Of a DNA stretch of 49,075 nucleotides, positions 1-49,075 are shown in pieces (position 1 is the first letter of the stretch; each line of letters begins with the position of its first letter). The notes below the pieces were generated by a model. The model saw only the letters and a program-made list of their open reading frames with translations, did no database searches and was not told the DNA's origin. Position numbers and translations under genes: made by a program. Location of the stretch: assembly GCA_017462645.1 (NCBI GenBank), contig JAFTQR010000031.1, positions 1 to 49,075 on the forward strand. The letters are read 5' to 3'. The DNA is from Acholeplasmatales bacterium. Its GTDB lineage: Bacteria; Bacillota_I; Bacilli_A; Acholeplasmatales; Anaeroplasmataceae.

Positions 1-637
1 CATCATGAACTATTCCTTTAAATGTATTTTTATGCTCGATTTTAACAGGTAAGCACATTCTACCATCTCTAATAACTATTAGCTGCTCTGTAAGCATTGA
101 AGCTCTTGTTGTTAATAATTCATTAAGCTTACTTCTTAATCTATTCTCTAAAGATTTTAATGATTTTCTAATCATAAATAGCTCTCTAGAGGCATTATCT
201 AGTACCTTAGAGTCAGGGCCAATGGCTAATGTTATATTTGTTTTTAATGCTTGTGGATTATTAATTACCTTTATATATTCATCTAGATAAGGAGTCTCTA
301 GCTTAAATGTTTTTAATTGATTAAAATATTTTATAACATTATTACCACAGTCTAATAGTCCAACAATATTAAGAAGCTCATCACTTCCTAATACTCCACC
401 AGCTTTAGCTCTTTGAATAGCTTTTTTAATATCATATAAGCCACCAAGTGGTAGCTCTCCATATTTAATTATAGCTTGATATGCTTCCTTTGTTTCTAAA
501 TTTAGCTTTAATATTTCATCATAGCTATTAGCTGGATTTAGATTATTAATTAACTCTTTAGCATAATTTGTTTTAGCAAAATTGGCTAAATCTAAAATTA
601 TTTTATTAAATTCTAGAGTTTTTATATCATATTTCAT
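1..637 (-). CDS. mutS2: MutS2 N-terminal part (runs off left edge)
   Basis: The frame is open from an ATG at 637-635 to the left edge, giving 212 residues with no stop. It begins MKYDIKTLEFNKIILDLANF and contains GGLYDIKKAIQRAKAGGVL and, at the edge, PVKIEH...FKGIVHD, the order seen in the MutS2 N-terminal and core/lever region before the ATPase. MutS2 is a MutS-family ATPase that acts on recombination intermediates and, in Bacillus, on collided ribosomes; the Walker and Smr domains would lie outside the window. The start is set by GAGGTG about 6 nt upstream. The gene follows a terminator hairpin, and I see no clear promoter of its own. Confidence 0.88.
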   Translation of the reverse strand, partial: MKYDIKTLEFNKIILDLANFAKTNYAKELINNLNPANSYDEILKLNLETKEAYQAIIKYGELPLGGLYDIKKAIQRAKAGGVLGSDELLNIVGLLDCGNNVIKYFNQLKTFKLETPYLDEYIKVINNPQALKTNITLAIGPDSKVLDNASRELFMIRKSLKSLENRLRSKLNELLTTRASMLTEQLIVIRDGRMCLPVKIEHKNTFKGIVHD

Positions 638-651
638 AAGACACCTCTAAG

Positions 652-682
652 AAAAAAATATAGGAAGGACCTATATTTTTTA
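652..682 (-). terminator. Terminator after the thyA-dfrA-plsC operon
   Basis: The arms AAAAATATAGG and CCTATATTTTT surround a short loop, with T-rich sequence on both sides, so it could work in both directions. It overlaps the stop codon of the 181-residue membrane protein and precedes mutS2. Confidence 0.7.
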
Positions 683-1225
683 TAATTCTAATAAATCTAT
701 ATGTTCTTTTAAATTAATATATGTGACAACATTAGAACCACCAACATCAGTTGTTGGCTGAACGAATATCATTTCACATTCGTTGATATATTTTAATAAT
801 GATTTTGTGTTTGGATATATTACATATAGCTTTTTAATAGCTTTTTCACTAGATGGAATATCAAGTCTTAATAAAGGCTCAACATCAGGTACAAAACGCA
901 TTGTTTCATCGTTAAATGATTTTCTTAATTGCCATTTTAAAGGATTATTAATACATATCTCTTCATTTCCAAAGTTAGGAATTACCTTTATATAATAATC
1001 ACATTTTGGAGTTATAAATTGATAATCATAAGTTTTTTCGTTATTTCTAATTATGTTATATCCCTCATTATTTTCAGGAATACTATGCTTTATCATGTCT
1101 TCTACATCTGAGTACATTTTCTTTATTTTATTTTTATTGATAAAACTCATTGTTAATACAAATGCAACTAAAATTATTAATAATACACCTGTAATTATTA
1201 AAATGATTTTTAATATATCTGGCAT
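680..1225 (-). CDS. Membrane-anchored protein of unknown function
   Basis: This 181-residue protein has one strong N-terminal membrane segment (about residues 5-28, ILKIILIITGVLLIILVAFV), then a soluble mixed alpha/beta part of about 150 residues. I do not recognise a family. There is no lipobox or clear cleavage site, so the helix is probably an anchor. AGGTGA stands upstream of the ATG. It is the last gene of the thyA-dfrA-plsC operon, 8 bases after the 68-residue membrane protein, and its stop lies in the terminator. Confidence 0.7.
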   Translation of the reverse strand: MPDILKIILIITGVLLIILVAFVLTMSFINKNKIKKMYSDVEDMIKHSIPENNEGYNIIRNNEKTYDYQFITPKCDYYIKVIPNFGNEEICINNPLKWQLRKSFNDETMRFVPDVEPLLRLDIPSSEKAIKKLYVIYPNTKSLLKYINECEMIFVQPTTDVGGSNVVTYINLKEHIDLLEL

Positions 1226-1233
1226 AAAATCAC

Positions 1234-1440
1234 CTATTTCTTATTTTTAAAATATTTAAAGAACATAAAAATTAAAACCATATATATTACTACTCCAAGG
1301 AATAATAATACAAATGATGTGTAGATGAAAAAATTATTAAAATTTATGGCTCCTATTATTAATAGTGATGAGCCTGCACAAACTAAAATAAAGGCCAATA
1401 ATACTAAACAATATTTAATAATTTTAGATTTTTTATCCAT
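1234..1440 (-). CDS. Small two-helix membrane protein
   Basis: The 68-residue product has two hydrophobic segments (about residues 8-30 and 36-60) and charged ends (MDKKSK and FKYFKNKK). Its start overlaps the end of plsC by 8 bases and GAAGGT lies just upstream, so it is probably translated with that operon. No function can be read from the sequence; the neighbourhood (plsC and another membrane protein) gives only a weak hint of an envelope role. Confidence 0.6.
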   Translation of the reverse strand: MDKKSKIIKYCLVLLAFILVCAGSSLLIIGAINFNNFFIYTSFVLLFLGVVIYMVLIFMFFKYFKNKK

Positions 1441-2221
1441 TTTTTATACCTTCATTAATTATTCCTTCAACCTCTAGACCAATTTCAGTAGTATTTTTAC
1501 CTTTATATTCTTCTTTTGAGATTGGTTTATGGAAAATAATTTTAATAATTTTCTTTTTTCTACGCTTTGTCTCACTAATTTTTGAAGAACCAATTATACT
1601 ACAAGGTAAAATTGGAGCCTCAGCTTTTGTAGCTAGCTTATAAGCACCAGCTCTTAAATTAACCATTTCATCTGTATCTCTTGATTTAATTCCACCCTCA
1701 GGGAAAATAATAATTGGAAGACCACCCTTAACGAGCTTTATACCTTGGACAATTGATTTTGCAGCCTCTCTATCATTTTCTCTATCAATTGGAATTGCAC
1801 CAAAAGTTTTAGTTATAAGCTTCATTATTGGATGAACAAATAATGATTTTTTTCCTATTGCAGTACATTTAACATGCATTGCATAATAAATTATTAATGG
1901 ATCCATATTAGATTTATGATTACCATAAATAACAAATGTACCATTTGGAATATTTTCTTTACCAACTATATCAAGCTTAATATGGAATACCTTTAATACA
2001 AGCCATACAGCATTTCTTAAGATAAAATGCTTTAATGAATTAGTACATTTTGTTTTTGATGCAAATAATAGGTATATTAATAATAATAAGACTAAAGTAA
2101 TAGCACCAGAGATTATTCCAAGTGGAATCCATAAAAATAGATACCAGCTTGATAATGGAATTAAACTATATAATAGTGAATATCCTACTGATAGGATAAT
2201 CAATAATATCACAAATAGCAT
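1433..2221 (-). CDS. plsC: 1-acyl-sn-glycerol-3-phosphate acyltransferase
   Basis: PlsC transfers an acyl group to the sn-2 position of lysophosphatidic acid to make phosphatidic acid at the inner membrane face. Two hydrophobic helices fill about residues 1-55. The HX4D catalytic motif is visible as NHKSNMDP (about residues 101-108) and the glycerophosphate-binding motif as FPEGGIKSR (about 174-182). At 262 residues the length is normal for the family. It starts 5 bases after dfrA stops. The exact acyl acceptor cannot be told from sequence alone. Confidence 0.9.
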   Translation of the reverse strand: MLFVILLIILSVGYSLLYSLIPLSSWYLFLWIPLGIISGAITLVLLLLIYLLFASKTKCTNSLKHFILRNAVWLVLKVFHIKLDIVGKENIPNGTFVIYGNHKSNMDPLIIYYAMHVKCTAIGKKSLFVHPIMKLITKTFGAIPIDRENDREAAKSIVQGIKLVKGGLPIIIFPEGGIKSRDTDEMVNLRAGAYKLATKAEAPILPCSIIGSSKISETKRRKKKIIKIIFHKPISKEEYKGKNTTEIGLEVEGIINEGIKNG

Positions 2222-2226
2222 AAAAA

Positions 2227-2697
2227 TTACTTCCTTTCAAATAAGGTATATCTAACTAATTCACTTTCCTCTTCCCAAATTAAATTATATTTTGAAAAAT
2301 CAATTGTAGGAAAATATTTATCTCCTTCATGTGTTCCCTTAATGTAAGATATATATAATCTATCTGCATAGGGTAGACATAATTTATAGATTGTAGAACC
2401 ACCTACAACCCAAATATCTTCATTGAAGCTTTGAATAAATGGAATAAGGTCATTAATAACTATTGCATCATCTAATACTAAATCCTTATTAATAGATGCA
2501 ACATATATTTTTCCATATGGTAAAGGCTTAGTTTTATAATAGCCTTTTAATGAAAAATATGTTGCCTCACCCATTAGTACAGTTTGACCTCTTGTTTTAT
2601 TTCTATAATAAACTAAATCTTCCTTAATATGCCATGGAATTTTATCACCAATACCGATCAATTGGTTTTCATCCATAGCCCAAATCATATTAATCAT
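2227..2697 (-). CDS. dfrA: Dihydrofolate reductase
   Basis: The 156-residue enzyme reduces dihydrofolate with NADPH and so restores the folate used up by thymidylate synthase. Family marks: [20 protein letters not shown] with the Trp-containing loop (IPWHIKEDL, with Glu as the acidic active-site residue), GQTVLMGEATY where the usual motif is G-R-T/K-T-W, and VVGGSTIYKL, the conserved GG-x-x-I/L-Y motif. It is coupled to thyA by a shared base, the classic pairing. The changed GQTVLMGEATY segment is slightly unusual. Confidence 0.93.
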   Translation of the reverse strand: MINMIWAMDENQLIGIGDKIPWHIKEDLVYYRNKTRGQTVLMGEATYFSLKGYYKTKPLPYGKIYVASINKDLVLDDAIVINDLIPFIQSFNEDIWVVGGSTIYKLCLPYADRLYISYIKGTHEGDKYFPTIDFSKYNLIWEEESELVRYTLFERK

Positions 2698-3569
2698 TAT
2701 ACTGCCACCTTACCCTTTATAGCCTTATGAGGATTATAATTTTCTAATGTGAAGTCCTCATATTTAAAATCAAAAATAGATTTTACATTTGGATTAATTT
2801 TCATTGTAGGTAATTCTCTTGTATCTCTTGATAGCTGAAGCTTAACCTGTTCCTCATGATTTGAATAGATATGAGCATCACCAATTGTATGAACGAAATC
2901 ACCTAAGTCTAAGCCACATACCTGCGCAATCATCATTGTAAATAATGCATAGCTTGCAATATTAAATGGAATACCTAGGAATACATCACCACTTCTTTGA
3001 TATAATTGACAAGATAATTTACCATTAATAACATAGAATTGCATAAAGCTATGACATGGAGGTAATGCCATTTGGTCAACCTCGCATGGATTCCATGCAC
3101 AGATAATTAATCTTCTACTATTTGGATTAGTTTTAATTTGATTAATTAGGTTAGATAATTGATCAATACCTTCACCATTAAAATCTCTCCATTGCTTACC
3201 ATAAACAGGTCCTAGCTCACCCCATTTAGCAGCAAATTCATTATCATTTTTAATTTTTAAAACAAATTCTTCTAATGTTTCATTTTTATATGAATCACTT
3301 TTTTTATATATTTCATATGGCCATTCATTCCAAATTTTAACATCATTATCAACTAAATACTTAATATTAGTTGAACCAGATATAAACCATAATAGCTCAT
3401 GAATAATTCCTTTTAGGAATACTTTTTTAGTTGTTAGCAAAGGAAAGCCCTTATTTAAATCAAATCTCATTTGATAACCAAATAAAGAATATGTACCTGT
3501 ACCAGTTCTATCTCCCTTATATGAGCCTTCTTCTAAAATTTTCTTGCATAAATCTAAATATTGCTTCAT
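2697..3569 (-). CDS. thyA: Thymidylate synthase
   Basis: ThyA methylates dUMP to dTMP using methylene-tetrahydrofolate. The 290-residue product has the N-terminal [19 protein letters not shown], the catalytic Cys in [12 protein letters not shown] (about residue 172), the nucleotide-binding [20 protein letters not shown] and C-terminal [10 protein letters not shown] ending in the usual hydrophobic Val. AGGTGA stands 7 nt before the ATG. It heads the operon thyA-dfrA-plsC-two small membrane genes. Its promoter region lies in a 69-bp segment that is repeated at 6865-6933 next to ssb. Confidence 0.97.
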
Positions 3570-3579
3570 AAAAAAATCA

Positions 3580-3610
3580 CCTAAATATATTATATAATAT
3601 ATTTTGTCAA
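3580..3610 (-). promoter_or_regulatory. Promoter-like region of thyA
   Basis: On the minus strand a perfect -35 TTGACA (3605-3610) is followed by an AT-rich stretch with TATAAT at only 10 bp spacing and TATATT at 15 bp spacing. The spacing is not ideal, so which -10 is used is unclear. The same arrangement occurs in copy B of the repeat. Confidence 0.45.
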
Positions 3611-3649
3611 AAAGGAAGAGAAAAAAAGAAAGCTAGCATGCTAGCTCTC
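3581..3649. repeat. 69-bp direct repeat, copy A (thyA side)
   Basis: This segment matches 6865-6933 in the same orientation at 68 of 69 positions; the only difference is A at 3599 against G at 6883. It holds, on the minus strand, the last codons GAG AGC TAG of the 275-residue lipoprotein, a perfect 16-bp palindromic terminator stem, a T-rich tract and a TTGACA promoter-like region leading into thyA. Confidence 0.95.
3618..3646 (-). terminator. Terminator of the lipoprotein gene
   Basis: The 16-bp perfect palindrome AGCTAGCATGCTAGCT at 3631-3646 is followed on the minus strand by TTTCTTTTTTTCTC. The stem contains the gene's own stop codon TAG. An identical terminator follows ssb. Confidence 0.8.
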
Positions 3650-4468
3650 TATTAAAGTATAACCTGTAATATCAATAGGCTTTAAATTAGTTGTTTTAAA
3701 TATAATATTAGATTCTGCCTCATAGTAGTAATATAATGTATTAACTATATTATCATTTGAAAAAATCTCTTCTTTGGTATATTGCATTTTCATTGAAGCT
3801 TCATTATCATTAAAAATATATTGAATTGTTGAAGTTATTTTTCTGCCATAATCAGCATCATTAATATCTAATGCAATGGTATATATGTTATTGTTTACAT
3901 AATATTTTCTTCCATCAATAGGTCTTGAATTTCCTAACCAGTTAGTAAAAAAATCAGAAAAACCATTATTAGACAAATTATTATAGATGAATTTTTCATT
4001 ATCAATTGAATAATTCTTATTGTTTATGTCTATGCGTATATTATTACTTGATTCTAATTGATATTGATATTCAGATAATGTATCCTTATCGCTAATTGAT
4101 ATATTTTCAGAATTATTTCCTTTTTCATAATGCTCATCACTATTTATTTTTTCATAAAATATTTTATTTATAGAATCATTTTTAGAAGTATTATGTTCAT
4201 TAATTTCATAATTATCTATAGTTTCTCCTTGCTTTTTATTAGATTTAGTATATGAGTTATATACATATACATAATCGGGATAGCTTTCAAATTCTTCCTC
4301 TGGACCTAGTATATCAATTGTTCTTTCAAGAAAATGATTATAAATTTCATCATATGTTACCTCAGTACCTTTTTCTTTAAAAAATGGTTCTTCCTTTTTA
4401 TTGCATGATGTAGTTATAAATGTAAACGTTAATATTATTATTAAAAAAAATATTTTTTTAAATTTCAT
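3641..4468 (-). CDS. Lipoprotein of unknown function, in the repeat-bounded cassette
   Basis: The 275-residue protein has a lipoprotein signal (hydrophobic stretch, then lipobox TTSC, Cys at about 22) and a Lys/Glu-rich start to the mature part, so it is probably tethered to the outer face of the membrane. The mature part is rich in Asn, Ser, Tyr and Glu; I recognise no domain. GGAGG precedes the ATG. It starts 12 bases after the 783-residue secreted protein and is probably co-transcribed with it. Its last codons, GAG AGC TAG, are the same as the last codons of ssb because they lie inside the duplicated 69-bp segment, which suggests this 3' end was formed when the cassette joined ssb-type sequence. 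Confidence 0.75.
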   Translation of the reverse strand: MKFKKIFFLIIILTFTFITTSCNKKEEPFFKEKGTEVTYDEIYNHFLERTIDILGPEEEFESYPDYVYVYNSYTKSNKKQGETIDNYEINEHNTSKNDSINKIFYEKINSDEHYEKGNNSENISISDKDTLSEYQYQLESSNNIRIDINNKNYSIDNEKFIYNNLSNNGFSDFFTNWLGNSRPIDGRKYYVNNNIYTIALDINDADYGRKITSTIQYIFNDNEASMKMQYTKEEIFSNDNIVNTLYYYYEAESNIIFKTTNLKPIDITGYTLIES

Positions 4469-4480
4469 AAGTTTTGCCTC

Positions 4481-6832
4481 CTATAACGTTAAGACTGTAA
4501 CATAAATATATAATGTGCCCGGTGTTCCAAAATATTCATTTATTGTTAAAATTATTGATTCTCCTTTATTTAAATTAATCGTCAATGAGGCATTTGGATC
4601 ATACACGTCATTTTCTTCATCAATATAATCACCATCATAGACATATGTCTTGCCATCATTTATTATTATCTCATTAAATTCAGTATCTAATATGCTGGAT
4701 GTTGATATAGTTAGTCTTTCATTAGTTTGTGCAGTGTATATTAACGTACAAGTATTATTTTCATTTATATATGTTTGAATTACTTCTTGTTCTTTAGAAT
4801 GAATGACATCATTAACTATATTCAATGAAATATTAGATAAATAGTTTAAATATTGATTAATAATTGTTATTTTATAAATTATATTCTTTTTTAATGTGAA
4901 TAAATAATTAGTTGAATTTGAGTTTGATAATTCAATTTCACTATTAATTGTAGTAGATGAGAATAATTTACGTGATATATTAATTGACAAATTATTATTA
5001 TTTAATTTAAATAGGTGGTTACTATTATTATCTGGTAAAAAATTAAATTCAATTGAATCATTTGAAATAATGCTTGTGTTCTTGAAAGATTTTATGGATA
5101 AAGATACATTTAATATGTTAGACGTATTACATTTTACCAAAATTAAATATTTTGTGTTTTCTTCTAATAAAAATGAATCATTAATTGTTTGAATATTTGT
5201 TTTTTCAATAGATGTTTCATTAACTTTATAAATAGAAGCAGTTTCTAATATGTTATCGCTATAATCTATAAGAGGTAAAGATGAAATTAATTGAAATTCA
5301 TTAAGTGTATTTATTCCTTTTAATGTGTATATAGCTGTATAATTTACATCTACAATAAAATTATAAACGTCAGAGTTTAATGAATTTGTTAAATAATTAT
5401 TTTCATTTAAAGTTCCCTCATCAAATAAATCATACTCAATTGAAGCAACAATTAAATTTTCAAAATCCTCACTGTCCCCATTTATCTTTCCACCAGTACT
5501 TATGTTATTTTCATCAGTTATAGAAAAACTAAAATTAATATAATTTTTAGTTGGTACTATAATTTCACTTTGTTCTTCAGCATAAAAAAAATCAACTACT
5601 ATATCATTAGAATTATATGTATTTATTGTATTTAAGTTTGAATGTATATCTCCAACATTTATAAAAATATTTTTAATTAATCTATTATAATAATCACATT
5701 GAAGTTTATGTTGATTAAAAAAAACGTAATTTTCACTAATAGGATTATGTTTAATTTCAATATCGCAAGTATTATCAATAAATATTTGAGATCCGACATC
5801 ATTAATAAATAAGATATATGATGCAGCAGTATTTAATTCACCAATTGCGAACACAAAAATATCAACTATAATATTATCTTTATCTTTTGATAGATTAATA
5901 TTTTCAAGTTTATAACCATCAGTACTATATTCATTACTATCAATAATAATTGAATACGTATCATATTCCATTGATACCTTTGTTAAAAAAAGTCCATTAT
6001 CATTGTAACAATTATAACCACTATCCTTATCATTTAATGTATATTTGTTTTCAACAATTGACGAAATTGCTAGATTATTCATATTGAAATTTGGTGTTTC
6101 TGGATATACATTCGGAATTATAATAAAATCTTCTGAATAACCTTCTTCAACAAGTACATTTAGTTCTTCTAAACTTGTATAATTTTGATTTTCTTTTAAA
6201 TAAATTTTATGGTCAGCCATATTTTCAGTTTCTATCGTATAATATCTTGCTGAAAATAATGGATTTAATTTAAATGTAGTTTGTAAAATTGAACTGTATG
6301 ATGGCTTTAAATATGTATAATCTATGATAAAAATATCTGAGACATATGCAAATCTTAAAGTTTTTGTGTTAAATTTGTTATAGTCTTCAACTATGTCATC
6401 TTTTATAAATGTTTTAATATAAAAACCATAATCAAGACCAAAATACGAATATTCACCAACCATTTTAAAATATTCTTCAGGAATTATTTTTGTAATTGCA
6501 TCAGAAGCATTAGCTATCAATCCAGCACCTTGTTCATAAATATTACCTCCATATTTAAAATAATCAATACTTGTCCCACTATTAGATTTATTAGAATACC
6601 TTAAATATTTATCATCTTCTAGTAAATAAATATATGAGTCAGCATAATCCTGAATATTATATTCGATGTCTAAATCATCAATTGAACTAATATCAACATC
6701 ATCCTTGTTTGTCAATAAGTTACATTTATCTTGTAAATTTATTGTATTATCATTAGCATAAATATCAAAATTAATAAAAGATGTAAAACAAAATGCTAAT
6801 AGTATAAAAATTAAAAATTTATTTATTTTCAT
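4481..6832 (-). CDS. Large secreted Asn-rich protein, unknown function
   Basis: The 783-residue product starts with a signal peptide (MKINKFLIFILLAFCFTSF, cleavage plausible after IYA near residue 27). The rest is very rich in Asn, Ile, Ser, Thr and Tyr, with alternating polar and hydrophobic residues that suggest beta-sandwich repeats. There is no sorting signal (LPxTG), membrane anchor or recognisable enzyme motif. GGAGG lies just upstream of the ATG. It forms an operon with the lipoprotein gene downstream, and both lie between two 69-bp direct repeats. A surface adhesin or cargo-binding protein is possible, but this is only inference from secretion and composition. Confidence 0.7.
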   Translation of the reverse strand: MKINKFLIFILLAFCFTSFINFDIYANDNTINLQDKCNLLTNKDDVDISSIDDLDIEYNIQDYADSYIYLLEDDKYLRYSNKSNSGTSIDYFKYGGNIYEQGAGLIANASDAITKIIPEEYFKMVGEYSYFGLDYGFYIKTFIKDDIVEDYNKFNTKTLRFAYVSDIFIIDYTYLKPSYSSILQTTFKLNPLFSARYYTIETENMADHKIYLKENQNYTSLEELNVLVEEGYSEDFIIIPNVYPETPNFNMNNLAISSIVENKYTLNDKDSGYNCYNDNGLFLTKVSMEYDTYSIIIDSNEYSTDGYKLENINLSKDKDNIIVDIFVFAIGELNTAASYILFINDVGSQIFIDNTCDIEIKHNPISENYVFFNQHKLQCDYYNRLIKNIFINVGDIHSNLNTINTYNSNDIVVDFFYAEEQSEIIVPTKNYINFSFSITDENNISTGGKINGDSEDFENLIVASIEYDLFDEGTLNENNYLTNSLNSDVYNFIVDVNYTAIYTLKGINTLNEFQLISSLPLIDYSDNILETASIYKVNETSIEKTNIQTINDSFLLEENTKYLILVKCNTSNILNVSLSIKSFKNTSIISNDSIEFNFLPDNNSNHLFKLNNNNLSINISRKLFSSTTINSEIELSNSNSTNYLFTLKKNIIYKITIINQYLNYLSNISLNIVNDVIHSKEQEVIQTYINENNTCTLIYTAQTNERLTISTSSILDTEFNEIIINDGKTYVYDGDYIDEENDVYDPNASLTINLNKGESIILTINEYFGTPGTLYIYVTVLTL

Positions 6833-6863
6833 GTAACCTCCATATGTATTTTTGCATAAAATT

Positions 6864-6894
6864 TCTAAATATATTATATAATGTATTTTGTCAA
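6864..6894 (-). promoter_or_regulatory. Promoter-like region of the cassette operon
   Basis: TTGACA lies at 6889-6894 on the minus strand, with TATAAT and TATATT downstream in the same arrangement as in front of thyA. It would drive the 783-residue gene from about 30 bases upstream of its start. Confidence 0.4.
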
Positions 6895-6933
6895 AAAGGA
6901 AGAGAAAAAAAGAAAGCTAGCATGCTAGCTCTC
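6865..6933. repeat. 69-bp direct repeat, copy B (ssb side)
   Basis: This copy matches 3581-3649 with one mismatch. It contains the last three codons of ssb (GAG AGC TAG), the ssb terminator palindrome and the TTGACA promoter-like region that now leads into the 783-residue protein. The distance between the copies is about 3.28 kb. Confidence 0.95.
6902..6930 (-). terminator. Terminator of ssb
   Basis: The palindrome AGCTAGCATGCTAGCT (6915-6930) is followed on the minus strand by a T-rich tract; the ssb stop codon lies in the stem. Confidence 0.8.
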
Positions 6934-7272
6934 ATCTTCCTTATCCTGTGCGTCTAAATCATCAAAATATACTACACGATCAGCGATAAGATCATTAATA
7001 GGAATAACGGCGCCTGTGGATATTGTTTCTTTGCGTGGGCTTATTCTACCTTTAATTCCTATTCTTTTTCCTTTTTTAAGTGAATCGATACATAGATCAA
7101 TTAATGCATCCCAAATTGATACACGAATGTAATCCTTTGAATAGCTTCCATCTGCGTTTTTGAAGTCTCTAGTGACAGCTAAAACTACATTAACAACCTT
7201 TTTACCATCCTTAACCTCTCTAACTTCAACGTCATATGCGATTACACCTACAAGCATGAAATAATTATACAT
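6925..7272 (-). CDS. ssb: Short single-stranded DNA-binding protein
   Basis: The 115-residue product is the OB-fold domain only: YFMLVGVIAYDVEVREVKDG, VVNVVLAVTRDFKN, DYIRVSIWD and KGKRIGIKGRISPRKE follow the SSB order. The long linker of housekeeping SSB is missing and the tail is short and acidic (DDLDAQDKEDES) without the typical DDDIPF tip. The length resembles the second SSB (SsbB type) of Bacillus. It is not next to rpsF or rpsR, which supports a second, specialised copy. A near-perfect AAAGGAGG stands 5 nt before the ATG. Its last three codons and terminator are duplicated at 3641-3649. Confidence 0.87.
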   Translation of the reverse strand: MYNYFMLVGVIAYDVEVREVKDGKKVVNVVLAVTRDFKNADGSYSKDYIRVSIWDALIDLCIDSLKKGKRIGIKGRISPRKETISTGAVIPINDLIADRVVYFDDLDAQDKEDES

Positions 7273-7320
7273 GATTGCCTCCTTTCGGAGTTAATATAGC
7301 ATTAATTTTTATTCAATTAA

Positions 7321-7339
7321 AATTTCTAATTTAGAAATT
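7321..7339. promoter_or_regulatory. Inverted repeat upstream of ssb
   Basis: The 9-bp arms AATTTCTAA and TTAGAAATT are separated by one base, about 50 bases upstream of the ssb start. A half-site AATTTCTA recurs at 7370-7377. This could be an operator, but in such AT-rich DNA chance is possible. The rest of the 7273-7460 gap shows no gene. Confidence 0.35.
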
Positions 7340-7460
7340 ATTTTGTTAAAAATTATGGATTTTTGATATAATTTCTAAAATAATTTGTTCTTTTTTTTAT
7401 TAAAATAAATATTTTTTTAGGATTTGGAAATTAAATATTTTTTATAGATAAAATTAACAA

Positions 7461-7492
7461 AAAAATGGGAAATCAAAGTTTCCCATTTTTTT
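7461..7492 (-). terminator. Terminator of deoD
   Basis: A 12-bp stem (AAAAATGGGAAA with TTTCCCATTTTT) around a 6-nt loop is followed on the minus strand by an A/T-rich run beginning with TT; the stop codon of deoD is 2 bases away. Confidence 0.8.
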
Positions 7493-7493
7493 C

Positions 7494-8216
7494 TTATTTT
7501 CCAGCAAGCTCTAGACTTATTTTCATCATGTTATGGAATGAATTTTGTCTTTCCTCTGCAGATGTAACCTCATGAGTTATAAATGAATCAGAAATAGTTA
7601 ATAAACATGCTGCTTTTTTATTAGATGCTTTTGCGTTTGCGAATAAGGCAAAGCTTTCCATTTCTACAGCCTTACAGCCAAATTTATCATGAACATTCTT
7701 CCATCTATTAGGATCTTCTGCATAGAATACATCTGAAGAATGAATTCTAGCCTCCTTTAATTCTATTCCAAGCTTATTTGCAGCCTTTCTAAGCTTATTA
7801 TTTACTGAAGTATTACTCTTCATAGTTTTAGCTCTAAAATTAAAAGCAACCTTAGCATAATTTGATTCAGAATATGCATCAGTAACTAATACAGTATCAT
7901 AGACGTTAAGCTTTTCATCATATGAGCCTGCAGAACCAATTCTAACTATACACTCTACATCATAGAAATTAAATAGCTCATATGAATAAATACCAATTGA
8001 TGGTTGTCCCATACCAGAGCCCATTACACTAATTCTTTTACCATTGTATTTACCTGTGTAACCTAATATATTACGAGTTGATGTAAAGCAAATTACATCT
8101 GTTAAATATGTATCCGCAATAAATTTAGCACGTAATGGATCACCAGGCATTAATACAGTTTTAGCGATTAATGATGGGTCACTACAACTAATATGCGGAG
8201 TTGGAATTTTGCTCAT
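7494..8216 (-). CDS. deoD: Purine-nucleoside phosphorylase, DeoD type
   Basis: DeoD splits purine (deoxy)nucleosides with phosphate to base and (deoxy)ribose-1-phosphate. Visible family marks are [12 protein letters not shown] near the N-terminus, [31 protein letters not shown] with the ribose-binding Met-Glu, and LTISDS with the catalytic Asp. I chose the second ATG (8216): GGAGG is 9 nt upstream of it but only 3 nt from the first ATG at 8222, and MSKIPTPHI matches typical starts. It overlaps the 3' end of the damaged deoC, the usual partner in deoxynucleoside breakdown. Confidence 0.94.
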
Positions 8217-8868
8217 CTTCATATCCCTCCATTATTTGAACACCACTACTACAGCCAATTCTTTCAGCACCTGCTAAAATCATTTCTTCAAATGCTTGTT
8301 TATTTCTTATACCACCTGATGCCTTTACCTTACAAGCACCATCAACTGCTTCCTTCATTAGCTTTACATCAGCTGCGGTAGCACCACCAGTACCAAAGCC
8401 AGTTGATGTTTTTACAAAATCAGCACCAGCCTTTGCAGCCATTTTACAAGCCATTATCTTTTCCTCATCAGTTAAATAGCATGTTTCAATAATAACCTTA
8501 ACTAAAACACCATTTGCAGCATCAACTACAGCTTTAATATCCTCATAAACTAATTCCCAATCAGCAGCCTTTGCAGCACCAACATTAATAACCATATCAA
8601 TTTCATCAGCACCATCTGCTATAGCTTGAGTTGTTTCAAATGCTTTAACCTCTTTAGTATTTGCACCTAAAGGGAAACCAATTACTGTACAAACCATAAC
8701 ATCAGTTCCATTTAATAGCTTATGTGCAAATGCAACATTAGCGGGATTAACACAAACTGATGCAAAATGATATTTATTTGCCTCATCACAAAGTTTTAAT
8801 ATATCATCAGGTGTTGCAGTTGCCTTTAATATATTATGATAAATATCTTTTTACTTATACTTTTTCAT
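8188..8868 (-). pseudogene. deoC: Deoxyribose-phosphate aldolase, 5' end damaged
   Basis: The frame from ATG 8868 to the stop at 8188 is 226 residues, a normal DeoC length, but codon 6 is TAA (8853-8851). After it the frame continues as [19 protein letters not shown], where DeoC has an IDHTLLK-type motif, so Asp and Thr of that motif are changed to Tyr and Asn. The only later ATG is at 8697, which would drop the first 57 residues of the TIM barrel. The catalytic region is intact: Asp in DEIDMVIN, Schiff-base Lys in [13 protein letters not shown], and Lys in VKASGGIRN. The last residues ([12 protein letters not shown]) are read out of frame through the start of deoD. No promoter is clear behind the upstream terminator. 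Loss of function is likely; use of a non-standard start is the alternative. Confidence 0.72.
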
Positions 8869-8892
8869 TCTCCATTTTTTATTTTATATAAA

Positions 8893-8928
8893 ATAAAGAG
8901 GCTGTAAATATCTCATTACAACCTCTTA
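8893..8928 (-). terminator. Terminator of the 284-residue protein gene
   Basis: The arms AAGAGG-x-TGTAA and TTACA-x-CCTCTT have one internal mismatch. On the minus strand they are followed by TATTTTATAT, a moderate T-tract. Confidence 0.6.
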
Positions 8929-8965
8929 ATTAACTATTTAGTAATATTAAGTTTAATTTGAGATA

Positions 8966-9820
8966 TTAAATATCTAAAATTTTATCTAAGGATAAATAGT
9001 TTAATGATACTGTTAATGGTGCAAATCTATCCTTAGTTAATATCTTGTGAAGCTTTTTAGCATTTTTCGCATCTAGCATCTGGATTACACCATAGCCATC
9101 GATAGGTCTAAATAGCTTTTCTGACTTCATCATTACCTCAGACATAGGTAAATATTTTTTAACCTTTCCATCATTTAGATATAAAATATCTACTGCTGGT
9201 GGTAGGATGAATGATGATTGACCATCCCATTCTACCGCTACGAATGCAGTTCTAGATTTTTCTGCATGTAGGAAATGATAATTTGATATATTAACCTTGT
9301 TTTTGTCTAATAATATTTCAAGTCTTGATCTTCTTTGTAGATAACCATAAACCTGAGTCATAGTTTGAGGGTCTAATCTATTATATTGAGCAACCTCATC
9401 CTCATTTTTACCAGCATATGCACGCTTCCAAGCATCAAATGCTTTAATCATCATTGATCTTCTAAATGGGCATACATCCTCATAGGCTTGGTTATAAACA
9501 TGGAATTTAAATTTCTTAACGATTTCTTCCATTATATCTAAAATTATTTCAACAGAGTAATTTGGTAACAATACATTGAACTCAACATAGAAATTTACAT
9601 CAAAGAATTTTGGATTTAATCTTTCTAGATGAGGAACTACAGATTTTGACGCCATAACAAATCTAGCCTCAAAATTTAGTATTGGATGATAATAAATAAA
9701 TATACGGTCGTCAAGCTTTTTTTCCATAGTTATATTTGGATTAGCTTGAAAATATGTAATTAAATCACTTTTTTCATAAATTCTAGTGCCTTCTTTTAAG
9801 AAATAAAAGCGAAAATCCAT
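8966..9820 (-). CDS. Conserved-looking soluble protein, unknown function
   Basis: The 284-residue product has no signal peptide, no membrane helix and no motif I can name. It is rich in aromatic and basic residues (for example FKFHVYNQAYEDVCPFRRS and YLQRRSRLEILLDKNK), with a beta-type pattern in the N-terminal half, and could be a cytoplasmic binding protein. AAGGTGGTGATG lies upstream of the ATG. A strong promoter (TTGACA-17-TAGAAT) and a terminator make it a single-gene unit between ileS and deoC. Confidence 0.7.
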   Translation of the reverse strand: MDFRFYFLKEGTRIYEKSDLITYFQANPNITMEKKLDDRIFIYYHPILNFEARFVMASKSVVPHLERLNPKFFDVNFYVEFNVLLPNYSVEIILDIMEEIVKKFKFHVYNQAYEDVCPFRRSMMIKAFDAWKRAYAGKNEDEVAQYNRLDPQTMTQVYGYLQRRSRLEILLDKNKVNISNYHFLHAEKSRTAFVAVEWDGQSSFILPPAVDILYLNDGKVKKYLPMSEVMMKSEKLFRPIDGYGVIQMLDAKNAKKLHKILTKDRFAPLTVSLNYLSLDKILDI

Positions 9821-9854
9821 ATCATCACCACCTTAAATCGAACTGTTTACTCTA

Positions 9855-9883
9855 ATTCTAACATTTTTTTTACATAATGTCAA
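9855..9883 (-). promoter_or_regulatory. Promoter of the 284-residue protein gene
   Basis: On the minus strand -35 TTGACA (9878-9883), a 17-bp spacer and -10 TAGAAT (9855-9860) lie about 35 bases upstream of the start codon. Confidence 0.75.
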
Positions 9884-9892
9884 AATCTAAGA

Positions 9893-12589
9893 TTATTTAG
9901 AAATAATTGTTTTACATCTTGGACATAGCTCATCCTCATCAACGAATGGGACAATCATCCAGCATCTAGCACATGTATGACCTTGTGCAGGTGCTACATC
10001 TACCTTGAATTCATTTCCGTCTTTAAATTCTAATTGTGAAACAATTAATAATTGAGCGGCTTGTTCCTTAATAGGCTCAAATACCTTTTTAGCATTACTA
10101 TCTAAAGTAATAGTAAGCTTAGCATTGAAGCTCTTACCAATAATCTTTTGGCTTCTTGCTTCCTCTAAAGCCTTTAATACGATGTCTCTATATTTCATAA
10201 ATTCATCTAAATTAGCCTCAAGGCTAGAGTCTAAATTAGAATCAACCTCTGGCATATTAGTTAAATATACATCCTCTGCTTGCTTATATTCTAAAGAATC
10301 ATATGCTTCAGACATAGTATGAGGAAGAATTGGAGTTAATAGCTTAATTAATGCATTTAAAATTTGATAGAAAACTGTTTGTGTAGATAATCTCTTATTT
10401 GATTTTGGATCTTCAATATATAAAATATCCTTAGTAAAGTCTAAATAGAATGCTGATAATGTATTTGCGATATAAGCATTAACATTTCTATATACCTCAC
10501 CAAAATCAAAATTATCATAATTATCTTTAATTTGCTTAATAAACTTTTGAAGCTTAATATACATATATTTATCTACTTCCTCGAGCTTATCATAAGGTAA
10601 TGAATCACTAGTATTGAAGTCAGATGTATTAGTTAATAAGAATCTTAATGTATTTCTAATCTTACGATATGATTCAGATACTTGCTTTAGAATATCTTTA
10701 GATAAAGGCATATCAGCACGATATTCGATAGATGCAACCCATAATCTTAGGATATCAGCACCTGATTCATTACATACCTTAATAGGATCAACTGTATTAC
10801 CTAAAGACTTAGACATCTTTCTTCCTTCACCATCTAATGTGAAGCCATGAGATACTACTGTCTTATATGGTGCAACACCAGTTGTAGCAACACCTGTAAT
10901 AATTGATGAATTAAACCAACCTCTATATTGATCTGAGCCCTCTAAATATAAATCTGCAGGATATTGTAATCCTCTTCTCTTAAGTAACATGTATGATGAG
11001 CCTGAATCAAACCAAACATCCATAATATCTGTTTCTTTTCTAAAGATTCCGTTAGGGCTACCAGGATGAGTAAAGCCCTCAGGTAATAAATCCTTAGCTT
11101 CTCTTTCAAACCAAACATTAGATCCATATTGTCCAAATAATTCAGCAACATGCTTTAAAACGTCTTGATCAATAATTTCTTGATCATTTTCAGCATAGAA
11201 TACTGGAATAGGTACACCCCAAGCTCTTTGACGAGAAATACACCAATCATGTCTATCCTTAATCATATTAGAAATACGTACATCACCCCATTTTGGATTC
11301 CATGTTACATTTCCAATAGCTTTTAGGATATCATCCTTAATTGGATCAATAGATGCAAACCATTGAGGAGTGGCTCTAAAGATTACAGGCTTCTTAGTTC
11401 TCCAGTCATGAGGATAGCTATGGCAAATCTTAACACATTTCATTAAGCATCCACAAGCATCCATGTCCTTGATAACTTCTTCATTACAGTTGGCATAGAA
11501 CATTCCCTCATATCTACCTGCTTCCTTCATCATATAACCCTTTGAATCAACAGGACATAAAATATCTAAGCCATATTGCTTACCAACCATAAAGTCATCC
11601 TCACCATGACCAGGAGCGATATGAACTAAACCAGTACCATCTGTAGTTGATACATAATCACCTAAAATACATGGTGATACTCTATCATATAATGGATGCT
11701 TATATTTTAAGCCTTCTAATTCTGTACCCTTATGATAGCTTATAATTTCAACATTTCCTAATTCTAATAATTCAGTAAGCTTTTCTAATAGCTCTCTACC
11801 AAAGATAAATTTACCCTTTTCAGTATTAGCTACAACATATTCAATTTGAGGACCAGCACATACTGCAAGGTTTGCAGGTAATGTCCATGGTGTTGTAGTC
11901 CAAACTAGGAATGCAGCATCCTTAAATGCTTCACTGCCCTCTACTACTGGTAGCTTAAAGTAAATTGATGAATCCTCTTTATCCTTATATTCAATTTCAG
12001 CCTCTGCTAAGGCAGATTCACTAGATGGTGACCAATATACTGGCTTTAAGCCCTTATAAATTAAACCTCTTTCAGCCATTTTAGCAAATACTAAAATTTG
12101 ATCACGCTCAAAGTCATGCTGTAATGTAATATATGGATTTTCATAATCAGCTAAAACACCTAGACGCTTAAAGCCCTTCTTTTGACGTTCAACCTGCTTA
12201 TAAGCATATTCAGTACATAAATCTCTAAATTCAGCTGTAGTTTTATCCTTACGAGATACACCAGCCTTTTGTAATGCATTTTCAATTGGTAAGCCATGAG
12301 TATCCCATCCAGGAATATATACTGACTTATATCCATTCATATTCTTATATCTTACAACAAAATCTTTAAGGATTTTATTTAAAGCATGACCTAAATGGAT
12401 ATCACCATTTGCATATGGAGGGCCATCATGTAATGTATATTCTCTTTTACCCTCATTCATTGCTATTCTTTTATTATAAAGATCCATCTTTTCCCATTTT
12501 TCTTGAATTAATGGTTCCTTATTATTAAGATTACCTCTCATTTCAAAGCTTGTTTTACCCATATATAGGGTATCCTTATAGTCCTTCAT
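9893..12589 (-). CDS. ileS: Isoleucyl-tRNA synthetase
   Basis: IleS charges tRNA-Ile and edits mis-charged valine. The 898-residue protein shows the HIGH motif (PYANGDIHLGHALNKILKD, about residues 57-75), PGWDTHGLPIE, editing-domain WTTTPWTLPAN, SRQRAWGVPIPVFY, DVWFDSGSSY, the KMSKS motif (EGRKMSKSLGN) and a C-terminal zinc finger (CARCW and CPRC). That is the bacterial type-1 IleS domain order and normal length. Transcription is controlled by the T-box leader directly upstream. Confidence 0.98.
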   Translation of the reverse strand: MKDYKDTLYMGKTSFEMRGNLNNKEPLIQEKWEKMDLYNKRIAMNEGKREYTLHDGPPYANGDIHLGHALNKILKDFVVRYKNMNGYKSVYIPGWDTHGLPIENALQKAGVSRKDKTTAEFRDLCTEYAYKQVERQKKGFKRLGVLADYENPYITLQHDFERDQILVFAKMAERGLIYKGLKPVYWSPSSESALAEAEIEYKDKEDSSIYFKLPVVEGSEAFKDAAFLVWTTTPWTLPANLAVCAGPQIEYVVANTEKGKFIFGRELLEKLTELLELGNVEIISYHKGTELEGLKYKHPLYDRVSPCILGDYVSTTDGTGLVHIAPGHGEDDFMVGKQYGLDILCPVDSKGYMMKEAGRYEGMFYANCNEEVIKDMDACGCLMKCVKICHSYPHDWRTKKPVIFRATPQWFASIDPIKDDILKAIGNVTWNPKWGDVRISNMIKDRHDWCISRQRAWGVPIPVFYAENDQEIIDQDVLKHVAELFGQYGSNVWFEREAKDLLPEGFTHPGSPNGIFRKETDIMDVWFDSGSSYMLLKRRGLQYPADLYLEGSDQYRGWFNSSIITGVATTGVAPYKTVVSHGFTLDGEGRKMSKSLGNTVDPIKVCNESGADILRLWVASIEYRADMPLSKDILKQVSESYRKIRNTLRFLLTNTSDFNTSDSLPYDKLEEVDKYMYIKLQKFIKQIKDNYDNFDFGEVYRNVNAYIANTLSAFYLDFTKDILYIEDPKSNKRLSTQTVFYQILNALIKLLTPILPHTMSEAYDSLEYKQAEDVYLTNMPEVDSNLDSSLEANLDEFMKYRDIVLKALEEARSQKIIGKSFNAKLTITLDSNAKKVFEPIKEQAAQLLIVSQLEFKDGNEFKVDVAPAQGHTCARCWMIVPFVDEDELCPRCKTIISK

Positions 12590-12602
12590 TCTCTCTTCCT
12601 CC

Positions 12603-12837
12603 TAAAATATAAAAAGTCCTTAGATTAATCTAAGGACGAATTATCGCGGTACCACCTTAGTTCTATATAAATATTATATAGCACTCATTAATCTGTAACG
12701 TAGATATACGAATATGACTTATCCTCATATCAGCTCCACCATTGATACTAATAAACCCATTCTACTGCTTTTCACCTACCAGCAGCTCTCTAAAACCTGT
12801 AATTTATTACGGATGGCATCTAAGCTTTTATAATATA
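12603..12837 (-). promoter_or_regulatory. T-box riboswitch of ileS
   Basis: The conserved T-box AAGGTGGTACCGCG is at 12645-12658 on the minus strand. A terminator follows (perfect 22-nt palindrome 12616-12637, then TTTTTATATTTT). CTAAGG at the T-box side can pair with CCTTAG of the terminator arm, giving the antiterminator. Upstream stem I carries the AGAGAGCTGCTGGT and AGGTG-AAAAGCAG elements, and an ATC isoleucine codon at 12746-12744 is a good specifier candidate. Uncharged tRNA-Ile would favour read-through into ileS. Confidence 0.93.
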
Positions 12838-12844
12838 CATTAGA

Positions 12845-12873
12845 ATTATACTATTATTATTTACTAAAGTAAA
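12845..12873 (-). promoter_or_regulatory. Promoter of the T-box/ileS transcript
   Basis: TTTACT (12868-12873), a 17-bp spacer and a perfect TATAAT (12845-12850) stand directly before the leader on the minus strand. Confidence 0.65.
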
Positions 12874-12884
12874 TAGTAAAATAT

Positions 12885-12912
12885 AAGAAAAAAGGCTTTT
12901 TTCAAGCCTTAT
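12885..12912 (-). terminator. Terminator of the ABC exporter operon
   Basis: AAGGCTT and AAGCCTT form a short stem around a small A-rich loop, followed on the minus strand by TTTTTCTTAT; the stem begins in the last codons of the exporter gene. Confidence 0.75.
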
Positions 12913-14864
12913 TCTAATTCAAACGCACCAGTATATAATTGATAATAAGTACCTTTTTCCTCTATTAAGGAATCATGGTTACCTCTTTCAATGATTCTAC
13001 CTTGGTCTAAAACCATAATACAATCAGAATCTCTTACTGTAGATAATCTATGAGCAATAACAAATACAGTTCTACCCTTCATTAGCTTATCCATACCATC
13101 TGATACTAAAGCCTCAGTTCTTGTATCAATTGATGATGTGGCTTCATCTAAAATCATAACTGGAGCATCAGCACAAGCCGCTCTAGCAATTGATAATAGC
13201 TGTCTTTGTCCCTGAGATAAATTAGCACCATCATGAGTAAGCATTGTATTAAATCCATTTGGCAATCTTGTGATAAAATCATAAGCATTAGCTATTTTAG
13301 CTGCCTCATATACCTCTTCATCTGTAGCATCTAATCTACCATATCTTATATTTTTCATTACTGTACCAGTAAATAGGTTAGTATCCTGTAAAACTATACC
13401 AAGTGATCTTCTTAGATCATCCTTTTTAATTTTATTGATATTAATTCCATCATATCTTACCTTACCATCAGCAATATCATAGAATCTATTAATTAGATTA
13501 GTTATTGTTGTCTTACCTGCACCTGTAGCACCTACAAATGCAATTTTTTGACCTGGCCTTGCATAAACTGATACATCATGTAAAACCATTTTATCAGGGA
13601 AATAACCAAAATCAACATTTTCTAAAACTATATCACCCTTAAGCTCATGATATGTAATTGTACCATCAGCCTGATGAGGATGCTTCCATGCCCAATGTCC
13701 TGTTCTTTCATTTGTTTCAGTTATATTACCATTTTCATCTATATTACATCTAACTAAAGTAACATAGCCATTATCAACCTCTGGTGCTTGATTAATTAGC
13801 TCAAAGCATCTACCAGCACCAGCCATTGCCATAGCAATCATAGATATTTGTTGAGATACTTGAGCAATTGATTGACTAAAATGTTTACTCATACCTAAAA
13901 ATGCCGTAACTACGCCAATTTGTAAAATTGGCTCAGCCTGACCCATAAATGTTGCTAGACTTAAATTATAAGCCTCCTTAGTTACTAATATAAATCCAAC
14001 TCCAGCAATTATTATATATACTAAATTACCAAAATTATTTAATATTGGCATTAATATATTTCCATAATAATTAGCTTTTTTAGCATCAATAAATAATTGT
14101 TCATTTATTTTATCAAATGATTCTTTAGCTTCTTCCTCATGGTTAAATACCTTAACCACCTTTTGACCATTCATCATTTCTTCAACATATCCCTCTAAGG
14201 CACCAGTTGAGATTTGCATTTTCATAAAATGCTTAGCTGAATTTGAGCCCACACTCTTAATAATTCTAATAATTACAAATACACCAGTAAATGAAATTAA
14301 CGCAAGCCAAATACTAAAATATAGCATTAATGAAACAATTGTAATAATTGATACTGCAGTTGTAATGATTTGAATTAATGTTTGAGAAATAAATTGTCTA
14401 ACAGCATCAACATCATTAGTATATCTTGACATAATATCGCCATGTGGATTTCTATCAAAATATCTAATAGGTAATGTTTCCATTTTAGTAAACATATCTT
14501 TTCTTAAATGATTTAAGAAGCCTTGGCTTACTCTTGCCATTATTTGTGTATAAATTAATGTAGATATAATACCTATTCCATATACTATACACATTGTAGT
14601 TAATATTTGATATAGCTTATCATCAACATCCTTGAAGGTTAATAATGAATCCTCCTTTAATACAGGAGCAATAACATCATCAATGATAGATGATAAGAAA
14701 ATTGATGCTGACGAACCAATAATTCCACAAATTATAACACATATAATTACAATAATCATTGGTACTTTATAATATTTAAATAAATAGCCTAAAAGCTTTG
14801 GAATAACCTTTATATTGTCCTTACTTAGCTTTCTAGCTCCTTTTTGATTAGATTTAACAGCCAT
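12909..14864 (-). CDS. Heterodimeric ABC exporter, subunit with catalytic site
   Basis: This 651-residue half-transporter has six membrane helices (about residues 30-340) and a C-terminal ATPase. The ATPase has Walker A GATGAGKTT, Walker B VMILDEATSS with the catalytic Glu, and the switch His in AHRLS. Its signature is LSQGQ rather than LSGGQ, as expected for the subunit that completes the degenerate site of its partner. A 40-50 residue insert before the ATPase (TGHWAWKHPHQADG region) is typical of the larger subunit of TM287/288- and LmrCD-type exporters. Its start shares one base with the stop of the partner. Drug or lipid export is likely, but the substrate cannot be read. Confidence 0.93.
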   Translation of the reverse strand: MAVKSNQKGARKLSKDNIKVIPKLLGYLFKYYKVPMIIVIICVIICGIIGSSASIFLSSIIDDVIAPVLKEDSLLTFKDVDDKLYQILTTMCIVYGIGIISTLIYTQIMARVSQGFLNHLRKDMFTKMETLPIRYFDRNPHGDIMSRYTNDVDAVRQFISQTLIQIITTAVSIITIVSLMLYFSIWLALISFTGVFVIIRIIKSVGSNSAKHFMKMQISTGALEGYVEEMMNGQKVVKVFNHEEEAKESFDKINEQLFIDAKKANYYGNILMPILNNFGNLVYIIIAGVGFILVTKEAYNLSLATFMGQAEPILQIGVVTAFLGMSKHFSQSIAQVSQQISMIAMAMAGAGRCFELINQAPEVDNGYVTLVRCNIDENGNITETNERTGHWAWKHPHQADGTITYHELKGDIVLENVDFGYFPDKMVLHDVSVYARPGQKIAFVGATGAGKTTITNLINRFYDIADGKVRYDGININKIKKDDLRRSLGIVLQDTNLFTGTVMKNIRYGRLDATDEEVYEAAKIANAYDFITRLPNGFNTMLTHDGANLSQGQRQLLSIARAACADAPVMILDEATSSIDTRTEALVSDGMDKLMKGRTVFVIAHRLSTVRDSDCIMVLDQGRIIERGNHDSLIEEKGTYYQLYTGAFELE

Positions 14865-16612
14865 TATAAAGCACCTCCTTCATTAGAGGAAATTTTATTT
14901 TGAATGTCATGTACCTCTTTATAAATTTGATTATTAGCTAATAATTCATCGTGTGATCCAATACCATCAATATGTCCACCATCTAATACAATAATAATAT
15001 CTGCATCACTTACTGAAGATATTCTTTGAGCAATAATTATTTTAGTAGTATCAGGTAAATATTTTTTAAAGCTTGAGCGAATAATTGCATCAGTTTTAGT
15101 ATCAACAGCACTTGTTGAATCATCTAAAATTAAGATTTTAGGTGATTTTAATAATGCTCTTGCGATACATAATCTTTGTTTTTGACCACCAGATACATTA
15201 GTACCACCTTGGTCAATATGAGTTTCATATTTATCAGGGAATCTATTAATAAATTCATCAGCACAGGCTAGATGACATACATGCTCTAGCTCCTGTTGTG
15301 TTGCATCCTTCTTACCCCATCTTAAATTCTCAGCTATTGTACCTGAGAATAAAACATTCTTTTGTAATACAACTGAAACCATATCTCTTAATGTTTTTAA
15401 ATCATATTCCTTAACATTTTTACCAGCTACTAATAATTCACCCTCAGTAACATCATATAATCTAGAAATTAAATTAACTAATGTTGTTTTGGCAGAGCCA
15501 GTACCACCAATAATACCTACTGTAGCACCAGATGGAATACTTAAATTTATATTTTCTAATGCGAATTTTTCTGCTTTTGTACTATATTTAAATGAAACAT
15601 TCTTAAACTCAATTGAACCATTATTAATTTCATAAATAGGATTTTCTGGATTCTTTAGAGTACTTTCTTCTTTTAATACCTCTGCAATTCTTTTACCACC
15701 AGACATAGAAATACTTATCATTACAAATATAAAATTCAAAAACATAATGGCATTTAATATTTGTATGTTATAAGTTAATAAAGCTTGTAAATCACCAACA
15801 TTTAAATCTAGTCCCCATGTATCTAATATTATATGAGCACCTAAAATACAAACAATAATTAAGGTAATATTCATTGCAAAATTCATAACTGGAGAATTAA
15901 TCGCAACAATTCTTTCTGCTTTAGTAAAATCATTACATACCTCATCAGCAGCTTTATCGAATTTATCTTGCTCATAATCCTCTCTTACATATGTTTTTAC
16001 TACTCTTATACCATTAATATTTTCTTGAATAGATTCATTTAATTTATCATATTTCTTAAATACCTTATCAAATAATGGCATAGCACATTTAGCAACAATA
16101 AAGAAGCTTAAGGCAACTAATGGAGCGATACATAAAATAATACCTGCTATTTTAGCATTTAAAGTAAATGCCATTATAATAGAAAATATTAGCATTAAAG
16201 GAGAACGAACAGCCGTTCTTATGATCATACCATATGACATTTGAACATTGGCTACATCTGTAGTCATTCTAGTTACTAATGATGATGCACTAAATTTATC
16301 TATATTTTCAAATGAGAAATCCTGTATCTTATAATATAAATCATGTCTTAAATTTTTTGCAAATCCTGATGCTGCCTCTGCAGCATATTTTGCGGATAAA
16401 AAACCAAATAATAAACCTAATGATGCTAATACTACTAAAGCTATCATTAAATAAATCATTATTTTTATATTATTATCCTCCATTCTATTTATTAGCTCAG
16501 CTGTTAATAATGGTAAGCAGCATTCCATTATAACCTCTAAAGTAACAAATAAAGGAGTTAAAATACTAGCTTTTTTATATTCTCTAATACTTTTCATTAA
16601 TATTTTGAACAT
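14864..16612 (-). CDS. Heterodimeric ABC exporter, degenerate-site subunit
   Basis: The 582-residue half-transporter has six N-terminal membrane helices and an ATPase with altered catalytic residues: Walker A is GGTGSAKTT (Ala replaces Gly before Lys), Walker B is ILILDDSTSA (Asp in place of Glu) and the switch is IIAQRIS (Gln for His), while the signature VSGGQ is normal. This is the pattern of heterodimeric exporters in which only one of two ATP sites is fully active. It is the first gene of a two-gene operon with a strong promoter and GGAGTG before the ATG. Confidence 0.93.
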   Translation of the reverse strand: MFKILMKSIREYKKASILTPLFVTLEVIMECCLPLLTAELINRMEDNNIKIMIYLMIALVVLASLGLLFGFLSAKYAAEAASGFAKNLRHDLYYKIQDFSFENIDKFSASSLVTRMTTDVANVQMSYGMIIRTAVRSPLMLIFSIIMAFTLNAKIAGIILCIAPLVALSFFIVAKCAMPLFDKVFKKYDKLNESIQENINGIRVVKTYVREDYEQDKFDKAADEVCNDFTKAERIVAINSPVMNFAMNITLIIVCILGAHIILDTWGLDLNVGDLQALLTYNIQILNAIMFLNFIFVMISISMSGGKRIAEVLKEESTLKNPENPIYEINNGSIEFKNVSFKYSTKAEKFALENINLSIPSGATVGIIGGTGSAKTTLVNLISRLYDVTEGELLVAGKNVKEYDLKTLRDMVSVVLQKNVLFSGTIAENLRWGKKDATQQELEHVCHLACADEFINRFPDKYETHIDQGGTNVSGGQKQRLCIARALLKSPKILILDDSTSAVDTKTDAIIRSSFKKYLPDTTKIIIAQRISSVSDADIIIVLDGGHIDGIGSHDELLANNQIYKEVHDIQNKISSNEGGAL

Positions 16613-16643
16613 AACATCACTCCTTTTTTAAATCAACAAAACA

Positions 16644-16672
16644 ATTATATTACTCTAATAATTTCAAGTCAA
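16644..16672 (-). promoter_or_regulatory. Promoter of the ABC exporter operon
   Basis: TTGACT (16667-16672), a 17-bp spacer and a perfect TATAAT (16644-16649) lie about 30 bases upstream of the first gene. Confidence 0.8.
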
Positions 16673-16689
16673 TATTTTATTTATAAAAT

Positions 16690-16717
16690 ATTAAAAAATA
16701 ACAGGTTACCCTGTTAT
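16690..16717 (-). terminator. Terminator of ridA
   Basis: ATAACAGG and CCTGTTAT form an 8-bp stem with a 4-nt loop, followed on the minus strand by TTTTTTAA. The ridA stop codon lies in the stem. Confidence 0.75.
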
Positions 16718-17085
16718 ATTTTAGCAACTGCTTCTATTTCAATTAATCCATCCTTAGGAAGCCTTGAAACTTCTACTAAGCTTCTTGCAGGACTATTAAT
16801 AAAATATTTAGCATAAATTTCATTAATTTTTCCAAAATCATTTATATCCTTAACAAATACAGTAGTCTTTATTACATTTTCAATACTTGTATTTGCTTCC
16901 TCTAAAATGGCTATTATATTTTTAATTGCTTGATGAGTCTGGTCTTCTATTTTATTACCAGCAAATAAGCCTGTTTCAGGATTAATACCTAATTGACCAC
17001 TTGTATATATAATATTATTTATTACTATTGCTTGGCTATATGGACCAATAGCCTTTGGTGCTTTATTTGTATCAATTTTTTTCAT
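16714..17085 (-). CDS. ridA: RidA enamine/imine deaminase
   Basis: RidA hydrolyses reactive enamine/imine products of PLP enzymes such as 2-aminoacrylate. The 123-residue protein has the family N-terminus APKAIGPYSQAIV, TSGQLGINPETG, and near the end ARSLVEVSRLPKDGLIEIEAVA with the conserved Arg and Glu. I set the start at the ATG at 17085 (MKKIDTN): GGAGG lies 8 nt upstream of it, whereas the alternative upstream TTG at 17100 would place the Shine-Dalgarno sequence inside the gene. It is a single-gene unit divergent from purC. Confidence 0.93.
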   Translation of the reverse strand: MKKIDTNKAPKAIGPYSQAIVINNIIYTSGQLGINPETGLFAGNKIEDQTHQAIKNIIAILEEANTSIENVIKTTVFVKDINDFGKINEIYAKYFINSPARSLVEVSRLPKDGLIEIEAVAKI

Positions 17086-17269
17086 AATTTTAACCTCCAA
17101 GATAATTATATTATTTTAAAATAATAAAGTCTAGAAAAATGTCGAATATTGTATAATGAAAAAATATGAAAAAAATATGAAATCACAATAAAAAAATATT
17201 GTAAATCAATGCATTTTGTGGTAAATTATTTTCGTAATAAAAAATTTTTATTATAGGAAGGGATAGGAA

Positions 17270-17953
17270 ATGAAAAAGATTTACGAAGGTAAGACTAAAA
17301 ATGTATATGGTCTTGAAAATGGAAATGTTTTATTAAAGTTTAAGGATGATTGTACAGGTAAGGACGGAGTGTTCGATCCAGGTGAGAATTCAGTTGGATT
17401 AACTATTGAAGGTATTGGTAAGGCTAATCTTCAAACTTCTGTTTATTACTTTGAATTATTAAAGCAAGCTGGTATTAAGACTCACTATGTTAGCGCAAAT
17501 ATTGAAGAGGCTACTATGGAGGTTTTACCTGCAACAGTATTTGGTCATGGTTTAGAAGTTATTTGTCGTTTAGTTGCTACAGGTAGCTTTATTCGTAGAT
17601 ATGGTGAATATATTAAGAATGGTACACCTCTTGAGGGCGGATATGTTGAATGTACATTTAAAAATGATGCATTAGGTGATCCATTAGTTACTTCTGAGGG
17701 ATTAGCTGCATTAGGTGTTATGACTCCTGAAATGTTTGCAAGCATGAAAGAACAAACATTAAAAATTACTAAGATTGTTGCTGATGATTTAAAAACATTA
17801 GGATTAGACTTATGGGATATTAAGTTTGAATTTGGTTACAACAATAATGAAGTTATTTTAATTGATGAAATTGCATCAGGTAATATGCGTGTTTATAAGG
17901 ACGGAAAGATTGTTGATCCTGTTGAATTAACAAAGATTATTAATAACCGTTAA
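17270..17953 (+). CDS. purC: SAICAR synthetase
   Basis: PurC joins CAIR and aspartate, using ATP, to make SAICAR in purine synthesis. The 227-residue product has [64 protein letters not shown] and [13 protein letters not shown], the order of the family. Length is normal. GGAAGG and AGGA precede the ATG. It stands alone: no other purine synthesis gene is near, so it is outside the usual pur operon. The upstream gap (17101-17269) is AT-rich and holds promoter-like TATAAT at 17152-17157 without a convincing -35. Confidence 0.94.
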
Positions 17954-17957
17954 TCGT

Positions 17958-17993
17958 AAAGGAGATTGATTTATGATTCAATCTCCTTTTAAT
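17958..17993 (+). terminator. Terminator of purC
   Basis: A 12-bp stem (AAAGGAGATTGA with TCAATCTCCTTT) is followed by TTTAATTTTC; it lies between the convergent purC and carboxypeptidase genes. Confidence 0.82.
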
Positions 17994-17996
17994 TTT

Positions 17997-19127
17997 CTAA
18001 AAAATAAAGCATTCCTTAAAAATAGAGCACATTACTTCCCACAAATTCTTCTTTTTAACCTCTTTATTAGCTGATATTTCACCATTAGCTATAATATTAT
18101 TACCTAAATATATATCAATAGTACCATTATAGCTATCATTATATTTATATTTATAGCTATATTCATTCTTTTCATTCTTTTTACAAAGATAATATATATC
18201 TTCTTTAATAACAATATCAAATTTATTTTTATAAAGAATATGATCAATCGATTTTAAGCATAAATCCTTAGCTAATATCTTTTCAAGCTTATAATTATTA
18301 AATCCATATTTTAATAATTCTAATGATTCACTATTTCTAGTTGTTGATTTATCATATCCAAAAACAACACTTATAAGCTTCATATTATTTTGCTGCATAT
18401 GTAATGTTATACAATATCCAGAAAAAGATGTATAACCTGTTTTAAGACCGTTTAAACCATCTACTCTACCAACCATTTTATTTGTATTAACAAGCCAAAA
18501 TGGATTATCCGTATCCTTTCTTATATAATCCTCTTGTATATTAGTGTAATTTAAAACATCAGGATATTTTGTAACTAATTCTCTTGAAATTAAAGCCATA
18601 TCATAGGCTGATGAGTAATGATTTTCTTTACTTAATCCAGTACAATCACTAAAACATGTATTTTTACAGCCTAGCTCTAAAGCTTTTTGATTCATTTTTT
18701 GAACAAAATGAGCTTCACTTCCTTCTATTTCCATTGCTAATAATACTGCACAATCATTTGCTGAGGCTACACATAAGGATTTTATTGCCTCATCAACTGA
18801 AATTTGCTCACCTACCTCTAAATAAACTTGGCTTCCGCCCATAGATGCAGCGTATTCTGGTACTACTAGCATTTTATTTTTATCTAAAATATTATTATCC
18901 ATAGCCTCATATATTAATAATAAGGTCATTATTTTGGTCATAGATGCAGGTGATAGCTTTTCATGTATATTTTTTTCATATAATATTTCACCTGTTGATT
19001 CCTCCATTAAAATACCTGATTTAGCACCATTAATAAATGCTCCATCTATTGTATTAGCATTTAATGATAATGGTTTTAATAAAATTGATATAGAAATAAC
19101 AAAAATAAAGATTATAAGTTTTTTCAT
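17997..19127 (-). CDS. D-alanyl-D-alanine carboxypeptidase (low-molecular-weight PBP)
   Basis: The 376-residue enzyme removes the terminal D-Ala from peptidoglycan stems. A signal peptide (MKKLIIFIFVISISILL) precedes the three active-site motifs: SxxK in SPASMTKIMT (about residue 61), SxN in VASANDCAV (about 122) and KTG in LKTGYTSF (about 228). A beta-rich C-terminal domain follows and the last about 20 residues (NLWEVMCSIFKECFIF) could be an amphipathic anchor. The family includes vegetative DacA and the sporulation enzymes DacB and DacF; sporulation genes in this window make DacF possible, but I cannot decide. It is divergent from the GNAT gene. Confidence 0.92.
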   Translation of the reverse strand: MKKLIIFIFVISISILLKPLSLNANTIDGAFINGAKSGILMEESTGEILYEKNIHEKLSPASMTKIMTLLLIYEAMDNNILDKNKMLVVPEYAASMGGSQVYLEVGEQISVDEAIKSLCVASANDCAVLLAMEIEGSEAHFVQKMNQKALELGCKNTCFSDCTGLSKENHYSSAYDMALISRELVTKYPDVLNYTNIQEDYIRKDTDNPFWLVNTNKMVGRVDGLNGLKTGYTSFSGYCITLHMQQNNMKLISVVFGYDKSTTRNSESLELLKYGFNNYKLEKILAKDLCLKSIDHILYKNKFDIVIKEDIYYLCKKNEKNEYSYKYKYNDSYNGTIDIYLGNNIIANGEISANKEVKKKNLWEVMCSIFKECFIF

Positions 19128-19192
19128 AAAATCACCGATAAATATTATTCAAATTATAATAAAAATATGCTAAAATAAGATGGGTGAATTAT

Positions 19193-19669
19193 ATGTTGTT
19201 TGAATTAGTAGATACTAAAGATGAATTAAAACAAATTGAATTTATGGCTTCTATTATATGGCCTATTGCGTATAAAGATATATTATCAGCTGATCAAATT
19301 AAATATATGCTAAATAAATATTTAACATTAGATGCTATATTAGCTAATATTGATGATGGCTATACATATGTTATTATTCATGATGAGGATAATAAAATGG
19401 GCTTTATGTCATATAAACTAATGGATACTCAATGCTTCTTATCTAAGCTTTATATACTTCCTAATTTTCAAAATCAGGGTATAGCTAGAAAGGCTATTGA
19501 ATATCTTCAAGCTTTTAAATTACCAATCACATTAACTGTTAATAAGCATAATGATAATGCATATCAAAAATACCTACATATGGGCTTTACTGTATATGAC
19601 AGTGTAGTTACTGATATAGGTAATGGATATGTAATGGATGATTATTGTATGGTGTTAAAAAAGGATTAA
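19193..19669 (+). CDS. GNAT family N-acetyltransferase
   Basis: The 158-residue product has the acetyl-CoA binding motif A as LSKLYILPNFQNQGIARKAI (Q-x-x-G-x-A) and a family-like C-terminal part with NKHNDNAYQKYLHMGF. The substrate is unknown. I chose the ATG at 19193 because GGGTGA sits 5 nt upstream; the GTG at 19184 lies within that site. The stop codon falls in a bidirectional terminator shared with the convergent YcxB-like gene. Confidence 0.87.
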   Translation: MLFELVDTKDELKQIEFMASIIWPIAYKDILSADQIKYMLNKYLTLDAILANIDDGYTYVIIHDEDNKMGFMSYKLMDTQCFLSKLYILPNFQNQGIARKAIEYLQAFKLPITLTVNKHNDNAYQKYLHMGFTVYDSVVTDIGNGYVMDDYCMVLKKD

Positions 19670-19690
19670 GTGAAAACTTAATCCTTCTTT
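19661..19690. terminator. Bidirectional terminator between GNAT and YcxB-like genes
   Basis: AAGGATTAAGT and ACTTAATCCTT pair around a GAAA loop, with T-runs on the outer sides of both strands. It contains the stop codons of both convergent genes. Confidence 0.87.
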
Positions 19691-20226
19691 TTTTTCTTTT
19701 TATCTTTAATTTTTTTCTTATTAATACCTAAATTTTTTATAAAGAATTGCTCCATATTCTTATCAAATCCATTTTTATAAATAAATAGTATATAGTTTTC
19801 CTTTAATACTATTTCATATCTATCATCGTATTCTACTACTTTTTTAATACTATCATATTTATATTCAAGCTTATTTGTTTTATCAAATTGAATACAAGAT
19901 ACCATGATACTATGCTCTTTAAATTTATATTCATATGTCATTCCATAATCACATACAATTTTATTTTGCTTATATACCTTTTTAGGGATTCTAAGAAATG
20001 TAATTAAATTATATATAACATATATAAAACCAATTATTAAACCAGCTATACCAGTAGCAATAGAATCCTCATCATAATTGTTTAATCCATTTACTAATAT
20101 TATAATACCACCTATAAAAATTAATGGTATTAAAATAGATTTATATAAATGCTGCTTACGTGTTCTATTTACTAAATCCTTAAATGATTTTTCTTTATCT
20201 ATAACTGTTTTATTAGTTGCAATCAT
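19678..20226 (-). CDS. YcxB-like membrane protein
   Basis: The 182-residue protein has two membrane helices (about residues 30-50 and 58-78), followed by a soluble beta-rich part in which a field like YKFKEHSIMVSC, LEYKYDSIKKVVEYDDRYEI and YILFIYKNGF matches the YcxB-like C-terminal domain pattern (Y-S-D-I-K-K-V-x-E). The C-terminus is a Lys-rich tail. The role of YcxB-like proteins is not known. AAGGAAGTG precedes the ATG. Confidence 0.7.
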   Translation of the reverse strand: MIATNKTVIDKEKSFKDLVNRTRKQHLYKSILIPLIFIGGIIILVNGLNNYDEDSIATGIAGLIIGFIYVIYNLITFLRIPKKVYKQNKIVCDYGMTYEYKFKEHSIMVSCIQFDKTNKLEYKYDSIKKVVEYDDRYEIVLKENYILFIYKNGFDKNMEQFFIKNLGINKKKIKDKKKKKKD

Positions 20227-20282
20227 GTTTTCACTTCCTTAAAAATACATTAGTAATTATACACTAATAATACTTTTAAAAC

Positions 20283-20310
20283 AAGAAAAAAGGAGGATAA
20301 ATCCTCCTTA
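20283..20310 (-). terminator. Terminator of eno
   Basis: AAGGAGGAT and ATCCTCCTT form a 9-bp stem around a 2-nt centre, followed on the minus strand by TTTTCTTG. Confidence 0.85.
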
Positions 20311-20318
20311 TAGCTTTA

Positions 20319-21710
<1,392 letters not shown>

Positions 21711-21726
21711 ATTTTATTTTTCTTAT

Positions 21727-21742
21727 TTGAAAACGTTTTTAT
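21727..21742. promoter_or_regulatory. cre-like catabolite site
   Basis: TTGAAAACGTTTTTAT fits the cre consensus WTGNAANCGNWNNCAW at 15 of 16 positions (T instead of C at position 14). It lies about 20 bases upstream of the eno inverted repeat and next to the stop of the membrane protein gene. Direct binding by CcpA is only inferred. Confidence 0.4.
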
Positions 21743-21745
21743 GTT

Positions 21746-22240
21746 TCAGTTTCTTCCCTTTACACCTTTATAACAGAAGCCCATTAATAACACAAGAATC
21801 AAAATATTAAATATAGACCAAAAAATATCTAAAACATCCTTATATTCAAAAGCACATTTTAAATCAGTATAATATCTTGTAATAAAGGCAAAATGCCATT
21901 CGGGATCCTTTAAAATATATTCAAGATAAAAATCATAATCCTTAAATGTAATAAATATTTCTGTTATATGGGAAATATACATACCGATTATGAAAAATAC
22001 AACTCCTAATATAGGATATAATATATGATAATTAAAATAAGCACCTTTTAATTTATATACAATGAAATAAGCAATAATAATTAAACCAATAGTAAATTGT
22101 GAACCTAGCTTGTCAACTAATAAATAGTCAACTAATCCGGCTAATATTCCACCTAAAACAGCCATTAAAAGTCCATTTAGTATTACTGCCTTAATATCAT
22201 CCTTATATATAGTTTGCTTCCAATTATTTAATTTAAACAT
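21746..22240 (-). CDS. Four-helix membrane protein, unknown function
   Basis: The 164-residue product has four hydrophobic segments (roughly residues 19-41, 50-66, 73-95 and 138-158). I recognise no family. I chose the ATG at 22240 because GGTGA stands 5 nt upstream; an in-frame GTG at 22252 lies at that site. The gene is divergent from the FMN riboswitch-ribU unit and its stop is just upstream of the eno control region. Confidence 0.65.
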   Translation of the reverse strand: MFKLNNWKQTIYKDDIKAVILNGLLMAVLGGILAGLVDYLLVDKLGSQFTIGLIIIAYFIVYKLKGAYFNYHILYPILGVVFFIIGMYISHITEIFITFKDYDFYLEYILKDPEWHFAFITRYYTDLKCAFEYKDVLDIFWSIFNILILVLLMGFCYKGVKGRN

Positions 22241-22312
22241 AATAATCACCACTATTATCTTAATATTTATTTATATTTTTTTCAATTATTAAAATAAAAT
22301 TTTATAAAAATA

Positions 22313-22341
22313 TTGAATATAAAAAAAATATAACATATAAT
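22313..22341 (+). promoter_or_regulatory. Promoter of the FMN riboswitch transcript
   Basis: TTGAAT (22313-22318), a 17-bp spacer and TATAAT (22336-22341) stand directly before the riboswitch. Confidence 0.7.
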
Positions 22342-22358
22342 ACTAGTAATAAAATAAA

Positions 22359-22527
22359 ACTTCGGGGCAGGGTGTAATTCCCTACTGGCGGTATACTCCG
22401 CGAACCTTTTTTGGCCGAACCGGTGAAATTCCGGTAGCAACAGTTAGAGTCTGGATGAAAGAAGTATATTACAATCCTTAGGGATTAGTGGGTACCTAGA
22501 AGATTTATTTTAGGTATTTTTTTAATT
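22359..22527 (+). promoter_or_regulatory. FMN (RFN) riboswitch with terminator
   Basis: The RFN aptamer shows the conserved pieces in order: CTTCGGGGCAGGGTG, TTCCCTACTGGCGGTA, CCGCGAACC, GGCCGAACCGGTGAAATTCC, CAACAGTTAGAGTCTGGATG and the closing GAAAGAAG (22360-22464). Downstream GTACCTA (22492-22498) pairs with TAGGTAT (22511-22517), followed by a T-run: an intrinsic terminator. FMN binding should favour termination and lower ribU expression. SD AAGGAGG lies just after the terminator. Confidence 0.95.
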
Positions 22528-22542
22528 TCAAGGAGGATTTAT

Positions 22543-23205
22543 ATGAAAATGTCAACTAAAAAATTGGCAACACTAGGTATATTAGGAGCATTAACAATCG
22601 TTGTTAATCTAATCACTGTTTCCTTTAATATATCTTTAGTACCTGCAGTACCATTTTTAAGCTATGATGCAAAGGATGTCATCATAACTATTACAGGATT
22701 TATTTATGGACCTATGGCATCATTTATATTAAGCCTAGTTACTTCTACTGTTGAGCTTATGTATAACACTGGTCATAATCCAATAATTGATCTATTAATG
22801 AATGTAATTTCAACATGCTCAATGTCTTGTACTGCTGCTTTCATTTACAAAAAAATGAAATCAAAGCAGGGAGCAGTTATAGGCTTAATTACAGGTGTTG
22901 TTTTATCTACTACCGCAATGGTTATTTGGAATATAATTGTTACACCTGGCTATTATGGAATGCCTAGACAGGCAATTGTAGAATTAGTTATGCCCGGATT
23001 CCTACCATTTAATTTAATTAAATCAGGATTAAATGCATCCTTAGTTCTTTTAGTCTATAAGCCTATTATTACAGCCTTTAGATCTACTTTATTAGTTGAG
23101 GGAAAGGGTCAAAAGGTTAAATATAGTACAGGATTAATCATTTTAGGATTATTCTTAGTTGTTACTATAATTTTAATTATATTAGTATTAAATGATGTTA
23201 TTTAA
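22543..23205 (+). CDS. ribU: Riboflavin ECF transporter S component
   Basis: RibU binds riboflavin and works with the shared EcfAA'T energy module. The 220-residue protein has six hydrophobic segments, the RibU-type region FLSYDAKDVIITITGFIYGP (about residues 38-57) and the conserved TPGYYGMPR. The position directly behind an FMN riboswitch fits. A C-terminal extra helix (about residues 195-215) is present. It shares its operon with the flavin-type protein that follows. Confidence 0.95.
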   Translation: MKMSTKKLATLGILGALTIVVNLITVSFNISLVPAVPFLSYDAKDVIITITGFIYGPMASFILSLVTSTVELMYNTGHNPIIDLLMNVISTCSMSCTAAFIYKKMKSKQGAVIGLITGVVLSTTAMVIWNIIVTPGYYGMPRQAIVELVMPGFLPFNLIKSGLNASLVLLVYKPIITAFRSTLLVEGKGQKVKYSTGLIILGLFLVVTIILIILVLNDVI

Positions 23206-23215
23206 GAGGTGTAAT

Positions 23216-23671
23216 ATGAATTTTAATGAAGCAAAAAAAATATATGATGAAAAATTAGGTAATTATAAAATTATGGCCTTAGCTACATCTTCTAATGATT
23301 ATCCTATGGTAAGAAATGTTAGCTGTATCTTCTATAATGAAAAAATCTATTTTAAAACAGATATTAATTTTAGAAAAACAAAACAATTACTTTCTAATGA
23401 AAGGGTTGCGTTATGCTTTAATGGTGTTCAGGTTGAAGGTATTGCCAAAAATACAGGTTTAGTTATTGATGAACCTGGGAAAATATTTGAAAAAAAATAT
23501 AAGGAATATTTATGGGGTAGCTATAATGCATATTCTCATGAGGACACAGAAATATTAATTGAGGTAACACCTAAGTTTGTTGAAATTTGGGATGATGATG
23601 AAAATAAAAATGCATATCAAATATTTATTAATTTTGATACTAAAGAGGTCGAAATTAAAAAATACGACTAA
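23216..23671 (+). CDS. Pyridoxamine 5'-phosphate oxidase-like flavin protein
   Basis: The 151-residue protein has the split-barrel flavin-binding pattern: IMALATSSNDYPMVRNVSC, IYFKTDINFRKTKQLLSNER and VALCFNGVQVEGIA. Members usually bind FMN or F420 and act as oxidoreductases. I chose ATG 23216: AAGAGGTG is 5 nt upstream, and the start at 23192 would lie inside ribU. Being co-transcribed with ribU under the FMN riboswitch supports a flavin cofactor. The substrate is unknown. Confidence 0.82.
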   Translation: MNFNEAKKIYDEKLGNYKIMALATSSNDYPMVRNVSCIFYNEKIYFKTDINFRKTKQLLSNERVALCFNGVQVEGIAKNTGLVIDEPGKIFEKKYKEYLWGSYNAYSHEDTEILIEVTPKFVEIWDDDENKNAYQIFINFDTKEVEIKKYD

Positions 23672-23709
23672 AAAAATATCCAGAGATAATCTCTGGATAT
23701 ATTTTTTAT
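23671..23709. terminator. Terminator between ribU operon and lipoprotein gene
   Basis: A 10-bp stem (ATATCCAGAG with CTCTGGATAT) lies between A- and T-runs, so it can serve both convergent units. Confidence 0.85.
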
Positions 23710-24407
23710 TCAACTTTTACAAATTCAGCTTGGAATAGAACTTCACCTTGAGTTACTTTTGTAATCTTTCCATCAGCAAATTGGAATACTTGTGGCTTAT
23801 TAAGCACATCGATTGTTAAATCAGTACCATCTAATGTATATGTACCAACATATGATTCTTCATAATCTTGATCTGTAATACCAACAATATAAGTTACATT
23901 AGTTTCAGTAAATACAAATTTAATGTAATAGCCATTTTGAACCATATCATAACCACCAGAATCATACTTTGTACAATTCCAAGTACCGATAAGGCTTGTT
24001 GAATCTACATTAGAATCACCTTCAGGTTCTTCAGTTTCAACCTTACCATATTCTATGTATTGAGTATAACCTTCAACTTCCATTTCAACAATTATTTTGC
24101 CATCTGATAATGTTGCATTTATTGTTTCACCTTCAATAGTAATTGATATTTTATCGCCATCAATTGTATATGTTCCTTCAACTGAATAGTCAGCAGCACC
24201 TGCTACAGCAACACCATTTTCTTTTAATTCAAGGAAGGTACCTTCTCCGGCAGCCATGTCTGTTACATCTTCGCCACCCATTTCCATTTTAGTGATTTCA
24301 TATCTACCAAGATATTCTCCATTACTTTCATCACCACTACATGAAACTAAAGTAATAGATAAAACAGCTAGTAGCATTACTAAAAATGCTTTAAAAAATT
24401 TTTTCAT
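23706..24407 (-). CDS. Lipoprotein with two lipocalin-like domains
   Basis: The 233-residue protein has a lipoprotein signal with lipobox LVSC (Cys 23). It contains two similar beta-rich units, about residues 32-122 (YLGRYEITKMEMGG, then VEGTYTIDGDKISITIEG) and 139-233 (LIGTWNCTKYDSGG, then VGTYTLDGTDLTIDV). The pattern fits lipocalin-like domains of secreted gut-Firmicutes lipoproteins. Its signal peptide is very like that of the 129-residue paralog at 24892-25281. A decayed third member lies between them. GGAGGAATTT precedes the ATG. The ligand is unknown. Confidence 0.8.
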   Translation of the reverse strand: MKKFFKAFLVMLLAVLSITLVSCSGDESNGEYLGRYEITKMEMGGEDVTDMAAGEGTFLELKENGVAVAGAADYSVEGTYTIDGDKISITIEGETINATLSDGKIIVEMEVEGYTQYIEYGKVETEEPEGDSNVDSTSLIGTWNCTKYDSGGYDMVQNGYYIKFVFTETNVTYIVGITDQDYEESYVGTYTLDGTDLTIDVLNKPQVFQFADGKITKVTQGEVLFQAEFVKVE

Positions 24408-24440
24408 ATTAAATTCCTCCGTATCGTTCTTTATAATTTA

Positions 24441-24469
24441 ATTATAGTAGATAAAATAAAAAAATGCAA
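24441..24469 (-). promoter_or_regulatory. Promoter of the 233-residue lipoprotein
   Basis: TTGCAT (24464-24469), a 17-bp spacer and TATAAT (24441-24446) on the minus strand. The -35 overlaps the terminator of the upstream pseudogene. Confidence 0.65.
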
Positions 24470-24489
24470 GATAGATTCTTACATTTTAT
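24459..24489 (-). terminator. Terminator of the lipoprotein pseudogene
   Basis: The stem TGTAAGAA...TTCTTGCATTTTTTT form on the minus strand is imperfect, and it closely resembles the terminator at 24855-24883, as expected if gene and terminator were duplicated together. Confidence 0.55.
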
Positions 24490-24504
24490 ATTTTCATATA
24501 TAAA

Positions 24505-24852
24505 TTAATTTGTTTTTACTGGAACATCTGGTGTATCGCTAATTTTTTCAAATTCAAGACCAGATACAGTAGTACCATCTATACTAGTATGTATAAAACT
24601 TAATTTATTATCAATAATTTCACCTGTTAAAATCAAATCTTACCTTCATCATCTTTAACAAAATATGAAATATTGTCTTTATCTACTTCGTATGTACCTG
24701 ATTGTTTGCTATCTAATATAATCATTTCAAAAGAATAATTCTCATTAAACAATAAATACATATCAACATTAGGTTGCCCATCATCAGTTCTTACACCATT
24801 TATAATGCTATATTGGTTTATTGCTATATAAGCACCAACAATATTTTTTCAT
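24505..24852 (-). pseudogene. Decayed lipocalin-like lipoprotein gene
   Basis: The roughly 350-base stretch encodes, in two frames, pieces of a protein like its neighbours. One frame (about 24840 to 24638) reads NIVGAYIAINQY, then SGTYEVDKDNISYFVKDDEG before a TGA; the other frame continues as DLILTGEIIDNKLSF and GLEFEKISDTPDVPV to TAA at 24505. A single one-base shift near 24640 would join them. The promoter, ribosome site and signal peptide are missing: the terminator of the upstream gene is followed almost directly by the domain. Both the deletion and the frameshift indicate loss of function. Confidence 0.78.
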
Positions 24853-24854
24853 TT

Positions 24855-24883
24855 AAAAAATGCAAGAATTTCTTCTTGCATTA
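24855..24883 (-). terminator. Terminator of the 129-residue lipoprotein
   Basis: AAATGCAAGAA and TTCTTGCATT pair around a short loop and are followed on the minus strand by TTTTTTAAAT. Confidence 0.8.
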
Positions 24884-24891
24884 ATTAATTA

Positions 24892-25281
24892 TTAAGCCTT
24901 AGTAAGCTTCATTGAGAATACAGTACCATCAACATTTTCTGAAATAGTAATTGTATTACCTGAAATTGTACCAGATTGAGGATCACCATCAATTGTAATT
25001 GTGATAGTTTCACCATCAACAGTGTATGTACCTTCCATTGATTCAGACATACCCATCGCAGATACTGTCATTGTAGCCTTACCATCTTCAGTAAACTCCA
25101 TACTAATTGTAGCACCTTCACCCATCATTGCAATATAGTCTACGTCGCCAACCTTATATTCAGTTACATTCCATGTACCTACAACTCCACTAGCACCTTC
25201 ATTGTCATCCTTACATGATGCTAATGTTAATGTTAATACTGCTACTAACATTACTAAACACATCTTTAAAAATTTTTTCAT
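24892..25281 (-). CDS. Lipocalin-like lipoprotein
   Basis: The 129-residue protein has lipobox LASC (Cys 23) and one lipocalin-like domain (GVVGTWNVTEYKVGD, then MEGTYTVDGETITITIDG). It is a single-domain paralog of the two-domain lipoprotein at 23706-24407; their signal peptides share most residues. GGAGGAAATTT precedes the ATG. It is driven by a consensus promoter that carries a 16-bp palindrome in its spacer, so it may be tightly controlled. No ligand can be inferred. Confidence 0.82.
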   Translation of the reverse strand: MKKFLKMCLVMLVAVLTLTLASCKDDNEGASGVVGTWNVTEYKVGDVDYIAMMGEGATISMEFTEDGKATMTVSAMGMSESMEGTYTVDGETITITIDGDPQSGTISGNTITISENVDGTVFSMKLTKA

Positions 25282-25306
25282 ATCAAATTTCCTCCTATAT
25301 GTCTAT

Positions 25307-25335
25307 ATTATACGAAAATTTTCGTAATATGTCAA
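25307..25335 (-). promoter_or_regulatory. Consensus promoter with a palindromic operator
   Basis: A perfect -35 TTGACA (25330-25335), a 17-bp spacer and a perfect -10 TATAAT (25307-25312) are on the minus strand. The perfect palindrome TACGAAAATTTTCGTA (25311-25326) fills most of the spacer and touches the -10, a typical place for a repressor site. Confidence 0.8.
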
Positions 25336-25363
25336 ATTAAAAAGGGCAATTCATATTGCCCTT
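25336..25363 (-). terminator. Terminator of gpmI
   Basis: AAGGGCAAT and ATTGCCCTT form a 9-bp stem with a 4-nt loop, followed on the minus strand by TTTTTAATTT. It abuts the -35 of the lipoprotein promoter. Confidence 0.85.
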
Positions 25364-25369
25364 GAAATA

Positions 25370-26899
25370 TTATTTTAAAATTAATGATTTAGAAGTCATT
25401 TCCTCTGGTATATTAATTTCTAATAAATCTAATAAAGTTGGAGCTAAATCAGATAAAATACCATCTTTTCTTATCTTAACATTAGCATCTGTTACAACAA
25501 CAGGTACTAAATTAGTTTTATGAGATGTAAATGGCTTACCATCCTCATCTGCAAGCTTCTCAGCATTACCATGGTCAGCTGTTATAACAGCAACACCACC
25601 GACAGAATCTAAAGCCTCTACTACTCTACCAACACATTCATCAACAGCCTCTACAGCCTTTACTGCTGCAGGAATAACACCTGTATGACCAACCATATCA
25701 CAGTTAGCATAGTTTAGAATAATAGTATCATATTTTAATGACTTAATAGCTTCAACTACCTTATCACATACCTCATATGCACTCATTTCAGGCTTCATAT
25801 CATATGTAGCAACCTTAGGAGAATTAACTAAAATACGATCCGCACCATCAATCTCTCTATCAGCACCACCATCAAAGAAGAAAGTTACATGAGCATATTT
25901 TTCAGTTTCAGCAATTCTTAATTGCTTTAATCCATTCTTAGATACAACATCACCAAATAAATTATCTAGCTTTTGTAGGCCAAATGCTAATTCTCCATTA
26001 ACCGAATCAGCATATTTCATCATAGAAACAAATGTAACATTTTGAGGTCCTTTACTATAGTCTAATCTATAATCCTTTTCTGGATTATAAATTATACAAT
26101 TTGGATTAGATATAGCTGTAGCAATTTGAATTGCTCTATCTGGTCTAAAATTAGCAAATACAACTGAATCACCTGATTCAACCATACCATTCTTATTAGA
26201 TACAAATGGTACAACAAACTCATCTGTTACACCCTTTTCATAAGATGCATTAATACCATCTAATGGATTTGCATAAAAATCACCCTTAGCAATAGTCATT
26301 GCATCATATGCAACTTGAATTCTATCATAATTCTTATCTCTATCCATACCATAATATCTACCACCAACAGTAGCAACCTTAACATTACCTTGCTCAATAA
26401 TCTTAGATAAATAAATACCTGCTGATTTAGGAGCAACATCTCTACCATCTAAGAATGCATGATAATAAACATTTTCTATTCCCATTTCATGAGCTAAATT
26501 AGCTAATGCGATAATATGGTTAGTATGTGAATGCACACCACCATCAGAGCATAAGCCAAAAATATGGAATTTTTTATTATTATTTTTAGCATTATTAATA
26601 GCATTTAATATAGCAGGATTAGATTTGATTTCACCTGTTTTAATAGAATTGTTAATTCTAGAAAGTGATTGCCATACAATTCTACCCGCACCTATATTCA
26701 TATGGCCAACCTCTGAATTACCCATTTGACCATCAGGTAAACCAACAGCCTCACCACTAGCATTTAAATATTTAGTATCATATTTACTAAATATCTTATC
26801 TAAATTTGGTTTAGATGCTAAGCTAACAGCATTAGTTGAGCATGCCTTAGCAATACCATAGCCATCCATTATAATTAAACAAACCGGTCTTTTCTTCAT
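25370..26899 (-). CDS. gpmI: 2,3-bisphosphoglycerate-independent phosphoglycerate mutase
   Basis: The enzyme interconverts 3- and 2-phosphoglycerate using two Mn ions. The 509-residue protein has the metal and phosphoserine motifs MDGYG near the N-terminus, GNSEVGHMNIGAGR with the catalytic Ser, FLDGRDVAPKSA, FANFRPDRAIQ, and C-terminal ITADHGNAEKL and SHKTNLVPVV. I set the start at ATG 26899 (MKKRPVC), since GAGGTG just upstream is the ribosome site; the GTG at 26908 lies in it. It follows the yqeG-rsfS cluster. Confidence 0.97.
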   Translation of the reverse strand: MKKRPVCLIIMDGYGIAKACSTNAVSLASKPNLDKIFSKYDTKYLNASGEAVGLPDGQMGNSEVGHMNIGAGRIVWQSLSRINNSIKTGEIKSNPAILNAINNAKNNNKKFHIFGLCSDGGVHSHTNHIIALANLAHEMGIENVYYHAFLDGRDVAPKSAGIYLSKIIEQGNVKVATVGGRYYGMDRDKNYDRIQVAYDAMTIAKGDFYANPLDGINASYEKGVTDEFVVPFVSNKNGMVESGDSVVFANFRPDRAIQIATAISNPNCIIYNPEKDYRLDYSKGPQNVTFVSMMKYADSVNGELAFGLQKLDNLFGDVVSKNGLKQLRIAETEKYAHVTFFFDGGADREIDGADRILVNSPKVATYDMKPEMSAYEVCDKVVEAIKSLKYDTIILNYANCDMVGHTGVIPAAVKAVEAVDECVGRVVEALDSVGGVAVITADHGNAEKLADEDGKPFTSHKTNLVPVVVTDANVKIRKDGILSDLAPTLLDLLEINIPEEMTSKSLILK

Positions 26900-26931
26900 T
26901 TTTAACACCTCGAATTAAATTATATAATATT

Positions 26932-27864
26932 TTATGCTAATCTTCCATATTTTTTTAATATGAAATAATTATTTACAGTCTCAGCACCAATCCATTTTAG
27001 CTTAGCACTATCTTCTTCTGCATATTTATTATATCCCCAATCACCTTTTTTCTCCCATAGACCATGAGATTTAAGATTATCAATTATATCATCTAATTGT
27101 AAATTAATTTTTTCATTTAGCTCATCATCATTTAAATATAAAGCACAATCTAGAGGATGAATAGCATCTAAATCATTAAAATCAACACTTACTACCTCTT
27201 TAGCAAGCTTAATTAAATGAGCCTCAATTTGTTCTTGCTTATCAGCAAATACATTTGCCTTTTTAATTGAATTTAAAAAGCTATTAAAGGATATAAATTC
27301 ATATTTAGTTAATGAGTCCATATTTAATAAATCATTAATCATTATTTCAGACATTTTTAATGCTTTTTTATAATATGCCTTTGTATTATTTGCAAAAACT
27401 AAGGTATAGCCTAATATTGCAGCTGTAGGATGATATCCAAATAGCTTAGTATTTTCCTCACAATATTCAAATTCCTTACTATGTGCAAAATCATTATTTG
27501 TTTTAGTATTAGGATTCCATTTATTATTAATTGGTTGTTCTCTATTATATAAATAATTCATAGATTTATTCATAATAGGATAATATAACTCAAGCTCACC
27601 ACAGCTTGAATCAAATCCAACCATATCTAATAATCTATATGCTTCATAAATTTGATATACGCTAGTGTTAACATTATAATTATCTATATATAATCCATTA
27701 GCGAACCCACCATCATTATTTTGATAAAACATTAATGCATCTAACATAAAATCCTTAGGCATTGAGTCATCAAATATATTAATAATAGCAACATCAATAT
27801 CTCTTGCCTTATTATACATTTGTCTAAAAATACCTAATTGCTGGTCCTTAGATAAAAGCTTCAT
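26932..27864 (-). CDS. Protein with alpha-toroid (prenyltransferase/cyclase-like) repeats, tentative
   Basis: The 310-residue protein has no signal or membrane helix. The stretches ALMFYQNNDGGFANGL (about residues 45-60), NTSVYQIYEAYRLL and SHGLWEKKGDWGYNKYAEED resemble QW-type repeats of terpene cyclases and toroid folds (Q-x-x-D/N-G-G-F), but no catalytic DxDD-type motif is seen. The assignment is weak. ATG 27864 (MKLLSKD) was chosen because AAGAGGTG is upstream; the earlier start at 27888 lies before that site. It is between rsfS and gpmI and probably co-transcribed with them. Confidence 0.6.
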   Translation of the reverse strand: MKLLSKDQQLGIFRQMYNKARDIDVAIINIFDDSMPKDFMLDALMFYQNNDGGFANGLYIDNYNVNTSVYQIYEAYRLLDMVGFDSSCGELELYYPIMNKSMNYLYNREQPINNKWNPNTKTNNDFAHSKEFEYCEENTKLFGYHPTAAILGYTLVFANNTKAYYKKALKMSEIMINDLLNMDSLTKYEFISFNSFLNSIKKANVFADKQEQIEAHLIKLAKEVVSVDFNDLDAIHPLDCALYLNDDELNEKINLQLDDIIDNLKSHGLWEKKGDWGYNKYAEEDSAKLKWIGAETVNNYFILKKYGRLA

Positions 27865-27877
27865 ATAAAAACACCTC

Positions 27878-28210
27878 TTATTCTTCAATCTTTTTACATG
27901 GGATTTCCATATAAATTTTTTCTAATGAAAAATGCTCTCTTTCCTCTTTAGTAAAAATAGAAACTACAATATCATAGCAATCTACAATTACCCATGGTGT
28001 ATTAGCACCCTCCACATTTCTAATGCTGTAGCCACCTTTTGCAACTTCATCCTTCAAATATGAAATAGCTGCAGTAGCTTGTCTTTCACTATCTACAGAG
28101 CATAAAATCATTTCATCATAGAAGGGTGATCTTTCCTTCATATTATAAGCTAAAATATTATGTGCCTTTACCTTGCCAAGGCAATCTAATATTATCTCTT
28201 CTAAAGTCAT
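27878..28210 (-). CDS. rsfS: Ribosomal silencing factor RsfS
   Basis: RsfS binds ribosomal protein uL14 and stops subunit joining in poor growth conditions. The 110-residue protein has the family elements: N-terminal helix with EEIILDCLGKVKAHNIL, and WVIVDCYDIVVSIFTKEERE followed by HFSLEKIY near the end. The start overlaps the yqeK stop by four bases (ATGA) and AGGTGGAG is upstream. The neighbour yqeK is its usual partner. Confidence 0.94.
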   Translation of the reverse strand: MTLEEIILDCLGKVKAHNILAYNMKERSPFYDEMILCSVDSERQATAAISYLKDEVAKGGYSIRNVEGANTPWVIVDCYDIVVSIFTKEEREHFSLEKIYMEIPCKKIEE

Positions 28211-28782
28211 AATTTCTCCACCTTTAATTTATATTCATTTAATACCTCTATTTGTCTTGGATGAGGTAATTGATTGTTTTTTATAGAATGAGATATTGTA
28301 TACTCTAATGATTTATATATAGCTAAATTTAAATCACCAGATAATAATATTTCTCTTACCTCTATACATTCCTTATATGTTCTATTTTTTTCTGTATAGT
28401 CGGCAATCATTATTATTTCTTCTAATTTAGTCATATTAGGTCTACCAAAAACATGATTTCTAATAGCTAAATAAATCTCATTATCATTTCCTAACAATTT
28501 CTTATATTCCTCTGCAGATAAATATGCATGATATAAGAAAGGATATTTCTTACATTCCTCTAAATCCTCTTTATTTAATAGGTTATAAGCATTATCAAAA
28601 TCATCATACTTAGAATAATCATGCATTAAAGCCGCTATTTTAGCCTTTTCTTTATCTATTTGATAAAGATCAGCTAAATATAAGGCCATCTCTACAACTC
28701 CTAAAATATGAGTAAATCTATTTTGATGCTGATGCTTATACTTTTCATAAACAAGATTATAGGCTTCATTAGATAATTGCAT
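28207..28782 (-). CDS. yqeK: HD-domain hydrolase YqeK
   Basis: YqeK family enzymes split diadenosine tetraphosphate symmetrically. The 191-residue protein has FTHILGVVEMALYLADLY with the first His, the HD motif in ALMHDYSK (about residue 53), and later His in IRNHVFGRP and Asp in IMIADYTEKNR. It overlaps the end of yqeH by 14 bases. In many Firmicutes nadD lies directly before yqeK; here it is absent from the cluster. Confidence 0.93.
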   Translation of the reverse strand: MQLSNEAYNLVYEKYKHQHQNRFTHILGVVEMALYLADLYQIDKEKAKIAALMHDYSKYDDFDNAYNLLNKEDLEECKKYPFLYHAYLSAEEYKKLLGNDNEIYLAIRNHVFGRPNMTKLEEIIMIADYTEKNRTYKECIEVREILLSGDLNLAIYKSLEYTISHSIKNNQLPHPRQIEVLNEYKLKVEKL

Positions 28783-29866
28783 CAGTTACATACACCTCTG
28801 TCTTATCTAGATATTTAACCTTACATTCACATTCTCCAATAACTGATACAAAGCCAAAGCCTGAAAACCAAATATTTTGTTTAGCTCTTCCATCAAGATT
28901 AATATTCATATCAGTATATTTTAAATTCTTAATTTCCTCTTCCATAGGAGGGTTTAATAGCTTACCTAATTGAGTTTGATATAAATTATCTACATTAGAT
29001 GATTTACATCTATGAATATATAAATTCTTAGAAGCATAAACAATAACACTAATTCTTTCCTTACATTTAAATTCTATAGAAGCAAGGCCAGCTAAAAATA
29101 TAGCATTATCATTTGTAATTTGATATGTTATAGGCTTCATTTCATCATTAGGTATAATTTTATTATAGGTATTTGGTAATAATTGATTTAATACATCTGA
29201 ATTATTAATTAATCCTGGTGTATCAATAAATGCCTTATTATCCTCAAAGAATGGAATTCTTATTTCATTTAGGGTAGTACCAGGTATATTAGATGTTGAG
29301 ATTACATCATCCTTAATACTTGTATTCTTCTTTAATAATGCATTTATTAATGATGACTTACCAACATTAGCACAGCCAACAAAATATACATCTCTTTCTT
29401 TTCTAGCCATATCGATTGTTCTTGTTAAATCATCGATATAATAGCCCTTTTTAGATGATACAATATGAATTGCATCAACCTTAAAAAACACCTTTTCACA
29501 TTGCCTAGATAACCATTCAACAACATTACTAATATTAGTGCTTTTAGGTAATACATCATATTTATTAGCAACTAAAATAACATTTTTATTTCTAATCTTA
29601 TCAATCATCTTCTTGTTGAATGTTGCCTTAAAGGCAAATAAATCAACAACAAAAACAATTAGACCATTTTTAGCAATTACTGAATCAATAACCTTCTCAT
29701 AATCCTCGTTAGAGGCAACGATTTTAGGTAATTCATTATAATGCATCATTCTAAAGCATCTTTTACAATATTTAGATTCTAAGGTTAATTTAGGTATAAA
29801 GCCAGCCTTTTCACTAAATTCATCCTGTAATAAGGCTCCGCATCCCTTACATTTCTTAATTATCAT
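28769..29866 (-). CDS. yqeH: GTPase YqeH, ribosome assembly
   Basis: YqeH is a circularly permuted GTPase needed for 30S subunit assembly. The 365-residue protein starts with a zinc-binding finger (CKGCGALLQ and, later, CKRCFRMMHYNELP). GTPase motifs appear in permuted order: G4 NKYD (about residue 101), G5-like IVSSKKGY, G1 GCANVGKSS (about 167-175) and G3 DTPG (about 216). The ATG directly follows the yqeG stop and GGTGAA stands before it. Confidence 0.96.
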   Translation of the reverse strand: MIIKKCKGCGALLQDEFSEKAGFIPKLTLESKYCKRCFRMMHYNELPKIVASNEDYEKVIDSVIAKNGLIVFVVDLFAFKATFNKKMIDKIRNKNVILVANKYDVLPKSTNISNVVEWLSRQCEKVFFKVDAIHIVSSKKGYYIDDLTRTIDMARKERDVYFVGCANVGKSSLINALLKKNTSIKDDVISTSNIPGTTLNEIRIPFFEDNKAFIDTPGLINNSDVLNQLLPNTYNKIIPNDEMKPITYQITNDNAIFLAGLASIEFKCKERISVIVYASKNLYIHRCKSSNVDNLYQTQLGKLLNPPMEEEIKNLKYTDMNINLDGRAKQNIWFSGFGFVSVIGECECKVKYLDKTEVYVTDAII

Positions 29867-30418
29867 TTATTCACCATAATATTCCTTTAATCTCTCATTA
29901 TATAAATCAGGAAGCTTCTTCTTTATTCTTTTTATAAAAAAGTTTTCAAGCTTTCGATTAAATCTAGTTGTTGATACATCAGTAGATTTATCAATTGCTT
30001 CAATTAAGGCTACCTTAATTTTAAATCTTTTACCTGCAAAAACATCTGTCATTAATTGATCACCTAATAAAATTATTTGATCCTTTGAATATTTTTTCTT
30101 AGCTACCTTTTTAACAGCCTTTTTTAAACCTCTTTTTAAAGGCTTAGTTGCAAACTTAACGTAAGGACAATCATATGCCTTAGCAAAATTATCAACTCTT
30201 TCCTTTTTAGAATTTGAAACTAAAATTAATTCAAATCCCATATCTAATAGTTTCTTTTTAAACTCAAATAATTTTTCATTAGGCATATTTTGCTTATATG
30301 ATATTAAAGTATTATCTAAATCTGTTAGAATAAGTCGAATTCCATCTGCATATAATTTATCGTATGGAACATCATAAATAGATTTATAATAATAATCTGG
30401 AATCAATTTTTTTATCAT
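29867..30418 (-). CDS. yqeG: HAD-family phosphatase YqeG
   Basis: The 183-residue product has HAD motif I LTDLDNTLISY with the nucleophile Asp, motif II in ILVSNSKK and motif III/IV in LLGDQLMTDVFAGKR. In Firmicutes it stands before yqeH, and its substrate is not firmly known. I chose ATG 30418 (MIKKLIPDYY), with GAGGT 8 nt upstream, over ATG 30433. It is the first gene of the yqeG-yqeH-yqeK-rsfS run and is divergent from sigK. Confidence 0.92.
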   Translation of the reverse strand: MIKKLIPDYYYKSIYDVPYDKLYADGIRLILTDLDNTLISYKQNMPNEKLFEFKKKLLDMGFELILVSNSKKERVDNFAKAYDCPYVKFATKPLKRGLKKAVKKVAKKKYSKDQIILLGDQLMTDVFAGKRFKIKVALIEAIDKSTDVSTTRFNRKLENFFIKRIKKKLPDLYNERLKEYYGE

Positions 30419-30479
30419 TTCACAATACCTCATAATATATTATACACAATTTCCATTCAAAATAAAGGAGTTTTTATTA

Positions 30480-31145
30480 TTGATTTTTTTCTTACTTCCT
30501 ATTTTAGGAGCTATAAAAAGTGAATCCTATCCACGTAAATTAACATCCGATGAGGAAAAGGAATATTTATTGCAATATCATAACAATAATGATAAAAATG
30601 CTAGAAATAAGCTAATTGAGCATAATTTAAGATTAGTAGCCCATATTGCAAAAAAATATGAGAATACATGTGAGGATAAGGATGATATCTTATCTATTGG
30701 AATTTTAGGATTGATTAAGGCTGTAGATACGTTCCAAATAACTAGTAATAATAAGCTAGCTACCTATGCAGCTAGATGTATTGAAAATGAAATATTAATG
30801 ACATTAAGATCAAACAAAAATAAAAGAAACCTTGTATATCTTCAATCTCCAGTAGCTATAGATAAGGATGGCAACGAGGTTGAATTATTAGATATGATTG
30901 AGGATAAAAATATTGATCTTTATAAATCATATGAAAAAAGAAAGGTTAATGAAGGTCTAAATGATGCATTAAAAACATTAAACACAAGAGAATATGATAT
31001 TATTAATAGACGTTATGGGCTTAATAGACCCTCACGAACCCAAAAGGAAATTGCTAAGGAGTTAGATATATCTAGAAGCTATGTTTCTAGAATAGAAAAA
31101 AGAGCTTTATTAAAGCTCTACTTTCTAATGAAAAATATAAAATGA
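30480..31145 (+). CDS. sigK: Sporulation sigma factor SigK
   Basis: SigK directs late mother-cell transcription in sporulation. The 221-residue protein carries sigma-70 regions 2-4: LIEHNLRLVAHIAKKYENT, LSIGILGLIKAVDTF, LATYAARCIENEILMTLRSN, and region 4 TQKEIAKELDISRSYVSRIE. SigK is the best match, rather than SigE. The start is TTG at 30480 with AAAGGAG 8 nt upstream. The N-terminus before SYPRKL is short and hydrophobic (MIFFLLPILGAIKS), shorter than the pro-sequence of Bacillus. The gene is continuous, without a skin-type interruption. A weak sigma-E-like site (TATACACA at 30441-30448) precedes it but is not convincing. Confidence 0.93.
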   Translation: MIFFLLPILGAIKSESYPRKLTSDEEKEYLLQYHNNNDKNARNKLIEHNLRLVAHIAKKYENTCEDKDDILSIGILGLIKAVDTFQITSNNKLATYAARCIENEILMTLRSNKNKRNLVYLQSPVAIDKDGNEVELLDMIEDKNIDLYKSYEKRKVNEGLNDALKTLNTREYDIINRRYGLNRPSRTQKEIAKELDISRSYVSRIEKRALLKLYFLMKNIK

Positions 31146-31146
31146 A

Positions 31147-31665
31147 TTACTTCTTCTTTTTCTTATTTGAAATGTTATAATTAAATATTTTTTTATCAAT
31201 AATTATCGATGCAAACGATAAAATTAAAAATATAATTGTTAAAATCGAGCCAAAAGACATATAGTAGTTTACTTTCCAACCACTCGTTGTATATGCATAT
31301 TTTAATAATGATGCCTCAGGATGTATATTATCTAATCCATCTATAACACCAATTAATAATAATGCAATTTCAATACCTATAAGATATAAATTTATGTAAA
31401 CTAATGAGCTAGTATGATTCTTTTTAATAATTAAATATATAAATATAGTTAAAATAATTAACAATATAATTATAAAAGATATTCCTCCAAATTGTGGTGA
31501 TGCATAATCAGATTCAATACATAAAAAAGCATCATAACCAGAATATTTAAATATCATCTTCTTACTTCCTTTTGTCGCAGTAAGTGTATAGCTATTAAAT
31601 AAAAGAAAAATAATTGAAAGTATATTACAAATTAAGCCTATAATATAATAATTAAATTTTCGCAT
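31147..31665 (-). CDS. Four-helix membrane protein, unknown function
   Basis: The 172-residue protein has four hydrophobic segments (about residues 5-27, 61-81, 88-110 and 134-158) and a Lys-rich tail. I recognise no family. AGAGGTG lies before the ATG. It is convergent with sigK, with one base between the stops, and no distinct terminator is visible there. The arrangement resembles the 158-residue membrane protein upstream, but the sequences are not clearly alike. Confidence 0.65.
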   Translation of the reverse strand: MRKFNYYIIGLICNILSIIFLLFNSYTLTATKGSKKMIFKYSGYDAFLCIESDYASPQFGGISFIIILLIILTIFIYLIIKKNHTSSLVYINLYLIGIEIALLLIGVIDGLDNIHPEASLLKYAYTTSGWKVNYYMSFGSILTIIFLILSFASIIIDKKIFNYNISNKKKKK

Positions 31666-31712
31666 AATAACACCTCTAATTTATTATATATTATTTAGAT
31701 TATTTAAGCAAA

Positions 31713-31740
31713 GAAAAAATGGTGAGATTTCTCACCATTT
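31713..31740 (-). terminator. Terminator of the 158-residue membrane protein gene
   Basis: AAATGGTGAGA and CTCACCATTT form a stem of about 10 bp; on the minus strand TTTTTTCTTTG follows. Confidence 0.85.
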
Positions 31741-31750
31741 AATCTTTTAA

Positions 31751-32227
31751 TTAGTCCTTAATTACGAAAGCATCAACTGCAGCAGCTGCACCAGATAAAA
31801 TAGCAACGATACCACCTAAGATTGCACCGATACCTAAATCAAGAGCTTCAAAGAATTGCTTAACCATTTCATCCTTCCACTCACTTGGAACATCATCAGA
31901 AATATCTAATGAAGTAACAAAGCTTGTACATGCACAGAAGAATAAAATTGCAGCAAGAACAGCACAAACTAATGTAATAAGATTTAAAAGCTTAGCCTTT
32001 TCTGGCTTTAAGAATTTAATAACTGGTAAAACAACGATAGCAACAACTAATAGTAATAATACTAAACCCATAAATGAGAATTTTAATCCATAGTCTTCAC
32101 TACCAAAAATTACCTTTAAACCATTAACTGTTTCATCTCCAGCCTTTAAGAAAGGTAAAAATACCATAATTAAAGCTAAAACACCTAATGCTATTTGTGC
32201 TAATGAAATAATTTTTTTCTTGTCCAT
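31751..32227 (-). CDS. Four-helix membrane protein, unknown function
   Basis: The 158-residue protein has four membrane segments (about residues 7-27, 47-68, 79-103 and 128-153). The region between helices 3 and 4 is acidic (LDISDDVPSEWKDEM). I see no catalytic motif. AAAGGAGGAG precedes the ATG, and the gene has its own promoter and terminator. Confidence 0.65.
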   Translation of the reverse strand: MDKKKIISLAQIALGVLALIMVFLPFLKAGDETVNGLKVIFGSEDYGLKFSFMGLVLLLLVVAIVVLPVIKFLKPEKAKLLNLITLVCAVLAAILFFCACTSFVTSLDISDDVPSEWKDEMVKQFFEALDLGIGAILGGIVAILSGAAAAVDAFVIKD

Positions 32228-32258
32228 TTTAGAACTCCTCCTTTATTATGTTACTTAT

Positions 32259-32287
32259 ATTTTAATACTAATTATGACAAAAATCAA
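32259..32287 (-). promoter_or_regulatory. Promoter of the 158-residue membrane protein
   Basis: TTGATT (32282-32287), a 17-bp spacer and TAAAAT (32259-32264) on the minus strand, about 30 bases before the start. Confidence 0.6.
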
Positions 32288-32308
32288 TTGCTTTCAACTA
32301 AATATTTA

Positions 32309-33892
32309 TTAATATATATTACAAATATCAATATAGACCTTTTCTTCAAATGGACTTGTTAAGCCTGCAGCTTCTAGGCTTACTAAAAAATCCTCTTCAC
32401 TTGTACATAAATCTAAATATTTATCTATAGCTAGTGATAAATCCTCCTTACCAGCTGAATAAAGCTCTAATGCTGGAATTAATGACATAGCATAGCTGAT
32501 ATAATATCCCGGATGTTCAATAGTTACTAATCTACAATATTCTCTTAAATCAGTTCCTATTGCTGTATTAATATATTCAAGACCTCCAAAAGGTATACAA
32601 GCTTGATTTAATAAATAATCAAGTTTACCAACTGTTAAATTTGATTCTTGATAAACAAGCATTTCAAAATCATTTACTATAGTTGAAATAATAATATTAA
32701 TAAGCATTTCAGAGAAATTAGTTCTATGAATCATATTCATATTACTTTCACTAAAATCAGTTAAATAATATTGTTCAATATAATCAAGGAATAATAATTC
32801 ATTTGCTTGAGAATGTACCTCTGCTAAATCTAGAGGTATATCTAACCCTTGAAGCTCAGTTGCAGCATAATAATGGCCTGTTTCATGTACTACTGTTAAT
32901 ATATTTTGGTATCCAGGACCAAAATACATTGCTGGCTCTAATTGATTATAGATATATGTTGTATATGCACCAGGTTGGCTATTTTCATTACCAAAGAAGA
33001 CATATGAATAATCACTCCATGCATATTCATATGTTTCTAAATATGATCCACCAATATGCTTAGCATATTTATCAAAATAAAACTTATAGTCATTATATAA
33101 GCCTGAATTAAAGGCTTGAATTTTAGCTTGTGCGAAGGTAGCCATAGAAGTAAAATCATCTATAGCATCATTATATAATAATAGACCCTCATCACTTATA
33201 TAATTACTAACATAGTAAGAAAATAATTTAGCATCTGAAGTTGTATAGTCTCTTGCATAAATATCTTTATATGCATGCTCAAGATAATTATTGTATCCTA
33301 ATAATTTAGACATTTGATTATATATAGAAACTAATTCTACATATATTTCATCAGCCTTTGTAGCCCAATCAGCTGATTCTGGATCTAATGCTGTATATTG
33401 AGTTGTTAACTCTGTAGCAGTATTTGATAATTCATAATATTGGCTTGGATAATTATCATTAATCATCGCTAGGATTTCTTCTTCTGTATAATCCTTGAAA
33501 AATTCATCTTTATGTGGTGAATTATAAACAGCAACCATAATTTTATTTTGTAAATCTAAAATTTCGTTGAATAATTCAGTAAATCTTAGATAATCATTCA
33601 TTGTTTCCTCTTCACCATACATACTATATTTAATAGATGATAGACTTACACATGTTGCAACCTCATAAATATCAAGATTTATCATTGCCCATTCAGTTTT
33701 AAACTCTGTACTAGATAATGTTGGCACTCTATCAGGAAATGCTTCCATTTTTTGGATTAGCTCTACACCTTCCTCTTCACTAAAGGAATAAGCTAATTTA
33801 TCTCTATTTTTAAATATATTTAATAGTCCACAGCTTGTTAATGAAAATGTTAAGGTTAATATAAAAATAAATAATATTATTTTCTTTTTCAT
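32309..33892 (-). CDS. M3-like zinc metallopeptidase lipoprotein
   Basis: The 527-residue protein has a lipoprotein signal with lipobox LTSC (Cys 21) and therefore acts outside the cell, on the membrane. The zinc motif HETGH lies in LTVVHETGHYYAATELQG (about residue 345), followed about 25 residues later by the third-ligand region EVHSQANELLFL. Helix-rich flanks fit the M3 (oligoendopeptidase F/thimet) fold. The start at ATG 33892 has GAAGGTG upstream; a start at 33928 would add 12 residues before the signal. It probably trims peptides for uptake. No terminator is clear after it. Confidence 0.87.
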   Translation of the reverse strand: MKKKIILFIFILTLTFSLTSCGLLNIFKNRDKLAYSFSEEEGVELIQKMEAFPDRVPTLSSTEFKTEWAMINLDIYEVATCVSLSSIKYSMYGEEETMNDYLRFTELFNEILDLQNKIMVAVYNSPHKDEFFKDYTEEEILAMINDNYPSQYYELSNTATELTTQYTALDPESADWATKADEIYVELVSIYNQMSKLLGYNNYLEHAYKDIYARDYTTSDAKLFSYYVSNYISDEGLLLYNDAIDDFTSMATFAQAKIQAFNSGLYNDYKFYFDKYAKHIGGSYLETYEYAWSDYSYVFFGNENSQPGAYTTYIYNQLEPAMYFGPGYQNILTVVHETGHYYAATELQGLDIPLDLAEVHSQANELLFLDYIEQYYLTDFSESNMNMIHRTNFSEMLINIIISTIVNDFEMLVYQESNLTVGKLDYLLNQACIPFGGLEYINTAIGTDLREYCRLVTIEHPGYYISYAMSLIPALELYSAGKEDLSLAIDKYLDLCTSEEDFLVSLEAAGLTSPFEEKVYIDICNIY

Positions 33893-33957
33893 AAAAAACA
33901 CCTTCTTTCTTTTTATATTATACAACAATTTTATACAATAAAATACTATAAATATAA

Positions 33958-33985
33958 AAAAGAATCCTATTGGGATTCTTTTTTA
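33958..33985 (-). terminator. Terminator of spoIVA
   Basis: AAGAATCC and GGATTCTT pair around a small loop, followed on the minus strand by TTTTTATATT. It overlaps the spoIVA stop codon. Confidence 0.8.
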
Positions 33986-35449
33986 TAATATTATAGCTAT
34001 TAAATTATTACGATTTGAATTCATAATTTTATCTAATACACTTTTAATTTTATCCTTAGATTTATCTGGGAAATTATGGATTTTAGATTTCATAGAATCA
34101 CATACAATATCAGATAGCTTCTTACCAAAGAACTCCTTATTCCATGCTTCATCATCATTTTCTTCTGTTTTCATGCTTTCCATAAGCATAGTTGCTTGAT
34201 CATAAGATCCGATAATTGGAGTAAATGATGCTTCTAAATCAACCGCAATCATATGGATGACCTTAGCCTTGGCAGACATTTTAACACCATACATACCATT
34301 CTTTTTTACTACCTCAGGTGATAACATTTGCATATCCTCTATTCTTGGAATAGATAATCCATATCCTGTTTCCTTAGCCTCTAATATTGCAGTATTTATT
34401 TGACTATATACCTCATTAGCCTTTCTTGATGTATATAGGAATTCAATAAAGTCCGCCTTATTATGACATTTATCACCTAATAAGGTATTCACTATCTCTG
34501 TGTATTTACTATCATCTAAATCTAAAACTATTGAAGCCTTACCACTAGAGGCATCTAATAGCTCTAATGTAACATTAGAAAATAGATTTGAATCTCTTAG
34601 TTCATTACATAAATAGTTAATTTCCTTTACCTTATTATATTTATGCTCAGCATTACTTATTAAAGATAATATTTCATTTTTTATTTCCATATCATCACCT
34701 ATTACATTAATATAATCTGGTAATGATATTTCTAAATCTGAAATTGGAAATTCCTCTAAAGCTTTTGATAATATATAAGAACAATCTTCCTTAGTTAAAT
34801 TAATAGAGCTTACTGGAATACAAGATATATTCCATTTAGCCTCTATATCTTTAGCTAGCTTAATAGATTCTTTATTTTTAGGATTTTTTGTATTTAATAT
34901 GATAACAAATGGTTTATTTAAATCCTTCATTTTAGGAATTAAATTATTTTCTATTTGTTCATAATCATTTCTAGAAAAATCACCAAATGATCCATCACTT
35001 GTTACATAAATTCCTAAATTTGAATGATTATAAATAACCTTTTCTGTGCCTATAGATGCAGCCTCTTTAAATGGGATTGCTTCATCAAACCATGGTGTTT
35101 TAACAAGTCTTGGCTCCTCATCACTACCATATCCTTCACTTTTAGGTATTATTTCACCTACACAGTCAACAAATCTTAAATTGGTAACAATATCACCTAT
35201 ATTTAATTCTATAGCTGATGAAGGAATAAATTTAGGCTCAACTGTCATAATTTGACGGCCAGCTGCTGATTGAGGTAGCTCATCAGTTAATTTATTTTTA
35301 ACAAATTCATCATTAATATTTGGTATAATCATTGCCTTAAAAAAGGAATTTATAAAGCTTGATTTACCACTTCTTACACTACCAACAACTCCTACATAAA
35401 AATCGTTTTTCATCCTATTTGACAAATTTAATAATGCTTCATCGTTCAT
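33983..35449 (-). CDS. spoIVA: Stage IV sporulation protein A (coat morphogen)
   Basis: SpoIVA is an ATPase that polymerises on the forespore surface as the base of the spore coat. The 488-residue protein has Walker A GSVRSGKSSF (about residue 23), the sensor-type region DELPQSAAGRQIMTVEPKF, RFVDCVGEI, YVTSDGSFGDFSR and, near the end, the family middle and C-terminal domains. The extreme C-terminus (RNNLIAIIL) matches the hydrophobic tail that contacts SpoVM. A sigma-E-type promoter lies upstream. The gene shows this organism has the machinery for making endospores. Confidence 0.96.
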   Translation of the reverse strand: MNDEALLNLSNRMKNDFYVGVVGSVRSGKSSFINSFFKAMIIPNINDEFVKNKLTDELPQSAAGRQIMTVEPKFIPSSAIELNIGDIVTNLRFVDCVGEIIPKSEGYGSDEEPRLVKTPWFDEAIPFKEAASIGTEKVIYNHSNLGIYVTSDGSFGDFSRNDYEQIENNLIPKMKDLNKPFVIILNTKNPKNKESIKLAKDIEAKWNISCIPVSSINLTKEDCSYILSKALEEFPISDLEISLPDYINVIGDDMEIKNEILSLISNAEHKYNKVKEINYLCNELRDSNLFSNVTLELLDASSGKASIVLDLDDSKYTEIVNTLLGDKCHNKADFIEFLYTSRKANEVYSQINTAILEAKETGYGLSIPRIEDMQMLSPEVVKKNGMYGVKMSAKAKVIHMIAVDLEASFTPIIGSYDQATMLMESMKTEENDDEAWNKEFFGKKLSDIVCDSMKSKIHNFPDKSKDKIKSVLDKIMNSNRNNLIAIIL

Positions 35450-35478
35450 ATATTTTCCTCACTCTCAATGTTCAGTTA

Positions 35479-35507
35479 AATATATGTAATGCTAATTAAC
35501 ATTATTA
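35479..35507 (-). promoter_or_regulatory. Sigma-E-type promoter of spoIVA
   Basis: On the minus strand the -35 TAATAAT (35501-35507) matches KMATATT at 6 of 7, with a 14-bp spacer and -10 CATATATT (35479-35486) close to CATACANT. It is about 30 bases upstream of the ATG. Confidence 0.6.
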
Positions 35508-35540
35508 CAAAAAATAAAAGGCTAATTTAAAATTAGCCCG
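35508..35540 (-). terminator. Terminator of the 255-residue lipoprotein
   Basis: GGCTAATTT and AAATTAGCC form a 9-bp stem around one base; TTTTATTTTTT follows on the minus strand. Confidence 0.82.
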
Positions 35541-35548
35541 TTAATAAA

Positions 35549-36316
35549 TTATTTCTTTGTGATTGTTATTGGTAAATCAGCCATGCCATCTGAGCCATCA
35601 ACAAGCATTACACCATAAATATATGTTGTTCCTGCAGTAGCTTCAAATGAATATTTAAAATTATCCTCTTCTCCAGTACCATTTACAGCTCTTTGTTTAA
35701 TATAGCTACCATCTGAATTAAATTCATGTAATGCAGGTAATTGAGGGAATGCTGAATTTACATCATATACAGATTCAATTTCATATGTTGCAGCCTCTGC
35801 AGCTGTAAATGTGAAATATTGTACGCCTGATTTTCCAGTGTTTTCAATATATAAAAATTGCATACCTTCATTAAATGTATATGGTGAAGCGATTGAACCA
35901 TCACCAGTAACTTCATTTAATTTAACTAAATTAATAGTAATTTGCATATTGTTATCATCTGATTTATATAAATTAGGATTATAACTATAGCCAGCAGGCA
36001 TTGAAGCCTCTGTAACATGAACAATATAATCTTTACCCTTATTTAAATCAGGATTTTTAGCAACACCATTTTCATCTGTTGCGATAGCATTAAAGCATAC
36101 CTCACCTATACACCATTGAACCATTACCTCTTTTACTGGTGATCCATCAGGATATAAAACTGTAGCTGAAAAGCCATCATATTCATCTACTGATGGTTGA
36201 ATAGATTCAGAAGGATTTGTATTAGATGGTTCAGTTTTATCTTCATTACCACCACATGAAGCTAAGCTAAATAAGCCTGCAAATATAGCACCTGCAATTA
36301 ATAATTGTTTTTTCAT
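35549..36316 (-). CDS. Lipoprotein with carboxypeptidase-regulatory-like domain
   Basis: The 255-residue protein has lipobox LASC (Cys 21) and a polar linker (EPSNTNPSESIQPS). A beta-sandwich begins near residue 50 (FSATVLYPDGSPVKEVMVQW) and runs to MPAGYSYNPNLYKSDDNN; such YPDGSPV-type starts are typical of carboxypeptidase regulatory-like folds. A second beta-rich domain (about residues 140-255) follows. The protein is a paralog of the 474-residue lipoprotein at 38862-40286 (shared YxYNPN-hydrophobic-YK). No enzyme motif is present; a binding role is possible. Confidence 0.78.
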   Translation of the reverse strand: MKKQLLIAGAIFAGLFSLASCGGNEDKTEPSNTNPSESIQPSVDEYDGFSATVLYPDGSPVKEVMVQWCIGEVCFNAIATDENGVAKNPDLNKGKDYIVHVTEASMPAGYSYNPNLYKSDDNNMQITINLVKLNEVTGDGSIASPYTFNEGMQFLYIENTGKSGVQYFTFTAAEAATYEIESVYDVNSAFPQLPALHEFNSDGSYIKQRAVNGTGEEDNFKYSFEATAGTTYIYGVMLVDGSDGMADLPITITKK

Positions 36317-36347
36317 AAATAAATACTCCTTATAATATATTGTCTAT

Positions 36348-36376
36348 ATTTTACTATTTTATGTAATAAAATGCAA
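36348..36376 (-). promoter_or_regulatory. Promoter of the 255-residue lipoprotein
   Basis: TTGCAT (36371-36376), a 17-bp spacer and TAAAAT (36348-36353) on the minus strand. Confidence 0.65.
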
Positions 36377-36390
36377 TATTTGAATAAAAG

Positions 36391-36418
36391 AAAAAGAGAT
36401 GCAAGCATCTCTTTTAAA
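36391..36418 (-). terminator. Terminator of the 734-residue lipoprotein
   Basis: AAAGAGATGC and GCATCTCTTT pair, and TTCTTTTATT follows on the minus strand. Confidence 0.8.
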
Positions 36419-36425
36419 TATACTA

Positions 36426-38630
36426 TTAAGCAGTAAATACAGCAGCAGCTTGAGTTTCACCATCAATAATTGTACATGTAATAGTTCCATCAGCATTTAA
36501 AGTTGCAGTATTATCTACTAAGAATGATTCATACATTGCTGAAACAACAAATGTAATTGTATATGAACCATCGCCATTATCAGTTACTTCATATTCAAAA
36601 TCAGGGTAACCATAACCGATTGCACCATAACCAGTACCATCACCATTGAAATTTAATTGATATGGCCAGCCATTAGCATCAGAAATATCACTTATATATT
36701 GACCACTTAACATAGAAGCTAAAGTCCACTTAGCTAAAGTCATATTCATAGTATTACCATAAGCATTTACTAATGATGCAGTAATATTAAAGTTAGAATC
36801 AAATCCTAATGTTACATCTGAAACTGAACCATCAGTATTTGTTGTAGTAATAGTATTAGTTGTAGCATCATATGCATAATTTAAAGTCTTTTCTACAGCA
36901 CCAGTAAGTACAACTGTACCATTTGCAGCGCCCTCAGAAGCAGGTGTAAATTCGAAGTTATAAACTGTACCATAGAAGTTATATGTATACTTACCATTTA
37001 AGATTTCAGCACAATTTGGAGCTTCAACTACATTAATAGTTAATGTATTAGTTACATTAGTATCTGCAGTTGATGTTAATACTAACTTATAAGTACCAAC
37101 AGCAGTTGCCTTAAATTCATAGCATTCATAATAGCCATCTAATAATGCAGATGTAATTGTAGCATTATCTGTAGCTTCTTCTAATGCTAATGTAAAGCCT
37201 TCAATTGTATTATCAGGAATACCTGCTGATAAATAGATTGGAGAATTAACATAAACATTTAATTCAGTTTCAGTAACTTGAACTTCACTATATCCCCAGT
37301 CACCCTTTTGATATTGTGTAAACCAAATTTCAGTTGGAGCAGGCATTTCAACTACAACTTTGAATGTAATTGAATATGCTTGAGAAGAAATTGTTACATC
37401 ATAAGTACCAGCTTCTTGACCTTGAAGTGAATAACCACTCCAAGAACCAAAATATAAGCCTGATTCTTCACCAAGTTCATTTGTATAAGTACATTGTAAT
37501 TGATCGATATCTGCGCTTGCAGTTGTTGGAACAGCATTTACTAAATTGAATACTAATCTATTATCATATCCAGCACCAATTGTATATTCTGTATCAGCAG
37601 TTACAATATTACCATCTTGATCTTGTAAATCAAATGATGTGAAGCATAAATCCTCAGCTTTATAATTATTAACAGCAGTTCTTTCACCTACTTCTTGCGT
37701 AAATACACAATCAGCAGCAGTGTATTGATCTACACCTTCATTAACAGTATAGCTACCATCTTCATTTTCAGTCCATGTTGGAACAAATGAGTCAGATTCA
37801 GAATCATATTCTGGAGCATAATATTTAGCAGCAATTGTTAAAGACTTAATATAATCGCTTTCACCAATAATAATATCAACAGATGTTTGATATAAATATG
37901 ATGAACCATATTCATTTGTATATACAGTTTCATATGCAAAATTAATTACATACTTTTCACCTTCATTTGTTGATTCAACAATTGATTCAGTGATTTCAAT
38001 TTCATTATCAAGTAAATATTCATATAAACCTAACGCTAAATCTTCAGGTCCATAATATTTTTCACCATATGAGAATGCTGATAACTCATATCCTAATACA
38101 TTTAATTCACTATATTCATAAACTTCATTTGTTGAATAACTATCAACTTGTACAGCAAATGGAGCACCATTACTATCAATTGAATAATGATAAGAATAAT
38201 TTTCATTTGAATAAGTAAAGTAATTATCACCAAATGCGTAAGTATTAGTTGTCATATCATAATTATTTACAACTGTACCACCTGAAATTGTACCAGCTTG
38301 ATCATATGCAGCAGTAATAGTTTCATAAACATCTAAAACTACTGGCTCTGATGGAGTTGGAGTCGGAGTTGGAGTTACCGGCTCTGTTGGAGTTGGTGTT
38401 GGAGTCGGAGTTGGGTCAACAACCGTATCACTTGGAGTTGGTGTTGGAGTCTCTGTTGGAGTCTCTTCCGGTGTTTGAGTCGGTGTTGGAGTTGGAGTTT
38501 GCTCCGGTGTTTGAGTCGGAGTCGGTGTTGCTTCAGGTGTAGTTGTAGTTTCTGAATCACCACCACATGAAGCTAATGTTAATGCAGCAGCAGCTGCAAA
38601 TAATCCAAAAAATAATTGTTTTTTCTTCAT
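36426..38630 (-). CDS. Large lipoprotein with Thr/Pro linker and Ig-like domains
   Basis: The 734-residue protein has lipobox LASC (Cys 22), then a Thr/Pro-rich spacer of about 75 residues (TPTPTPT blocks) that can hold the rest away from the membrane. The remainder is beta-rich; stretches such as YSITFKVVVEMPAPTEIWFT and NTLTINVVEAP look like bacterial Ig-like repeats, and the C-terminal part has two lipocalin-like or similar units (ILNGKYTYNFYGTVYNF and LSGQYISDI). I chose ATG 38630 because it begins the signal peptide; an upstream start at 38660 adds ten charged residues. Surface binding is a guess; no enzyme motif is visible. Confidence 0.8.
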   Translation of the reverse strand: MKKKQLFFGLFAAAAALTLASCGGDSETTTTPEATPTPTQTPEQTPTPTPTQTPEETPTETPTPTPSDTVVDPTPTPTPTPTEPVTPTPTPTPSEPVVLDVYETITAAYDQAGTISGGTVVNNYDMTTNTYAFGDNYFTYSNENYSYHYSIDSNGAPFAVQVDSYSTNEVYEYSELNVLGYELSAFSYGEKYYGPEDLALGLYEYLLDNEIEITESIVESTNEGEKYVINFAYETVYTNEYGSSYLYQTSVDIIIGESDYIKSLTIAAKYYAPEYDSESDSFVPTWTENEDGSYTVNEGVDQYTAADCVFTQEVGERTAVNNYKAEDLCFTSFDLQDQDGNIVTADTEYTIGAGYDNRLVFNLVNAVPTTASADIDQLQCTYTNELGEESGLYFGSWSGYSLQGQEAGTYDVTISSQAYSITFKVVVEMPAPTEIWFTQYQKGDWGYSEVQVTETELNVYVNSPIYLSAGIPDNTIEGFTLALEEATDNATITSALLDGYYECYEFKATAVGTYKLVLTSTADTNVTNTLTINVVEAPNCAEILNGKYTYNFYGTVYNFEFTPASEGAANGTVVLTGAVEKTLNYAYDATTNTITTTNTDGSVSDVTLGFDSNFNITASLVNAYGNTMNMTLAKWTLASMLSGQYISDISDANGWPYQLNFNGDGTGYGAIGYGYPDFEYEVTDNGDGSYTITFVVSAMYESFLVDNTATLNADGTITCTIIDGETQAAAVFTA

Positions 38631-38696
38631 ACTATCTATTTCCTCTCTAAAAATTGACATCTATTAACTTTTATTGTAATAGATTATTATGTTATA

Positions 38697-38724
38697 ATTA
38701 TACCACTTTATGAATATAATTCAA
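38697..38724 (-). promoter_or_regulatory. Promoter of the 734-residue lipoprotein
   Basis: TTGAAT (38719-38724), a 16-bp spacer and TATAAT (38697-38702) on the minus strand, followed by a leader of about 60 bases. Confidence 0.65.
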
Positions 38725-38762
38725 GAAAAAATTCAACATTTTTTGCAAATGTTGAATTTTAT
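38725..38762 (-). terminator. Terminator of the MoxR operon
   Basis: AAATTCAACATTT and AAATGTTGAATTT form a 13-bp stem around a 5-nt loop; TTTC follows on the minus strand. It lies about 100 bases after the last gene (474-residue lipoprotein); the intervening bases are AT-rich without a gene. Confidence 0.75.
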
Positions 38763-38861
38763 TTTTATTAAATTTTAATTTTTATTTGAAAAATTTATTT
38801 TTAGAAAATTAAATTGAATTTTATTCAAGTAACGTTGTGTTTTGTGAATAATATTCGTTAT

Positions 38862-40286
38862 CTAATTATTGCTAGGATAATAATATCCGCACGCAAATAG
38901 CCATTGATCATCCTCTTTTGCATATACACCACAAGTTTCTACAAAGCCCATACCATCTCTAAATAAACGCTGAGAAACACTAAATTTTTGTAAGAAATCC
39001 TTTAATTCTGGTGTAACATAGCAAACACCATCAGAATTACAATATGCAGCATAATAAATTTCAATAAATTCCTTATAGTTTTCAGTACCATTTGATACAG
39101 TTAAATTTTTATTACCATGGCTTTCAATTAAATTTAATGATTCCTCATAATATGCACATGGCTTAGTGATTTTAGCACATAATATAGGACCATCTAATGT
39201 TTGATAATGCCAAAATTGATCCTCTTCATTAAACACATAATCAGCACCATCTAAAATACCTGTTTCGCTATTAGTAACTGTTCCATAATAGTTACCATAT
39301 CCACCATCAGTATTATAATATAAATAATTAGAATCATAATCAGGAGTTTTTGAACTATAAACTCTTTGATCCTCAGGAATCATTAAAGTTGATACAATTC
39401 CTTCATATTCATATTCTGTTAAATAAGTAATTGTAAAATCAATATTAATAGGATATTGATCAATTTTACTAACACCCTTTATACCAAATGTGTATACAGA
39501 TGAAACCATCTCTTGATATAGCTTAACAGTATATTTAAAGTTTTTAGTATATCCATTTTTGGCTTCATAGCCACCAGTATCAATAGTTTCTGGTGTTTCA
39601 ACCTTATATTGAGATGTACCAGCATGATAATCAATCTTTGGATTTACTGTATCCTCATAAATATTAACCATTGATTCAATTATATAAACACCTGGTTCAG
39701 TTGGAGCATATTCTATGTATTCAATATCAGTTGCACTTGTTATTGTAGCTCGATATGTACCGGTTTTTGTAATTTCATGGGCATCATATAAGCCACTACC
39801 TGTTGCCGTTCTGCCAAAATTTGTTATTTTATGTAGTTCAATTTCAATATTTCTATTATCAATATTTGTTTTATAAATATTAGGATTATATGTGTATACT
39901 GTTCTTCCGCTTCCTTCAGGAACACCTGTTAAATATACATCAAATTCTCCATCTAAATTTAAGATAGACGCAACATTATTTTCATCAAATTTTGATTTAT
40001 ACATTTCATGTCCATTTGTCCATACAGCCTCAAGCTCACCCATTTCCATTACTTGTTTATTATAAGTAACAGTAACAGTATATTCTACATCCTCAGTACC
40101 TGTTGAATCATTACCTGATGGAGTTGAATCAGAAGGCTTAACAGATGGTTCTGTAGAAGGCTTATTACTAATATCAACGCTAGGTGTTTCTACTGGTTTA
40201 ACATTAACTACCTCAGCATCACCACAAGACACAAGAGAAAAAATACATAAAAATGTTAATATAAATAATATAATTTTATTTTTCAT
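38862..40286 (-). CDS. Lipoprotein at the end of the MoxR/vWA operon
   Basis: The 474-residue protein has lipobox LVSC (Cys 21), a Ser/Pro/Thr linker (about residues 35-65) and a beta-sandwich region (YTVTVTYNKQVMEMGELEA to TYNPNIYKTNIDNRNIEIE) that is homologous to the 255-residue lipoprotein. A second shared region follows (GVYIIESMVNI against ATYEIESVYDV). The C-terminal 150 residues (HYQTLDGPILCAKITKPC to FACGYYYPSNN) are unique and rich in Tyr and Cys. It starts 12 bases after the vWA gene, so it belongs to that operon. Function is unknown. Confidence 0.78.
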   Translation of the reverse strand: MKNKIILFILTFLCIFSLVSCGDAEVVNVKPVETPSVDISNKPSTEPSVKPSDSTPSGNDSTGTEDVEYTVTVTYNKQVMEMGELEAVWTNGHEMYKSKFDENNVASILNLDGEFDVYLTGVPEGSGRTVYTYNPNIYKTNIDNRNIEIELHKITNFGRTATGSGLYDAHEITKTGTYRATITSATDIEYIEYAPTEPGVYIIESMVNIYEDTVNPKIDYHAGTSQYKVETPETIDTGGYEAKNGYTKNFKYTVKLYQEMVSSVYTFGIKGVSKIDQYPINIDFTITYLTEYEYEGIVSTLMIPEDQRVYSSKTPDYDSNYLYYNTDGGYGNYYGTVTNSETGILDGADYVFNEEDQFWHYQTLDGPILCAKITKPCAYYEESLNLIESHGNKNLTVSNGTENYKEFIEIYYAAYCNSDGVCYVTPELKDFLQKFSVSQRLFRDGMGFVETCGVYAKEDDQWLFACGYYYPSNN

Positions 40287-40298
40287 ATTCTTCCTCCC

Positions 40299-42161
40299 TT
40301 ATCTTTTCTTAAATCTAAATAATGTTTTAATATCATTCCATTTAAGCTTTCTTACAATAATATCTAAAACAAATAATACAACACAAATAATCATAAAGAC
40401 ATTTGTAAAATCATAAATATATGTTTCAACATATGAATTATTATTTTCTAATTTTAATTTACCGTTTTCAGAAACCTCACCATTATTATTAATCATAAAG
40501 TATAAATCAGAAACCTGATAATCCTCAAATGAATTATACTCTGATAAATATGATAATGTATATGTGTAGCTATCAGTATATTCCTTATTACCAAGAGTAT
40601 ATGATAAATTAAATTCATAATTACCTACACTTGAGCAATCAATAGTTGCAACATAATTTTTAGAATCAAATATTAGCTCAATATCCTCACTATTACCCTC
40701 TGGATACTCTACATTTAAAATAAGCTTTGAGCCAACATTCAAGCTTGGTGCAGTTACAATTACATCTAAGCTAGTACCATTTTGCTTTGTATTCAATATA
40801 AATGGTGAATCAATTCTTTCATTTGGAATGTTTGTTTTACCACTATTAATTAATAATGCTTCTCCTGTTGTGCCTGCTAACCAATTAGCAGTCCATTCAC
40901 TAGATATATCACTTGAGAATGATGCAACATTACCTTCACCATAATTCCAATAAGCATAAATTGGTACATCAAATTCCTTGTTATCCTTATTTACATAATG
41001 TGATGATAAAACTACATTAGCACTAGATTTTGGAGTACTAAAATAGTAACCATTTAATACTGGTAATGACACAATGCCATTTAAAACATCATCCTTAGAA
41101 ATTTTAATATCAACATTAAAATTACCCTTTTCTATTACTGTATCAGTAATATCATCAGCAATATCATTAATTATAACGTCCTTTACGTCATCTAAATCCT
41201 TAGCAAAATAGTAATTACCTCCACCTATTTCTGCAATATCAGTCATTAAATTAACTGCTTTATAATCATCACAGCCTGTATTTAAGGTAGAAATGGTAAT
41301 ATTTTGTGCAGCAATTTCCTCTGCCATTTTTCTTTCATTATATGTTTCTGTACTATATGGTAAGCCATCAGATAGGATAAACATTTCTCTATAATAATTT
41401 GCATATGGTGTTAGCATTTTCTTAGCCTGCTGCATACCATGATATAAATATGTACCATTTTGCATTTCAATGCTATTAATTCTTTCAATTATAGATTCTT
41501 TATTTGAAACAGTAGTTATAGGCTGAACAACCTGTATTTCTCCTGCAAAGCCAATTACAGTTACTAAATCATCTTCCTCTAAATAATCTAGTAATTGTAT
41601 AGCAGCCTCTTTAGCCATTATATATCTTTCAAGGTTTTCCATACTTCTTGAAATATCTAGCACAATAGCTACTACCTTTGTTTCTGTTTCATTATTACCA
41701 TAATTAACTGGTAGCATATTACTTAATTGAGTTAAATTATCATTTTTAATTTCTTCATTTGATTGAATATAAGTATTACCTAATGTAATTAAGCTCTTTC
41801 CAAATTTAGACACTAGAGTATCAATACTACTTAAGAATAAAGTAGGATTTTCTATATCCTCTGCTACGTTTAAATTAGATAAAACGAATGTATCATAATC
41901 ACATAGCTGTTCAATTGTAAATGGAACATTTTTATTATTAGCATCTACAATAATAGTATCTAAATCATATGTATTGCCATATAAAGCTTCTGCATAAGCT
42001 TTATCAGCCTTTTTAGCAGATACAAATAGCATTTTTGGTTGACTTGTTACATTTTGCTTAAACTGCATTACATTATTTAAGCCTGATGTATCATTTGAAA
42101 CTAATAGCTCAACACGATAATTATAATTACCTGATTCAGCTGTATTTAAGTCAAAATTCAC
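40299..42161 (-). CDS. C-terminal part of a split vWA membrane protein
   Basis: This reading frame (620 residues from a GTG at 42161) is the rest of the gene that begins at 42938. It contains a glutamine-amidotransferase-like region (KMLFVSAKKADKAYAEALYG), a vWA domain with the MIDAS motif DISRS in AIVLDISRSMENL and ILSDGLPYS, a beta-rich region and a C-terminal membrane helix. Forty codons without a stop connect 42161 back to the TAA at 42284-42282, in the same frame as the first part. It lacks its own signal and has no convincing ribosome site, so separate translation is doubtful. Confidence 0.7.
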   Translation of the reverse strand: MNFDLNTAESGNYNYRVELLVSNDTSGLNNVMQFKQNVTSQPKMLFVSAKKADKAYAEALYGNTYDLDTIIVDANNKNVPFTIEQLCDYDTFVLSNLNVAEDIENPTLFLSSIDTLVSKFGKSLITLGNTYIQSNEEIKNDNLTQLSNMLPVNYGNNETETKVVAIVLDISRSMENLERYIMAKEAAIQLLDYLEEDDLVTVIGFAGEIQVVQPITTVSNKESIIERINSIEMQNGTYLYHGMQQAKKMLTPYANYYREMFILSDGLPYSTETYNERKMAEEIAAQNITISTLNTGCDDYKAVNLMTDIAEIGGGNYYFAKDLDDVKDVIINDIADDITDTVIEKGNFNVDIKISKDDVLNGIVSLPVLNGYYFSTPKSSANVVLSSHYVNKDNKEFDVPIYAYWNYGEGNVASFSSDISSEWTANWLAGTTGEALLINSGKTNIPNERIDSPFILNTKQNGTSLDVIVTAPSLNVGSKLILNVEYPEGNSEDIELIFDSKNYVATIDCSSVGNYEFNLSYTLGNKEYTDSYTYTLSYLSEYNSFEDYQVSDLYFMINNNGEVSENGKLKLENNNSYVETYIYDFTNVFMIICVVLFVLDIIVRKLKWNDIKTLFRFKKR

Positions 42162-42281
42162 AACATTAAACCCTTTTGTAAAACTTTCAGCCTTTGTAGA
42201 AACAAGTTCATTATTCTTATATAGCTTTAAATATCCTGAAGATTTTTCTTTATTATTAGATTGAACTAAAACCTTTAATGC

Positions 42282-42938
42282 TTATTTTGAATTTAAAAAT
42301 ACATCATTTGTAAATTCAATTGAATTAATTTGTACCTCATTAATATTTTCATTAATATTATTATCTAAATAAATAGCATCAACATAAATATTATCAGCTA
42401 TCATTCCTTCTATTAAGCTAACTGTATTAGACTCATTAGTTTCTTTTCCATCTGTTATAATAACAATTCTTTTAATAACATCTTCTTCAAATAATGAGCT
42501 AGCATATTCTAATGCACTTACAATATTAGTTTCACTATTATCAACATTATTATCCTTTACTGTTTTAAAGCTATCACCTAGCTCTGTAGTGATTTCATAA
42601 TCCTTACCAAAGCAAATTACACCTAATTTTGAATTTTTAGGCATATCATCCTTAATAGTTTCAATATGATCATCAATCAAATCTAAATTATTATTTGATG
42701 AGTAGGAAACATCCGCTAAAACATAAATATTTGTTTCTGTCATTACCATTTCATATGTTGTTTTTGCAAAAACAAGAGTAATTAATAAACAAATAATAAT
42801 ATGGAAAATAAATGATGTTACATTATGCTTATTTATATTATCTCTTTTAACTGAGATAATGAATGGTATTATTACTATTAATAATAATGGAATACCTATT
42901 AATAATAGGAATGGATTATCGAAGTTGATATTGCTCAT
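42282..42938 (-). CDS. N-terminal part of a split vWA membrane protein
   Basis: From ATG 42938 (MSNINFDNPF) the frame gives 218 residues ending LNSK-TAA. It has two membrane helices near the N-terminus and a first vWA-like domain with VLADVSYSS (DxSxS) and IVIITDGKETN. The same frame continues after the TAA as ALKVLVQSNNKEKSSGYLKL into the downstream part. A gene of about 880 codons (42938-40299) without the TAA would match family architecture (helices, vWA, amidotransferase-like fold, vWA, helix). The start overlaps the 631-residue gene by 23 bases, and GGATGGTG lies upstream. Confidence 0.7.
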   Translation of the reverse strand: MSNINFDNPFLLLIGIPLLLIVIIPFIISVKRDNINKHNVTSFIFHIIICLLITLVFAKTTYEMVMTETNIYVLADVSYSSNNNLDLIDDHIETIKDDMPKNSKLGVICFGKDYEITTELGDSFKTVKDNNVDNSETNIVSALEYASSLFEEDVIKRIVIITDGKETNESNTVSLIEGMIADNIYVDAIYLDNNINENINEVQINSIEFTNDVFLNSK

Positions 42939-44811
42939 AACAATACACCATCCAATCCGCAACAAATACAATTGCTAATAAAATATAAACAAACATTAAA
43001 TTATCATAAATTCCATCACGATAATTCGTTTCAGCCTCTCCAGTAATTGTATATAAAGGAATTTCCTCTAATTTTATCTTTTCCTCTTCTGGAGATTGTA
43101 CAAAGATATTAAATATCTTCTCTTCATAATTACCTTCCTTCTCAGAACCGAAGGCAACCTTTAAAATATATGTTCCTGCTTCTGTTAAAACTAAATCACT
43201 AATATCTGTTTTAACATTCATATATGATAAATTACCAGATGGAGATATAGCTTTAATTGAAGTACAACCAGATAATACATTAACATTTAATGTATCACCT
43301 GCTACATAAATATTTTTTTCTAAAATTGGCGGCATTGAATATGATAATAAATTTTTGATTATTATTTGGAAATCATATTTAAACGCGAAATTAGTATCAT
43401 GAATACTAAATCCAAAGCCAGCCTGTCTTTGGCCATCATCATTAGAGCCAACAAAAATCATAGGTAAGCCATTAGCCTCATATATTGTTGTAAAATTAGC
43501 ACCTACACCATATGTAGTATAAGCATTAGTTATAAAATCCTCACCAATACATCCATCTGTAATAGATGTATATAATGATCCATAGCCATCCTTATATGTT
43601 ACATTAATATATTCTTCTAAATCTTCATATGTATCATGAACAATATAATCAATTCCATCAATTGTTTCAGTTAAATTAAATGTCCAAATTGAACCATCTG
43701 TAGGAATATATGAAGGATTATATGAATCAAAGATATATAAGCCATATCCAGATACTCTTCTTTCTAAAGTCTCAAATTCATCTATTGTAATTCTTGTAAC
43801 ATCATAATCTCCAGCCTGTTCAATTATTGATTTAAGCATGAATCCTGTATCACTTATTAATAAAATATCATTATCATTTTGCTTATCAAGATTATTAATG
43901 ATAAATTCATTATCCTCCATAAATGAATCTTCATTCTTAATTAATACTTTGATTTGATTATATGTTTCAACCTCAGGTAATTCAAAGCTAAATGGCATTA
44001 ATTCATTTGATATTGCTTGAATATCAATGCTTTGCACAAACATATCATCAATAAATAACTCAACTGTTAAGTTTGAATCAATATCATATGATTTTACATT
44101 ACCTGATATTAAGGTTTTAATAATAGTTTCTTCATCAACCTTCTCAATTAATGTACTGATTTCAGTAGAGAGAACTCCAAAATTTTGGACATCCTCTGAA
44201 ACATTAACTAAATTAATATTAGTAACCTCATAATCCTTATCTGTGAATAAATAGCTTTGTAATGAGTTATTATTATTAAAATAATATTGTACATAAGCTA
44301 ATGTATCAATACAATCATTACTTAAATATGTTTTATCAACAGTATTTAAAAGCTCAACAGCCTTTTCTTCATTATCTAATGATTCATAAATTATAGTAGG
44401 CTCATCAGCTAAATATATTAGTGTATATGTACTACCATTATATGAATTATCAATCATGTTTTCGATTTTAGATTTTGCGATATCAAATCTAGTAGTACCA
44501 GATTGAACTGTATTCATACTTGCTGATCCATCTAAAATAAAACAATAATCTCTTGCCTCACCAGGCTTAACAATAACTGGGTGTGCAATAACTAAAGAAA
44601 TCAAAACTATTGTTAGAATTTGTAAAATTAAAGCAATAATACCAGCAAATTTTGAAATCTTTTTTCTCTTTTTAAGGAACTTTTCACTTAATCTCCAAAT
44701 ATATGTAGATGAAATAGTTTGTTCCATATATTTACTTTTTATAATATAGATGATTATTAGAATCGGAACACCAATTAAGCCTAATAATCCTAGAGGATAT
44801 AAAAATCTCAT
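42916..44811 (-). CDS. BatA-like vWA membrane protein
   Basis: The 631-residue protein starts with the BatA-type membrane region (two helices, about residues 4-24 and 54-80), then a vWA domain with the MIDAS-type motif DGSAS (FILDGSASMNT, about residue 92). An amidotransferase-like segment (ILLISDTGFMLKSIIEQAG), an Ig-like domain and a C-terminal helix (FVYILLAIVFVADWMVY) follow. The family works with MoxR AAA ATPases in envelope processes. Its ATG overlaps the DUF58 stop by four bases. Confidence 0.84.
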   Translation of the reverse strand: MRFLYPLGLLGLIGVPILIIIYIIKSKYMEQTISSTYIWRLSEKFLKKRKKISKFAGIIALILQILTIVLISLVIAHPVIVKPGEARDYCFILDGSASMNTVQSGTTRFDIAKSKIENMIDNSYNGSTYTLIYLADEPTIIYESLDNEEKAVELLNTVDKTYLSNDCIDTLAYVQYYFNNNNSLQSYLFTDKDYEVTNINLVNVSEDVQNFGVLSTEISTLIEKVDEETIIKTLISGNVKSYDIDSNLTVELFIDDMFVQSIDIQAISNELMPFSFELPEVETYNQIKVLIKNEDSFMEDNEFIINNLDKQNDNDILLISDTGFMLKSIIEQAGDYDVTRITIDEFETLERRVSGYGLYIFDSYNPSYIPTDGSIWTFNLTETIDGIDYIVHDTYEDLEEYINVTYKDGYGSLYTSITDGCIGEDFITNAYTTYGVGANFTTIYEANGLPMIFVGSNDDGQRQAGFGFSIHDTNFAFKYDFQIIIKNLLSYSMPPILEKNIYVAGDTLNVNVLSGCTSIKAISPSGNLSYMNVKTDISDLVLTEAGTYILKVAFGSEKEGNYEEKIFNIFVQSPEEEKIKLEEIPLYTITGEAETNYRDGIYDNLMFVYILLAIVFVADWMVYCYEQYQLR

Positions 44812-45692
44812 TTCAATACCCCCTCTTGCATCATTTTTCTTAAGAATATTTCTTTAACTGATAAATCAACATTAGCTAATAGATAATATCCATTTCTAGT
44901 AAGACATTGTGTTCTTACTCTTTCAGTTAAATAATTTAACGCTTCCTTATAAGCATTAATTATATCCTTATTAACATTTTTTCTATAAGATACATTAATA
45001 TTTTCTGAATCAAATAAATGTATCTTTCCACGTGTCTTTGGCTTTAATTCCTCAGACTCTAGAAGCTGTATACAAAATACATTTCTTTTCTTACTAGCTA
45101 AATAATCAATTGCCTCGGCAAAATCATAATCAGTTAGAAAATCAGATATAATAATAGACATTCCATCACCATATCCAACTGTTGAAGGTAAAATAGCCTC
45201 ACTTATTTTAATCTCACCATCAAAATCAATATCATTAAGCTTGTTGATTTGAGTATAATAAGTCTCCTTACCTACCATATTTGTTATTAAATCATAGACC
45301 TTATTATCTTTTATATAGTAAATTGAAACCTTATCCATCTCACAAATAGATAGATAAGCCATTGTTGCAGCAATCTGTAAAGCCCTAATTGCCTTTTGTC
45401 CTTTTCCATAATCCATAGAACGACTAGCATCAATATAAATTCTAGTATGAAGCTGTCTTTCATCTAAATACAGCTTTAAAAATAATTTATCAAATCTAGC
45501 ATAAGCATTCCAATCAATTTTAGAAATATCATCACCTGGCATATAATCTCTATAATCAGCAAATTCACATGAGGAACCAAATGTTTTACTTTGATGATTA
45601 CCACCGAACATACCTGCAATATTATCCTTAACAATTAATTGTAGGGTTTCTACCTGTTGCAACAACTCCTCGTTAATTGCAAACTTTCCCAT
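44808..45692 (-). CDS. DUF58 protein
   Basis: The 294-residue protein shows the DUF58 core FADYRDYMPGDDISKIDWNA (about residues 46-65) followed by LFLKLYLDERQLHTRIYIDA, which overlaps a vWA-like MIDAS (DASRS). DUF58 proteins normally sit next to MoxR ATPases, as here (6 bases apart), and their biochemical role is unclear. A poor ribosome site (GAGATAA) is seen. Confidence 0.9.
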   Translation of the reverse strand: MGKFAINEELLQQVETLQLIVKDNIAGMFGGNHQSKTFGSSCEFADYRDYMPGDDISKIDWNAYARFDKLFLKLYLDERQLHTRIYIDASRSMDYGKGQKAIRALQIAATMAYLSICEMDKVSIYYIKDNKVYDLITNMVGKETYYTQINKLNDIDFDGEIKISEAILPSTVGYGDGMSIIISDFLTDYDFAEAIDYLASKKRNVFCIQLLESEELKPKTRGKIHLFDSENINVSYRKNVNKDIINAYKEALNYLTERVRTQCLTRNGYYLLANVDLSVKEIFLRKMMQEGVLK

Positions 45693-45698
45693 AATAAA

Positions 45699-46679
45699 TT
45701 ATCTCTTAGTTTCCTTAATTAAAAGTCCAATAACATCATCGATAGATAAACGGTCATTAATAGCGTTATAATTTGTTTTAATTCTATGTCTTAAAACTGG
45801 ATATGCTAAGGCATTAATATCATCATATGATACATTATAATTACCATTCATTAATGCTCTAACCTTAGCTGCTGTAATTAATGCTTGTCCAGCACGTGGA
45901 GATGCACCATATTTAATATACTTCTTTGCTGTATCACTAGGATTTGCAATTTCAGGATGTGTATTAGTAACTAAATTCATTGCATAAACTAATACTTCAT
46001 CTAAAACTGGAACAGACTTAGCAATTTCACGCATTTGTAAGATTGTAGGTCCATCAATAACAGCATTAGCAGTTTCATCCATAGTAACTTGAGTCATATT
46101 TACAATACTTGTTAATTCCGTAATACTTGGGAATTCCATAATAAGCTTAAACATGAAACGGTCCATTTGAGCTTCAGGTAATGGATATGTACCATCTTGC
46201 TCAACAGGGTTTTGTGTAGCTAATACAAAGAATGGCTCATCAATCTTATATGTTACATTTGAAACTGTAACCTTATGCTCTTGCATTACCTCTAGCATGG
46301 CAGATTGTGTTTTAGGAGTAGCACGGTTAACTTCATCACCTAAAACTAAGTTAGCAAAGATAGGACCTTTTTGGAATACTTGGTTCATTCTACCATTTTC
46401 GTCCTTTTCAATAATATTTGTACCAGTAACATCAGAAGGCATTAAATCTGGTGTAAACTGAATTCTTGAGAATGGTAAATTTAAAATCTTACTTAAAGAT
46501 CTTACTAAACGTGTTTTACCAACACCTGGAACACCCTCAAGTAATACATTACCACCAGCTATAATAGCTGTAATAACATTATCTACTACATCAATTTGAC
46601 CAACAACGTCCTTACTAATTTCTTCCTTAATTTTATTAATTAATACACTAAATTCTTTAACTTGTTCTATATTATTCAT
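45699..46679 (-). CDS. MoxR-family AAA+ ATPase
   Basis: The 326-residue ATPase has Walker A LEGVPGVGKTRLV (about residues 38-50), Walker B LVLGDEVNRATPKTQSAMLE and the sensor region FVLATQNPVEQDGTYPLPEA, the usual MoxR/RavA-type marks. It acts as a chaperone-like remodeller of vWA partners. The flanking vWA and DUF58 genes are its likely clients. AGGAG precedes the ATG. Confidence 0.95.
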   Translation of the reverse strand: MNNIEQVKEFSVLINKIKEEISKDVVGQIDVVDNVITAIIAGGNVLLEGVPGVGKTRLVRSLSKILNLPFSRIQFTPDLMPSDVTGTNIIEKDENGRMNQVFQKGPIFANLVLGDEVNRATPKTQSAMLEVMQEHKVTVSNVTYKIDEPFFVLATQNPVEQDGTYPLPEAQMDRFMFKLIMEFPSITELTSIVNMTQVTMDETANAVIDGPTILQMREIAKSVPVLDEVLVYAMNLVTNTHPEIANPSDTAKKYIKYGASPRAGQALITAAKVRALMNGNYNVSYDDINALAYPVLRHRIKTNYNAINDRLSIDDVIGLLIKETKR

Positions 46680-46697
46680 TTCTTTTACTCCTAATCA

Positions 46698-48164
46698 TTA
46701 TTCATTATTTTCGGCTGCGCCATATAATTCATTATAATATTTTTCAACTAGCTCACGATACTTTTCATCAATTAAGCCTTCATCAAATTTTGCCATGATG
46801 TTTTTATAATAATCATCGATAACATTTTGATATTTTGTAGATCCCTCTTCAGGATCAAAAACTAATTCATCACTACCCATTAATACATCACCAGTACCCA
46901 TACCACCTTGATTATTATTTGGATTAGTATCAGATTCAGTAGTTTCATCAAAAGTTAAGCTATCATCAGTATTATCAATAACATTATCATCAATAATAGG
47001 ACCTGATTCCTCTTCTATATTAAACAATAATGATAATTCTAATACTAAATAATCATTAACATCTTGAACCTTCTTTTGCTTCATAATTTCTAAAATTATT
47101 TCATCATCATATTCATTAAATACCTCTTGAATAGCTGGATGAACAGATGCTGCATTGTTACATTTTAATAATGCATCACCTAAATTCTTTAAGGCTATAT
47201 ATAAAGGATCATCATTAGAAACCTTATCAGATTCTCTAATTCTAGAAACCATTATAGAATAAAACTTTTGTAAGGCTTCCTCTTGTCCATCAGGATTTTG
47301 AGGGTCATATTGTACCTGTAGCTGACTTCTCATATTATTTAAAATTTCTGTTATTGTATCAATATCAAGACTAACTAAATTTTGTGAGAAACTAACAATA
47401 TTTGCATCAAAAGCATCAGGTCTTATAATGGCTGCAATCTCATTATTTGAATTCTCAATATCTGTAATAATTTCAATTTGAGTAACAGTTACTACTGCAG
47501 CATCATATATAACACTTTGAACTCTATCAGATGCTTCAATATTATCAATTAATAAATTTAATTCAGCAACATAATCAGACTTTAATTCTTCAGCAATCTC
47601 TGATGAATTAACATATTCAATTAGGTTTTGAATTTTGATTATATACCATTCAACATCATCCTCATCATATATAACAGGAGGCTTCTCCTCAATTATATTA
47701 GATTTTGCTGATGCAGGAATAGTAATAGATGTAATACATAATGCAAGAGCAACTATAGGAATAATTAAATGTAGGAAATTAAATTTCATACTAAAGTTTT
47801 TAATACTTAATTTAGATAATCTTTCCTTTGCATCCTCTCTTTGAAGGCTTATAATATCACCATCTTGTCCTTCAAAAGCTATCATTGTTTGAACCTTTTC
47901 ATTCAAATCAAATTGATTATCAATTCTTTTTGCAACATTCATATTTCGAGGCTTTAAAATAAAAAATAAAGCAACAAATGAAACAAATAAAACACCAACA
48001 CCAATTAAGACACTTAATAATATATCAAAGCTAATTATTTCTAATTTATCTAATAAAAATAAAATAGAAAAGCTTAATATTCCAAGCGATAATGATATTA
48101 GGCAGTTTTTAATAATTGATTCAATAAAAACCTTTTTCTTAAATTTAGAAAAATTAGTATCCAT
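46698..48164 (-). CDS. Membrane protein before MoxR, unknown
   Basis: The 488-residue first gene of the operon has hydrophobic segments at about residues 18-70 (two helices) and 128-148, then a long polar extracytoplasmic part (about 150-488) that is acidic and helix-rich, with an Asn/Gly patch (NPNNNQGGMGTGDVL). A similar membrane protein often precedes MoxR-DUF58 genes, which I recall as DUF4175-like; the match is uncertain. AGAGGTGGTG stands before the ATG. It is 18 bases before moxR. Confidence 0.75.
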   Translation of the reverse strand: MDTNFSKFKKKVFIESIIKNCLISLSLGILSFSILFLLDKLEIISFDILLSVLIGVGVLFVSFVALFFILKPRNMNVAKRIDNQFDLNEKVQTMIAFEGQDGDIISLQREDAKERLSKLSIKNFSMKFNFLHLIIPIVALALCITSITIPASAKSNIIEEKPPVIYDEDDVEWYIIKIQNLIEYVNSSEIAEELKSDYVAELNLLIDNIEASDRVQSVIYDAAVVTVTQIEIITDIENSNNEIAAIIRPDAFDANIVSFSQNLVSLDIDTITEILNNMRSQLQVQYDPQNPDGQEEALQKFYSIMVSRIRESDKVSNDDPLYIALKNLGDALLKCNNAASVHPAIQEVFNEYDDEIILEIMKQKKVQDVNDYLVLELSLLFNIEEESGPIIDDNVIDNTDDSLTFDETTESDTNPNNNQGGMGTGDVLMGSDELVFDPEEGSTKYQNVIDDYYKNIMAKFDEGLIDEKYRELVEKYYNELYGAAENNE

Positions 48165-48219
48165 TAAAACACCACCTCTGAATACTTATATAATTTTAAT
48201 TATATAAACAATTTTAAAT

Positions 48220-48249
48220 ATTATATCATATTATGTAATTAAATGTAAA
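48220..48249 (-). promoter_or_regulatory. Promoter of the MoxR/vWA operon
   Basis: TTTACA (48244-48249), an 18-bp spacer and TATAAT (48220-48225) on the minus strand, about 55 bases before the first gene. Confidence 0.6.
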
Positions 48250-48257
48250 CTATATTA

Positions 48258-48286
48258 AATAAAAAATGGCTCAAAAGAGCCATTTA
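48258..48286 (-). terminator. Terminator of the ferredoxin-TlpA fusion gene
   Basis: AAATGGCTC and GAGCCATTT form a 9-bp stem, followed on the minus strand by TTTATTTAAT. Confidence 0.85.
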
Positions 48287-48288
48287 TA

Positions 48289-49075
48289 TCAATTATTGTT
48301 AGCTAAAAGTCTTTCAACCTCTGCTTCTAATTGTTCATATGTTGCAGCATCATATTTTACTAATGAAATAATACCATTTTGATCAACAATAACAGTCATC
48401 GGCCATGTACCTGTTCCACCTAATTCACTATAATATAATGAAGCATTAGAATCAGTATAATCATCAAAAACAAATGTTAATGTATAATCCTTATATTTCT
48501 TATTAATAAAATTCTCTACATAGGCTGGATTAGAAGCATATGATGATCCCTCGTGTACAGCAATTACTGTAACATCCTCAGGATATGCCTTTTGAATTTG
48601 GTCAAAATATGGCAATTCCTTTAAGCATGGTGTACATGAAGTATACCAGAAATTAATAATAGTAATTTTACCATTATTATTTTGGACTGAGAATTCCTCA
48701 TCAGAACCAATAATACCTAGTGATCTATCAACACATGTATCTCCTACCTTATTTCCATAATTAAATCTTTCAGTTTTATTCATTACGTTAGCATAAATTA
48801 ATGTAAACACTAATAATATAACTGCTAATATTGCTGATGTCCATTTAATTATTTTTGATTTAGAAACTTTCTTTTTCTTAGGAGCCTCTACTAATTTAAT
48901 TTCTTCATTAGAAGTATTTATAGCTTCTGCTTCATTTAAATCAACATCTGAAGCAATAACATTATCTATTTCTTCTACTTCCTCTTCCTTAATTAATTTA
49001 CCAAGTGTCTTCCATTCAATGGCATTACAATGACAAACCTTACGACAGTCACCACAATTAATACATTCGTGGTCA
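48289..49075 (-). CDS. Ferredoxin / TM / TlpA-thioredoxin fusion, C-terminal part
   Basis: The frame is open from the right edge (first full codon 49074) to the stop at 48289, 261 residues. It begins DHECINCGDCRKVCHCNAI, a complete 4Fe-4S CxxCxxCxxxC motif, then an acidic linker, a Lys-rich patch, a membrane helix (WTSAILAVILLVFTLIYANV) and a TlpA/ResA-type thioredoxin domain with CxxC in NFWYTSCTPCLKELP and TGTWPMTVIVDQNG (cis-Pro). The N-terminal part lies outside the window and may hold more helices or clusters, as in NapH-type proteins. It would link iron-sulfur electron flow inside to thiol redox outside. Starts near 48810 that drop the helix and cluster are unlikely. Confidence 0.88.
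   Translation of the reverse strand, partial: DHECINCGDCRKVCHCNAIEWKTLGKLIKEEEVEEIDNVIASDVDLNEAEAINTSNEEIKLVEAPKKKKVSKSKIIKWTSAILAVILLVFTLIYANVMNKTERFNYGNKVGDTCVDRSLGIIGSDEEFSVQNNNGKITIINFWYTSCTPCLKELPYFDQIQKAYPEDVTVIAVHEGSSYASNPAYVENFINKKYKDYTLTFVFDDYTDSNASLYYSELGGTGTWPMTVIVDQNGIISLVKYDAATYEQLEAEVERLLANNN

Follow-up and report, generated by a model that had tools for sequence, protein, structure and literature searches.

The window, meaning the whole stretch of 49,075 nucleotides that was analysed, is contig 15 (C15) of a metagenome-assembled genome (MAG) of 1,005,578 bp, which consisted of 47 contigs and was 65% complete. The features of the locus under study were all located on the minus strand. 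The ssb (6925..7272) and thyA (2697..3569) genes were both intact and formed the upstream and downstream neighbours, respectively, of two genes encoding a 783-aa exported protein with a signal peptide (4481..6832) and a 275-aa lipoprotein (3641..4468). These two genes, and nothing else, were enclosed by a 69-bp direct repeat, as had been reported in a preliminary description of the sequence. The unique insert between the repeat copies (3650..6864) was 3215 bp long, had a G+C content of 22% and was missing from the ssb-thyA junction of the relatives.

On recheck the repeat proved exactly as described: the copies at 3581..3649 (thyA-proximal) and 6865..6933 (ssb-proximal) were 69 bp long, had starts 3284 bp apart and were identical at 68 positions, the single mismatch being A at 3599 versus G at 6883. 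A search of the whole 1.0-Mb MAG revealed no third copy. Further, the MAG was rebuilt and the 300 bp before each module of one to three genes were aligned with the 300 bp after it (n=2,462). The insert between ssb and thyA scored 133 and ranked third of all modules, the 99th percentile being equal to 36. Scores above 100 were recorded for five modules only, and the next best score was 58.

Each copy of the repeat contained the end of the gene before it with its stop (GAG AGC TAG), a terminator hairpin and a TATAAT sequence, the first two of which had also been noted in the preliminary description. In the ssb-proximal copy, the end of ssb was followed by its terminator hairpin and T tract (6912..6933) and by a TATAAT (6873..6878) positioned 46 nt upstream of the start of the 783-aa gene, probably a captured −10 element. 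In the thyA-proximal copy, the duplicate of the terminator (3627..3650) closed the lipoprotein gene, and the TATAAT (3589..3594), located 25 nt upstream of the thyA start, was the conserved −10 element of thyA. Two terminator-like sites, one per repeat copy, were found between 3400 and 7400, when 0.3 were expected. The ribosome-binding site of the 783-aa gene (GGAGG, 6837..6841) was situated within the insert, and that of thyA (GGTGATT, 3575..3581) was kept in the relatives.

The promoter-like TTGACA region attributed earlier to each copy was upheld in part. The TATAAT was credible as a −10 element, since it was kept upstream of thyA in the relatives, but it formed no canonical −35/−10 pair with TTGACA because the two were separated by 10 nt only. 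No −35 box stood out at normal spacing, so that promoter capture is argued for by the conserved −10 element only; promoter-like matches around the insert were at chance level (41 versus 41.6 expected). Apparently, the duplication provided the gene pair with a −10 element and a terminator, and thyA kept its own. With 69 bases of the target copied upon insertion, a promoter-like element and a terminator would have become available to the newcomer genes at no loss to the neighbours.

The ssb-thyA interval was compared among the relatives. The two genes were adjacent in 18 other genomes of the genus, with 104-203 nt between the protein matches, and the 783-aa/lipoprotein pair was present in none of them; elsewhere in the genus, the two genes were on different contigs or thyA was not found. 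These 18 empty sites supported the earlier proposal that the pair had entered the junction by duplicating the junction DNA. In most relatives, the interval consisted of a terminator located at the ssb stop or beyond it, a TATAAT and the GGTGATT ribosome-binding site. The relatives carried a single terminator and a single TATAAT in the order seen in the window, the segment being present once. Of 23 relatives, 22 had a TATAAT within the 60 nt preceding thyA, usually between −22 and −26, the expectation being 0.19 per shuffled sequence. The nearest empty site, that of genome G017, read GAGAGCTAA, the stem, TATATTATATAATATAAAATAGGTGAT and ATG, and could be aligned to both repeat copies. With repeats at both borders of the insert and one copy of the segment in the empty sites of the genus, the locus had the make-up of an insertion flanked by duplicated target DNA.

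No 783-aa protein was detected in other genomes of the taxonomic family at the threshold used. The only match to the lipoprotein in that family (genome G016, E 9.5e-4) was rejected as spurious, as it overlapped an ABC ATPase. Given the empty junctions and the lack of the 783-aa protein in the other genomes of the family, an insertion in the lineage of the window was the simplest reading. Separately, in genome G020 (L050, contig C37) the ssb-thyA junction was found to hold an unrelated gene for a small membrane protein with a zinc-ribbon-like end, which had its own terminator and signals and no direct repeats; the junction therefore tolerates insertions.

The borders of the insert were also informative. 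At the upstream border, the insert began after ...TATTTAG with a 5' leader and its own GGAGG site. At the downstream border, the reading frame of the lipoprotein entered GAG AGC TAG, which is the ending of ssb. Lipoprotein paralogues encoded on contig C39 (~30% identical) ended with ...YTYIE and ...YTRKD, and the 275-aa lipoprotein ended with ...YTLIES, which suggests that its extra final residue and its stop came from ssb. The ssb genes of the relatives shared the stop/terminator stem ending with the ssb of the window. Both lines of evidence bore out the earlier suggestion that the 3' codons of the lipoprotein gene had been built from ssb. Since that ending is shared and the paralogues end about where it begins, the 69 bp is, as judged from these alignments, derived from the target, the ssb-thyA junction. 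Apparently, the original stop codon of the insert was lost and the ssb stop and terminator were adopted in its place; the joining perhaps occurred at a short GAG-like microhomology where the lipoprotein gene meets the ssb ending. The G+C content of the insert corresponded to the 3.7-3.8th percentile of the genes of the genome; being low but within range, it did not prove a foreign source.

Based on these results, we consider it probable that the region between ssb and thyA recently received a two-gene surface module, 69 bp of the target being duplicated in the process. It was proposed that a module of an exported beta-rich protein and a lipoprotein entered between the two genes, and that the duplicated target comprised the last codons and stop of ssb, the ssb terminator and the −10 element of thyA. 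The incoming module would have carried its own ribosome-binding site, no terminator and probably no promoter. The pair would then be transcribed from the duplicated −10 region of thyA, transcription ending at the duplicated ssb terminator, and thyA would retain its own −10 element and ribosome-binding site. As for the physical mechanism, the long duplication may have arisen when ends were joined illegitimately, in a microhomology-type reaction, either at a staggered break or through template switching. A literature search on such duplications found no direct precedent for long ones in bacteria. The locus would represent a clean, recent and natural case in which genes were acquired with no mobile element in sight, and in which a new operon could become expressible, with neither neighbour harmed, because the event duplicated the target's terminator and promoter element.

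Recombination between the repeats could cleanly remove the pair and leave ssb-terminator-TATAAT-AGGTGATT-thyA. Judging from the architecture, such a clean excision is plausible, and excision or switching of the locus is possible. Should this recombination take place, the locus would act as a simple on/off switch for a surface protein.

The same architecture is exactly that of a single-crossover (Campbell-type) insertion-duplication, in which direct copies of the target flank the insert and deletion by recombination restores the target. The pair might thus circulate as a circle with one 69-bp copy, excised from another strain of the species, and enter an empty site by a single homologous crossover, the locus being a recombination-driven presence/absence switch. 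We regard this exchange as unlikely: the insert carried no replication or transfer gene, neither a circle nor an empty allele was seen, and the model, although it covers the spread within the species, leaves the initial joining of a cassette to the ssb-thyA segment unexplained. The locus also differed from Campbell-type integration in that it had no known donor circle, vector or recombinase and in that one end of the insert lay inside a gene end. The proposed insertion with target duplication shares with homology-facilitated illegitimate recombination, as outlined in PMC3240628, the joining of foreign linear DNA without an element, one or both ends being illegitimate. In that process one end is homologous, and duplication of the target is not a defining feature, whereas 69 bp were duplicated in the window.

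Both proteins of the pair were searched against family collections, as suggested in the preliminary description, and neither belonged to a catalogued family. The 783-aa protein had no match in Pfam, NCBIfam, PADLOC or PHROGs, and the 275-aa lipoprotein had neither a leucine-rich repeat (LRR) nor a Pfam match. Two genomes of the order gave weak matches, and a profile search then placed the 783-aa protein in an uncatalogued family with the core DDPIVxIIPRxxF...YLYIGxEYGFYIxT...LNxGDxGY...DNGxF. The distribution of the family was patchy (22 of 160 genomes of the order), and members also occurred in MAGs of named Acholeplasmatales, Clostridia and Christensenellaceae. The searches thereby uncovered large exported proteins, encoded in Acholeplasmatales-like Bacilli and in Clostridia, that form a family missing from the catalogues. 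Two further members were encoded in the genome of the window, one of 454 aa on contig C42 and one truncated by the end of contig C26. Across genomes the members were found at differing loci, commonly adjoining a co-oriented lipoprotein gene, an LRR_5 protein or a fused ABC-FtsX transporter. This recalls the BspA-type LRR lipoproteins and FtsX-type ABC transporters, but the 275-aa lipoprotein was not of the LRR type and no transporter was present at the ssb-thyA locus.

The structure model of the 783-aa protein was poor (mean pLDDT 51). Part of this model resembled the collagen-binding (ColG)/pre-peptidase C-terminal (PPC) beta sandwiches in a Foldseek search, with TM scores (target) of 0.54-0.61, which at such a pLDDT and with no Pfam match is to be taken as a lead only. 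The model of the N-terminal domain (pLDDT 62) matched no solved fold. A toxin reading was rejected, as the hits with the top Foldseek E-values (HA3 of C. botulinum and others) had TM scores of 0.10-0.15 only. For the 783-aa protein, ligand binding at the surface is, as no more than a guess, the likeliest role, and the pair as a whole probably has a surface role, likely in ligand or matrix binding.

The 454-aa exported member on C42 (L124) was likewise enclosed by direct repeats, of 105 bp and 92% identity (16484-16588 and 18011-18114). The repeat consisted of a promoter-like sequence, a 5' leader, a ribosome-binding site and ATG, and its downstream copy served a GGDEF-type gene, whose orthologue in genome G015 had different neighbours. 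In genome G083 (L185), a family member was located downstream of a purine riboswitch aptamer, and a diverged second copy of the leader followed the module (7556-7675 and 11444-11577); because the leader is a riboswitch and its second copy has diverged, this repeat was weaker evidence. A set of 715 modules from the same loci served as controls; compared with them, the C42 and G083 cases and that of the window were at the very top and most other members were at the control level. The notion that the family is always bounded by repeats was therefore rejected. Since most members had no such repeats, the repeats are probably target duplications rather than element ends, and the 69-bp repeat marks one insertion event and is no standard component of a cassette. 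The repeats would fit target duplications visible only while young, or a small chance enrichment. Two of the five strongest flanking repeats of the genome surrounded members of one family, which is suggestive at a small sample size. On this basis it may be speculated, with considerable doubt, that the family spreads by an undescribed route to gene junctions, where ~70-130 bp of regulatory DNA belonging to the following gene are duplicated; each newcomer would thereby be supplied with a promoter or leader ready for use, and excision of the locus would remain possible.

The C42 repeats, different in sequence from those of the window, could also be taken to indicate that the pair was a passenger mobilised by an integrase or a transposase acting in trans, the 69-bp repeats being attachment sites or a long target-site duplication. 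We hold this to be very unlikely. The repeat length varied and most family members had no repeats; the inserts of the window and C42 had no common ends, and no shared motif was found at their borders. No recombinase was encoded inside or adjoining the insert, whose two genes included neither an integrase nor a transposase, in agreement with the preliminary description; this sets the insert apart from an integrase-type genomic island. Transposon target-site duplications similarly place target DNA as direct repeats on either side, but they are usually much shorter than 69 bp, and the insert had no inverted pair at its ends except for the palindromic terminators. Features of an integron cassette were not found either: GTT was absent from both strands of the 69 bp, and no integrase was among the open reading frames of the window. 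Scans of the pair with PADLOC and PHROGs and for plasmid, phage and viral relatives were all negative.

An artefact of a mixed metagenome assembly might be suspected for a MAG of 47 contigs, but it was judged highly improbable. A misjoin at a repeat presupposes the repeat at both ends of the insert, and the 69-bp sequence was found nowhere else in the MAG; moreover, the copies differed by one base and the lipoprotein frame continued into the ssb-derived stop. That the pair was ancestral at the junction and was lost everywhere else by recombination between the repeats, which would produce the clean junctions seen, is hardly credible, as this requires loss in at least 18 lineages and persistence of the 68/69 identity in fast-changing intergenic DNA, and the pair was absent from the junction in the genus outgroups within the family.

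The three other strong flanking repeats of the genome, one on contig C30 and two on contig C41, were set aside, since they enclosed unrelated genes and looked like shared leaders. The strongest of the genome (L123, C41, 3958-4129 and 5100-5271) was a 173-bp direct repeat of 91% identity with a hairpin and a leader around a module of 219- and 86-aa genes. On C30 (L112), direct repeats of 82% identity (198-305 and 1090-1201) flanked a gene for a 207-aa membrane protein; they matched no Rfam family at its cut-off and are possibly an undescribed leader RNA. In the window itself, two lipoprotein genes (233 and 129 aa) at 23706-25298 had start regions that were 81% similar, representing a tandem lipoprotein duplication. 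Finally, the second pair on C41 (18721-18842 and 19899-20020), which had no Rfam match above the cut-off, consisted of 81% similar 5' leaders before a putative cation exchanger and the next gene (AAAGGGAGTAG...CTCGGGCTC), and these look like tandem copies of a metal-sensing leader.
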